Below are positions 1 to 41,826 of a DNA stretch of 41,826 nt, one piece after another. Every line of letters begins with the position of its first letter. Position 1 is the first letter of the stretch. The stretch comes from a virus. The stretch spans positions 1 through 41,826 of IMG/VR virus record IMGVR_UViG_3300046524_000592, one strand, 5' to 3'. The notes below the pieces were generated by a model. The model did not search any database. It was not told the origin of the DNA and saw only the letters and a program-made list of their open reading frames with translations. A program made the position numbers and the translations under genes.

Positions 1-321
1 CTATTTGAGCCTGACCGCCGTGCCCGTCACGAACACCACCAGCATACTGCCCTTGCCCGACGGCATGCTGATTTCAAAGTTGACCCCCACCACCGCATCG
101 GCTTGCAGTTTTGCAGCACGCTCCTTGAGCTCGTCGGTCGCCTGGGTCCGTGCTTCGCGCAAAGCTTTCTCCAGCGTCTGCGAGCGCCCGCCGAAGAAGT
201 CGCGCATCCCGGCGAACATATCCCGCACAACGTTGATGCCCTGTACCGACTCGGCGCTGACGACGTCCAGGTAGGCAGCAATCTGCCGGCCCTCGACACT
301 GTGGGTCGTGGTGATAATCAT
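1..321 (-). CDS. YbjQ/UPF0145 family protein
   Basis: A 106-residue protein of the YbjQ (DUF74/UPF0145) family, annotated in databases as a heavy-metal-binding domain protein. Its exact function is not established. It has the family pattern: an N-terminal strand, an E-S-V-x-G pattern near residues 24-28, a central helix containing RDFFGGRS-QTLEKAL, an ADAVVGVNF strand, and a C-terminal hydrophobic strand ending VTGTAVRLK. The length is normal, and the ATG at 321 is preceded by an AAGGA at 7-nt spacing. Codon use matches the host. It is chromosomal, outside the prophage, and is complete at the window edge because its stop codon is the first triplet. Confidence 0.88.
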   Translation of the reverse strand: MIITTTHSVEGRQIAAYLDVVSAESVQGINVVRDMFAGMRDFFGGRSQTLEKALREARTQATDELKERAAKLQADAVVGVNFEISMPSGKGSMLVVFVTGTAVRLK

Positions 322-416
322 GAAGTGTTCCTTGTAGAACTGGCCGAAGCCTTGGAGACGTACATACTCAATGATGACGGCAGTTGCCTGCCGCTCAAGG
401 ATGCGCAGGAGTGTGT

Positions 417-611
417 ATGACGGTATTTCTGTTGCTGTACCTGTGCACCGACGCGTCGCGCAGCAGTTGCCAAGTGATCCCGGTCGAACACTGGGTGCAG
501 GCTGACGCCTACCAACTGTGCGTCGCCGAAGCCAAGCGGTTGACCCGCGACCTTACCGCGAAAAACCGCCAAAGCAACTACTTCGTCTGCGAAACCCAGG
601 TCGCCCCCTGA
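417..611 (+). CDS. Small hypothetical protein with hydrophobic N-terminus
   Basis: A 64-residue frame from ATG 417, preceded by AGGAG at about 5 nt. The first ten residues (TVFLLLYLC) are hydrophobic and could be a short signal sequence. The remainder is polar, with four cysteines in total, so an exported small protein is possible. The ATG overlaps the stop codon (TGA 418-420) of another open frame that reads back over the YbjQ gene on the opposite strand. That upstream frame has no credible start and I do not call it. I do not recognise a family. It is chromosomal and runs tail-to-tail into the lipoprotein gene at 613-948. Confidence 0.5.
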   Translation: MTVFLLLYLCTDASRSSCQVIPVEHWVQADAYQLCVAEAKRLTRDLTAKNRQSNYFVCETQVAP

Positions 612-612
612 C

Positions 613-948
613 CTACAGGCAATCGCGCACCGCCTTGCGCAATGCCCCGGACTTGGCCCACGGCGGCCCCTGATAGAGCGAGACCTTGCTGCCGTCCTTG
701 TATTTGACGATGTCCAGAATCTCGTCAGCGGTGATCAGGCTAGGTGCGTTGATCCTGTAACCATTGGATACCGAGGTCTGACTCGCCTTGGGCACCTCAC
801 GCTGCCAGGCTGGCAGCACGCATTCGGCGACCTCTTTGGGTGGCTTGGCCGATTCCTTGCTCAGGTTCGGCTCACCCGGCACCAGCGAAGCCGGCAACGA
901 GCATCCTGCCAACAGCACACCCGCCAGCGCCGCGATCCATATCCGCAT
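613..948 (-). CDS. Small lipoprotein of unknown function
   Basis: A 111-residue protein beginning MRIWIAALAGVLLAGC. It has a basic residue, a hydrophobic segment and the lipobox LAGC (Cys16), so it should be a signal-peptidase II-processed lipoprotein. The mature part is soluble, with two further cysteines (Cys43 and Cys110) that could form a disulfide, and it ends with an RKAVRDCL helix. The ATG at 948 has AAGGA at 6 nt. The frame remains open further upstream to 1170, but that extension has no signal character and is rejected. Function is unknown. It diverges from the OsmE-like gene with very little intergenic space. Confidence 0.75.
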   Translation of the reverse strand: MRIWIAALAGVLLAGCSLPASLVPGEPNLSKESAKPPKEVAECVLPAWQREVPKASQTSVSNGYRINAPSLITADEILDIVKYKDGSKVSLYQGPPWAKSGALRKAVRDCL

Positions 949-1339
949 GATTGTTCCTTGCACCCAAAAGGGAAAATGTAGCTGCACTTGCCCTCCCCGA
1001 CCAGCACCCACAACTGTCCAGACGCTGGCAACGGGCTGCAGCACCAACGCACAGGTCTTCGCCAACCAGCCGTTGGTGGCCAAGGTCAAAGACGGCATGA
1101 GCCAGGCCCAAGTCGAGCAAATCGGCGGCAAACCGCTCTCCACCAGCGCCCGCACCATCGAACCCGGCACCTGCTACGACTACCTGCTGACCGAGACGGA
1201 TCGCACGCAACACTACAACGTCAGTTTTGATGGCAACGACAAGGTCGATCACAAAAGCTTCATGACCTGCGCCGAATGGAGCATGGCGCAGAAAAAAGCG
1301 CGGGAACCTTCGAGTGGGGGTGGTGGGGGCGGGTATTGA
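947..1339 (+). CDS. OsmE-like outer-membrane lipoprotein, signal peptide apparently disrupted
   Basis: From about codon 1025 the frame reads LATGC, a lipobox, and then about 100 mature residues. These match the SmpA/OmlA-fold OsmE family: LVAKVKDGMSQAQVEQIGGKP, EPGTCYDYLLT, YNVSFD, SFMTCAEW and a glycine-rich C-terminus. OsmE is an osmotically inducible lipoprotein. Upstream of the lipobox the expected K/R-plus-hydrophobic signal peptide is missing. The only in-frame ATG (947) has no ribosome-binding site and gives a cysteine- and proline-rich sequence. A well-placed AAGGG-ATG (968-978) is out of frame and hits a stop at once. The 5' end therefore looks frameshifted or contains a sequencing error; the coordinates given are the maximum frame from ATG. 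Confidence 0.6.
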   Translation: MIVPCTQKGKCSCTCPPRPAPTTVQTLATGCSTNAQVFANQPLVAKVKDGMSQAQVEQIGGKPLSTSARTIEPGTCYDYLLTETDRTQHYNVSFDGNDKVDHKSFMTCAEWSMAQKKAREPSSGGGGGGY

Positions 1340-1369
1340 GAATACTTGAGTCGAAATTCCCACGACCGC

Positions 1370-1477
1370 TCCCATATCACCCATTTTCCACACGCCAAAA
1401 ACCACAAACCCCCGACTTTCTCTAGGAAAATCAGGGGTTTGTGTTTGCAGAATGTGGCGGTGAAGGAGAGATTCGAA
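1370..1477. repeat. attL: left copy of 108-bp att direct repeat
   Basis: This stretch is identical over 108 bp to 40654-40761. It contains the last part of tRNA-Ser(GGA) from the T-arm to the encoded CCA, plus the tRNA terminator hairpin (here 1397-1443, read on the minus strand). The identity stops at 1477, where the intact tRNA at the right end continues. This copy is therefore the displaced tRNA 3' end left at the far prophage end, marking the host/phage boundary. The flanking sequences are unrelated on both sides. Confidence 0.95.
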
Positions 1478-1501
1478 AGCACCCGTTCCCCGGTTTTGCT
1501 C

Positions 1502-1520
1502 GGCGAGGCCCAATGTTTAC
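1502..1520. other. Candidate cos (cohesive end) site
   Basis: GGCGAGGC at 1502-1509 is the same octamer that begins the 19-base cohesive end of P2 (GGCGAGGCGGGGAAAGCAC, from memory). The following bases differ. The position fits, since phiCTX-like phages place cos next to attP and upstream of the cargo/portal end. The match is short, so this is a candidate only. Confidence 0.35.
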
Positions 1521-1719
1521 TGGGGTTTCAGGGCGTCGATCAGCGCGGAAATGTTCCCATGGCGTTCCCATGGATTTATAGAAGCGAGGGTGCAAATCTG
1601 GGCCTATGTGCGATTCGCCAATTTTCGGGAACGGCGTCGGAAAAAGGTAAGTTTGGTGAGCTTGCTTTGAGAATCGGCTACAGCCCTTTGTTTTCGAGGC
1701 TTTGGGGTGAAAACGGCAA

Positions 1720-1919
1720 AGTAATGTGCAAGTAATGAGTAGGTAATGTAATTACTCTTCTTTGAAGTAATTCAATCAATCAATAATCTCCTTATAAAAC
1801 AGAGACTTGATTTTTAATTACTCGCCGAATTACTCGAAATTGCTTGATCCTGTAATAGGTCGAGCCCTGTGAAAACGGGGCCTGCAGCGAATTGGCGCTC
1901 AGCGACTTACAAGATTACT
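1720..1919. repeat. Cluster of GTAAT/ATTAC repeats in AT-rich non-coding DNA
   Basis: Nine copies of GTAAT or its complement ATTAC lie within 200 bp. Forward copies start at 1721, 1732, 1743, 1748, 1767 and 1852, and inverted copies at 1751 (overlapping GTAATTAC at 1748-1755), 1817, 1829 and 1914. Several extend to AGTAATG or AATTACTCG. The stretch 1521-1985 contains no credible gene. Being beside attL and the candidate cos, the cluster could be integrase or excisionase arm sites, or a terminase/packaging binding region; the sequence alone does not decide. Confidence 0.5.
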
Positions 1920-2109
1920 CATTTCCGATGGCGTCCTGAGAAAAGGTCTGCAGTTAGAGCTCCGAACTGGCCCACAACCGCACGTCGAGTTGCGTACCTT
2001 TGCCTGCCCCACTAGAGTTCATCCGCCGCAGCAAATGCGGCGCAGGCGTGTTCGAAGGCGCGAATTCAGAATGCGTACGGCTTGTTTTGTGATGGCTGTT
2101 TCGTGCTAT

Positions 2110-2184
2110 GGCGACTGTGCGTGGGAGGCCCTCGGGTCTATCGGGTCCCTTCTTACCCGGTTCGCCAACTTGCGCACAGTTGCC
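2110..2184 (+). ncRNA. C4-like antisense RNA, copy 1
   Basis: A 75-nt element with a 16-bp closing helix (2110-2125 with 2169-2184, including G-U pairs). It encloses two hairpins: AGGCC-CTCG-GGTCT, and CGGG-pyrimidine loop-CCCG. This is the three-way-junction shape of phage C4 antisense RNAs, which control antirepressor synthesis in P1/P7. It has the same length and layout as copy 2 at 2390-2464, with different bases but preserved pairing. Its loop contains TCCCTT, which can pair with the AAGGGA ribosome-binding site at 2506-2511. A hairpin at 2024-2042 (CGCCGCA/TGCGGCG) lies upstream, and a related hairpin at 2285-2300 precedes copy 2. Confidence 0.7.
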
Positions 2185-2336
2185 TCCCTCCCTCGACCTC
2201 TGACTCAAATACAGCCTCGATCTGGAGGTTTTTCACTTCACTTGGAGTTGCGTCGCCTGCCGCCTGGCGCTAAAGTTCGTCCGCCGCTGCAAATTCAGCG
2301 ACCGGGTTTAGTCGCCCGAGCAGATAAAGGCGCAAC

Positions 2337-2368
2337 AGCGCCCTATCAGGATTGCAGGCGCTTTTTTT
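2337..2368 (+). terminator. Rho-independent terminator between the two C4-like RNAs
   Basis: AGCGCC (2337-2342) pairs with GGCGCT (2357-2362) across a 14-nt loop, and T-residues run from 2362 to 2368. It would end a transcript carrying C4 copy 1 before copy 2 begins, so the two RNAs may be separate transcription units. An alternative small hairpin, GGCGC-AACA-GCGCC, overlaps its left arm. Confidence 0.55.
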
Positions 2369-2389
2369 GCGTCCGCAGTTCTGTGTTAT

Positions 2390-2464
2390 GGCAGCTGTGT
2401 GCAGGACACCTTCGGGTGTGCCGGATTCCTTTATCTCCGGTCGACTAACCTGTGCACGGCTGTC
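2390..2464 (+). ncRNA. C4-like antisense RNA, copy 2
   Basis: A 75-nt element with an uninterrupted 16-bp closing helix (2390-2405 with 2449-2464). Inside are a hairpin ACACC-TTCG-GGTGT and a second hairpin CCGG-loop-CCGG with a pyrimidine-rich loop. Two unpaired segments match the downstream leader. Loop TTCCTTTATC (2426-2435) is complementary to 2503-2512, giving 10 bp with one G-U, and junction CGACTAA (2442-2448) is complementary to 2475-2481. In P1/P7, C4 RNA uses two such segments to block translation of the ORF that precedes and is coupled to ant. The element lies 54 nt upstream of a small ORF leading to an antirepressor gene. Confidence 0.78.
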
Positions 2465-2474
2465 ACCCATTCGT

Positions 2475-2512
2475 TTAGTCGCGAACGTGGCAGTTCTTCA
2501 TCGATAAGGGAA
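2475..2512 (+). promoter_or_regulatory. Target sites of C4-like RNA over the ribosome-binding site
   Basis: TTAGTCG (2475-2481) and GATAAGGGAA (2503-2512) are complementary to unpaired parts of the copy 2 RNA. The second includes the Shine-Dalgarno AAGGGA (2506-2511), 7 nt before ATG 2519. Pairing would hide the ribosome-binding site. Confidence 0.6.
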
Positions 2513-2518
2513 CTCACC

Positions 2519-2665
2519 ATGAACGCTCTCACTCCGCCCAAAATCCGCATACTTGCGCAGCGCCGCATGGCTCTGGCCACCCTCGCTACCCAGTCCCCAA
2601 CCAAACACCACAACCACCACATGGCCCTAGTACTCACCTTTGAAATGCTGGGAGGTGTCCAGTGA
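2519..2665 (+). CDS. Small leader ORF of the antirepressor operon
   Basis: A 48-residue frame starting at ATG 2519 behind a strong AAGGGA site. The product is basic and histidine-containing (a KHHNHH run near residue 30) with no recognised domain. Its stop overlaps the GTG start of the next ORF as GTGA (2662-2665), so translation of the two is probably coupled. In P1 the ORF called icd/orfX stands at the same place between c4 and ant, and C4 acts on it. By analogy this frame may serve as the regulated leader rather than as a functional protein; that role is inferred. Confidence 0.55.
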   Translation: MNALTPPKIRILAQRRMALATLATQSPTKHHNHHMALVLTFEMLGGVQ

Positions 2666-2883
2666 TCAGTCCAGCCTATGGTCTTTCCGAAGAAGCTATG
2701 TCGAAGCTGCACCTGCTGCGAGACTCCCTGCGTTTGCTCAAGAATTGTGCAGAAGACAGTCACTGCAAAAGCACATTCGAACCCGTATTGATGTGCAGTT
2801 TCCTGACACTTCTTGACCAACAACTGTCGTGCGTTATCGACTCCACATCCGGTATCAAGGCCAGCGTGACCAAAATTAGATGA
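2662..2883 (+). CDS. Hypothetical small protein, antirepressor operon
   Basis: A 73-residue frame starting with GTG that overlaps the previous stop by 4 nt (GTGA) and ends 9 nt before the antirepressor ATG. It is mostly helical, with a heptad-like stretch (MSKLHLLRDSLRLLKNC) and four cysteines. I do not recognise a family. Its placement suggests it is made together with the antirepressor and is under the same C4-type translational control. It could be a partner of the antirepressor or another coupling ORF. Confidence 0.6.
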   Translation: MISPAYGLSEEAMSKLHLLRDSLRLLKNCAEDSHCKSTFEPVLMCSFLTLLDQQLSCVIDSTSGIKASVTKIR

Positions 2884-2892
2884 GGCGGTCCC

Positions 2893-3723
2893 ATGCAAAA
2901 CCATCTGATGCCGGTCTCGTTCTACGAGGACACCGTTGTCCTGGTTGGCAAAGACAATGAGCCGTTTGTAGCAATGAAGCCTGTAGTGGAAAACCTCGGG
3001 CTGGCTTGGCAAGCACAGCACGCCAAACTCGCCGAAAAATTTGAATCAACCATCACGATAATCGTGATGGTTGCCGAGGACGGCAAAACCAGAGAAATGA
3101 CTTGCCTTCCGTTACGCAAGCTTCCGGCCTGGATGTACTCCATTAACCCTAACAAGGTGAATCCCGAGTTAAGGGAAAAGATCGTCCGCTACCAACAGGA
3201 ATGCGACGACGCGCTTTGGGACTACTGGACCAAGGGATCAGCCTCTCGGACCGCGATTCCGAGTATCTCCCAGCAGATCGCCCTGTCCCGCCATCGCATC
3301 ACCCTACTCAAGGAGCTGAAAAGAACGCGTGACGCTGCGATGCGCAACGCGATCCATGAACAACTCGCGCAAACCTCCCGCCAACTTGGCTTATCGATTC
3401 CAGATCTGAGCACCATCGGTACCGAAGAGCCAGCAAGACCTGAAATCCTTGCCACATTCTGGGATGCACTTGAAGAGCTGGGAGCGAAGGGAGTTGTGTA
3501 CGATCACTCGAAAAACTCGGCCCTCCTCGCATTTAGCCTCACTCATCTGGCAGAGCTGTTCGTGAAGCACGCTGTCGGAATCCCCCTCACAAGCGAGTTG
3601 AAGGGCGCACTCAAAAGCAGCCGTCAGCCGCAGTTCCTGGAAATAAAGACCATCTACAGCGCTATAGAATGCAAGTCGAAGAAATGTTGGGTTTTCAGAT
3701 CCCCCCATCGCGACCTCAATTAG
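2893..3723 (+). CDS. P22-Ant-type antirepressor with primase-like C-terminus
   Basis: A 276-residue protein. Residues 4-115 match the phage antirepressor N-terminal domain P22_AR_N (MPVSFYEDTVVLV...PFVAMKPVVENLGLAWQ; then LPLRKLPAWMYSINPNKV and YQQECDDALWDYW). Such proteins bind and inactivate phage repressors. Residues about 120-165 are a charged helical linker. Residues 187-268 (FWDALEELG, DHSKNSALLAFSLTHLAEL, KGALKSS, CWVF) resemble the last 100 residues of the prophage's own primase (33109-35832). The ATG 2893 follows AGGCGG at about 5 nt. The C4-like RNAs upstream imply translational control. The target repressor is unknown; it could be this phage's or a co-resident one. Confidence 0.85.
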   Translation: MQNHLMPVSFYEDTVVLVGKDNEPFVAMKPVVENLGLAWQAQHAKLAEKFESTITIIVMVAEDGKTREMTCLPLRKLPAWMYSINPNKVNPELREKIVRYQQECDDALWDYWTKGSASRTAIPSISQQIALSRHRITLLKELKRTRDAAMRNAIHEQLAQTSRQLGLSIPDLSTIGTEEPARPEILATFWDALEELGAKGVVYDHSKNSALLAFSLTHLAELFVKHAVGIPLTSELKGALKSSRQPQFLEIKTIYSAIECKSKKCWVFRSPHRDLN

Positions 3724-4089
3724 TCGTCCCCAGGCCCTGTTTTCACAGACAGCAATCAGCAGCTGTGTGCGCTCAGCTTCGCAGGGATCCGCAGGGTTGT
3801 AGCTAATGAAATACGCCTCCGTAGCCCTCTGCCTATCCGGTTCTGCCCTGAATGCAGGCGTGCAGAAAAATCCACCCATTTAGCCCGCGGGCGTGGTGGG
3901 GGGATGACGGCGCGCGCCACAGCTCGGACAAGTCAGCGCTCAGCCTGCTCCAAATAACTGGGCGTGTACCCCTTATTGATAAAAAAGACAACCTAACTGC
4001 AAAGTGCCACACCACAAAAAACTGTGCGACAATCTGCGATATGGAGCAGATAGGAATCTGCAAGCGATAATGGAATTGTAGGATTCTTG
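3724..4089. other. Gap without a confident gene
   Basis: These 366 bp separate the antirepressor from the AT-rich gene pair. Short frames exist on both strands, for example 3852-4070 (+) and a frame entering from 3879 (-), but none has a convincing start signal or domain, and the minus frame overlaps the antirepressor end. From about 3950 the composition shifts to AT-rich, which probably marks the left edge of the cargo insertion and its promoter. I could not pick out a clear -35/-10 pair. Confidence 0.5.
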
Positions 4090-4857
4090 ATGACTGAACT
4101 AACTGACCTTGCCAAGCTAGTTTGCGGTGGCGTAGAGATTGAAAACGCAGACCCAGACTGTGAAGTCTCACAAATTTTCCGTCATTTAAGAAGCGTACTT
4201 GAGACAGTAGTAGCAGAACTTCAATGGCTAACTAACGAGCCAGTGTCTCGAGTAACACTTTACGGACCTTTTTTAGTTAGAACGCTTTTAGAAGTCGGAG
4301 TTACAGCTCTGATAGGGAGAATGGACCCTACAAGGCTACTGATCGTAAAACGAACACAGCAACATGGTGAATACAACACCAAGCAAGCTTGGAACTCCGC
4401 CATTCGCTGGCAGGGAGATGTAGTCGACAAAAAAGTAAATGATCTTTGGACCCCAGAAAAACACTACAAGGACATGACCAAAGCACTTTTTGGCGATTAC
4501 TATGTTGACCTGTACTGGAGTTTGGCTCTTAAGAAAATTGCCGACTCCGACGCTACTGGCGGCGCATGGCTTGCTGAAATAAAAGGTATGGAAATTCAAG
4601 AGTTCTCTACTAGGCGTCGCGAATCTATTGGAAAATTATATTCCGAGTCATCTAAAGGCGTTCATTCTGAATTCGTGGTTCCGCCTGGTAGTCTCTACGA
4701 CAAACTAACAATCAGCAATCTAGTATCCAGCATCGTACAAATACTGTCTGAACTTGGATTGCTCATAAACCTAATACCTCACATCGCTTACAAGCTAAAT
4801 ACCCCACAAGCGATAGAACTATTTAACGGTATTGAAACAATAGAGGTGATGCAGTGA
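4090..4857 (+). CDS. Helical HEPN-like protein, first gene of a candidate two-gene defence system
   Basis: A 255-residue, mostly helical protein in AT-rich DNA unlike the phage backbone. A motif YSESSKGVHSEF (residues 184-195, His192) lies between predicted helices and resembles the Y-x3-S-x2-V-H core of degenerate HEPN domains. It lacks a clear R-x4-6-H ribonuclease motif, so the assignment is weak. No signal peptide or transmembrane segment is seen. ATG 4090 follows TAGGA at about 6 nt; a TTG at 4087 is an alternative. Its end overlaps the GTG of the ATPase gene (GTGA), so the two are co-translated and probably act together. The cassette sits where phiCTX carries its cytotoxin gene, between cos and Q. 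Confidence 0.7.
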   Translation: MTELTDLAKLVCGGVEIENADPDCEVSQIFRHLRSVLETVVAELQWLTNEPVSRVTLYGPFLVRTLLEVGVTALIGRMDPTRLLIVKRTQQHGEYNTKQAWNSAIRWQGDVVDKKVNDLWTPEKHYKDMTKALFGDYYVDLYWSLALKKIADSDATGGAWLAEIKGMEIQEFSTRRRESIGKLYSESSKGVHSEFVVPPGSLYDKLTISNLVSSIVQILSELGLLINLIPHIAYKLNTPQAIELFNGIETIEVMQ

Positions 4858-6362
4858 GCGAGCCAGTAGACCGAGAAATCGACAGCACTCTAATACTCGC
4901 CGCAGAAGATTGTGAGCCTGGATATTTTGATCAGTTGCACAAATTTTCATCCAGAAATGATCGAAGAGTATTGTCTAATCTAGTCGCACATGGCCCCGTA
5001 CTTTTGAGGGGAGGCCGAGGCAGCGGCAAAAGCGCGCTTATGATCGCAGCTTCTCGTCAACTTGATCCGATCGTAACTGATGCAAGTGCGGTTGGTATTT
5101 ATATGAGTCTTCGTCATGCTCCCCTATTAAAAAGTACCGGAGAGGCGTATGGGAGAATTTTGTGCACTATTGTCATAGCTAAAATCAAAAAAACGCTTGG
5201 AGACAGAGCTGTCAACTTCGATCCAGAACCCGAGCTAGGAGCGGTTCAATTCGAATTAGCGAAGTTAGCGGAGCAACTCGGAAAACGCATTGTACTTTTC
5301 TTTGATGACGCTGCACACCTTGGACGTGAAGCGTCTCTAGAAGAATTTTTTGACATTTATCGCACACTTTCAAGCAACTCTGTCTCTTGCAAAGCCTCAA
5401 TTTACCCAGGAGTTACACGCTTTGGGGTGCGCTTTGACGTGTACAATGATGCTACCGTAGTAGATGTATTCAGGAGTGAAGAAGTTCCAGATTTTGCCGA
5501 CACATTTCTGGAAGCCATGAACTCTCGATACCCTCATGAATTCAAGGAAGAAAGTTTTAGCTCCAGCCTAGACAAAAGAGCTGTAGCGGCATTTCTAGGT
5601 CAAGCCGTACTGGGCAACATGCGAAGCTTCGTATTCGCCTGCAATGCATTACAGATCCGTAGTAGCGGCAATAACAAAATAGGCTTGCCGGAACTAACAG
5701 AGACATTAATTGAGTTGGCAAGTAACTATTACTGGCCTCTACTGGATGAAATACGACCAAAGCTTGGCATATATGAACCTATGGTTGAAGCTGGCCGTAC
5801 CGTTGCAGAACTTATTTTTTATGAGTGCGGACAAAAAACCAACAACCCTAGGGACGTTATTATTCACCGAGATATTGACGAGAAACTCGCCAAACCATTG
5901 CAAATCTTAGAATATGCAGGGTTCATATCTAAACGTGAAGCGTCAAGAGCATTAAAATCTGGTGGCCGGGGAGCTCGTTACGCTCTAAACCTTTGCAGCG
6001 TCCTCGAACAGTCGACAGGAAGCAGGCTGACGCGTAGCCTTTTTGATAAATGGGCGGATCATCCGCGTGAAGAAGCCATACAATTTAGCAAAGGTAGTAA
6101 GCTATCCGAAATTACTGTCCCGACGACATCTCCTGCGACGGACTTAGCAATTTTCTCGCAGGACATTACTGCCCTCAGTAAGTCCAATGCTTACCCTTAC
6201 GGACTTAGCCCCCAAAAAATACAACTATTGACAGATGCCAAATACATTACTGTAGGTGATCTTGTTGACGCTTCAGATGAAGACTTAGATGACGTAAAGG
6301 GCATTGGTGTTGCAACGGTGTTGCGGATACGAAACGTACTTGGACAAGCAATTTGGATGTAG
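4854..6362 (+). CDS. ORC/CDC6-like P-loop ATPase with C-terminal helix-hairpin-helix, candidate defence
   Basis: A 502-residue protein. Walker A is GGRGSGKS (53-60) and Walker B is IVLFFDD (146-152). The AAA core is followed by helical lid sequence, then a probable winged helix at about 340-380 (KPLQILEYAGFISKREA...GARYALN), as in ORC/CDC6- and STAND-like ATPases. The last 50 residues contain LLTDAKYITVGDL, ASDEDL and KGIG (482-485), a helix-hairpin-helix like those of RNA polymerase alpha-CTD or DNA repair proteins, suggesting nucleic-acid binding. It starts with GTG overlapping the upstream stop. Such an ATPase beside a HEPN-like partner suggests phage sensing plus effector. The system itself is not one I can name. 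Confidence 0.72.
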   Translation: MSEPVDREIDSTLILAAEDCEPGYFDQLHKFSSRNDRRVLSNLVAHGPVLLRGGRGSGKSALMIAASRQLDPIVTDASAVGIYMSLRHAPLLKSTGEAYGRILCTIVIAKIKKTLGDRAVNFDPEPELGAVQFELAKLAEQLGKRIVLFFDDAAHLGREASLEEFFDIYRTLSSNSVSCKASIYPGVTRFGVRFDVYNDATVVDVFRSEEVPDFADTFLEAMNSRYPHEFKEESFSSSLDKRAVAAFLGQAVLGNMRSFVFACNALQIRSSGNNKIGLPELTETLIELASNYYWPLLDEIRPKLGIYEPMVEAGRTVAELIFYECGQKTNNPRDVIIHRDIDEKLAKPLQILEYAGFISKREASRALKSGGRGARYALNLCSVLEQSTGSRLTRSLFDKWADHPREEAIQFSKGSKLSEITVPTTSPATDLAIFSQDITALSKSNAYPYGLSPQKIQLLTDAKYITVGDLVDASDEDLDDVKGIGVATVLRIRNVLGQAIWM

Positions 6363-6417
6363 TTATGTAATTTAAAACAACTAACCGTCACAACACTTCC
6401 AAGTTAAGGCTTGGGTA

Positions 6418-6451
6418 TTTTCACTAGACAATACCCAGGCCCACACTAACC
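6418..6451. terminator. Strong hairpin between convergent genes
   Basis: A 12-bp stem (6418-6429 with 6440-6451, one G-T pair) encloses a 10-nt loop in the 103-bp gap between the rightward ATPase and the leftward portal gene. No T-run follows on either strand, so termination efficiency is uncertain. Its placement suits a shared bidirectional terminator. Confidence 0.5.
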
Positions 6452-6465
6452 TTACAACTAACACA

Positions 6466-7488
6466 TCACCCCTGCGTAGGCAGTTCATATTTTCTAAATC
6501 GAATAACTTCTTTGCCAATCCAATCATTTACTTGCATCATTCTCGACTGAATTGGTTCCAGCTCGTTTACAGCATAGATGTGCGCCGCCTCCCGAATCGA
6601 TCCAAACCCGCCCGCGTTCTGTGGAACAATCCCCATCAACTGCGGCGGAATACGCAGGCTCGCCAGCACGTCATCCCGCGTCTGATTCTTGATGGAGTTG
6701 AATTCATCCTTCGCCGCCACCTCGCTGACGGGGATCAGCTGGATCCCATCCTTCTTGCCGGTCGGCGAGTAAACGAACAAATTCCGGAAATTGCCAGGCC
6801 CCTTCGACTCCTTCAGTGCCTTGCGCAACGCATCAATGTCCGCCTCGGTCTGCGCCGCGTCCGTCATGTACAAGATGAATCCCGCATGACTGCCGTTCTC
6901 GTAATACTTGCGCCGAAACAACGTCGCCGACTCGTTCAGCAGCGCCGACTGCAACGCGCTGATCCACTCCGGCAACCCGTAAATCTCCTGATGCAAATCC
7001 GCCTCGCGCAAATGAAAAATGCTGTCCGGCTCAAACACGTGTTCGTCCTTCCACCCTCGCACCTGATAGAACTGCCCATCCGGCCCCGCGCGCATGTATT
7101 TGGCCAACGGCGTTTCCAATTTGCGTACCCCGCCCAACCGCGAGCGGCGCCCCTCAAAGTAGCCATTGCCCAAACACAGAAAGTCCAACGCAAACTGCTC
7201 AAACGAAGCCCGAGACAGCAGCGGATGCGGGATAAACGTCTTGCTCAACAGGTTGCGCTTGAACATCAGCCCCGAATGCAGATGCACACTCCCCCCCACC
7301 GACCGGGCCAGCCCATCCAGCGACAATGGCGGCTCGTACCACCGCCCGTTGAACCAGCACTCCAGATAATCGAACACCTCCCGGCCACCCAGCACCGGTG
7401 TCGGCTCGCCAAAGGAAAACACCTGAGTCCCGGCGCCAGTGGCGGGTGTGGTTGTGGGCAACGTCTGGTTGGCCAGTTGTTCAGTCAT
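6466..7488 (-). CDS. Q: Phage portal protein (gpQ)
   Basis: A 340-residue PBSX/P2-type portal protein. It forms the dodecameric ring at the capsid vertex through which DNA is packaged and to which the neck attaches. Family signatures include FLCLGNGYFEGRR, EPDSIFHLREADLHQEIYGLPEW, GNFRNLFVYSPTG and PPQLMGIVPQNAGGFG. The length is normal for P2-like portals. Its ATG overlaps the terminase stop by one base (TGATG), so the two leftward genes form one operon. In P2 the order Q-P is likewise opposite to O-N-M. Confidence 0.96.
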   Translation of the reverse strand: MTEQLANQTLPTTTPATGAGTQVFSFGEPTPVLGGREVFDYLECWFNGRWYEPPLSLDGLARSVGGSVHLHSGLMFKRNLLSKTFIPHPLLSRASFEQFALDFLCLGNGYFEGRRSRLGGVRKLETPLAKYMRAGPDGQFYQVRGWKDEHVFEPDSIFHLREADLHQEIYGLPEWISALQSALLNESATLFRRKYYENGSHAGFILYMTDAAQTEADIDALRKALKESKGPGNFRNLFVYSPTGKKDGIQLIPVSEVAAKDEFNSIKNQTRDDVLASLRIPPQLMGIVPQNAGGFGSIREAAHIYAVNELEPIQSRMMQVNDWIGKEVIRFRKYELPTQG

Positions 7489-9245
7489 CAGTAAATCTCC
7501 ATCCGCCCGGTGTTGGCAGCGGTCTGCCCCTCAAGCGGTTCATTGTGCAATGCGTGAAAGAGCGCCCACGCCAGATCGGCGTGGCCGGTGTTGTCGTTGC
7601 GGCCGGCGGTGTAGGTGTATTGGCGGCCGCCGGCGGTGATGGTCTTGCGGATCGCCATCAGCGACTGGGCCATGTCGGTCCAGCCGGCGTCGAACTCCAG
7701 GCGGCCCTTGTGGATAACGTCGTATGCCTTGAGCACCAGGCGGGTTTTGACTTCGGGGGAGTAGCTGAAGGTGGTCACGGCTGGGAAGAACTGACGCACC
7801 AGCTGGGCCACGCCGCTGCCCAGGCCAGTGACGTCGATACCGATATAGGTCACCCAGTAGCGGTCGCAGACGCTTTTGATAAATGCGGCCTGGGCGGCAA
7901 AGTCCATGCCCCGGAACTGGTGCCGCTCGAGCACACGGAATTTGCCGCCCGGCACCAGCGGCGGCGCAACCACCACCAGCCCCGAGCAGTCGCCTGTCTC
8001 GGCTGGGTCGTAGCCAATCCACACCTGGCGGTCACCGAAAGGCCGCGTGGCAAACGGTTTGTAGTCCTCAGCCCACTCAACCCAGCTGTCGACCATGCAG
8101 GACTGCAACAAGGCCAATGGGAAGATGCTCGCCCCGTCGTCGACAAAATCGCACATGAGCAAGTTGGCAAACGCTTCGGGGCTGTACTCGCGGCGCAGTT
8201 CTTCGATGTCGAACAGGTCACAGCCACCCTGCTCCGCGTCGAGGATGTTGACGATCTGCCGCCATAGCCGATCCTCGCAGAGCCGTCCCTGCTGCAGCGC
8301 CCCATGGGAGACGTCGACTTTGGTGTGTTGCGCCGCCGATTTGCCCTTGTTGAAGCGTTCGCCGGTCCAGAAGGTGTAAGCCTCATGGGCCATGCTGGAT
8401 GGGGTCGAGAAGTAGGTTTTTCTCCACTTCTTGTGCATCGCCATGCCCGAGGCGACCTTGTTCAGTTCTTCAAACTTGAACGTCCAGAAGAATTCGTCGA
8501 AGTAGAAATTGCCGTGATAGCCCTGGGCGGTGCGGGCATTGGTGCCGAGGAAGAACAGCTCGGCGCCGTTGGGCAACACGATGGGATCGCCGGTCAGCTC
8601 GACGCCGATGACTTCGCGCGCAAAGGCCTGAATGTAGCCGCGAAACAGGTAGGCCTGGTTCTTCGACGCCGACAGGAAAATCTGGTTGCGTCCCGTCTCC
8701 AGTGCATCAATGAACGCCTCGCGTGCGAAGTAGTACGTCGCGCCGATCTGCCGGCTCTTGAGGATGACCCGCGTGCGCTGGTTGCCGGCCCGGTACCAGT
8801 CTTTCTGGTAATCGAAACAGCCATCGATAAACGCCTCGCGCAGCAGCTCGATCTGTTCTTCGCTTATGTCGTTTTTCGGGGCTTTCTTCTTCGGGCCTTC
8901 GTTGCGTTTGGCCAGGTTCGGGTTGAGATCGGTTTCGCTGCCGCCGCCCTGAAAGCGCTGGATGCGTGCCTGGCGCTCCAACTGGCGGTGCAGAAGGTCA
9001 ATCTCTTTGAAGTCGCCGCCGCTTTTGCCCTCCTTGAGGATCAGTTGCACCAGGCGCGCTTCCAGTGCCCCGCCGATACGCTCGACGTTGTCCGCCCGGT
9101 CCCACTCGTCACGAGCCTTCCAGCTGTGTAGGGTTTTCTCCTTCTCCCCCGTCGCCTCGGCGATCTCGCAGATGCGCCAACCCATCCAATACAAAAACTT
9201 GGATTGGCGGCGGGGATCGATGGGCAGTAGTTCGGTCGTAATCAT
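7488..9245 (-). CDS. P: Terminase large subunit, ATPase (gpP)
   Basis: A 585-residue P2-type terminase large subunit, the motor and nuclease that cuts at cos and pumps DNA into the prohead. An N-terminal helix-turn-helix (about residues 18-50, MGWRICEIAEATGEKEKTLHSW) is characteristic of gpP. The ATPase core contains KSRQIGATYYFAREA, a Walker-A-like segment, and a Walker B-like strand NFYFDEFFW. The C-terminal nuclease half has WIGYDPAETGDCSG and YIGIDVTGLGSG. It is the first gene of the leftward operon. One putative late-activator box (9293-9311) lies between it and the O gene. Confidence 0.95.
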   Translation of the reverse strand: MITTELLPIDPRRQSKFLYWMGWRICEIAEATGEKEKTLHSWKARDEWDRADNVERIGGALEARLVQLILKEGKSGGDFKEIDLLHRQLERQARIQRFQGGGSETDLNPNLAKRNEGPKKKAPKNDISEEQIELLREAFIDGCFDYQKDWYRAGNQRTRVILKSRQIGATYYFAREAFIDALETGRNQIFLSASKNQAYLFRGYIQAFAREVIGVELTGDPIVLPNGAELFFLGTNARTAQGYHGNFYFDEFFWTFKFEELNKVASGMAMHKKWRKTYFSTPSSMAHEAYTFWTGERFNKGKSAAQHTKVDVSHGALQQGRLCEDRLWRQIVNILDAEQGGCDLFDIEELRREYSPEAFANLLMCDFVDDGASIFPLALLQSCMVDSWVEWAEDYKPFATRPFGDRQVWIGYDPAETGDCSGLVVVAPPLVPGGKFRVLERHQFRGMDFAAQAAFIKSVCDRYWVTYIGIDVTGLGSGVAQLVRQFFPAVTTFSYSPEVKTRLVLKAYDVIHKGRLEFDAGWTDMAQSLMAIRKTITAGGRQYTYTAGRNDNTGHADLAWALFHALHNEPLEGQTAANTGRMEIY

Positions 9246-9292
9246 GGCCGCGATGCTGCCGCCCCCGCCCGCGACTCAATAGCTCCGCCCCT

Positions 9293-9311
9293 TGTACCCG
9301 CCCGCTTTACA
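9293..9311. promoter_or_regulatory. Putative Ogr box between P and O
   Basis: The palindrome TGTA-N11-TACA lies in the divergent P/O gap. The same pattern occurs before V (16637) and FI (21168). P2 Ogr/Delta proteins bind TGT-N12-ACA centred near -55; this spacing is one base longer. Being symmetrical, one site might serve both directions. Confidence 0.55.
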
Positions 9312-9400
9312 GTCCCGCCTCGTTGCCGCAACTCGCGCGCGTCACGACCATGCCCCTCATTGCAACGCACTTAGCGCCCCACGCATTGAGGATTCCCGGC

Positions 9401-10231
9401 ATGAAGAAGTTTCGCAGCAACTGGTTCCGCGTCGCCGTCGAGGGCGCCACCTCGGACAAACGCACCATCAAGCGCAACTGGCTGGAACAGGCCGCGAAGA
9501 ACTTCAACCCGTCCACCTACGGCGCCCGCATCTGGCTGGAGCATTACCGCAGCCTGTTGCCGGAAAGCCCGTTCAAAGCTTATGGCGACGTGCTTGCGGT
9601 GAAGACCGAAGAGGTCGACATCAATGGTCAGAAGAAGCTCGCGCTGTTTGCCCAGGTCGAGCCCACTGCCGACCTGATTGCGATGAACAAGGCCAAGCAG
9701 AAGATCTACACCTCGATCGAAATCGACGACAGCTTCGCCGACACCGGTGAGGCCTACATCGTCGGTCTGGCGGTGACCGACTCGCCGGCGAGCCTGGGCA
9801 CCGACGTCTTGACGTTCGCCGCGCAGAAGCCCGAAGGCAGCCCATTCAAGGACCGCCACTACTCGGCGACCTCAATGTTCACAGAGACCATCGAGACCGA
9901 GCTGACCTTTGAGGAAATCGAAGACAAGCCAAGCCTCGGCGCTCAGTTGTTCGGCAAGGTTCAGACCCTCCTGGGCGGCAAACAGGCCAAGGATGACGCC
10001 GAGTTCACGCAGATCAGCCAGGCCGTCGAGGCTGTCGCCGAACACGTCAAGGATCTACCCGACCAACTGGCCGCCGAGAAGAAGTTCTCCGCAGGCCTGA
10101 ATACCCGATTGGACCAACTGAGCAAGGACTTCAACGAGTTGAAGACCAAGCTCTCCACCACCCAGGACCACAGTCAAAAGACGCGCCCTCCGGTAACCGG
10201 CGGCGATAACTCGCTCGTGACCGACTGCTGA
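9401..10231 (+). CDS. O: Capsid scaffold / maturation protease (gpO)
   Basis: A 276-residue gpO homologue. In P2 this protein is an internal scaffold and serine protease that cleaves the capsid protein and itself during prohead maturation. Asp19, His48 and Ser105 (in YTSIEI) correspond to the P2 triad Asp19-His48-Ser107. The N-terminal protease domain (FRVAVEG, YGARIWLEHYRSLLP, LIAMNKAKQKIYTS, VGLAVTDSPASLGT) is followed by a helical scaffold region from about residue 165. ATG 9401 with GAGG upstream agrees with the family start; the frame is open to 9323, but that extension is not family-like. Confidence 0.93.
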   Translation: MKKFRSNWFRVAVEGATSDKRTIKRNWLEQAAKNFNPSTYGARIWLEHYRSLLPESPFKAYGDVLAVKTEEVDINGQKKLALFAQVEPTADLIAMNKAKQKIYTSIEIDDSFADTGEAYIVGLAVTDSPASLGTDVLTFAAQKPEGSPFKDRHYSATSMFTETIETELTFEEIEDKPSLGAQLFGKVQTLLGGKQAKDDAEFTQISQAVEAVAEHVKDLPDQLAAEKKFSAGLNTRLDQLSKDFNELKTKLSTTQDHSQKTRPPVTGGDNSLVTDC

Positions 10232-10273
10232 CAGTCAGCCCACCACAGCCCCGAACCACGAAGGACGATATTC

Positions 10274-11293
10274 ATGCGTAACGACACTCGCGAACACTTC
10301 AACGCCTACCTGAGCCAACTGGCGCGCCTCAATGGCGTGTCCTCGACCGCTGCCACCTTCGCGGTCGATCCGACAGTGCAACAAAAACTGGAAACCCGGA
10401 TGCAGGAATCCAGCGAATTCCTCGGCCAGATCGGCATCATCGGCGTCGACGAACTGCAAGGCGAGAAAGTCGGTGTAGGCGTCAGCAGCACCATCGCCGG
10501 CCGCACCGACACCACCGGCAACGGCGTACGCCAGCCTCGCGATGTGTCGTCGCTGGACAAGAAAGGCTACGAAGCCAAGCACACCGACTTCGATACCGCG
10601 ATCCGCTACGCGCAGCTCGATGCCTGGGCGAAGTTCCCAGACTTCCAGGCACGCCTGCGCGACGCGATCCTCAAGCGCCAGGCCCTCGACCGCATCATGG
10701 TCGGCTTCAACGGCGTCAGCGCCGCTGCCACCACCGACCGCCAGGCCAACCCGCTGTTGGAAGACGTCAACATCGGCTGGCTGCAGCAGTACCGCACCCA
10801 TGCCTCCGCGCGCGTGCTCAAGGACGGCAAAGCCGCTGGCAAGATCGTCATCGGCAAGGGTGCAGGAGCGGACTACAACAACCTCGACGCGTTGGTCTAT
10901 GACGCCATCGCCAACCTCATCGACCCGTGGCACCGCAAGGATCCGGGCATTGTGGTCATCCTCGGCAGCAACCTGGTACACGACAAGTACTTCCCGCTGA
11001 TCAACAAGGAACAGCCGGCCAGCGAAAAATTGGCCACCGACATGATCCTTTCGCAAAAGCGCATGGGCGGTAAGCAACCAGTGGAAGTGCCGTATGTGCC
11101 CGACGGTGCTGCGCTGATCACCACGCTGAGCAACCTTGCCATCTACTGGCAGATCGGCGGCCGCCGTCGCTACGTCAAGGAAGCGCCTGAAAAGAACCGC
11201 GTCGAGAACTACGAATCCAGCAACGACGCCTATGTCGTTGAGGATTATGGCCTCGGCTGCCTGGTGGAAAACATTGAGCTTGAAGAGGCCTAA
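10274..11293 (+). CDS. N: Major capsid protein (gpN)
   Basis: A 339-residue P2-type HK97-fold major capsid protein. It begins with MRNDTREHFNAYLSQLARLNGV and contains the family segments QQKLETRMQESSEFLGQI and GRTDTTGNGVRQPRD, and VDELQGEKVGVGVSSTIAGR. The ATG has AAGGA about 8 nt upstream. Maturation should involve removal of the N-terminal arm by the O protease. It lies between the scaffold gene and the small terminase gene, as in P2. The length is close to the P2 protein. Confidence 0.96.
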   Translation: MRNDTREHFNAYLSQLARLNGVSSTAATFAVDPTVQQKLETRMQESSEFLGQIGIIGVDELQGEKVGVGVSSTIAGRTDTTGNGVRQPRDVSSLDKKGYEAKHTDFDTAIRYAQLDAWAKFPDFQARLRDAILKRQALDRIMVGFNGVSAAATTDRQANPLLEDVNIGWLQQYRTHASARVLKDGKAAGKIVIGKGAGADYNNLDALVYDAIANLIDPWHRKDPGIVVILGSNLVHDKYFPLINKEQPASEKLATDMILSQKRMGGKQPVEVPYVPDGAALITTLSNLAIYWQIGGRRRYVKEAPEKNRVENYESSNDAYVVEDYGLGCLVENIELEEA

Positions 11294-11296
11294 GTC

Positions 11297-11998
11297 ATGG
11301 CCAGCAGCCTCGCCAAGCAGCATTTCCAACGGGTCACTGCCGCCATCGAAGCGGCAGCGACCGAACCCACCCAGACCATGGCCGGTGCCACGGCCTACGA
11401 GCACCAGCTCAACCAACTGCTGCAGGACCGCCTGCGCCTGAAACAGGTGCAATCAAACCAGGGCAAGGCTGAACTCAAACGTCAGCTGCTGCCCGAATAC
11501 ATCCCCTACGTACAGGGTGTGCTCGATGCAGGCCAAGGTGCTCAGGATGAAGTCATGACCACCGTGATGATCTGGCGCTTCGATGCCGGCGACTTCACCG
11601 GTGGCCTCGACATCGCCCAATACGTGCTGCAACACAAGATGGTCATGCCCGACCGCTTCGCCCGCACCCTCGGCTGCCTGGTCGCCGAGGAAGTCGCGAC
11701 TGCCGCGTTCAAGGCCCAGAAAATCGGCGAACCGTTCGATCTGGACGTGCTGCATCGCACTGCCGAGCTGACCGACGCCGAAGACATGCCGGACCAGGCA
11801 CGGGCCAAGCTGTTTCTCGCCATGGGCCGCGCCACCCTCGAAGGGCTCACGGACGAGCAACCCGGCCAACCGGGTCGAGTGCCCGCCGGCGTCGACTTGC
11901 TGAAAAGAGCCATCGACCTGCACGACGCCTGCGGTGGCAAAAAGGATCTGGAGCGGGCCGAGCGCCTGCTCAACAAATTGACCGCCACCAGCGGCTAA
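11297..11998 (+). CDS. M: Terminase small subunit / endonuclease (gpM)
   Basis: A 233-residue gpM homologue, the DNA-recognising terminase subunit that with gpP cuts the cos site. Recognisable segments are PEYIPYVQGVL, TTVMIWRFDAGDFTGGLDIAQYVL, LGCLVAEEVA and the C-terminal AKLFLAMGRA. The start lies 3 nt after the capsid stop, consistent with the same late operon. If the candidate cos at 1502 is correct, it would be the substrate of this pair. Confidence 0.93.
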   Translation: MASSLAKQHFQRVTAAIEAAATEPTQTMAGATAYEHQLNQLLQDRLRLKQVQSNQGKAELKRQLLPEYIPYVQGVLDAGQGAQDEVMTTVMIWRFDAGDFTGGLDIAQYVLQHKMVMPDRFARTLGCLVAEEVATAAFKAQKIGEPFDLDVLHRTAELTDAEDMPDQARAKLFLAMGRATLEGLTDEQPGQPGRVPAGVDLLKRAIDLHDACGGKKDLERAERLLNKLTATSG

Positions 11999-12084
11999 CC
12001 GAGCGTCCCCACGCACCCCGCCGGCTCGGGGCGGATCGGCCAGGTCACTCCCCCTGAACGTGAAGCCCCGACCACCGGCGACTT

Positions 12085-12564
12085 ATGACAGAGCGCATGC
12101 CCATGAGCGGATTCGTCGCGGGCGGGACCAGCCCCGCCGGCCACATCAATACCGACCCTTTCTGGCCGTCGATCGATCTCGACGACGTGCGCGGCACGCT
12201 GCGCATCGACGCCAGCGTCACCGCCATTCGCCTGGAAACCGCGACCATTGCCGCCGCCATCAGCGTCAATCGCGAGTTCGCCGAGTGGCGCCAGACGATG
12301 CAGGCCGAAGGTCACACCACCCTGGCCGACGTCCCGGCCGAGCAGATCAATGAAGTGTCGCAGCTCATCCACCTGTACCAGCGCGCCATCTACGCCGCGA
12401 CTGGCGCGGAAATCTGCGAACGCTATCGCTCCTACGACAGCACCAACAGCGGCAAGCAAGCGGCCGAAGAACTGACTCCCAACATCGACGAACTGCGCCG
12501 TGATCAGCGCTGGGCGGTGCGCGACTTCCTCGGACTCGGCCGCACGACGGTGGAGTTGATCTGA
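12085..12564 (+). CDS. L: Head completion/stabilisation protein (gpL)
   Basis: A 159-residue gpL homologue, which in P2 finishes the filled head and joins it to the tail. Typical sequence is present in DPFWPSIDLDDVRGTLRID, TLADVPAEQI, YQRAIYAATGAEICERYRSYD and DELRRDQRWAVRDFLG. The start is uncertain: ATG 12085, 12097 and 12103 are all in frame with weak ribosome-binding sites, and 12103 (MSGFVAGG) is also plausible. The stop overlaps the next ATG by one base (TGATG). Confidence 0.9.
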   Translation: MTERMPMSGFVAGGTSPAGHINTDPFWPSIDLDDVRGTLRIDASVTAIRLETATIAAAISVNREFAEWRQTMQAEGHTTLADVPAEQINEVSQLIHLYQRAIYAATGAEICERYRSYDSTNSGKQAAEELTPNIDELRRDQRWAVRDFLGLGRTTVELI

Positions 12565-12776
12565 TGCCCATCATCCTACGAGCTCACCAAGGCGACACGG
12601 TCGACGCCCTGTGTTGGCGCCATTACGGGCGCACGGCCGGCGTCACCGAAGCGGTATTCGACGCCAACCCCGGACTGGCCGACCACGGCCCGACCTTGCC
12701 GCAAGGGCTGCCGGTGCACATGCCCGACGCCCAGGCCACTGCCCCGCAACGGCAGATGGTGAACCTGTGGAACTGA
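12564..12776 (+). CDS. X: Tail protein X (LysM-like, gpX)
   Basis: A 70-residue protein of the phage tail protein X family, a LysM-like small tail component. GDTVDALCWRHYGRT and VFDANPGLADHGPTLPQGLPVHMP are the family core. It overlaps gpL by one base and lies immediately upstream of the lysis cassette, as in P2. Full length. Confidence 0.93.
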   Translation: MPIILRAHQGDTVDALCWRHYGRTAGVTEAVFDANPGLADHGPTLPQGLPVHMPDAQATAPQRQMVNLWN

Positions 12777-12821
12777 TCCGCCGGCAGCGCACCCGTCCCT
12801 CCCGCCACTCTGGACCATGGA

Positions 12822-13145
12822 ATGAAACACATGCCTGAACGTCCCGACACCTGGGCCTGGCTCGCCGCCTGGCTCGAACACCACTGGCCGAGTTTTTACG
12901 CCGGTCTGCTGGCCTTGGTCATCGCCGCCCTTCGCGTCATCTACGGCGGCGGCACCGTGCGCCGCATGCTGATCGAGGCTCCACTCTGCGGCGCACTGGC
13001 AGTAACCGTCAGCCATGGCCTGTCGTTGCTCGGCATTCCGGTTTCCACCGCACCGTTTTTCGGTGGTGTGATCGGCCTGCTCGGCGTCGAGGGCACCCGC
13101 GCCATGGCGAAAAAATTCTTCACTCGCAAGGCAGATCAACTATGA
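12822..13145 (+). CDS. Holin, lambda-family type
   Basis: A 107-residue membrane protein with about three hydrophobic segments: SFYAGLLALVIAALRVIYGG, LCGALAVTVSHGLSLLGIP and FFGGVIGLLGVEGTRAM. It ends in a basic cytoplasmic tail. WPSFYAGLLAL and RVIYGGG are typical of the holin family named after lambda S. It would open the inner membrane to release the muramidase encoded next, with which it overlaps (ATGA). A second ATG at 12831 might give a shorter form; no clear dual-start control is seen. Confidence 0.85.
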   Translation: MKHMPERPDTWAWLAAWLEHHWPSFYAGLLALVIAALRVIYGGGTVRRMLIEAPLCGALAVTVSHGLSLLGIPVSTAPFFGGVIGLLGVEGTRAMAKKFFTRKADQL

Positions 13146-13984
13146 CCACCCTTCGCCATGGCGACCGCTCGCAAGCGGTGCGCATCCTGCAAAAGAAACT
13201 CAACCAGCACGGTGCACAGCTGGTTGTCGATGGCGACTACGGAGACGCCACCGAATCCGCCGTGCGGGCCTATCAACTCAATATTGGACTGGTTGCCGAC
13301 GGCATCGCCGGTGCCTCGACGCAGACCGCGCTCGCCGGTGCGGACTGCCAGCGCCTGCTGCAGAACGCCGACCTGGTCAACGCCGCCGAACGACTCGGCG
13401 TGCCACTGGCCAGCGTCTATGCGATCACCGAAGTAGAGTCCAACGGCGCAGGTTTTCTCGACAACGGCAAGCCGGTCATCCTGTTCGAGCGGCATGTCAT
13501 GTACCGCCAACTGTCGAAGGTTCGCAACGAAGGCGACGACCCAGTCGCGCTCAAGCTGCACGCCGACCAACTGGTCGTCACCAACCCCGCCCTGGTCAAC
13601 CCGAAACCCGGCGGCTATGCCGGCGGCAGCGCCGAACACCAACGCCTGGCGACCGCGCGACTGATCGACGACAGCGCCGCGCTGGAATCCGCCTCATGGG
13701 GCGCGTTCCAGATCATGGGCTTGCACTGGCAACACCTGGGCTACGCCAGCGTGCAGGAGTTTGTCGGGGCCATGAGCGCGGACGAGTCCAAGCAGTTCGA
13801 TGCCTTCGTGCGCTTTATCGAGACCGATCCGCTGCTGCACAAGGCGCTGAAGGCTCGCAAGTGGGCCGAGTTCGCCAAGCTCTACAACGGGCCGAATTAC
13901 CAGCGGAATCTCTACGACATCAAACTCCAGCGCGCTTATGAGCGGCATGAGGACTGCGGTTGTGGTCAGGCGGTGGCGGCATGA
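13142..13984 (+). CDS. Endolysin: peptidoglycan-binding plus N-acetylmuramidase
   Basis: A 280-residue modular lysin. Residues 1-65 are a PG_binding_1 domain (LRHGDRSQAVRILQKKLNQ, VDGDYGDATESAVRAYQ, DGIAGASTQTAL). Residues 75-272 are an N-acetylmuramidase domain (DUF3380 family) with the catalytic-glutamate region AITEVESNGAGFL (probably Glu99), VILFERHVMYR, ASWGAFQIMG and KLYNGPNYQRNLYDIKL. No signal peptide is present, so export depends on the holin. The gene overlaps the holin stop and the next ATG by 4 nt each. It replaces the lysozyme-type gpK of P2. Confidence 0.94.
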   Translation: MTTLRHGDRSQAVRILQKKLNQHGAQLVVDGDYGDATESAVRAYQLNIGLVADGIAGASTQTALAGADCQRLLQNADLVNAAERLGVPLASVYAITEVESNGAGFLDNGKPVILFERHVMYRQLSKVRNEGDDPVALKLHADQLVVTNPALVNPKPGGYAGGSAEHQRLATARLIDDSAALESASWGAFQIMGLHWQHLGYASVQEFVGAMSADESKQFDAFVRFIETDPLLHKALKARKWAEFAKLYNGPNYQRNLYDIKLQRAYERHEDCGCGQAVAA

Positions 13985-14187
13985 TCGACTTCGACGCAGT
14001 GCAACGTTTGAACGTGAAGGACGGCGATCTGTTGGTGTTGCCACCGGACAGCGACCAGCACGACATGGAACTGTTGTGCGACGCGCTGTACGTCCAGATG
14101 CCCGACCGCAAAGTCATCATTGTCCGCGGCCCGGTGCAGCAGCTGGACACCCGCGCCATGAACAAGCTGGGCTGGTACCGAACATGA
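13981..14187 (+). CDS. Small phage protein of unknown function in the lysis cassette
   Basis: A 68-residue frame coupled by ATGA overlaps to the muramidase before it and the spanin gene after it. The sequence is soluble and strand-rich (GDLLVLPPDS, RKVIIVRGPVQQLD, ending NKLGWYRT). No transmembrane segment or known domain is seen. The tight packing and phage-like codon use make it a real gene, but I cannot state its role. Confidence 0.75.
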   Translation: MIDFDAVQRLNVKDGDLLVLPPDSDQHDMELLCDALYVQMPDRKVIIVRGPVQQLDTRAMNKLGWYRT

Positions 14188-14627
14188 CCAGCCTGCGCCA
14201 AATGCTGCTGGGCACCGCCCTGCTCTCTGCCCTGGGCTTGCTGCTGTGGAACCAGCAGCTGCGAATTGAGGTGGCGGACAGGGTGGCGAGTTCGGCTGCC
14301 CAGGATGCGCAAGATGCCCGCGAACAAGCCGAACGCCACCTCAGCAACGCCAACTCATTGCGCGCCACCCTGCAACAGGAACGCGACGCCCAGACCAGCC
14401 TGCGCAACCAGCAGGATCTACTGCGCCAAGGCCTGGCCAAGCGTGAACTCACCATCGAGACTTTGAAACGTGAAAATGCCGATCTACGCAATTGGGCTGC
14501 CCAGCCTCTGCCTGATGCTGCTCGCCGGTTGCGCGAGCGCCCCGCCCTCGACGGCGCCGACGCTTATCGTCAATGGTTGTCCGAGCGTGGTGCGCTGCAC
14601 CCTGCCAGCGACCAGCCCACTCAGTAA
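14184..14627 (+). CDS. lysB: LysB / Rz-like inner-membrane spanin
   Basis: A 147-residue protein with one N-terminal transmembrane helix (LRQMLLGTALLSALGLLLW) followed by a long periplasmic coiled coil (about residues 35-105, rich in A, Q, R and E). The C-terminal tail, PLPDAARRLRERPAL, is typical of P2 LysB and Rz proteins. It would bridge the periplasm with the lipoprotein spanin encoded in a shifted frame inside its 3' end, completing outer-membrane disruption. ATGA overlap with the preceding gene. Confidence 0.9.
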   Translation: MTSLRQMLLGTALLSALGLLLWNQQLRIEVADRVASSAAQDAQDAREQAERHLSNANSLRATLQQERDAQTSLRNQQDLLRQGLAKRELTIETLKRENADLRNWAAQPLPDAARRLRERPALDGADAYRQWLSERGALHPASDQPTQ

Positions 14628-14727
14628 CGGTGATCAGCTCACTGACCAGGATCGCGTCGAAGCCGCATGGGCCGAGTGCGCAAGCCAAGTCGACATGATT
14701 TACCAACACCAGCAGGCCCAGCCATGA
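14476..14727 (+). CDS. lysC: LysC / Rz1-like outer-membrane spanin lipoprotein, nested in lysB
   Basis: An 83-residue frame that begins inside lysB in another reading frame and ends past it, the usual Rz/Rz1 arrangement. It has a signal peptide with lipobox LLAGC (Cys about residue 19) and a mature proline/serine-rich start (ASAPPSTAP), followed by a region with two further cysteines. A GTG at 14470 two codons upstream is an alternative start. The stop overlaps the gpR start (ATGA). Confidence 0.87.
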   Translation: MPIYAIGLPSLCLMLLAGCASAPPSTAPTLIVNGCPSVVRCTLPATSPLSNGDQLTDQDRVEAAWAECASQVDMIYQHQQAQP

Positions 14728-15200
14728 ACAAACCCGACAGTCTGAAAGCTCACTTGCTGGCCACCGTGGCCGAACTCAAGCACAACCCCGACCGGCTGCT
14801 GATCTTCATCGACAACGGCAAAGTCCGATGCACCGCTGCCGCAACGCTTTCCTTCGAATACAGCTTCGACCTGCAGGTCATCCTCACCGACTTCGCCGGC
14901 CACCCCGACAGCGTCATGCTGCCGCTGCTCGGCTGGCTGAGCGTGCACCAGTCCGATCTGCTGGAAAACCTCAACAAGTCGGCAGACGGCATCCAGTTCG
15001 AGGCCGACATCCTCGACAACAGCAAAGTGGATTTGAGCCTGACCCTGCCGCTCACCGAACGCGTAGTGGTAGGCAAGGATGACCAGGGCAACACAACCAT
15101 CCGCCATCCTGGCGAACCGCAGCGGGCTGCTGACTTCCTCGACCCGAACTGGATACCCGGCGCCCAAGGCACCGGTAGCGAATGGGTGGTGCCGAAATGA
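14724..15200 (+). CDS. R: Tail completion protein (gpR)
   Basis: A 158-residue gpR homologue, needed in P2 to complete the tail before joining to the head. SLKAHLLATVAELKHNPDRLLIF, FEYSFDLQVILTDFAGHPD and ADILDNSKVDLSLTLPLTERV are family segments. Start and stop both overlap neighbours as ATGA, so it is part of one continuous late transcript with lysC and S. Confidence 0.93.
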   Translation: MNKPDSLKAHLLATVAELKHNPDRLLIFIDNGKVRCTAAATLSFEYSFDLQVILTDFAGHPDSVMLPLLGWLSVHQSDLLENLNKSADGIQFEADILDNSKVDLSLTLPLTERVVVGKDDQGNTTIRHPGEPQRAADFLDPNWIPGAQGTGSEWVVPK

Positions 15201-15673
15201 ACGATCGACTTGAGGCGCTGGAGGACTGGGCGGCGGGGTTGCTTGGGCAGCTTGAACCGGCTGCTCGGACCAAGCTGGTTCGGAATCTGGGGCAGGCCTT
15301 GCGGTGTAGTCAGCAGCAGCGAATCATGGCTCAGCGTAATCCGGATGGGAGTAGGTACGCACCGCGAAAGCAGCGGAATTTGCGGGGCAAGCAAGGGAGG
15401 GTGAAGCGCAAAGCGGAAATGTTTCAGAAGCTGCGAACAGTTAGATTTCTGAAGGTTCAAGGCAGTAATAATGAGATGACCCTCGGGTTCACGGGCCGCG
15501 TCGCCCGTATCGCCCGAGTGCATCAGTATGGGTTAAAAGACCGTGTTGAAAAAAATGCGATTTTTGTAAACTATTATCAACGAGAGATATTAGGGCTTTC
15601 AAAGAAAGACTTGGATTTAATACGCGATAAAATCATCACACACCTCATCAGAACTGATTACTTGGGTGCATAA
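15197..15673 (+). CDS. S: Tail completion protein (gpS) with an AT-rich 3' end
   Basis: A 158-residue phage virion morphogenesis protein (gpS). The N-terminal part (MNDRLEALEDWAAGLLGQL) and the middle (FTGRVARIARVHQYGLKDRV) match the family. The last 50 codons (from about 15530) are conspicuously AT-rich compared with the rest but still encode a family-like C-terminus (REILGLSKKDLDLIRDKIITHL). The stop lies 26 bp inside the 3' end of the oppositely oriented DUF3800-like gene. The gene probably acquired its 3' end together with that insertion by recombination. Confidence 0.9.
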   Translation: MNDRLEALEDWAAGLLGQLEPAARTKLVRNLGQALRCSQQQRIMAQRNPDGSRYAPRKQRNLRGKQGRVKRKAEMFQKLRTVRFLKVQGSNNEMTLGFTGRVARIARVHQYGLKDRVEKNAIFVNYYQREILGLSKKDLDLIRDKIITHLIRTDYLGA

Positions 15674-16547
15674 ATAACGCATCAGGTAGATAATTTGTTT
15701 CTGAATCCGGCCAAGCCCCGTACAGAATGCTTTCGAGCTTATGCCCAGCAATGGCGCCCACAGCATTCAAACTGAAGCCAGCTGTGTCCTTCTGCTTACC
15801 CTTGAGATGATAATGAGCACTATTTGCTAAAACATCTGCAGCCAATGTTAGTGCGGAGTCCTCGCAAAAAATGGAAAAATTTACTTTTGAATAATCCCCC
15901 AGAACTCCAGAGTCGACAGTCATCTCCATAACAAAAGAGAACTTTACTTTTTCTTTTTTTTCCAAATCATACCCCGTTACTTCAACCTCTCGTTTCGCCC
16001 CTACATTCAAAAGTTCTTTTGCCTTTTCAGAAAAACTGGCAAGAAGGCTGCTGTCTACCCGATCTGTAATCACGCTTAAATTAAAGCTCTCACCAACCAT
16101 GTCATTGCAGAAAGCTATGCCCTTGCCAAAAACCCCTTGAAATAACTCCGCGTGAAGAAGAATCTGCTTTTTATGATTCGACAAACGTATAGACGACCGA
16201 CGCTTTTTCCTTATATTTTCATGTCGCTCAGTTTCCGCACGAGCATATTGATGTAGACCTTCAACATACACAGCCTCGTAAGTCCAAAAGATCTTACGAC
16301 TCAAAAAATAAGAAAAAATAGACTCTCTTAACTCTTTCTGCTTATCAGGATGTAAATCCGTAATATGAAGTTTTCCATCGATCAAAAACCGTGAACGAAT
16401 CAGCTCCAAATCAAATCTAACCTGATCGACATGTTCCTCGGGAAGAAAATACCCGGCCATAAGACCAAGCTCTCCAAGAGTTGTCTCTTTATTTTTCGCG
16501 TAGCCTTTCGCCCCAGACTCATCCATTACAAAGTAGACTGTCGACAT
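15648..16547 (-). CDS. DUF3800-like protein, cargo inserted between S and V
   Basis: A 299-residue soluble protein in AT-rich DNA, transcribed against the late operon. It opens with VYFVMDESGAKGY (Asp9, Glu10, Ser11, Gly12), has KLHITDLHPDK at about 58-68 and SALTLAADVLANSAHYHL near residue 240. This is the D-E-S-G / acidic / L-x-x-ADVLA pattern of DUF3800 proteins, thought to have an RNase H-like fold and often found in mobile elements. Function is unproven. Accessory genes placed backwards between tail genes of P2-like prophages often serve the lysogen, so superinfection defence is a reasonable guess. ATG 16547 has GGGAGAGG upstream, so it has its own expression signals. Confidence 0.72.
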   Translation of the reverse strand: MSTVYFVMDESGAKGYAKNKETTLGELGLMAGYFLPEEHVDQVRFDLELIRSRFLIDGKLHITDLHPDKQKELRESIFSYFLSRKIFWTYEAVYVEGLHQYARAETERHENIRKKRRSSIRLSNHKKQILLHAELFQGVFGKGIAFCNDMVGESFNLSVITDRVDSSLLASFSEKAKELLNVGAKREVEVTGYDLEKKEKVKFSFVMEMTVDSGVLGDYSKVNFSIFCEDSALTLAADVLANSAHYHLKGKQKDTAGFSLNAVGAIAGHKLESILYGAWPDSETNYLPDALFMHPSNQF

Positions 16548-16636
16548 TGCCTCTCCCTTGCACCCATGTCATTTATAGCTAGGAACTCCGTAGCCTCGCA
16601 GGATCTTACTTCAGTATTTTTGAAAAATCATGAGCT

Positions 16637-16655
16637 TGTACTAAACCCAACTACA
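16637..16655. promoter_or_regulatory. Putative Ogr box before V
   Basis: TGTA-N11-TACA again, 47 bp before the V start. The P2 V operon has its own late promoter at this point. The box sits on the V side of the DUF3800-like insertion, which has therefore left V-operon activation intact. Confidence 0.55.
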
Positions 16656-16702
16656 AATGGCTGCAGATGCACACATCTAAGTGGTGCGCCAATATCAGCG
16701 CC

Positions 16703-17275
16703 ATGAACGACTTACCCACCCTCACCCGCCTCCTCGAAAACCTCATCCGCCTTGGCACCATCGCCGCAGTCCAGATGAAGCCCCCGCGTGTGAAAGTCAA
16801 AACCGGATCCCTCACCACCGCCTGGCTACCCTGGCTCGCGCCCCGGGCCGGCGCCGACCGCGAGTGGAACCCGCCCACCGTCGACGAGCAAGTCATCCTG
16901 CTCAGCCCCTCCGGCCAGCTCGGTAACGGCGTGGTCCTCACCGGCCTGTTCAGCGATCACATCCCCGCCAACGGCGACCGCGAAGGCCTGCACCGTTGCA
17001 CCTACCGCGACGGCACGGAGATCGAGTACGACAGCGTCGCCCATCACCTCAACGCCACGTTGGCCGATGGCGGTACCACCAATCTGATCAGCAGCGGCGG
17101 CATCAACATCGTTGGCCCCATCACTCATGAAGGCGACTACACCCAAACCGGCAACCAGGTCATCACCGGCAACGTCACCGTGTCCGAGGACGTGATCGCC
17201 GCCGGTATCAGCCTGGTCAACCACCTGCACAGCGGCGTGATGCCCGGGCCGAGCAAAACGGGGAAACCGGAATGA
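16703..17275 (+). CDS. V: Baseplate spike protein (gpV)
   Basis: A 190-residue gpV homologue forming the membrane-piercing spike at the baseplate centre. Family segments are LENLIRLGTIAAVQMKPPRV, WLPWLAPRAGADREWNPPT, GEQ-like VDEQVILLSPSGQLGNGVVL and the C-terminal H-x-H iron-binding-like NHLHSGVMPGPSKTG. ATG 16703 (MNDLPTL) fits the family; the frame stays open to 16667 without family similarity. No strong ribosome-binding site is visible. Confidence 0.92.
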   Translation: MNDLPTLTRLLENLIRLGTIAAVQMKPPRVKVKTGSLTTAWLPWLAPRAGADREWNPPTVDEQVILLSPSGQLGNGVVLTGLFSDHIPANGDREGLHRCTYRDGTEIEYDSVAHHLNATLADGGTTNLISSGGINIVGPITHEGDYTQTGNQVITGNVTVSEDVIAAGISLVNHLHSGVMPGPSKTGKPE

Positions 17276-17616
17276 ACCGAGAGACCGGCGCGGCCTTGGA
17301 CCTGGTCGAGCACATCGCCCAGTCGATAAACGACATCCTGACCACCCGTATCGGCACCCGCGTCATGCGTCGCGAGTACGGCAGTCTGTTGCCCGAGCTG
17401 GTGGATCAGCCTTTCAACGACTTCACCCGGCTGCAGGTCTACGCCGCCACGGTGATGGCATTGATGCGCTGGGAGCCGCGCATCAGTCTGAGTCGGGTGC
17501 AGTTTGTCGGGGCCAACCTGCAGGGGCAATCGTCGCTGGACCTTGAGGGCACGCTGGTGGACAGCAACCAGCCGCTGAGCCTGAGCGTGCCTCTGCAACT
17601 GGGGGGCAGCGCTTGA
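17272..17616 (+). CDS. W: Baseplate wedge protein (gpW, gp25-like)
   Basis: A 114-residue GPW/gp25 family protein, a wedge component equivalent to T4 gp25. Family pattern: LVEHIAQSINDILTTRIGTRVMRREYGSLLPELVD, then RWEPRISLSRVQ. It overlaps gpV (ATGA) and the gpJ TTG start (TTGA). Confidence 0.95.
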   Translation: MNRETGAALDLVEHIAQSINDILTTRIGTRVMRREYGSLLPELVDQPFNDFTRLQVYAATVMALMRWEPRISLSRVQFVGANLQGQSSLDLEGTLVDSNQPLSLSVPLQLGGSA

Positions 17617-18524
17617 ATACCTTTATCGCCATCGACCTCGGCCAACTGCCCGCGCCGCAGGTGGTTGAACAGATCGACTACGAGCAGATCCTCGCCGAGC
17701 GTAAAGCCCATGCCGTCAGTCTTTGGCCCCCGGCGGAACAGGCCGAAATCGCCGCGCGCCTGGCAATGGAGTCGGAGCCGTTGACCAAACTTGTCGAAGA
17801 GAACGCCTACCGGGAAACCATCTGGCGGCAGCGAGTCAATGAGGCCTGCGTTGCCAACATGCTCGCCCTGGCCAAGGGCACAGACCTCGAACAGCTCGCC
17901 GCTAATTTCAACGTCAAGCGGCTGGTGATTCAGGTGGGTAACCCGGCTGCCGTACCGCCGATCCCCAAGCTGATGGAAAGCGACGACAGCCTGCGCGAGC
18001 GTGCGCAGATGGCGTGGGAAGGTCTCAGCACAGCAGGCCCGCGCAACAGTTACATCTTTCACGCCCGCTCCGCTGACGGCCAGGTCGCCGACGCCACCGC
18101 CGAAAGCCCGGCGCCGGCCGAAGCCGTGGTCACTGTGCAGTCAATTCTGGGGGACGGCACCGCATCCCAGGCATTGCTGGACGAGGTCGCGACGTATCTC
18201 AGCGACGACGACCGCCGGCCCGTCGCCGATCGTCTCACCGTTCAGGGCGCGCAGATCATTCCTTACCAGATCAAAGCCAGGCTCTACCCCCTGACCAACG
18301 GCCCGGAAACCGAGCTGGTGCTCGCGGCGGCCGAAGCGCGGTTACTGCAGTGGGTCCACCAGCGCCGGCGCCTGGCGCTGGAGGTTTCCGAATCCATCGT
18401 GCACGCCGCGCTGCATGTCGAAGGCGTGCGCAAGGTGGTGCTGGAAGACTGGGTGGACATCGTCGCCAACAAGTACCAGGCGCCCTATTGCACTCACATC
18501 GATCTGGCACTGGGGGTTGAGTGA
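17613..18524 (+). CDS. J: Baseplate assembly protein (gpJ)
   Basis: A 303-residue gpJ homologue, the large wedge protein of the baseplate (T4 gp6 equivalent). Segments include LPAPQVVEQIDYEQILAERK, AYRETIWRQRVNEACVANML, LAKGTDLEQLAANFNVKR and GPRNSYIFHARSADGQVADA. The start is a TTG at 17613 overlapping the gpW stop (TTGA). No in-frame ATG is available near the family N-terminus, so the TTG is taken as real. Confidence 0.94.
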   Translation: MNTFIAIDLGQLPAPQVVEQIDYEQILAERKAHAVSLWPPAEQAEIAARLAMESEPLTKLVEENAYRETIWRQRVNEACVANMLALAKGTDLEQLAANFNVKRLVIQVGNPAAVPPIPKLMESDDSLRERAQMAWEGLSTAGPRNSYIFHARSADGQVADATAESPAPAEAVVTVQSILGDGTASQALLDEVATYLSDDDRRPVADRLTVQGAQIIPYQIKARLYPLTNGPETELVLAAAEARLLQWVHQRRRLALEVSESIVHAALHVEGVRKVVLEDWVDIVANKYQAPYCTHIDLALGVE

Positions 18525-19147
18525 TGACCTGCCAGCCGCTGCTGCCGGGTACGTCGACGCCGTTGGAGCGTCTGGCCGCGCAGGCCCTGGCACAGATCCA
18601 GCGCGTGCCGATTCCGTTGCGCACGCTCTACAGCCCGGATCAATGCCCCCTCCCACTGCTGCCCTACCTGGCCTGGGCCTTTTCCGTGGATCGCTGGGAC
18701 AGTGGATGGTCCGAGTCCGCCAAGCGCGCCGCCTGCCGCGCCGCCTACTACGTGCATTCGCGCAAGGGCACCATCGGTTCTCTGCGTCGGGTGGTCGAAC
18801 CGCTGGGCTACCTGATCGAGGTTTCCGAATGGTGGCAAACAGTGCCGCTCGGCACGCCGGGCACTTTTGCCTTGCGCATTGGCGTCCTCGACTCCGGCAT
18901 CACCGAAGCGATGTACCAGGAACTGGTGTGGCTGATCGACGATGCCAAGCCACTCACCCGCCACCTGACCGGCCTCGACATCGTCCTCGAAACCCGCCTC
19001 GATGCCTTCGTTGGATTTGCCGTCTACGACGGTGACGAAATCGATGTGTACCCCTGGAACAACCCGGATATCGACCTCGCCGTACGCGGCTACAACGGCG
19101 TGAGCCTCTACACCCTCGACGAACTGGATGTGTACCCCCATGGTTGA
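18524..19147 (+). CDS. I: Tail protein I (gpI)
   Basis: A 207-residue phage tail protein I, the wedge component carrying the fibre. LEAQAL-type SLERLAAQALAQIQRVP-like start (residues 12-30), LPYLAWAFSVDRWDSGW, HSRKGTIGSLRRVVEPLGY and a YNGVSLYTLDELDVYPHG end are typical. It starts at ATG 18524, overlapping the gpJ stop by one base (a GTG at 18521 is in frame). It overlaps the tail fibre gene by 8 nt. Confidence 0.93.
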   Translation: MTCQPLLPGTSTPLERLAAQALAQIQRVPIPLRTLYSPDQCPLPLLPYLAWAFSVDRWDSGWSESAKRAACRAAYYVHSRKGTIGSLRRVVEPLGYLIEVSEWWQTVPLGTPGTFALRIGVLDSGITEAMYQELVWLIDDAKPLTRHLTGLDIVLETRLDAFVGFAVYDGDEIDVYPWNNPDIDLAVRGYNGVSLYTLDELDVYPHG

Positions 19148-20705
19148 TCAGAACTCTATTTTCGGCGGCATGCTGACCGCGCAGGGCATCGCCAAGAAAA
19201 CCAACTGCGACGCCCTCGGCATTCCGTGGGAGCCGCGCTACATGTTGATCGGCGATGCCAACGGCAGCGACCCGGTGCCCAGCCCGACGCAGACCACGCT
19301 GATCAATCAACGCTACCGTGCCCAGCTCAACCAACTGCGTGTGTCACCGACAGACGACAACGTACTGATTGCCGAGCTGGTGCTGCCGCCCGATGTCGGC
19401 GGCTGGTGGATCCGCGAACTGGCGCTCGAGGACAAGGATGGCGTGTTCTCGGCGGTAGCCAACGCGGCGCCGAGTTACAAGCCGCTGCTCGCCCAGGGTT
19501 CTGGTCGCAATCAGGTGGTGCGCATGCACATCATCACCAGCAGCACCGACAACATTCAGTTGAAGATCGACCCTTCGGTCGTGCTGGCGACCCGCGAGTA
19601 TGTCGACACGCGGATCCTTGAGGAACTGTTCAAGCTCGACCAGAAGCAGTCGGTGCGCGTGGCTACTACCGCAAACATCAACTTGACGGGGCTTCAAGTG
19701 CTGGATGGTGTCGCCTTGCTGGTCGGTGACCGGGTGCTGGTTAAAAATCAGGCTTTGGCAAAAGACAACGGCCTTTGGATCGCCGATCCGCAGGCCTGGA
19801 AACGTGCGCCGGACGCCGACGGCAACAGCGAAGTGACTTCGGCATTGCAAGTGTCCGTCGAGCAGGGCGAGACCCAGGCCGACACGCAATGGCAACTGAT
19901 CACAGACGGAGTGATTGTGCTGGGCACCACAGCCTTGACCTTTCAGAACGTCAACCACGGCCTGGCACCGCTCGGCTCGCCGGCGCTGGAGGGCAAGCCA
20001 ACTGCACCGCAAGCGCCGAGATTCGATGTCAGCGATCAGCTCATGAACGCCGCTGCGGTGAATGCTCGCGGACAACAGTACTCGAGGTTCATCGCATTCG
20101 CAGGGACCCTGCACGGCAGCGTCGAGCATGTCGGCGGCGTGGTGCACTGCTCGGGCACGACGGGGAGCGCCTACAGCCTCCCGGATACATCAGCCAATGC
20201 CCTCCCGATGGGCAGCACCGTTCGCGTACAAAACTGGAGCAGCTTGCCAATGCTCCTGACGACTCAAGGTGCGGACACCGTGCAGGAAGCCATGGAAGTC
20301 ACCGCGAGCAATGAACACCGCGCGATTCCGCCCGACGCCTACATCGACTGCCTGTTCATCGGTGGCGGCGTCTGGTTGCTCACTGGCTCCGGGGTTTTCG
20401 GCAAGACCCGGCAGTTTGCCGGTCTGCTGGGCATATCGGGTTATCAGCGACTGCCGTCCGGCTTGATCATGCAGTGGCAAACCGCATATTTCGAACTTCC
20501 CGCAAAGTCCGTTGCATTCAATCTGCCCATCGCCTTCCCCAATGAGTTCCTTGGCTGCAACGTCAGTCTTACCGGGAGTGCCATCTACGAAAGCATTGCC
20601 GATCCCATTGTCGCCGCAATGCCCAGCGGGCTGGGCCAAGTGCTGCTGCAGTCCAACTACAGCGCCAGCCAATCCGCTGTCCGCGTTCTCTCTTTCGGGT
20701 TCTGA
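19140..20705 (+). CDS. H: Tail fibre protein (gpH)
   Basis: A 521-residue fibre. Residues 1-150 are the conserved DUF3751-type tail-collar domain that attaches to the baseplate (MVDQNSIFGGMLTAQG, QTTLINQRYRAQLNQL, DVGGWWIRELALED, GRNQVVRMHIITSS). The middle has a trimeric-fibre DQKQSVRVATTANINL module with DNGLWIADP repeats. The tip ends with GYQRLPSGLIMQWQT, typical of Pseudomonas fibre receptor-binding ends. It determines host range with the assembly protein encoded next. Confidence 0.92.
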   Translation: MVDQNSIFGGMLTAQGIAKKTNCDALGIPWEPRYMLIGDANGSDPVPSPTQTTLINQRYRAQLNQLRVSPTDDNVLIAELVLPPDVGGWWIRELALEDKDGVFSAVANAAPSYKPLLAQGSGRNQVVRMHIITSSTDNIQLKIDPSVVLATREYVDTRILEELFKLDQKQSVRVATTANINLTGLQVLDGVALLVGDRVLVKNQALAKDNGLWIADPQAWKRAPDADGNSEVTSALQVSVEQGETQADTQWQLITDGVIVLGTTALTFQNVNHGLAPLGSPALEGKPTAPQAPRFDVSDQLMNAAAVNARGQQYSRFIAFAGTLHGSVEHVGGVVHCSGTTGSAYSLPDTSANALPMGSTVRVQNWSSLPMLLTTQGADTVQEAMEVTASNEHRAIPPDAYIDCLFIGGGVWLLTGSGVFGKTRQFAGLLGISGYQRLPSGLIMQWQTAYFELPAKSVAFNLPIAFPNEFLGCNVSLTGSAIYESIADPIVAAMPSGLGQVLLQSNYSASQSAVRVLSFGF

Positions 20706-20711
20706 ACCACC

Positions 20712-21143
20712 ATGCCAATGATCTTTTCCAGCAAGACCACCGGCCTCTTTTATGACGCGGAACTGGGGAGTGAACTTCCAGCAGACGCCATTGAGCTGTC
20801 CAGCGAACTGCATCAGTACCTGCTGAGCGGCCAGGCCGCCAACAAGCGGATCGACTTCGACACAGAGCCGCCATCATTGGCCGACCGACCGCCGCCATCA
20901 AAAGAGCAATTGGCCGACATCGAGCGCAATTGGCGGGCAACCCAACTGATTGCAACCGATGGAGTCGTCGCCCGTCACCGTGACGAGTCGGAACGCGGCA
21001 TGTCGGTCACGCTGGAGCCTGAGCAATACGAGGAGTTGCAAACCTACCGCCGTGATTTGCGCGACTGGCCGCAAGCGGACGACTTCCCGCTGGCCGAATA
21101 CCGTCCCATCGCCCCTGACTGGCTACCCGCCCATACCCGATAA
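20712..21143 (+). CDS. Tail fibre assembly protein (gpG-like)
   Basis: A 143-residue protein with the domain order of caudoviral tail-fibre assembly chaperones. The N-terminal part is FFSSKTTGLFYD-like (residues 4-14), and the C-terminal domain has WRATQLIATDGVVARHRDES and ELQTYRRDLRDWPQADDFP followed by WLPA. It helps trimerise the fibre tip encoded just upstream. It is the last gene before the sheath operon promoter region. Confidence 0.93.
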   Translation: MPMIFSSKTTGLFYDAELGSELPADAIELSSELHQYLLSGQAANKRIDFDTEPPSLADRPPPSKEQLADIERNWRATQLIATDGVVARHRDESERGMSVTLEPEQYEELQTYRRDLRDWPQADDFPLAEYRPIAPDWLPAHTR

Positions 21144-21167
21144 CATCCAAACGATCGATCGCCAACC

Positions 21168-21186
21168 TGTAGCGCGGCGCATTACA
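21168..21186. promoter_or_regulatory. Putative Ogr box before the sheath operon
   Basis: TGTA-N11-TACA in the 119-bp gap before FI, 76 bp from the sheath ATG. P2 has a late promoter at this point. With the sites at 9293 and 16637 it gives one palindrome per expected late promoter region. Confidence 0.55.
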
Positions 21187-21262
21187 CGGCCCAACGCTCG
21201 CCCATCGCACCCGCGCGCGGCAGCCTGTGCACTGTCACTCAACCCATCGCACAGGCAAAACC

Positions 21263-22432
21263 ATGTCCGATTATCTTCACGGCGTGCGGGTGCTCGAACT
21301 CAACGACGGCACCCGCCCCATTCGCACCATTCCCACAGCTGTCATCGGCATGGTCTGCACCGCCGACGATGCCGACCCCAGCGTGTTCCCGCTCGACACC
21401 CCGGTGCTACTTACCAACGTGCAAACCGCCGTGGGCAAGGCTGGCGTGACGGGCACGCTCGCCAGCAGCCTGCAAGCCATCGCCGACCAGACCAAGCCCT
21501 ACACCATCGTTGTGCGGGTCAAGGAAGGCGCGACCGAGGCGGAAACCAACAGCGCGCTGATCGGCACCACCACCGCCGACGGTCAATACACCGGTATGAA
21601 AGCCCTGCTCGCCGCCAAGGCCAAGGTCGGCATGGTGCCGCGCATCCTCGGCGTACCCGGCCTCGACAGCCAACCGGTGGCCACCGCCCTGGTCAGCGTC
21701 GGCCAGCAACTGCGCGCCTTCAATTACGTCAGTGCCTGGGACTGCAAGACCAAGGAAGAAGCCGTCGCCTACCGCGATAACTTCGGCGCCCGTGAAGTCA
21801 TGGTGATCTGGCCGGACTTCCAGAACTGGGACACCGCCACCAACGCCACCGTCAAAGCCTCGGCTGTCGCCCGCGCCCTCGGCCTGCGCGCCAAGATCGA
21901 CCAGGAAGTCGGCTGGCACAAAACCCTCTCCAACGTCGCGGTCAACGGCGTCACCGGGATCAGCGCCGACGTGTTCTGGGATCTGCAGAACCCGGCCACC
22001 GACGCCAACTACCTCAACAGCAACGAAGTCACCACCCTCATCAACCAGGGCGGGTTTCGCTTCTGGGGCAGCCGCACCTGCAGCGACGAGCCGCTGTTCG
22101 CCTTCGAGAACTACACCCGCACCGCCCAGATCCTCGCCGACACCATGGCCGAGGCGCAGATGTGGGCGATCGACAAGCCGATGCACGCCTCCCTGGTGCG
22201 CGACATGATCGAGAGCATCAAGGCCAAGTTCCGCGAGCTGGTCAGCAGCGGCTACCTGATCGGCGGCGATTGCTGGTACCCGGAAGAGATTAACGACAAG
22301 GACACCCTCAAGGCCGGCAAGTTGTTCCTCGACTACGACTACACGCCCGTACCACCGCTCGAAGACCTGACCCTGCGGCAGCGCATCACCGACCGCTACC
22401 TGATCACCTTCGCCAACAAGATCAACAGCTGA
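21263..22432 (+). CDS. FI: Tail sheath protein (gpFI)
   Basis: A 389-residue contractile sheath protein. Family segments are YLHGVRVLELNDGTRPIRTI, STAVIGMV-like TAVIGMVCTADDAD, PVLLTNVQTAVGKAG, LVSVGQQLRAFNYVSAWD, VFWDLQNPATDANYLN and GGFRFWGSRTCSDEPLFAFENY. Full length for P2-like sheaths. First gene of the sheath-tube-tape operon. Confidence 0.96.
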   Translation: MSDYLHGVRVLELNDGTRPIRTIPTAVIGMVCTADDADPSVFPLDTPVLLTNVQTAVGKAGVTGTLASSLQAIADQTKPYTIVVRVKEGATEAETNSALIGTTTADGQYTGMKALLAAKAKVGMVPRILGVPGLDSQPVATALVSVGQQLRAFNYVSAWDCKTKEEAVAYRDNFGAREVMVIWPDFQNWDTATNATVKASAVARALGLRAKIDQEVGWHKTLSNVAVNGVTGISADVFWDLQNPATDANYLNSNEVTTLINQGGFRFWGSRTCSDEPLFAFENYTRTAQILADTMAEAQMWAIDKPMHASLVRDMIESIKAKFRELVSSGYLIGGDCWYPEEINDKDTLKAGKLFLDYDYTPVPPLEDLTLRQRITDRYLITFANKINS

Positions 22433-22455
22433 CCCGCTGAACGGAGTAAATCGCC

Positions 22456-22971
22456 ATGGCCATGCCGCGCAAACTGAAAAACCTCAACCTGTTCAACGAA
22501 GCCCACAGCTACGTCGGCACCGTGAAGTCCGTCACCCTGCCCTCGCTCGGTCGCAAGATGGAGAGCTATCGCGGCGGCGGCATGAACGGCCCGGTCAAGG
22601 TCGACCTGGGCTTCTCCGACGACGGCATCCAGTTCGAATGGAAGACCGGCGGCCTCGACCTGATCTCTCTGCGCCAGTTCGGCGCGGTCAATGCGGCCGG
22701 CATTGGCCTGCGCTTCTCCGGACCGTTCCAGCAGGACGACACCGGCGAAATCAGCACCGTAGAAGTGGTCCTGCGCGGCCGTCACGAAACCATCGAGATG
22801 GGCGACGCGGCGCCAGGTGAAGACACCGAACACTCCATCACCACCACCTGCACCTACTACAAGCTGATGGTCGATAACGAAGAAATCATCGAGATCGACT
22901 TGCTCAACTTCATCGAGAAGGTCAACGGCGTCGACATGCTGGAAAAACAGCGCGCCGCCCTCGGCCTCTAA
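22456..22971 (+). CDS. FII: Major tail tube protein (gpFII)
   Basis: A 171-residue P2-type tube protein that polymerises inside the sheath. MPRKLKNLNLFNEAHSYVG, VTLPSLGRKMESYRGGGMNG, LRFSGPFQQDDTGEISTVEV and the C-terminal DLLNFIEKVNGVDMLEKQR are characteristic. It follows the sheath gene by 23 nt with GGAGTAA upstream. Confidence 0.96.
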   Translation: MAMPRKLKNLNLFNEAHSYVGTVKSVTLPSLGRKMESYRGGGMNGPVKVDLGFSDDGIQFEWKTGGLDLISLRQFGAVNAAGIGLRFSGPFQQDDTGEISTVEVVLRGRHETIEMGDAAPGEDTEHSITTTCTYYKLMVDNEEIIEIDLLNFIEKVNGVDMLEKQRAALGL

Positions 22972-23000
22972 CTAATCCCCCCTGAACTCCGGAGCCATAC

Positions 23001-23330
23001 ATGAAGCCAGAAGACACCGTAGAAGCCCTGCCCGCCGTTGACGACAACACCGTGACCCTCGATACGCCAATCATTCGCGGCAAGGCATGCTTTTCCAGCC
23101 TGACCCTGCGCAAGCCTTGCTCTGGCGAGCTGCGCGGCATCCAGTTGATCGAGCTGCTGAACATGGACGTGGCCACCCTGATCAAGATCCTGCCGCGCAT
23201 CTGCAGCCCGGTTTTGACCGCCCCGGAAGTCGCCAACATGGACCCGGCCGACCTGCTCGCCTGTGGCAGCAAGATCTCCGGTTTTTTGTTGCAGAAGTCG
23301 GCGAAGACGGACGCATCCCTCGTTGCGTAG
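23001..23330 (+). CDS. E: Tail chaperone gpE (short form)
   Basis: A 109-residue phage tail assembly chaperone of the P2 gpE family: IIRGKACFSSLTLRKPCSGELRG-like core, IELLNMDVATLIKILPRIC, and NMDPADLLACGSKISGFLLQ. It works with the frameshifted E+E' product to load the tape measure protein during tail assembly. The slippery site lies in codons 94-96. Confidence 0.94.
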   Translation: MKPEDTVEALPAVDDNTVTLDTPIIRGKACFSSLTLRKPCSGELRGIQLIELLNMDVATLIKILPRICSPVLTAPEVANMDPADLLACGSKISGFLLQKSAKTDASLVA

Positions 23331-23458
23331 AAGACGCCATGGCCGACCTGTCCGTGGTCTTTCACTGGGCCCCGGCAGATCTGGATCACTTGGGCCTGCA
23401 AGAACTGATGGACTGGCGCGAGCGCGCCAGGGTGCGGAGCAGCCCGGATGGCGAATGA
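23001..23458 (+). CDS. gpE+E' tail chaperone made by -1 ribosomal frameshift
   Basis: The 0-frame codons GGT TTT TTG place the heptamer T-TTT-TTG at 23282-23288, the same slippery motif as in P2 E/E'. A -1 slip enters a frame reading VAEVGEDGRIPRCVEDA, then MADLSVVFHWAPADLDHLGL and LQELMDWRERAR, ending at TGA 23456-23458. This is the GpE-family C-terminal domain. The fusion would be 152 residues. The E' part also has its own ATG at 23339 (39 residues) and overlaps the tape measure start by 11 nt. Confidence 0.85.
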
Positions 23459-26210
23459 TCTGAAACTGCGGGTGCTGCTCAATGCCATTGATGGGGCGAG
23501 CGCGCCCCTCAAACGCATCGCGGCCGGCAGTGCCGCCACCGCCAAAGCGCTGAAAGCGGCGCGCGATCAGTCAGCCCAGCTCAGCCAGCAACAGCGCGAT
23601 ATCAAAGGCTACCGCCTGGCCAACATCGAAATCACCAAACAGAGCCGCGCGATCCGCGAGCTGAATCGCAAGACCAGCGATCACACGGAGCTACTGACCC
23701 GACAACGCGCCGCGCACGTCAATCTCAAGGGCAACCTCAAGGCCGCCCAGTCCCAGTACAACAAGCTTTCCAAAGCGTTGGTCGCGGGCAAAGGCTACTC
23801 CGCCGCGTTCATGCGCGAGCTGGAAAAAGCGCAGATCAAACTGCAGGCCAGCCAACAGGCCTATACCCGCTCAAGCACCAGCATCAAGACCTACCAGGAT
23901 CGACTGCGCGGCGCGCAGACTCAGCTCGGTCAACTGAACACCCAACACACCGCCAGCCAGACCAAGCTCGCCCAGTACAAAACCAGACTGGATCAAGCCG
24001 GCATCGGTACGGACGGATTGAGCAACAAGGTGCGGCAGCTGCGCACGCAACAGACCCTGCTGAACGCGTCGATGGACAAACAGAAGGCCAAGCTACGGGA
24101 GCTGCACAAGGCCAATCAGGACTATCAGCGAAGTAAACAGAGCGCCCAGGCAATGGCGGGCAAGGGCTCAGCTGCGGTGGCCGGAGGCGGCGCCGCACTG
24201 TACGCCGGCAGCCGCCTGATGCAACCCGGCCTTGAGTTCGACGCCAGTATGAGCCGGGTACAGGCCATTACCCGGCTGGATAAAGACGATCCGGAAACGT
24301 CCGAGCAGCTGCGTGGACTACGCGAGCAAGCACGCGAACTGGGTGGCTCGACAATGTTCACCGCCGGCCAGGCTGCCGACGCGCAAGGCTTCCTTGGGAT
24401 GGCCGGCTTCGATCCCAAAGCCATCAAGGACGCAATGCCCGGCATGCTCGACCTAGCGGCCGCCGGTGGTGCGGACTTGGCGCAGACCGCCGATATCTCG
24501 TCGAACATCATGTCTGGCCTGGGCATGACAGCCGATCAAATGGGCCGCTTGGGCGATGTGCTGGTGGGCACCTTCACCCGCTCCAACACCAACCTGCAGA
24601 TGCTCGGCGATACCATGAAATATGCCGCGCCGATGGCGAAGACCTACGGCGTGGAACTGGAAGTCGCCGCCGCCATGGCCGGTAAGCTGGGCGATGCGGG
24701 CTTGCAAGGGAGCATGGGCGGTACGGCGCTCAGTTCGATCATGAACCGCCTGGCTGCACCGCCTAAGGCAGCGCGAAAAGCCCTCGAGCAACTGCAGATC
24801 GAAACCGCCGACGCCAACGGCAACCTGCGGCAAATGCCGGACATCCTCAAAGAGATCTACGACAAAACCAAGGACCTGGGCACCGCCGAAAAGGGTGGGC
24901 TGCTCAAAGCCCTCGCCGGCGACGAGGCCGTCAAGGGTATGGCACAGCTGGTGGAGCAAGCCGGTATTGGCGAGCTGCAAAAGCTCATCGCTACCCTGCG
25001 CGAGACCCAGGGCGAAGCCGCGAAAACCTCCAAGGTCATGGCGGATAACCTCAAGGGCGACCTGACCACCCTTGGCAGCGCCTGGCAAGACCTCGGCATC
25101 GAGCTGCAGGACCAACAGGATGGCGCCCTGCGCGGCCTGGTGCAGTCCGTCATCGACATCGTGCGCGGCATCAAAATCTGGGCTAAGGAAAACCCTGGGC
25201 TGGCGTCCGGGTTGGTAAAAACCATCGCTGTAGTCGCTGGGGTAACAATGGCGATTGGAGGACTGATGATTGCGCTGGCCAGCGCCCTGCTGCCCTTTGC
25301 CGCCTTGCGCTTTGCTCTCGCTCAAATGGGCGTCCGCTTGCCAAGCATGATCGGACTGCTATGGAAACTCGGCAAAATCGTCCTGCCGTTTGTTGGCAAG
25401 GCCCTGATGCTGATCCTGCGGGCAATGATGCTCAACCCCATCGGCCTGGCAATCACCGCCATCGCCACGGCGGCCTACTTGCTGTACAGCAACTGGGATG
25501 CGGTAAAACTGTACTTCACCGACGCCTGGGCGGAAATCAAAGCAGGCTTCAGTGGCGGCGTCGCCGGCATCCTCACTACCCTCGCCAACTTCAGCCCTAT
25601 CGGCCTGATATACCAGGCGTTCGCCGGCGTGCTGAATTACCTCGGTCTGGACTTGCCCAGCCGCTTTACCGAATTCGGCAACATGATCGTCAACGGCCTG
25701 GTCAATGGCTTGCTCGCCGGCATGGGCCAGATCAAAGGCGCCATCACCTCGATCGGCGACTCCACCATCGGCTGGTTCAAGGACACCCTCGGCATCCACA
25801 GCCCTTCCCGGGTGTTTGCCCAGTTGGGCGGGTTCACCATGGCCGGCCTGACCCAAGGCCTGGTCGGCGGGCAAAGCGGCCCTCTCGACGCAATCAGGCA
25901 AATGGGCGGGGAGATCGCCGCCGCAGGCCAGCGAGCGCTCGGCGCTCTGGCCGACGCCAGCGGCACCCTCGGTTTGCCCCGACTGCCCGACGCAATAGGC
26001 GCTGGGGGCGGGTTGTCGATCGACAATCGCCTACCGGTCAGCCCTGCCCCCGTAGCCGCCTACGACAGCCACGACACCTACGAAATCAACATCCACCCCA
26101 CGCCGTCCATGGACGCGCAGGCCATCGGCCGCGCTGTGCGCGCTGAAGTGGCGCGCATTGCCAACGAAAAAGACGCCCGCCGGCGCAGCCGACTGTCCGA
26201 TCTGGAGTAA
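23448..26210 (+). CDS. T: Tail tape measure protein (gpT)
   Basis: A 920-residue tape measure protein that sets tail length. Residues about 20-235 form a long coiled coil rich in K, Q, A and R. The tape-measure core (about 260-560) includes DASMSRVQAITRLD, ELGGSTMFTAGQAADAQGFL, GLGMTADQMGRLGDVLV and YAAPMAKTYGVELEVAAAMA. Hydrophobic segments about 588-690 (TIAVVAGVTMAIGGLMIALA; MLNPIGLAITAIATAAYLLY) may enter the host membrane. The C-terminal GWFKDTLGIHSPSRVFAQLG motif is widespread in tape measures. It starts at ATG 23448 within the E' end. Confidence 0.95.
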   Translation: MANDLKLRVLLNAIDGASAPLKRIAAGSAATAKALKAARDQSAQLSQQQRDIKGYRLANIEITKQSRAIRELNRKTSDHTELLTRQRAAHVNLKGNLKAAQSQYNKLSKALVAGKGYSAAFMRELEKAQIKLQASQQAYTRSSTSIKTYQDRLRGAQTQLGQLNTQHTASQTKLAQYKTRLDQAGIGTDGLSNKVRQLRTQQTLLNASMDKQKAKLRELHKANQDYQRSKQSAQAMAGKGSAAVAGGGAALYAGSRLMQPGLEFDASMSRVQAITRLDKDDPETSEQLRGLREQARELGGSTMFTAGQAADAQGFLGMAGFDPKAIKDAMPGMLDLAAAGGADLAQTADISSNIMSGLGMTADQMGRLGDVLVGTFTRSNTNLQMLGDTMKYAAPMAKTYGVELEVAAAMAGKLGDAGLQGSMGGTALSSIMNRLAAPPKAARKALEQLQIETADANGNLRQMPDILKEIYDKTKDLGTAEKGGLLKALAGDEAVKGMAQLVEQAGIGELQKLIATLRETQGEAAKTSKVMADNLKGDLTTLGSAWQDLGIELQDQQDGALRGLVQSVIDIVRGIKIWAKENPGLASGLVKTIAVVAGVTMAIGGLMIALASALLPFAALRFALAQMGVRLPSMIGLLWKLGKIVLPFVGKALMLILRAMMLNPIGLAITAIATAAYLLYSNWDAVKLYFTDAWAEIKAGFSGGVAGILTTLANFSPIGLIYQAFAGVLNYLGLDLPSRFTEFGNMIVNGLVNGLLAGMGQIKGAITSIGDSTIGWFKDTLGIHSPSRVFAQLGGFTMAGLTQGLVGGQSGPLDAIRQMGGEIAAAGQRALGALADASGTLGLPRLPDAIGAGGGLSIDNRLPVSPAPVAAYDSHDTYEINIHPTPSMDAQAIGRAVRAEVARIANEKDARRRSRLSDLE

Positions 26211-26216
26211 CCGCGC

Positions 26217-26657
26217 ATGATGCTTGCCCTCGGCATGTTCGTTTTCAGCCTGCCCACCGCCGCCTACCAGGAGCTGCAACGCCAGACCGAATGGCGCCAC
26301 GGCAGCAACAACCGCGTGGGCGCCGCGCCTGCTCGGCAATTCACCGGCCGTGGCGACGACGCCATTACCCTGCCCGGGGTCATCCTGCCGGAGCTGGCCG
26401 GCAGCATCCTCAGCCTCGACGCTCTTCGCCTGATGGCCAACACCGGAAAGGCCTGGCCGATGGTCGAGGGCAGCGGCCGTATCTACGGCCTGTGGGTGAT
26501 CGACAGCCTCAGCGAAACCCGGACGATCTTTTTCCGCGACGGCACGCCACGGCGCATCGAGTTCACCCTGAGCCTGAAACGCATCGATGACGACCGCATC
26601 GACCTGCTCGGCGCAGGCACCCGCGTCGGAGTCAGCCTCATGAGGTCGCTGCTGTGA
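26217..26657 (+). CDS. U: Tail protein (gpU)
   Basis: A 146-residue gpU-family tail terminator-type protein: MLALGMFVFSLPTAAYQELQ, WRHGSNNRVGAAPARQFTGRG, DAITLPGVILPELAGS and RRIEFTLSLKRIDDD. Two adjacent ATGs (26217 and 26220) are equally possible starts. Its stop overlaps the gpD GTG start. Confidence 0.94.
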   Translation: MMLALGMFVFSLPTAAYQELQRQTEWRHGSNNRVGAAPARQFTGRGDDAITLPGVILPELAGSILSLDALRLMANTGKAWPMVEGSGRIYGLWVIDSLSETRTIFFRDGTPRRIEFTLSLKRIDDDRIDLLGAGTRVGVSLMRSLL

Positions 26658-27820
26658 TTGATCCATCCCTGGCGGGCGTCACCGGCTATCTAGGCAGCGC
26701 CATCGACCGCTTCAAACGAGAAGCGGCGTACCCGATACCGGCGTTTCGGATCACCGTCGACGGCAACGACATCGCCCAGTTGATCAGCCCGCGCTTGATG
26801 AGTCTGGAGCTGACCGACAATCGCGGCATCGAGGCCGACCAATTGAGCCTGACCCTCAGCGACCATGACGGCCTGCTGGCAATCCCGCCCACCGGCGCAG
26901 TGATTCACCTGTGGCTGGGCTGGAGTGACACCGGCCTGGTCGACAAAGGCAGCTACACCGTCGACGAAACCGAGCACAGCGGCGCTCCGGACGTACTGAG
27001 CATTCGCGCCCGCTCGGCTGACCTGCGCAAGGGCCTGAAAAGCAAACGCGAACGCAGTTGGAGCAACGTCACCCTGCGCGACGTGCTCGGCGACATCGCC
27101 CTGGGCAACGGCTTGACCACCAACATCGCCAGCGCCCTTGAAGACTCGCCGATCCTGCAGCTTGACCAGGCCAACGAATCCGACGCCAACCTGATCAGCC
27201 GCCTCGGCGAAGAATTCGACGCCGTGATCACCATCAAGGCCGGCTGCCTCCTGTGCCTGCCCGCCGGCGGCGGCAAGACCGCCAGCGGCGCCGAACTGCC
27301 CCACATCACCCTCACCCGCGCCGACGGCGACCAACACCGCTACCTGCACGCCGACCGAGACAGCTACGACGGCGTGCGCGCCTACTATTACGACGTCAAC
27401 AGCGCGAAGAAACTGGAGGCCATCGCCGGCGGTGGGGACAACCTAAAAGACCTGCGACACACCTACAGCGATCGACACTCCGCGTTACGCGCTGCCAGGG
27501 CCGAGTTCAACCGGCTGCAGCGCGGTAGCGCCACACTCAGCTACAGCCTGGCCATGGGCCGGCCGGACCTGATCCCGGAGCTGACTTACACGCTCCTGGG
27601 TGTGAAGGCGGAGATCGATGAAATCGTTTGGTATGGGGGGAACGTGCAGCACAGCTTGAGTCCGGATAACGGGTACACCGTTAGTTTGGAGCTGGAGAGC
27701 AAGCTGCCGGAGGATTCGGTTGGGGATTTGGTTGAGGAGAACACGGGGGATTACACGGAGGTGGTGGCGTATTACCGCGATCAAACTACCGGCACGGAGA
27801 AAATGTTCACTGCTGAGTGA
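26654..27820 (+). CDS. D: Late control / baseplate hub protein (gpD)
   Basis: A 388-residue gpD homologue (T4 gp27-like hub, historically called late control D). Segments are YPIPAFRITVDGNDI, LMSLELTDNRGIEADQLSLT, LSDHDG, GSYTVDETEHSGAPDVLSIR and RLGEEFDAVITIKAGCLLCL. It has a GTG start overlapping the gpU stop (GTGA). It is the last morphogenesis gene; in P2 ogr follows here, but in this phage ogr lies in the early operon. Confidence 0.95.
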   Translation: MIDPSLAGVTGYLGSAIDRFKREAAYPIPAFRITVDGNDIAQLISPRLMSLELTDNRGIEADQLSLTLSDHDGLLAIPPTGAVIHLWLGWSDTGLVDKGSYTVDETEHSGAPDVLSIRARSADLRKGLKSKRERSWSNVTLRDVLGDIALGNGLTTNIASALEDSPILQLDQANESDANLISRLGEEFDAVITIKAGCLLCLPAGGGKTASGAELPHITLTRADGDQHRYLHADRDSYDGVRAYYYDVNSAKKLEAIAGGGDNLKDLRHTYSDRHSALRAARAEFNRLQRGSATLSYSLAMGRPDLIPELTYTLLGVKAEIDEIVWYGGNVQHSLSPDNGYTVSLELESKLPEDSVGDLVEENTGDYTEVVAYYRDQTTGTEKMFTAE

Positions 27821-27947
27821 TCAGCAAAAGACACGGCAGTTGCAATAGCTATATGCGAACGAAAGCAGCGCTGCTCGGGCTTTAAATCGTGAACTAAAAA
27901 GATTGACTAAAAACCAGCAATTACCGTGACCCAAATCACTTGGCCAT

Positions 27948-28616
27948 TTACGCTTTTTTTGCGCGGGCTTTGGCCCCCTTACCCGAGCCTTTTTTCACGC
28001 TATTTTTTGCGCTTTTATCAGTGGGCTTATAATACAGTGAAATAGGTATGTGACGAATCCTATAGTTTATCCCTGTAGCTTGATGAGAATGCATAGTACG
28101 AGATGTTAACGTTTCGGAACAACGCTCCGTGCACTCAACAGGCACTTCATAGTTAGTACCAACGTGCGCCATCCAACCGTCCATCAAACTCAACTTGTTT
28201 TGCTTCTGAGTATATATTAATAAGCCTCCCCTGCTACTCGTAGGATTACCATCCGTGTAACGATCTGACAGCTGTCTAAAACCTTCCATCAAGTAAGCAG
28301 GACCATTATCAAGCTTCGCCTCCCCCATCCATTCATATCGATCATTTTTGACCAACAGATCAACGTGTCCGTTTCGAAAGGTGTCATGATCTGCATCGAA
28401 GCCAGCAGTTTTCAGGGAGATTACAATTATGCCAGTAAGCTGATCTTCGCCCAGCGAATGATAAAGTGGTTTATTACGCTCCAAATTTAGCGCGACGTCT
28501 AAAATTTTGCTCTCTACCAAATCGCAAAAAGAATCGTAAGTGGCCGCGACCTCTTGAAGAAAAGCAACCTTAATGACATTCCCATCAGGCAACTGGAGAA
28601 CATTACTCAAATTCAT
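27948..28616 (-). CDS. PD-(D/E)XK nuclease-like protein, third gene of a candidate defence operon
   Basis: A 222-residue protein with a restriction-endonuclease-like core. Glu57 precedes a strand, GHVDLLV carries Asp86, and WMGEAKL carries Glu99 and Lys101, giving E...D...E-x-K spacing. A helix with FRQLSDRY and a strand GGLLIYTQ follow, as in many restriction-like folds. The C-terminus after residue 196 is a lysine-rich tail that could bind nucleic acid. The ATG overlaps the stop of the middle gene (ATGA). The AT-rich composition marks it as cargo. It is probably the effector of the cassette; the target is unknown, and the motif reading is by eye. Confidence 0.7.
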   Translation of the reverse strand: MNLSNVLQLPDGNVIKVAFLQEVAATYDSFCDLVESKILDVALNLERNKPLYHSLGEDQLTGIIVISLKTAGFDADHDTFRNGHVDLLVKNDRYEWMGEAKLDNGPAYLMEGFRQLSDRYTDGNPTSSRGGLLIYTQKQNKLSLMDGWMAHVGTNYEVPVECTERCSETLTSRTMHSHQATGINYRIRHIPISLYYKPTDKSAKNSVKKGSGKGAKARAKKA

Positions 28617-29011
28617 GATTCGATCACCGTTTTATCGGCGACATACAATATATATACTCGATCTTTGAAATCAGGATCTAAATATCCGTGTTCGGGATGA
28701 CTTAACGCATCATCGAGCATCGCGGCCTGCAAATCCTCTCTAGTAATATCATGCGGAACACCATCGACATCTACGTACTGATATTGTTGTGCAAACAAAC
28801 AAATGGGCGACGCTTTCAAATAGTTTAAAGCTCGCTGCAAATCTTCAATTGCACAGCCTCCTACAGCCTCCATCAATGCCGAATAAGTATACGCAGGATT
28901 ACTGACAGCAGACCCCATAACAAGCTCAACCAACCTATAGCAAAAAACATCCAAACCGAGGGGCGCGGCCTCGACTTGAATCTTTTCGTATAATTGGTGG
29001 ATGTTTATCAT
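28613..29011 (-). CDS. Hypothetical protein, middle gene of the candidate defence operon
   Basis: A 132-residue soluble helical protein (YEKIQVEAAPLGLDVFCYRL, MEAVGGCAIEDLQRALNYLK; then DGVPHDITREDLQAAMLDD). The IEDLQRALNYLKASPICLF / YVDVDG part could be a winged-helix-like element, but this is weak. No known family is recognised. It overlaps both neighbours by 4 nt (ATGA), so all three proteins are made from one message, probably as parts of one complex. Confidence 0.65.
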   Translation of the reverse strand: MINIHQLYEKIQVEAAPLGLDVFCYRLVELVMGSAVSNPAYTYSALMEAVGGCAIEDLQRALNYLKASPICLFAQQYQYVDVDGVPHDITREDLQAAMLDDALSHPEHGYLDPDFKDRVYILYVADKTVIES

Positions 29012-30081
29012 TTTGAAAAAGACGCTATCTTTTTAAGAACAAAATTAGAGTCACAGTTAGAACGTATACCCTTAAGTATAGCAAAGTCACACCGAGGAGC
29101 AAGGGAAACCGAGTTCTGGTGGGTGCCGGGCACGTATAATTCCGGCTTAGTTTTACCGCTATCAATATCTACTCGATGCCAAATTATAGCAATTTCAAAT
29201 AATGTCATCTGATGATTAATTGCTTTCGCACCGTTCAGATGAAATGGCTCCTGCCGCAAATCAACGCCACCTTTCATCGTCTCAGTTTTAATCGAGCCGG
29301 TAGTTGTAGAAAACCCCAATTTTTTGATCGCACCGGCCGGATCTGAATAAATTTTCTTGATCAATGGAAATAGATTTTTTGGAGATTCGAAGATTTTTTC
29401 CTTTAGTGCATTTAAAAAATACAGTTGCGCTACTTTCCGCAGATCTTCGATTGACCTCTCTTGCTGCTTGACAGTTTGCAGCAACACATCACTGCGCGTA
29501 ATATCTGCACGAAGCTCTACAACATTATGCTCAACATTTAAATATACAACATCGAATGTTTGATGATCATAGTGCTTTATCGCTACAATTTTGTCATGCT
29601 CTGGAAACTGAGCCAACATAGGAGCAGTGAAATTTGAGCGCTCATACTCCTCGCTAATTGTAAATACACGCTTGCGAGAATATATTATACCGACACCAAA
29701 TTCGTCAGAAAATCTATGGACAACTTTCAAGTTACCATCATCTTTTTTCAGTTGATCCGCTGAAACAGACAATGGAAAAGAATCAAGCATCTCGCCTTTG
29801 TGCAACTGCACACTCTCAAGAACAGCTTTCACCGCTGACGTTTTGCTTGGATCGATAGGGAAATATGACGTAGCTTTCAAATCGCAAATAAGCTGAACAC
29901 ACAAGGCATTAACCAGCGTATCGTATAATGCGGGGGTTTTCTTTAGCGCCTGAGTAATGATAGCTTCCAGCTCTGTCCAGCTCCTTGCGGAGGGCAATTT
30001 CGCCGCTTTAAGAATATTCTGCGCGACATTGATGCCCGCACGAGATTTCAAGTTCCTAATCAGCAGCTCAGACTTACTCAT
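29008..30081 (-). CDS. Hypothetical protein, first gene of the candidate defence operon
   Basis: A 357-residue protein with no recognised domain. The N-terminal 75 residues are helical (LLIRNLKSRAGINVAQNILK, TPALYDTLVNALCVQLICDL). The middle alternates strands and charged loops (VVHRFSDEFGVGIIYSRKRV, TFDVVYLNVEHNVVELRADI), then helices (DLRKVAQLYFLNALKEKIF). The C-terminal third includes GGVDLRQEPFHLNG and an FEIAIIWHRVD strand. No nuclease or P-loop motif is evident, so a sensor or scaffold role is possible. I prefer ATG 30081, which has GAGGGC 5-6 nt upstream, over ATG 30093, whose GGGAGG is too distant. Confidence 0.68.
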   Translation of the reverse strand: MSKSELLIRNLKSRAGINVAQNILKAAKLPSARSWTELEAIITQALKKTPALYDTLVNALCVQLICDLKATSYFPIDPSKTSAVKAVLESVQLHKGEMLDSFPLSVSADQLKKDDGNLKVVHRFSDEFGVGIIYSRKRVFTISEEYERSNFTAPMLAQFPEHDKIVAIKHYDHQTFDVVYLNVEHNVVELRADITRSDVLLQTVKQQERSIEDLRKVAQLYFLNALKEKIFESPKNLFPLIKKIYSDPAGAIKKLGFSTTTGSIKTETMKGGVDLRQEPFHLNGAKAINHQMTLFEIAIIWHRVDIDSGKTKPELYVPGTHQNSVSLAPRCDFAILKGIRSNCDSNFVLKKIASFSK

Positions 30082-30438
30082 ACTTGCCCTCATCTAAAAC
30101 CAATGCCTCCCATTAGAATTAGGGAGATATCAAATAACTGATCAAACCCGGCCTACCTCTAGCGACTTTATTAGATCACTATAACTGAGTAGATTCTTCG
30201 GCCTTCTAGAACAACCGGCGCATTCGATTAAACGGTTGCGCCGTTATTGACATGTAAGCTTTCTTCAAGGACAAGCCTGAATAAATAGGTATTTGTCGAG
30301 AATGCATGGCTCATAGATCACTTCCTTATGTCAGTTTGAGGGATCGCCGGTCGGCGACCTCACCAGCCCTGAAGCCAGGCTCTGGCGAGTGGATCATCGG
30401 CGTCCCTGTCTGACTGATCCGTTCTTAATGGGTACAGA
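30082..30438. other. Non-coding gap between defence operon and repressor
   Basis: About 350 bp without a gene. The left part is AT-rich and should hold the leftward promoter of the three-gene operon. The right part contains hairpins: GAGG-GA-TCGCC/GGCGA-CCTC (30338-30361), CCAG-c-CCTG/CAGG-ct-CTGG (about 30364-30386) and GGATCA/TGATCC (about 30392-30421). They probably include the repressor transcript end; none has a good T-run. The plus-strand frame 30389-30640 lies antisense to the repressor and is rejected. Confidence 0.45.
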
Positions 30439-30846
30439 TTATGCTGGCCTTTTAGAATCGGCAAGGGCTGCAGTCAAATCCTTGAGGCGTTGCTCCACGT
30501 CCATCAGGCGTTTTTTCTCTTCGGCGGCGCTTTGTATCTCGCGTTTTCCGGCCTCACCAAGAGAGCGGAACAGCTCTAGCATGGTCTCTTCCTGCGTGTT
30601 TTCGGCCAAGACACCAGCCTCACCTGCCGAAACACCGTGAAACATTGATCCCTCACCCGTAAGGAGCCAATCGATGCTCACACCTAAATTGGTGCGAATT
30701 GCACCCATTGCTTTGGCGTTGGGTTCCCGCTCGTCCAGAAGATAATTCTGTAGCGTCCTGTATGGGATTCCTACGATCTCGGAAGCCTCCTTGATCGATA
30801 AACCCTTTAGATCGAGAACACCGCGAAGCCGCGTAGATATACTCAT
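30439..30846 (-). CDS. Phage repressor, XRE-type helix-turn-helix
   Basis: A 135-residue DNA-binding protein. The N-terminal HTH (residues 3-65: LRGVLDLKGLSIKEASEIVG, IPYRTLQNYLLDEREPNAKA, LGVSIDWLLTGEG) is typical of CI/C-type phage repressors. Residues 85-130 are a charged helix for oligomerisation. There is no LexA-like Ser/Lys autoprotease domain, so induction would not use RecA-stimulated self-cleavage; an antirepressor such as the protein at 2893-3723 could provide the trigger. It is divergent from the gp16-like gene across an 88-bp operator region. Confidence 0.88.
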   Translation of the reverse strand: MSISTRLRGVLDLKGLSIKEASEIVGIPYRTLQNYLLDEREPNAKAMGAIRTNLGVSIDWLLTGEGSMFHGVSAGEAGVLAENTQEETMLELFRSLGEAGKREIQSAAEEKKRLMDVEQRLKDLTAALADSKRPA

Positions 30847-30862
30847 TTTTTCATAAACCCGG

Positions 30863-30890
30863 TTGACGCACTCGTTTTGGTGCGTATACT
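30863..30890 (+). promoter_or_regulatory. Early promoter with overlapping operator dyad
   Basis: TTGACG (30863-30868), 16 bp, TATACT (30885-30890) is a good sigma-70 promoter for the rightward early genes. Between the hexamers lies an inverted repeat CGCAC-N8-GTGCG (30867-30884), well placed for the divergent repressor to block RNA polymerase. Confidence 0.7.
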
Positions 30891-30934
30891 GCGAACAAAC
30901 AGGTACATATTAACCAAGTAGGAACACATCAACC

Positions 30935-31198
30935 ATGAGCCAAGCCATGGAAAAGCGCCAGATACAGGCGCGGCTGATCGAGAACGGGAGCAATTTCCGC
31001 CAGTTCGCCATCAGCCACGGCTACGAACCACGCACGGTTACTCAGGTGGTTCAGCGTTGGGCGGGACATGATTCGCTGCCTCGAGGTCGCCTTTCGTTCA
31101 GCATCCTTCGGGATATTTCCAAGGTGATCGGGAAAGAAGTACTACCCGGTATTCTCGCGGACTCAACTGAGCCAATGGCTGAACAGTCGGCTGTGTGA
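30935..31198 (+). CDS. BcepMu gp16-like phage regulator (Cro/Cox position)
   Basis: An 87-residue protein resembling the phage-associated BcepMu gp16 family: QIQARLIENGSNFRQFAISH, GYEPRTVTQVVQRWAGHDSL, PRGRLSFSILRDISKVIGKEV. It contains a probable helix-turn-helix at about residues 20-45. As the first gene across the switch from the repressor, it occupies the place of Cro or P2 Cox and may favour lytic growth or excision. AGGA lies 11 nt before the ATG. Confidence 0.8.
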   Translation: MSQAMEKRQIQARLIENGSNFRQFAISHGYEPRTVTQVVQRWAGHDSLPRGRLSFSILRDISKVIGKEVLPGILADSTEPMAEQSAV

Positions 31199-31239
31199 AT
31201 CGACTTTAGAGGCGATGACGCCAGGGAGAAAACCAGAAG

Positions 31240-31713
31240 ATGAAACGCCCAGTTCTAGCCAACAGAAAGGACGTTGTCAGCGCCGTGATTGGGGCCTTCA
31301 AAGGCGGCCGCCTCTACGCCGCTGCCAACCTGGGAATGCCCCTCAAGAAGTTCGACAACCAGGCCTATGAAAGCGCCGGCAGTCGGCCGTTGAGCGACGA
31401 TCACATTCATCGACTTGAGCAGGTGGCTGGCACCACGTTCCTGCCCGACTACATCGCCGCCAAGTACGGCGGCCTGTTTGTCCCGCTGACCGCTTCGGCG
31501 GATCTGGACAATGTCGAGCTGTACAGCCGCTCCGTTAAAGCCGCCGCCAAGCGGGGTCGGGTTGATCAGATCATTGCCAAGGCGCTGGAGGATGGCGTGA
31601 TTGAGTCCTGCGAAGCCCAGGCCATCGTCACCGCCCTGGCCCTCTATATGTCCGCCCGTTATGCCGAGGTGCTGGCGACCATCCGGCTGCACGGGCGGGG
31701 TGTTTCAGTATGA
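31240..31713 (+). CDS. YmfL-like putative regulatory protein (CII position)
   Basis: A 157-residue protein of the YmfL/phage CII-like regulatory family: RKDVVSAVIGAFKGGRLYAA, ANLGMPLKKFDNQAYESAG, RPLSDDHIHRLEQVAGTTFL, PDYIAAKYGGLFVPL. The N-terminal half is a probable helix-turn-helix and the C-terminal half is helical. Its exact target is unknown. GGGAG lies about 11 nt upstream. It ends 4 bp before the stop of a convergent small gene. Confidence 0.8.
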   Translation: MKRPVLANRKDVVSAVIGAFKGGRLYAAANLGMPLKKFDNQAYESAGSRPLSDDHIHRLEQVAGTTFLPDYIAAKYGGLFVPLTASADLDNVELYSRSVKAAAKRGRVDQIIAKALEDGVIESCEAQAIVTALALYMSARYAEVLATIRLHGRGVSV

Positions 31714-31717
31714 ACAC

Positions 31718-31933
31718 TCAGCCCTTGCCGAGACGTGCCTTGATTTCTTTTAGTGCAGTTGCCACGTCATCAACCGCAAAGCGTATGTCCTCTGCCTTCA
31801 CAAAAAGTCCTGCTGGTTGCGAGGCTGTCAACGGGGTGGCCTCCCTGCCACGCATGATTTCCACCAAAGCTTCATGCCGCTCCTGCAAGCGCAGCATCAA
31901 ACTTTCAACGTCCTTTTTTGGGTGAGTCGCCAT
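31718..31933 (-). CDS. Small helical protein, head-to-head with a related gene
   Basis: A 71-residue minus-strand frame with host-like codon choice, rich in K, E and R (VESLMLRLQERHEALVEIM, then AEDIRFAVDDVATALKEIKA). Its start codon (31931-31933) overlaps the start codon of the opposite gene at 31932, so the two ORFs begin on the same CATG. The C-terminal segment EDIRFAVDDV resembles SDIRIAIGDA of that neighbour, suggesting divergence from a common ancestor. A frame on the other strand (31710-31925) is serine-rich and not protein-like. Function unknown. Confidence 0.6.
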   Translation of the reverse strand: MATHPKKDVESLMLRLQERHEALVEIMRGREATPLTASQPAGLFVKAEDIRFAVDDVATALKEIKARLGKG

Positions 31934-32123
31934 GACCTGTATCTCCGAAGTAGAAAAACACCAATTGCTGGATCTGCTGGTTATCGCTCAACAGCGACTG
32001 GACACCCTAAAAGAAATCATCACCACCGCCAATCACGGTATTTCCGGTAGCGATATCCGGATTGCAATCGGCGATGCAATCACCCCTTTGAACATCGCCC
32101 ATGAAGCGGCTGAAACGCTTTAA
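31932..32123 (+). CDS. Small helical phage protein
   Basis: A 63-residue frame (SEVEKHQLLDLLVIAQQRLD, TLKEIITTANHGISGSDIRI, AIGDAITPLNIAHEAAETL) preceding the Ogr-like gene by 11 nt. It is helical and without a known domain. It resembles the divergent minus-strand protein in its RLDTLKEI / DIRIAI segments. It is probably part of the early operon that continues to Ogr and the replication genes. Confidence 0.65.
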   Translation: MTCISEVEKHQLLDLLVIAQQRLDTLKEIITTANHGISGSDIRIAIGDAITPLNIAHEAAETL

Positions 32124-32134
32124 AGGAATCGGCC

Positions 32135-32425
32135 ATGAGCACCTACAAACTGGTCTGCCCCCACTGCCACGGCCGCATGCGGATCCGCACCAGCGAGGGC
32201 ACTCACATTTTTCTGCGCGTGGCGTACCTGCAATGCACCAATGAAGCCTGTGGCTGGTCGGTGCGTGCCCAGTTTGAAATGACCCACGAAATGAGCCCCA
32301 GCGGCATGGCCAACCCCGCGGTCACCCTACCAGTGGCGGACATCGCGCTGCGCCGTGCGGCCATGAGAAGCGCCGACGATCAACCCGACCTGCTCGACCA
32401 AATGGAAATGGAGTGTGCGAAATGA
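32135..32425 (+). CDS. ogr: Ogr/Delta-like zinc-finger late gene activator
   Basis: A 96-residue protein with the Ogr/Delta metal site: CPHC (residues 9-12) and CTNEAC (residues 34-39), i.e. C-x2-C-x21-C-x4-C. FLRVAYLQCTNEACGWSVRA and a helical tail follow. In P2 and P4 these proteins bind upstream of late promoters and contact the RNA polymerase alpha C-terminal domain. AAGGA lies 8-9 nt before the ATG. In P2 ogr follows gene D; here it sits in the early operon, before the replication gene. The three TGTA-N11-TACA sites are its likely targets. Confidence 0.88.
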   Translation: MSTYKLVCPHCHGRMRIRTSEGTHIFLRVAYLQCTNEACGWSVRAQFEMTHEMSPSGMANPAVTLPVADIALRRAAMRSADDQPDLLDQMEMECAK

Positions 32426-32793
32426 ACCTTGATCAGCAAACCGATGACTACCGCAGCAGCATGCAGCTCGCGGCATTTTCCTACCTGCAACGGCACGAAG
32501 CGCAGTACCTGGTGGAGTCGGACCTGCTCTACGACAACTGCGTCCGTCACCTGACCACCTCGCTGGAGGTGCCCGTATTTATGGCGCAGCAATTGGTGCA
32601 AAAGGCTTGGACGGAGCTGCAGGTGGTCCACCAGCGCAAGTGGATCGGTGTCGACTGGGGCCATTCCCCGGGCAGCACCGTGGTGCACTTGATCGATACC
32701 CGCGCCGATCTGCGCTACCCGGTACCGGCGAGGCTGCTGCCGCAGACCCTGCTCGCCCAGCGCGATTGCGCACACAAGCACCACCCTCAGTAA
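32422..32793 (+). CDS. Hypothetical phage protein after ogr
   Basis: A 123-residue protein starting at ATG 32422, overlapping the Ogr stop (ATGA). It is helical at the N-terminus (MQLAAFSYLQRHEAQYLVES), with a central PVFMAQQLVQKAWTELQVVH and a basic, histidine-rich end (HKHHPQ). No known domain. Coupling to ogr and phage-like codon use support it as a gene. Confidence 0.75.
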   Translation: MNLDQQTDDYRSSMQLAAFSYLQRHEAQYLVESDLLYDNCVRHLTTSLEVPVFMAQQLVQKAWTELQVVHQRKWIGVDWGHSPGSTVVHLIDTRADLRYPVPARLLPQTLLAQRDCAHKHHPQ

Positions 32794-32868
32794 CTCCCCT
32801 TTAAACCTACTGCCCTGCCCTGCTTACCGTGGGTTTGGGTGAGCTTTGCCCGAAATCCGAGGTTGACC

Positions 32869-33102
32869 ATGGAAATCGATATCGCCGTCAGCGCAACACT
32901 GAGTCGCTCCCAGGCCGAGGCGTTGCTCGAAACGCTGCGCAGCCAGTACACGCTGCAGTTCAACGAGTACTGGTACGACGATCGTTTTCGCATGGTCCCG
33001 GAGGTTCTACGGCATGGCTCGCTGCTGACGGCCTTCCCGGTGATGGCTGCGCAAAAACGCCTGATTGGCGCCCTCAAACACAGCCTCGGCGAAGTGAAGT
33101 AA
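32869..33102 (+). CDS. Small hypothetical phage protein
   Basis: A 77-residue protein (MEIDIAVSATLSRSQAEALL, ETLRSQYTLQFNEYWYDDRF) from ATG 32869 with GAGG 6 nt upstream. It ends 6 nt before the primase-helicase gene. A 75-bp spacer separates it from the previous gene. Unknown function, probably an early protein acting with replication. Confidence 0.7.
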   Translation: MEIDIAVSATLSRSQAEALLETLRSQYTLQFNEYWYDDRFRMVPEVLRHGSLLTAFPVMAAQKRLIGALKHSLGEVK

Positions 33103-33108
33103 GCCCTG

Positions 33109-35832
33109 ATGAACATGGAAGACAAATTACGCGCCGAAGTTCTGCGACGACTTGAGTCTGATTACGAGCTCAAGCATCGCTCAGGGACTGATTACATGCG
33201 CGGCGGCAAGTGCCCTGCATGCAACAAGAAAGAGCTGTACACCCATCATTCCAACCCGTGGCGGATCATCTGTGGTCGCGAGAGCAAGTGCGGACAAAGC
33301 TGGCACATCAAAGAGATTTACGAAGACCTGTTCAACGACTGGAGCAAGCGAGCGCCTGCAACCAAGAATCACCCCAATGCAACGGCGCGCGCCTACCTGG
33401 AGTTCGCTCGCGGTTTTCGCCTCGATCTGATTCAGGGTTGGTTTACCCAGGACTCGTACTTCTCGGAAAAGCTCAATGAAGGCAGTGCGACGGTGCGTTT
33501 CGCCCTGGATCAAGGCGGCTACTGGGAGCGATTGATCGACCGTCCCCATCGCTTCGGCAAAATGAAAGCGCGCTTCAAACTCGGCGACAGCCCTCGCGGC
33601 TATTGGTGGTGCCCACCCTGCGTCGATCTGCTGGATGTCAAAGAGCTGTGGATTGTTGAAGGCATTTTCGACGCCATCGCCTTGGTACATAACGACGTCG
33701 CGGCTGTATCGGCCATGTCCTCCAACGCCTTCCCGGCAGAATCCCTCAAAGAGTTGGCGCGACTACGTGACGGCCAGTTGCCAAAACTGGTGTGGGCTTT
33801 GGACAACGAACCCGGCGCGCACCGCTACACCCGGCGCTGGGTCGAAATGGCCCGAGGCCTGGGTTACGAGTGCGAAGCAGCACAGATCCCGCAGACCGCT
33901 GACGGTCGGAAAATCGATTGGAATGACTTGCATCAGCGCTGGGCCTTTATCGACGACGTCGAGCAACGCGCCGAGCAAAGCAGTAGAGATCTGCGAGCTG
34001 CTCGCTATCACGGCTCGCTGCTTATCGCAGAAAGCGCCTCGGAAAAAGGCGTGCTGATGTACGACTGGCGTGAGCGCCATGAGTTTCACTTCGGCTACGA
34101 CAGTCGGTTGTACTGGTTCAAGATGGACGTGGAGAAATTCAACAAAGCCATGCAGATGCTGGAGGGGTCCGACCGACACGAAGACCAGCTACTGAATCAC
34201 GATCAACGCCGGCAGAAAGCCCTTCGCCAATGCGGCGGCGTGGTGGAAATCGCCAACTGCTACCCCCAGGCCCTGTACTTCCAGCGCAACGAAGTCACCG
34301 ACGAGTCCTGGTACTACTTCCGCGTCGACTTCCCCCACGACAGCGGCAGCGTCAAGAACACCTTCACCGGGGGCCAGGTCGCCGCGGCCAGCGAGTTCAA
34401 GAAGCGCCTGCTGAGCATGGCCGCCGGCGCCGTGTTCACCGGCAGCGGTCAGCAGCTGGACAAGATAATGAAGGACCAACTCTTCGGTCTGAAAACCGTC
34501 GAGACCATCGACTTTGTCGGCTACAGCAAACAGCACAGCTGCTACGTGTTCGGCGATATCGCCGTGCGTAACGGCATCGTCAGTGAAGTGAACAAAGAGG
34601 ACTTTTTCGAGTTCGGCAAGCTGCGGCTCAAGACCCTGCAAAAGTCGATCGCGATGCACATTCAGCGCGACAGCAAGGAATACCGCACCGACTGGCTGCC
34701 CATGCTGTGGCTGTGCTTCGGCGCCAAGGGCATTGTTGCCCTGGCGTTCTGGTTCGGCTCGCTGTTCGCCGAGCAGATCCGCGCACAGTACAAGTCCTAC
34801 CCCTTTCTCGAAGTCACCGGAGAGGCCGGCGCGGGCAAGACCACGCTGCTGACCTTCCTGTGGAAACTGCTGGGCCGCGAACACGAAGGTTTCGACCCGT
34901 CGAAATCAACCCGGGCCGGCCGGCAACGGGCCATGGGTCAGGTCTCGAACATGCCGGTGGTGCTGATCGAGGGTGACCGCAACGAGCCGGACAAGGCCCA
35001 CGCCAAGGGCTTCGACTGGGACGAACTGAAAGACTTCTTCGGCGGCGGCACGCTCGGCACCAAGGGCATGAAAACCAGTGGCAACGAGACTTACGAGCCG
35101 CCGTTTCGCGGGGCGATTGCCATTAGCCAGAACGCTGATGTCAGCGCCTCCGAGGCAATTCTTACGCGGATCATCAAGTCGCACTTCGCCCGCCCGGAAG
35201 TCACCACCGAGAGCCGTGCCGCTGCCGACAATCTGAACCTGATCCCGGTGGAGCACCTGAGCCATTTCCTGCTGCTGGCCGTGCGCGCCGAAGCGCAGAT
35301 CATGAGCAAGTTCGCCGAGCGCGTACTGGTGCACGAACAGCAGCTGCGCAAGCTCAAGGACATCCGCGTCGAACGCATCATCAAGAACCACAGCCAGCTC
35401 ATGGCCCTGGTCGACTGCCTGTGCCTGATCTGCCCGCTGGACGAAAACCAGCGAGTCACCACGCACCAGGCCCTGACGCGCATGGCCCTCGAGCGGCAGT
35501 CGGCGATCAGCGCCGATCACCCGTTGGTGGCTGAATTCTGGGAAGTCTACGAGTACCTGGAAAGCCTCGGCGAAGGCCCGCAAGTCAACCACAGCACCGA
35601 TCCCAAGCTGATCGCCATCAACCTCAACGAATTCGCCGAGCTTGCCAGCCTGCACCGCCAAAACCTGGCCGACCTCAAAACCTTGCGCGGGCTGCTGACC
35701 GAAAGCCGCAGCCGCAAGCTGCTGGAAACCAACAAAGCCACCTACAGCGCCGTGCGCGCCTCGCAGAGTGCGGGCAATGCGATGTTCAACAAACCGTTAA
35801 CCGTGCGCTGCTGGGTGTTCCAGGGCGCGTAA
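33109..35832 (+). CDS. Replication protein: zinc-ribbon/Toprim primase with P-loop helicase domain
   Basis: A 907-residue multidomain protein. A zinc ribbon uses Cys35, Cys38, Cys55 and Cys61. A Toprim catalytic domain has VEGIFDAIAL (Glu184) and VWALDNE (Asp232). A central region of unknown type follows, and then a P-loop ATPase/helicase domain with Walker A GEAGAGKTT (571-579) and an acidic strand VVLIEGDRN. The last 100 residues (FWEVYEYLESLG, NHSTDPKLIAINLNEFAEL, RGLLTESRSRKLLE, RCWVF) form a separate module also found at the end of the antirepressor at 2893-3723. It takes the place of the P2 rolling-circle initiator gpA, none of which is visible here. Confidence 0.88.
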   Translation: MNMEDKLRAEVLRRLESDYELKHRSGTDYMRGGKCPACNKKELYTHHSNPWRIICGRESKCGQSWHIKEIYEDLFNDWSKRAPATKNHPNATARAYLEFARGFRLDLIQGWFTQDSYFSEKLNEGSATVRFALDQGGYWERLIDRPHRFGKMKARFKLGDSPRGYWWCPPCVDLLDVKELWIVEGIFDAIALVHNDVAAVSAMSSNAFPAESLKELARLRDGQLPKLVWALDNEPGAHRYTRRWVEMARGLGYECEAAQIPQTADGRKIDWNDLHQRWAFIDDVEQRAEQSSRDLRAARYHGSLLIAESASEKGVLMYDWRERHEFHFGYDSRLYWFKMDVEKFNKAMQMLEGSDRHEDQLLNHDQRRQKALRQCGGVVEIANCYPQALYFQRNEVTDESWYYFRVDFPHDSGSVKNTFTGGQVAAASEFKKRLLSMAAGAVFTGSGQQLDKIMKDQLFGLKTVETIDFVGYSKQHSCYVFGDIAVRNGIVSEVNKEDFFEFGKLRLKTLQKSIAMHIQRDSKEYRTDWLPMLWLCFGAKGIVALAFWFGSLFAEQIRAQYKSYPFLEVTGEAGAGKTTLLTFLWKLLGREHEGFDPSKSTRAGRQRAMGQVSNMPVVLIEGDRNEPDKAHAKGFDWDELKDFFGGGTLGTKGMKTSGNETYEPPFRGAIAISQNADVSASEAILTRIIKSHFARPEVTTESRAAADNLNLIPVEHLSHFLLLAVRAEAQIMSKFAERVLVHEQQLRKLKDIRVERIIKNHSQLMALVDCLCLICPLDENQRVTTHQALTRMALERQSAISADHPLVAEFWEVYEYLESLGEGPQVNHSTDPKLIAINLNEFAELASLHRQNLADLKTLRGLLTESRSRKLLETNKATYSAVRASQSAGNAMFNKPLTVRCWVFQGA

Positions 35833-35859
35833 TCGTTGTAACAACAGGGAGCAAAACAG

Positions 35860-36594
35860 ATGACCAAGCATTTCGCTATCACCAACCTCATGCGCAACCA
35901 ACTCGCCGATCAGCTCACCGCCCAGGCGATTGCCCAATCGGGACCTGCAATAGCGACAAGACTTCAGGCAATGAATGCAATTTTCTGGAGGGAACACATT
36001 GACCGGGTTGCGGCCCTTCCCGGTTTGGAAAAAAGCCAATGGAGCGCGTTGATTCAAGCGGGCGCCGTAACAGCCGTCAGTACCTGCGTGCCAACCACCA
36101 AAATTGAGGAGGGTGCGCACTTTTACAATCGAGAGTTTTTGAAGTTTAGCTATTCGGATCGCCAAGACAGAGAAAAGGCCCTGCTGAAACTGATCTTGGC
36201 ATCACCTGCCTTCTCGGGTGTCGCCGACTTGGTTACGAAATCCGAGCGCTCTAGCAACAGCTACTCACTGCGTTTCAAGTCCACCACGGGTGCAGTTCCA
36301 CGGACTCATAGCCTCAGTGACATTCCTAGCGACCATCCAATAGTCATTGCCGGCAGAAAGATCCAAACCGAGCTGGAAGAACTTCTCGGAGCTGCTGCCG
36401 TTTTCAGGGAGCAGGTCATAGACGTCCTAGTCGGCTGCCGTAGCTCTCGTCAAGTTGCAGAGCTTTTCCCTGAAGCCGCCCTGCTGCTACCTCAGCCCGT
36501 CACCAAAGAGCAGCATCTTGCACCTGTCGAGCTGATCGCATCTGTGCGTAAAGCACTTAGCAACGGCTTCCAGCAACAACATGAATATCAATGA
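35860..36594 (+). CDS. Unknown early protein, possibly Nmad5-type nucleotide-modification associated
   Basis: A 244-residue protein beginning MTKHFAITNLMRNQLADQLT. The N-terminal pattern (AMNAIFWREHIDRVAALPGL) is reminiscent of proteins carrying the putative nucleotide-modification-associated domain Nmad5, but I could not verify this. The composition is less GC-rich than the flanking genes. Its position between the primase and a DNA methyltransferase would suit a role in DNA modification or host takeover. GGAGC lies upstream of the ATG. Confidence 0.55.
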   Translation: MTKHFAITNLMRNQLADQLTAQAIAQSGPAIATRLQAMNAIFWREHIDRVAALPGLEKSQWSALIQAGAVTAVSTCVPTTKIEEGAHFYNREFLKFSYSDRQDREKALLKLILASPAFSGVADLVTKSERSSNSYSLRFKSTTGAVPRTHSLSDIPSDHPIVIAGRKIQTELEELLGAAAVFREQVIDVLVGCRSSRQVAELFPEAALLLPQPVTKEQHLAPVELIASVRKALSNGFQQQHEYQ

Positions 36595-36763
36595 AGGCGA
36601 GAAAACCACGATGAAGAACAGCGGCGAGAAAACAAGTGGTTTCGTGCAATTAGCGCCAGCAATTACCTGGGTCCTGGTCATTACGCTTTTGCTGACTCAC
36701 ATCCTCAGCCAAGGCCTGGATCTGATTTTGGTACTGGGAATGTTGGACTGCGCGATTGGCTAG
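36581..36763 (+). CDS. Small membrane protein
   Basis: A 60-residue frame whose C-terminal half is strongly hydrophobic (PAITWVLVITLLLTHILSQG, then LDLILVLGMLDCAIG): one or two transmembrane helices. The start could be ATG 36581, overlapping the preceding stop, or ATG 36611 (MKNSGEK). Function unknown. Small membrane proteins in early phage operons sometimes act in exclusion, but nothing here proves it. Confidence 0.5.
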   Translation: MNINEGEKTTMKNSGEKTSGFVQLAPAITWVLVITLLLTHILSQGLDLILVLGMLDCAIG

Positions 36764-36838
36764 TCGAACACCCTCGTCATGAAGAGGTGTCGAGGAGCGC
36801 CAACTCCCCGACACCGACCACCACCAAGGAGCAGCACC

Positions 36839-37102
36839 ATGCAAGCACAACACCCAAGCAGCAGCGTCACAGAGGCTAGCACGATCCCGCTGAAAATCGG
36901 CGATAGCGTGTCCTACTTCATTGCCAGAACCCTGGCGCACAGCATCCGGCTCAGCATTTGCGTTGGCGTTATCGAAGCCATCGATGGCCAGGTTGCGATT
37001 GTCGTATCTGGCCACGGCCGGAGCCTTCAACCGTTGAACAAGCTTTCCCGTGACGGCGAGCTAAATGCTCTGACCATCGCCTTGATCGGGAGGACACTGT
37101 GA
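36839..37102 (+). CDS. Hypothetical small phage protein
   Basis: An 87-residue protein from ATG 36839, preceded by AAGGAGC. The core is strand-rich (IPLKIGDSVSYFIARTLAHS, VGVIEAIDGQVAIVVSGHGR), suggesting a small beta-barrel. The stop overlaps the methyltransferase start (TGATG), so the two are co-translated. No family recognised. Confidence 0.68.
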   Translation: MQAQHPSSSVTEASTIPLKIGDSVSYFIARTLAHSIRLSICVGVIEAIDGQVAIVVSGHGRSLQPLNKLSRDGELNALTIALIGRTL

Positions 37103-38775
37103 TGCAGAAGCGCGTCCTCAAACACTTCCACTTCTGCTGCGGCCTCGGCGGCGGCGCCAAGGGGTTCAACCGGGCGAAACCCATTGTCGGCAACGTGCAG
37201 GGCGATTGGCAGTGCATCGGCGGTATCGATGTCGACCCGGCCGGGCTGCGCGACTTTGAGCGCTTGTCCGGAGTACCTGGCACTGTGATGGACCTGTTCA
37301 CTCGCGGCATGTACGTCGCCTATCACGGCAAGCCGCCACCGGATGACTGGAGCGAAGCGACGCCGGAGGATGTGCGTCGTTCTGCCGGCAACCAACGGCC
37401 GGACGCGGTGTTCATCTCCAGCCCCTGCAAAGGTGCCTCGGGTTTGCTCTCGGAAACCATGAGCCAGACACCGAAGTACCAGGCGCTCAACGAGCTGACA
37501 CTGCGCTGTGTGTGGCTGATGTGCGAGGCATGGAAGGACGATCCCGTCTCGCTGATCGTGTTCGAGAACGTACCGCGCCTGGCCACTCGCGGCCGGCACC
37601 TGCTGGACCAGATCAACCAGTTGCTCAACTGCCATGGTTACGCCGTCGCCGAAACCACCCACGACTGCGGCGTCATTGGCGGGCTGGCGCAAAGCCGCAA
37701 GCGCTTCCTGCTGGTGGCGCGCCACATCGCCAAGGTCCCACCGTTCCTGTACGAGCCGGAGAAGAAGACGCTCAAGTCGGTCGGCTCGATCCTCGGCCGC
37801 ATGCCGTTGGCTGGTGACATTCAAGCTGCCGGCCCAATGCACCGGGTGCCGGCGCTGCAATGGAAAACCTGGGTGCGACTCGCCCTGGTCGAAGCCGGCA
37901 AGGATTGGCGCAGCCTGAATGACCTGGCGATCGAGGATGGCTATCTTCGTGACTTGGTGATTGTTCCTGAGTACCACACCGGTTATCTCGGCGTACACGA
38001 CTGGCACGACACCCTCGGCACCGTGGCAGGCCGCAGCACGCCGACCAATGGCGCGTTCTCGGTGGCAGATCCGCGAGCGCCCGTCGGCGCCCAGCAGTAC
38101 CAGCAGTACGGTGTTCGCCGTTGGGAGGGAACCAGCGGTGCCCTGATCGGCGTGAAATCGCCAGGGCAAGGCACATTCAGCGTTGCCGACCCGCGTGATC
38201 CAGGTATTGGCCACGCGAAATACAATGTGGCCTATTGGGATGGTACTTCGCGCACAGTGATCTCCGGGAGCACCACCGGGCAAGGCGCCTTTGCCGTGCA
38301 GGACCCGCGCCCGGGTATGAAGCGGACCAAGGGCGACGCCTACCTGACGGGTGGTCATTACGGTGTCGTTGATTGGGCTGACCGCTGCGGCGCCGTTGCA
38401 GCTTGCGCCCGACAGGACAACGGGCGTTGGTCGGTCGCGGATCCGCGTATGCCCGAAGCCAACGAACGCCTGACCTGCGTGATCGAAAGCCTCGATGGCA
38501 CTTGGCACCGTCCCTTCACCACGCTGGAGCTGGCTGCGCTGCAAAGCCTGATCGAGCCCGAGGAGCAGTTGGAGCTAGACGGACTTAGCGATCAGGCATG
38601 GCGCGAGCGCATTGGCAACGCCGTGCCGCCAGCTGCGGCCGAAGCCATCGCCCACGTCATGGGCACCACTCTACTGCTGGCCGCTGCCGGCGAAACCTTC
38701 ATGCTCAGCAGCATGCCGATCTGGGTTCAGCCCGTGGCGGTAGGCCTGAGCGTTTCTCAGCAGGTGACCCCATGA
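37102..38775 (+). CDS. C5-cytosine DNA methyltransferase with repetitive recognition region
   Basis: A 557-residue (ATG 37102) C5-cytosine methyltransferase. Numbering from the GTG at 37099: motif I FCCGLGG (12-18), IV SSPCKG with the catalytic Cys110, VI FENV (155-158), VIII AQSRKRFLLVA (197-207), X RIGNAVPPAAAEAI (504-517). Between VIII and X, residues 296-450 contain four related modules of 30 residues (with variable spacers), each starting Y-x-V-x-x-W and ending V-x-DPR (ends at 326, 366, 404, 450). No partner nuclease gene is nearby, so it is a solitary enzyme likely to protect phage DNA from host restriction. Confidence 0.9.
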   Translation: MQKRVLKHFHFCCGLGGGAKGFNRAKPIVGNVQGDWQCIGGIDVDPAGLRDFERLSGVPGTVMDLFTRGMYVAYHGKPPPDDWSEATPEDVRRSAGNQRPDAVFISSPCKGASGLLSETMSQTPKYQALNELTLRCVWLMCEAWKDDPVSLIVFENVPRLATRGRHLLDQINQLLNCHGYAVAETTHDCGVIGGLAQSRKRFLLVARHIAKVPPFLYEPEKKTLKSVGSILGRMPLAGDIQAAGPMHRVPALQWKTWVRLALVEAGKDWRSLNDLAIEDGYLRDLVIVPEYHTGYLGVHDWHDTLGTVAGRSTPTNGAFSVADPRAPVGAQQYQQYGVRRWEGTSGALIGVKSPGQGTFSVADPRDPGIGHAKYNVAYWDGTSRTVISGSTTGQGAFAVQDPRPGMKRTKGDAYLTGGHYGVVDWADRCGAVAACARQDNGRWSVADPRMPEANERLTCVIESLDGTWHRPFTTLELAALQSLIEPEEQLELDGLSDQAWRERIGNAVPPAAAEAIAHVMGTTLLLAAAGETFMLSSMPIWVQPVAVGLSVSQQVTP

Positions 38776-39125
38776 ATCAGGCCAACTACGACTCCCGCAC
38801 CGCTGACAAATTTGTAGTTCGCCTTCCGGATGGACTACGCGCCGAGATTGAAGCGGCAGCCAACCAGTCAGACCGAAGCATGAACAGCGTACTCATTCAG
38901 GCTGTACGTCAGTACCTGGACAGGCAAAAGCGCCAGGAGCTTCTGCTCGACGCCCTCACTCTGCAGGTCAAACAGGACAGCCCGTTAAAGGCTTTGCTGC
39001 AGGAGATCATCGATCACGCAGACCAAATCATCGACAGGGGCGGCCAGGCCGATGAGTTTTCACTCAGGGCCATGACTGCCAAAGCGCGGCTGGTAATAGA
39101 ACCCAACAGGGAGGAGGCTCCATGA
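38772..39125 (+). CDS. Arc-family ribbon-helix-helix DNA-binding protein
   Basis: A 117-residue protein. Residues 12-52 (KFVVRLPDGLRAEIEAAANQ, SDRSMNSVLIQAVRQYLDRQ) are a classical Arc/MetJ ribbon-helix-helix. A helical tail follows. In P22, Arc represses the ant antirepressor gene; this prophage also encodes a P22-type antirepressor, so a similar link is possible but unproven. It overlaps the methyltransferase stop (ATGA). Confidence 0.87.
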   Translation: MNQANYDSRTADKFVVRLPDGLRAEIEAAANQSDRSMNSVLIQAVRQYLDRQKRQELLLDALTLQVKQDSPLKALLQEIIDHADQIIDRGGQADEFSLRAMTAKARLVIEPNREEAP

Positions 39126-39316
39126 ACAACAGCAAATCCTTCCCTTGGAATCTGGACCTGACCAGCACCTGCGACCAATGCGGCAAGTTTCGCGCCCACG
39201 GTAATCATCAAAAGTGCAGTAAGGCACGCCAAGCGCTGAATGCTGAGCGGCGCGCCAAGGAAGCTCCGACGCCTAGAAAAGGCGTGGGTTTGTTCTGGTT
39301 ACTCCGCCAGGAGTGA
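39122..39316 (+). CDS. Small zinc-finger-like protein
   Basis: A 64-residue basic protein with CDQCGKFRAHGNHQKCSK (residues 17-34), a possible C-x2-C...H/C metal site, and a basic C-terminal half. It overlaps the Arc-type gene by 4 nt (ATGA) and is the last gene before a terminator. Unknown function; phages often encode such small Cys-containing proteins near int. Confidence 0.68.
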   Translation: MNNSKSFPWNLDLTSTCDQCGKFRAHGNHQKCSKARQALNAERRAKEAPTPRKGVGLFWLLRQE

Positions 39317-39351
39317 TCGGCAAAACTCAGCTGCCTAACAACCGCAACGAG

Positions 39352-39376
39352 AAAGGCCCGGCAACGGGTCTTTTTT
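39352..39376 (+). terminator. Rho-independent terminator ending the early operon
   Basis: AAAGGCCCG-GCAA-CGGGTCTTT followed by more T residues: a 9-bp stem with a GNRA loop. It stands between the small zinc-finger gene and int. It also falls inside the longest int reading frame, which argues for the int start at 39424. Confidence 0.85.
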
Positions 39377-39423
39377 CTTTCAGCTTGCTGGGCGGTACCG
39401 TCATCAATCGCGCGGGGACGCAA

Positions 39424-40590
39424 ATGGCAGAAGGTATAGAAATCCGTGGCAACTCCATACGGATTCATTTTCGTTTCAACGGCAAACGCTACAAAGAGCT
39501 TATGCCCGGCGGCAACACAGCGGCCAACAGGGAACAGGCACAGCGCCTGATCAGCATCATCCGCTATGAAATCCAGGCTGGCTGCTTCAACTACAGCCGG
39601 CATTTTCCCGACTCCCCCCACCTGGTCGAAAACACTTTCGGCCACTACCTCGACCTCTGGCTGAAAATCAAAGCCAACAATGTCGCAGCCACGTCTTATC
39701 GGGGCTATGCCAACAAAGCCGAGGTCCACGTCAGACCTCGCTGGGGCAAGGTTCAGATTGACCAGATAGATCATCTGGATTTGCAAGAGTGGGTGCAGGA
39801 CACCCTGTCGAAGCGCCTGAAGAACAAAACCATCCGCGACATCATCAGCAACGTCAGGCAGATCTTCCGGCTATACCGAACTCGCAAGAAAGTCGCTCAT
39901 GATCCGACTGAGGGGCTCTTCGTCCGCCTGCCCGATCCGGAAGCCCCTGACCCGTTCACCCGGGCGGAAATCAAGCAGATCCTCGACACACCCACTGCGC
40001 GGACGCACGAACTGCTGATGGTGCAGTTCATGATTTGGGCCGGTCCTCGTGTTTCCGAGACCATCGCCCTGGCATGGGAGGATGTCGACCTGGCGCAAGG
40101 GACCGTGACCTTTCGTCGCTCCAAAGTGCGCGGTGCCTACCGGGTGACGAAGACCCGACGCTCGACGCGAAAGGTCCGCTTGCTCGAGCCTGCGTGGGAC
40201 GCACTACGCAAGATCGACGCACTGACCCGGAACAAGGTGGCGGAAACGGTCGATATCGTTGAGCGGGATAACAAGACAGTCCGCCAGCACACGCTGCACT
40301 TTGTCTTCGTCAACACGAAAAGCGGCTTACCGCACGCCAATGACTTCGTGGTGCGGGATCGGTTTTTCAAGGCTCACTTGCTCGCAGCAGGAGTTCGCTA
40401 TCGCGGGCCTGGGCAGTGCCGACACACGTACGCCAGCCAGTTGCTGACGACGGGAGTGGCCTCTATTGACTGGATTGCCGAACAGATGGGGCATACCAAC
40501 GGAAACATGATCCGCCAGCACTACGGGACCTGGATTAATGAAGACGGTCCGGACGTCGTTGGCATGCTTCAGCACGCGTTAAAACTGTAA
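39424..40590 (+). CDS. int: Tyrosine-recombinase integrase
   Basis: A 388-residue phage integrase. It has an N-terminal arm-binding domain (about 1-65), a SAM-like core-binding domain (70-160) and the catalytic domain (175-388). Catalytic positions are Arg209 (WAGPRVSE), Arg333 (QCRHTYAS; the usual box II His is Gly330, as in a known subgroup with Y/G at this place), His356 (MGHTNGN) and Tyr367 (RQHYGTW). ATG 39424 with GCGGGGA upstream is chosen because the in-frame extension to 39313 runs through a terminator. It lies 63 bp from attR and should recombine the tRNA-Ser att sites. Confidence 0.93.
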   Translation: MAEGIEIRGNSIRIHFRFNGKRYKELMPGGNTAANREQAQRLISIIRYEIQAGCFNYSRHFPDSPHLVENTFGHYLDLWLKIKANNVAATSYRGYANKAEVHVRPRWGKVQIDQIDHLDLQEWVQDTLSKRLKNKTIRDIISNVRQIFRLYRTRKKVAHDPTEGLFVRLPDPEAPDPFTRAEIKQILDTPTARTHELLMVQFMIWAGPRVSETIALAWEDVDLAQGTVTFRRSKVRGAYRVTKTRRSTRKVRLLEPAWDALRKIDALTRNKVAETVDIVERDNKTVRQHTLHFVFVNTKSGLPHANDFVVRDRFFKAHLLAAGVRYRGPGQCRHTYASQLLTTGVASIDWIAEQMGHTNGNMIRQHYGTWINEDGPDVVGMLQHALKL

Positions 40591-40653
40591 CCCCCTCCCC
40601 CTCAGAACGCGGGTTTTGACCGACCAGAAAAACGGCCCCTGGCCCCATGGTGG

Positions 40654-40761
40654 TCCCATATCACCCATTTTCCACACGCCAAAAACCACAAACCCCCGAC
40701 TTTCTCTAGGAAAATCAGGGGTTTGTGTTTGCAGAATGTGGCGGTGAAGGAGAGATTCGAA
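40654..40761. repeat. attR: right copy of 108-bp att direct repeat
   Basis: Identical to 1370-1477. It contains the tRNA-Ser terminator and the tRNA 3' portion (T-arm to CCA). Because the tRNA continues intact to 40828, this copy restores a functional tRNA after integration. Confidence 0.95.
40681..40727 (-). terminator. tRNA-Ser terminator
   Basis: A 10-bp stem CACAAACCCC/GGGGTTTGTG (40687-40696 with 40718-40727), followed on the minus strand by a T-run (AAAAA at 40681-40685 on the plus strand). It ends tRNA-Ser transcription and is part of the att repeat, so the phage carries a copy of it. Confidence 0.88.
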
Positions 40762-40828
40762 CTCTCGATACAGTTTCCTGTATACACACTTTCCAGGCGT
40801 GCTCCTTAAGCCACTCGGACACTTCACC
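40739..40828 (-). tRNA. tRNA-Ser(GGA)
   Basis: A 90-nt class II tRNA with encoded CCA (40739-40741). Acceptor stem GGTGAAG/CTTCACC, discriminator G, anticodon stem CACGC/GTGTG around loop CTGGAAA (anticodon GGA), a long variable arm and T-arm GGAGAG-TTCGAAT-type sequence. It reads serine UCC/UCU codons. The prophage att repeat covers its 3' 23 nt. Confidence 0.95.
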
Positions 40829-40866
40829 GTATCTCTTCAAACAAGTTCTGTCTGTCGAGGCGCGCT

Positions 40867-40895
40867 AATGTAGTCGAAAGCTTTTCTGATGGCAA
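40867..40895 (-). promoter_or_regulatory. Probable promoter of tRNA-Ser
   Basis: On the minus strand TTGCCA (40890-40895), a 17-bp spacer and TACATT (40867-40872), followed by a GC-rich discriminator typical of stable-RNA promoters. The start point would be near 40860, about 30 nt before the tRNA 5' end. The rest of 40829-41136 shows no gene. Confidence 0.6.
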
Positions 40896-41136
40896 ACATT
40901 TTTTTCAGAATTTTCATGCGCTTAAGAGATTTGGCGATTCCTGTGGGTTTGCGGACAGGGCAAACCGGCCAATCTTCGGCCAGGCGCGTGCGTCTATATA
41001 GAAGCGAAGGCTGTGCAAGCGTGGCTGATAGTAGCGGGCGGCGTTGGTTTGGCTGACTGGCCGGTCAGTCACGGCGCTTTACCTGGCCTGCGGCCATGGG
41101 TAACGTCTGCCCCACTTCTCTATAAGGAATAGCGTC

Positions 41137-41826
41137 ATGAGTGAGTTGATTTCGTACCACCTCGAAGACGGTATCGCGACCCTGACCTTGAGCAATGGCA
41201 AGGTCAATGCCATCTCGCCGGACGTGATCGGCGCTTTCAATGCTGCGCTGGATCAGGCGGTGACGGATCGGGCGGTGGTGATCATCACCGGCCAGCCGGG
41301 CATCCTCTCTGGCGGCTACGATCTGAAGGTCATGACGTCCGGGCCGAAAGAAGCCGTGAGTCTGGTCACTGCCGGCTCAACCCTCGCCCGCCGGCTACTG
41401 GCCCACCCGTTCCCGGTGATCGTCGCGTGCCCTGGGCATGCGGTGGCCAAGGGTGCGTTCATTCTGCTGTCAGCCGACTACCGGATTGGTGTCGACGGCC
41501 CGTTCAGCATTGGCCTGAACGAAGTGCAGATCGGCATGACCATGCACCATGCCGGCATTGAACTGGCCCGTGATCGCCTGCGCAAGTCGGCGTTCCACCG
41601 CTCAGTGATCAACGGCGAGATGTTCGATCCGCAAGGCGCGGTGGATGCAGGGTTCCTCGACAAGGTGGTGACCGCCGAAGAACTGCACGGCGCAGCGTTG
41701 GCCGCAGCGCGCCAATTGAAGAAGATCAACATGACCGCACACAAGAACACCAAGCTCAAGGCACGCAAGGCCCTGCTGGATACCCTGGATGCAGCGATCG
41801 TCCAGGATCAGGCCCATCTGGTTTAA
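41137..41826 (+). CDS. Enoyl-CoA hydratase/isomerase (crotonase) family protein
   Basis: A 229-residue crotonase-fold protein, shorter than the common 255-260-residue hydratases. Oxyanion-hole segments are ILSGGYDL (residues 56-63) and CPGHAVAKGAF, followed by DYRIGVDGPFSIGLNEVQIGM. The specific substrate cannot be assigned from sequence alone; this group is generally annotated as enoyl-CoA hydratase in Pseudomonas. ATG 41137 has AAGGA about 9 nt upstream. The stop codon is the last triplet of the window, so the gene is complete. Host gene flanking the tRNA. Confidence 0.9.
   Translation: MSELISYHLEDGIATLTLSNGKVNAISPDVIGAFNAALDQAVTDRAVVIITGQPGILSGGYDLKVMTSGPKEAVSLVTAGSTLARRLLAHPFPVIVACPGHAVAKGAFILLSADYRIGVDGPFSIGLNEVQIGMTMHHAGIELARDRLRKSAFHRSVINGEMFDPQGAVDAGFLDKVVTAEELHGAALAAARQLKKINMTAHKNTKLKARKALLDTLDAAIVQDQAHLV

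Follow-up and report, generated by a model that had tools for sequence, protein, structure and literature searches.

The question raised by this locus is whether a short structured RNA upstream of an antirepressor gene is part of a C4-type immunity system like that of the phages P1 and P7, and which other elements belong to such a system. The window, by which we mean the whole stretch of 41,826 nucleotides that was analysed, corresponds to one IMG/VR virus record. An integrase gene that adjoins a tRNA-Ser gene, the recurrence near 1400-1513 of a fragment of this sequence, and host-like genes outside the prophage part suggest an integrated prophage. A preliminary description had proposed that a C4-type antisense RNA controls a P22-type antirepressor in a P2-like prophage. 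The P2-like character is borne out by a gpP-type terminase, a portal protein and gpV, and the closest annotated DNA relatives of the C4 region are Pseudomonas phages. The proposed C4-type antisense control is supported by the present analysis. However, the description was incomplete, as the a1b1 element, the terminator at 2337-2368 and a second C4 RNA had been overlooked. Altogether, the stretch from 2248 to 3723 very probably makes up a complete immunity operon of the C4 type in a P2-like Pseudomonas prophage, with the C4 RNA repressing the antirepressor gene ant. The features of this operon and of the prophage are the following.

2248-2276, + strand: predicted promoter of the a1b1-C4-ant operon (TTGCGT at 2248-2253, 17 nt, TAAAGT at 2271-2276)
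2270-2322, + strand: c4-a1b1 element (RF03163, 48.6 bits, cut-off 46.7)
2283-2368, + strand: short IsrK-like RNA, made up of a pair of hairpins carrying a1 and b1 and of the intrinsic terminator
2308-2314, + strand: a1 target in a hairpin loop, identical in sequence to a2, 7 bp with a'
2322-2330, + strand: b1 target, 9 bp with b', its last 2 nt beginning the competing (antiterminator) stem
2337-2368, + strand: intrinsic terminator between b1 and C4-2 (AGCGCC at 2337-2342, GGCGCT at 2357-2362, then a T run)
2384-2470, + strand: C4-2, C4 antisense RNA (Rfam RF01695)
2426-2436, + strand: b' loop of C4-2, TTCCTTTATCT
2442-2448, + strand: a' segment of C4-2, CGACTAA
2475-2481, + strand: a2 target, TTAGTCG, pairing with a'
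2503-2512, + strand: b2 target over the Shine-Dalgarno sequence of ORF48, pairing with b'
2519-2665, + strand: ORF48, leader ORF with a start site predicted to be covered by C4, similar to 52-aa leader ORFs of Pseudomonas C4 operons
2662-2883, + strand: ORF73, coupled to ORF48; a similar ORF follows the C4 of locus L007
2893-3723, + strand: ant, intact gene for a P22-type antirepressor of 276 aa
30439-30846, - strand: XRE/CI-type repressor, the presumed target of Ant (HTH_3, 3.7e-8)
39313-40590: integrase, adjoining tRNA-Ser
40739-40828: tRNA-Ser, adjoining the integrase

Elsewhere in the prophage, two adjoining + strand ORFs lie between ant and the portal gene (4087-6362). One product (255 aa) matched no family, and the other (502 aa) gave weak hits to AAA_16 and HHH; PADLOC gave no match for this pair, which may represent a cargo or defence pair. 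Near the integrase end, 37099-38772 encodes a C-5 cytosine methyltransferase with weak similarity to Druantia-type and type II methylases.

The C4-2 RNA and its operon

The preliminary description had placed a 16-bp helix enclosing two hairpins at 2390-2464, and exactly this structure was recovered upon folding, with -40.6 kcal/mol and a z-score of -6.2; none of 200 dinucleotide shuffles folded as well. In this long closing helix with its two hairpins, the b' and a' loops are left unpaired. The Rfam search that had been recommended as a check gave a full-length alignment of the C4 model to 2384-2470 with 79.9 bits (cut-off 45 bits) and zero broken pairs, and the membership of C4-2 in the C4 family is secure. 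The proposed span of the RNA was correct with respect to the structure, but homology to c4 of P1 predicts a slightly longer mature RNA of approximately 2390-2467. The 5' GG expected of a mature C4 is present at 2390.

The two complementarities to the leader of ORF48 were found at the previously described positions, a' (2442-2448) pairing with a2 (2475-2481) over 7 bp and b' (2426-2435) with b2 (2503-2512) over 10 bp, including one G-U. When the leader (2471-2518) was shuffled 20,000 times with its dinucleotides preserved, 266 of the shuffles reached the a match and 28 the b match, and none had both in order. The same loops of C4-2 also pair with the upstream a1/b1. Counted strictly, the a2b2 match is modest (7+5 Watson-Crick pairs, or 7+10 counting G-U). 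The joint Watson-Crick score of C4-2 is 12 on its own a2b2, which is below the family median of 15, and 16 on its own a1b1; these scores are equalled by 1% and 0% of the non-cognate targets, respectively.

To place these values, C4 RNAs were gathered from viral contigs, phage records and Pseudomonas genomes, and a' and b' of 106 distinct loci were scored by Watson-Crick matches against their own targets and those of all other loci. This match-based cognate score was used in place of a noisier energy-based one. A score of at least 14 was reached on the own a2b2 by 76 of the 106 C4s versus 0.94% of the non-cognate pairs, and on the own a1b1 by 73 of the 106 versus 0.83%, it being noted that the loci are mutually related and that the cognate counts are not independent. 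Both target pairs thus track the loops as the loops change, which matches the prediction of base-pairing. The comparison of relatives that had been suggested as a test of covariation therefore came out in favour of the C4 reading: loops and targets vary together, C4 and ant stay linked in homologous phages, and the target sites are preserved. A matching target is located directly downstream of the C4 in nearly all of the 106 loci.

As had been claimed, ORF48 and ORF73 overlap by GTGA, and the 73-codon ORF is followed by an antirepressor gene with a P22_AR_N domain (E = 1.7e-45); among the PHROG families, its product matches phrog_524, anti-repressor Ant (2e-62). The claim that the XRE repressor lacks a LexA-type cleavage domain also held, as HTH domains were the only ones detected in it and a peptidase domain was not found. 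ORF48 itself matched no Pfam or PHROG family. It is 50-64% identical to the N-terminal 40 residues of a leader protein of 52 aa that is encoded 3' of many Pseudomonas C4s, and its identification with Icd of P1 was rejected, because it belongs to no Pfam or PHROG family and resembles this separate leader family.

The TTGnnn-16..18-TAnnnT form of the promoter is found just 5' of the first hairpin in 28 of 36 anchorable loci, compared to 0.5 in shuffles. A scan for promoters with the sigma-70 consensus gave nothing above threshold, and the site at 2248-2276 is weak by the E. coli consensus. The assignment of this promoter is therefore based on the comparison of relatives.

The immI region of P1 and P7 (c4-icd-ant) resembles the window in its succession of a1, b1, c4, a2, b2, a coupled leader ORF and an antirepressor gene, the annotated order in P1 being a1, b1, c4, a2, b2, icd (73 codons), ant1. 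The gap between a1 and b1 measures 7 nt in both; between a2 and b2, the window has 21 nt, against the 22 nt of P1. The icd gene overlaps ant1 as ORF48 overlaps ORF73, and a hairpin with a T run likewise separates b1 from c4 in P1. Unlike in P1 and P7, the leader ORF of the window is not Icd, the extra ORF73 precedes ant, Ant is of the P22_AR_N type, the phage is P2-like, and there is an additional C4 upstream. The parallel to c4-icd-ant of P1 drawn in the preliminary description consequently stands for the order of the parts, but not for the identity of the leader ORF as Icd. The sar/ant system of P22 is comparable in that an antisense RNA represses a related antirepressor, with only the Ant domain in common. 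The sar RNA of P22 is a different RNA from C4 and has a different arrangement.

By analogy with P1, we infer that the window phage uses the C4 mechanism. One promoter would give rise to a transcript with a1b1, the terminator, C4, a2b2, the two coupled small ORFs and ant. The C4 RNA, predicted to be about 77 nt long, would be excised from it, as done by RNase P in P1. Pairing of b' with b2 and of a' with a2 would then cover the leader ORF's start site; owing to the translational coupling, ant would thereby stay off during lysogeny. Once made, Ant would inactivate the XRE repressor and thereby cause phage induction.

It is conceivable that the module is a genuine C4 relative that does not function here, either in a decayed prophage or with an RNA that is not processed. 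The below-median strict a2b2 match, a terminator for which the preference stays moderate even upon binding of C4 (see below), and an adjacent C4-1 unit without its targets would be in line with this. Yet, a1, a2, b1, b2, all helices, the promoter, the leader ORF, the coupling and a 276-aa ant have all been kept. Moreover, a1 and a2 (TTAGTCG) and a' all depart from the commoner TTGGCGA type, which indicates that they changed jointly. We therefore regard a non-functional module as very unlikely and retain the interpretation as an operon under C4 control.

The a1b1 element and its relation to IsrK

In P1, a1 and b1 are annotated merely as 'putative' targets. In the window, the terminator sits between a1b1 and C4, so that the segment 2283-2368 resembles the Salmonella small RNA IsrK. 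Against the IsrK model (RF01394), it scores 45.8 bits (E 2.2e-8), slightly under the cut-off of 50, which the related loci L004, L008, L009 and L031 exceed. An intrinsic terminator between b1 and C4 was found in 53 of the 92 loci with a1b1 versus 0.95 in shuffles, and a competing stem begins within the final 2-3 nt of b1 in 34 of these 92 loci.

Binding of C4 was modelled by forcing a1 and b1 to be unpaired, with blocks of equal size as controls; the model is thermodynamic and does not include folding kinetics. Across 59 loci, the predicted terminator probability rose from 0.49 to 0.85 when a1 and b1 were blocked, compared to 0.42 with control blocks (Wilcoxon p-value of 1e-10). The increase was larger than 0.3 in 32 of the 59 loci, and a decrease of that size occurred in none; about half of the relatives showed no large change. 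For P1, the probability went from 0.55 to 0.79, and for the window from 0.01 to 0.49, so that even the C4-bound fold of the window reaches no more than 0.49. In Gifsy-1, the terminator is strong either way and blocking a1 and b1 changes nothing. The model thus predicts that, in the window, in P1 and in about half of the tested relatives, C4 bound to a1/b1 removes the competing fold and favours the terminator. This suggests that a1b1 may serve as an attenuator: C4 would also pair with a1/b1 on the nascent RNA and favour termination ahead of C4, and this termination would release an IsrK-like RNA able to soak up C4. Such a decoy role is suggested by the predicted folds together with the experiments on IsrK of Salmonella.

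In the Gifsy-1 prophage, IsrK acts in trans to switch on the translation of the AnrP antirepressor, and processing of the read-through transcript yields the stable RNA STnc1160 (PMC4825925). We found that a C4 RNA (69 bits; L107 34131-34316, - strand) is located directly 3' of IsrK, overlapping the published 'orf45', and that IsrK contains a1b1. With nucleotide 1 of IsrK set at position 34316 of NC_010392, from which the mutation positions were counted, the published pairs G28/C162 and G31/C159 fall into C4 elements, G28 and G31 into a1 (TTGGCGT) and C162 and C159 into a' (ACGCCAA). A change in a' was reported to derepress strongly, IsrK mutated in a1 lost its activity in trans, and extra IsrK raised transcription 8-fold and translation 139-fold (PMC4825925). 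This is how a C4 decoy combined with a C4-dependent terminator would behave. The isrK-orf45-anrP locus resembles the window in having a1b1 plus terminator (IsrK), then C4 and then its target, which in Gifsy-1 covers the antirepressor gene's start. It differs from the window in that anrP directly follows the C4 target and 'orf45' overlaps the C4 itself. The authors of the IsrK study likened the locus to CI/seqA of phage P4 and suggested that STnc1160 might affect termination; phage P1 is not mentioned there (PMC4825925). In our literature search, which covered mainly open papers, isrK and C4 appeared side by side only in a Xylella table.

The CI RNA of P4 with seqA and seqC is a small antisense RNA that is cut from a leader, has targets upstream and downstream, and represses through premature termination (PMC4825925). 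It shares with the C4 of the window its origin from a leader and the presence of one target on each side. In contrast to the latter, it controls replication genes, and the likeness drawn here is one of arrangement.

A second C4 RNA upstream of the operon

The additional C4 RNA, C4-1, lies upstream of the operon within a small unit of its own.

1990-2018, + strand: promoter-like site of the C4-1 unit (TTGCGT at 1990-1995, 17 nt, TAGAGT at 2013-2018)
2104-2190, + strand: C4-1, second C4 RNA without a target in cis (RF01695, 63.3 bits, cut-off 45)
2213-2230, + strand: terminator-like hairpin after C4-1, weak, since about 1 site of this kind is expected there from shuffled sequence

A cognate a1b1 or a2b2 of C4-1 was sought in cis and not found. 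C4-1 as a back-up of C4-2 was rejected, because its scores on the targets of C4-2 do not exceed 11 and 10, values that are common among non-cognate pairs.

The RNA of C4-1 has been retained and its targets lost, which suggests action in trans. C4-1 could then be a free-standing antisense RNA retained because it silences antirepressor operons that other phages or satellites carry, thereby conferring cross-immunity. It is 84% identical to the C4 of another Pseudomonas element (L133, G407:C1:846260), despite flanks whose identity is at the random level (0.54 over the 100 nt before and 0.43 over the 60 nt after, versus averages of 0.72 and 0.68 for C4 pairs of this similarity). Its b' and a' are nearly those of L133, and they fit the L133 targets with 15 pairs, the own C4 of L133 reaching 16 on a2b2 and 15 on a1b1. 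Furthermore, 6 of the 7 changed helix pairs still pair, one of them through a double change, and the promoter-like site is identical in form and spacing to the conserved promoter of the relatives. However, a fit to some non-self target of about the quality seen between C4-1 and L133 is found for half of all C4s, the preservation of the helix is not significant as proof of selection (P = 0.09), and close copies with the same loops were present neither in the viral contigs nor in 25 genomes of one genus. We therefore consider cross-immunity possible but doubtful. In an alternative view, C4-1 is what is left, in a state of decay, of an older C4 module that the present one replaced or was inserted next to. 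The absence of its own a1, terminator and a2b2 fits this view, and there is an apparent parallel at locus L052 (G015:C23, 71060 and 71374), where a partly decayed C4 precedes an intact C4 unit by 314 nt and has lost b2 and a1b1 but kept a2 and a terminator-like stretch. On the other hand, decay would not be expected to randomise both flanks and leave just the RNA intact. As compared with action in trans, the relic is the more cautious reading and seems somewhat the better bet. Both views apply to C4-1 only, and neither is a rival to the explanation given for the main module.

C4 RNAs in phages and Pseudomonas genomes

Of the 59 genomes sampled from one Pseudomonas genus, at least 53 carry C4 RNAs above the cut-off. 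The median number per sampled Pseudomonas genome is at least about 17 and the maximum at least 54 (lower bounds of 54 in G095, 43 in G101, 42 in both G051 and G065, and 27 in G015). For Acinetobacter baumannii, C4-like RNAs have been reported in many copies per genome, with varied a' segments and RNase P-like processing in RNA-seq data, and were described as small RNAs that may regulate host genes (PMC5320573). Unlike in that description, nearly all C4s of the Pseudomonas genomes sampled here have a matching target close by on the downstream side.

A P22-type ant gene is located within 2.6 kb of the C4 in only 17 of the 106 loci, the other C4s preceding different proteins. In phiAH14b and U10, C4 leads into operons that reach a primase gene. 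The respective records (L100, phiAH14b, 16.8 kb; L102, vB_Pae_U10, 10.2 kb) are small phage records with an integrase and a primase, in which C4 precedes the replication operon, the position taken in P4 by the CI RNA. Many C4s precede a small ORF beginning with MLKIVPDPP or MKKIVPDPP that is not an antirepressor (L050, L056, L059, L066, L075, L079, L081, L090 and others; G014, G015). At L055, L057, L068, L070, L071, L086 and L089 (G011, G012), ORFs with MHDAYTP... or ...RAVMIDNQPWF... are found directly 3' of the C4 targets, and these look like Bro-N antirepressors.

The C4 device as such is known from P1, and the operon of the window is a well-supported further example that provides a clean, testable C4 system in Pseudomonas. 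What may be new is the proposed attenuator and decoy role of a1b1, by which the a1/b1 sites would gain a likely job, and the free-standing second C4. The IsrK switch of Salmonella is also tied to the C4 family of P1, a link absent from the IsrK paper (PMC4825925). A wider view would be that C4 loci are two-way RNA switches, with attenuation, an IsrK-like decoy that can trigger induction and, in some phages, a solo C4 of foreign specificity as immunity against rival phages; taken as a whole, we rate this as rather unlikely. Lastly, with up to 54 C4s per sampled Pseudomonas genome, prophages that share a host could engage in cross-talk through their C4s, which might amount to a large and so far unstudied level of immunity between phages.
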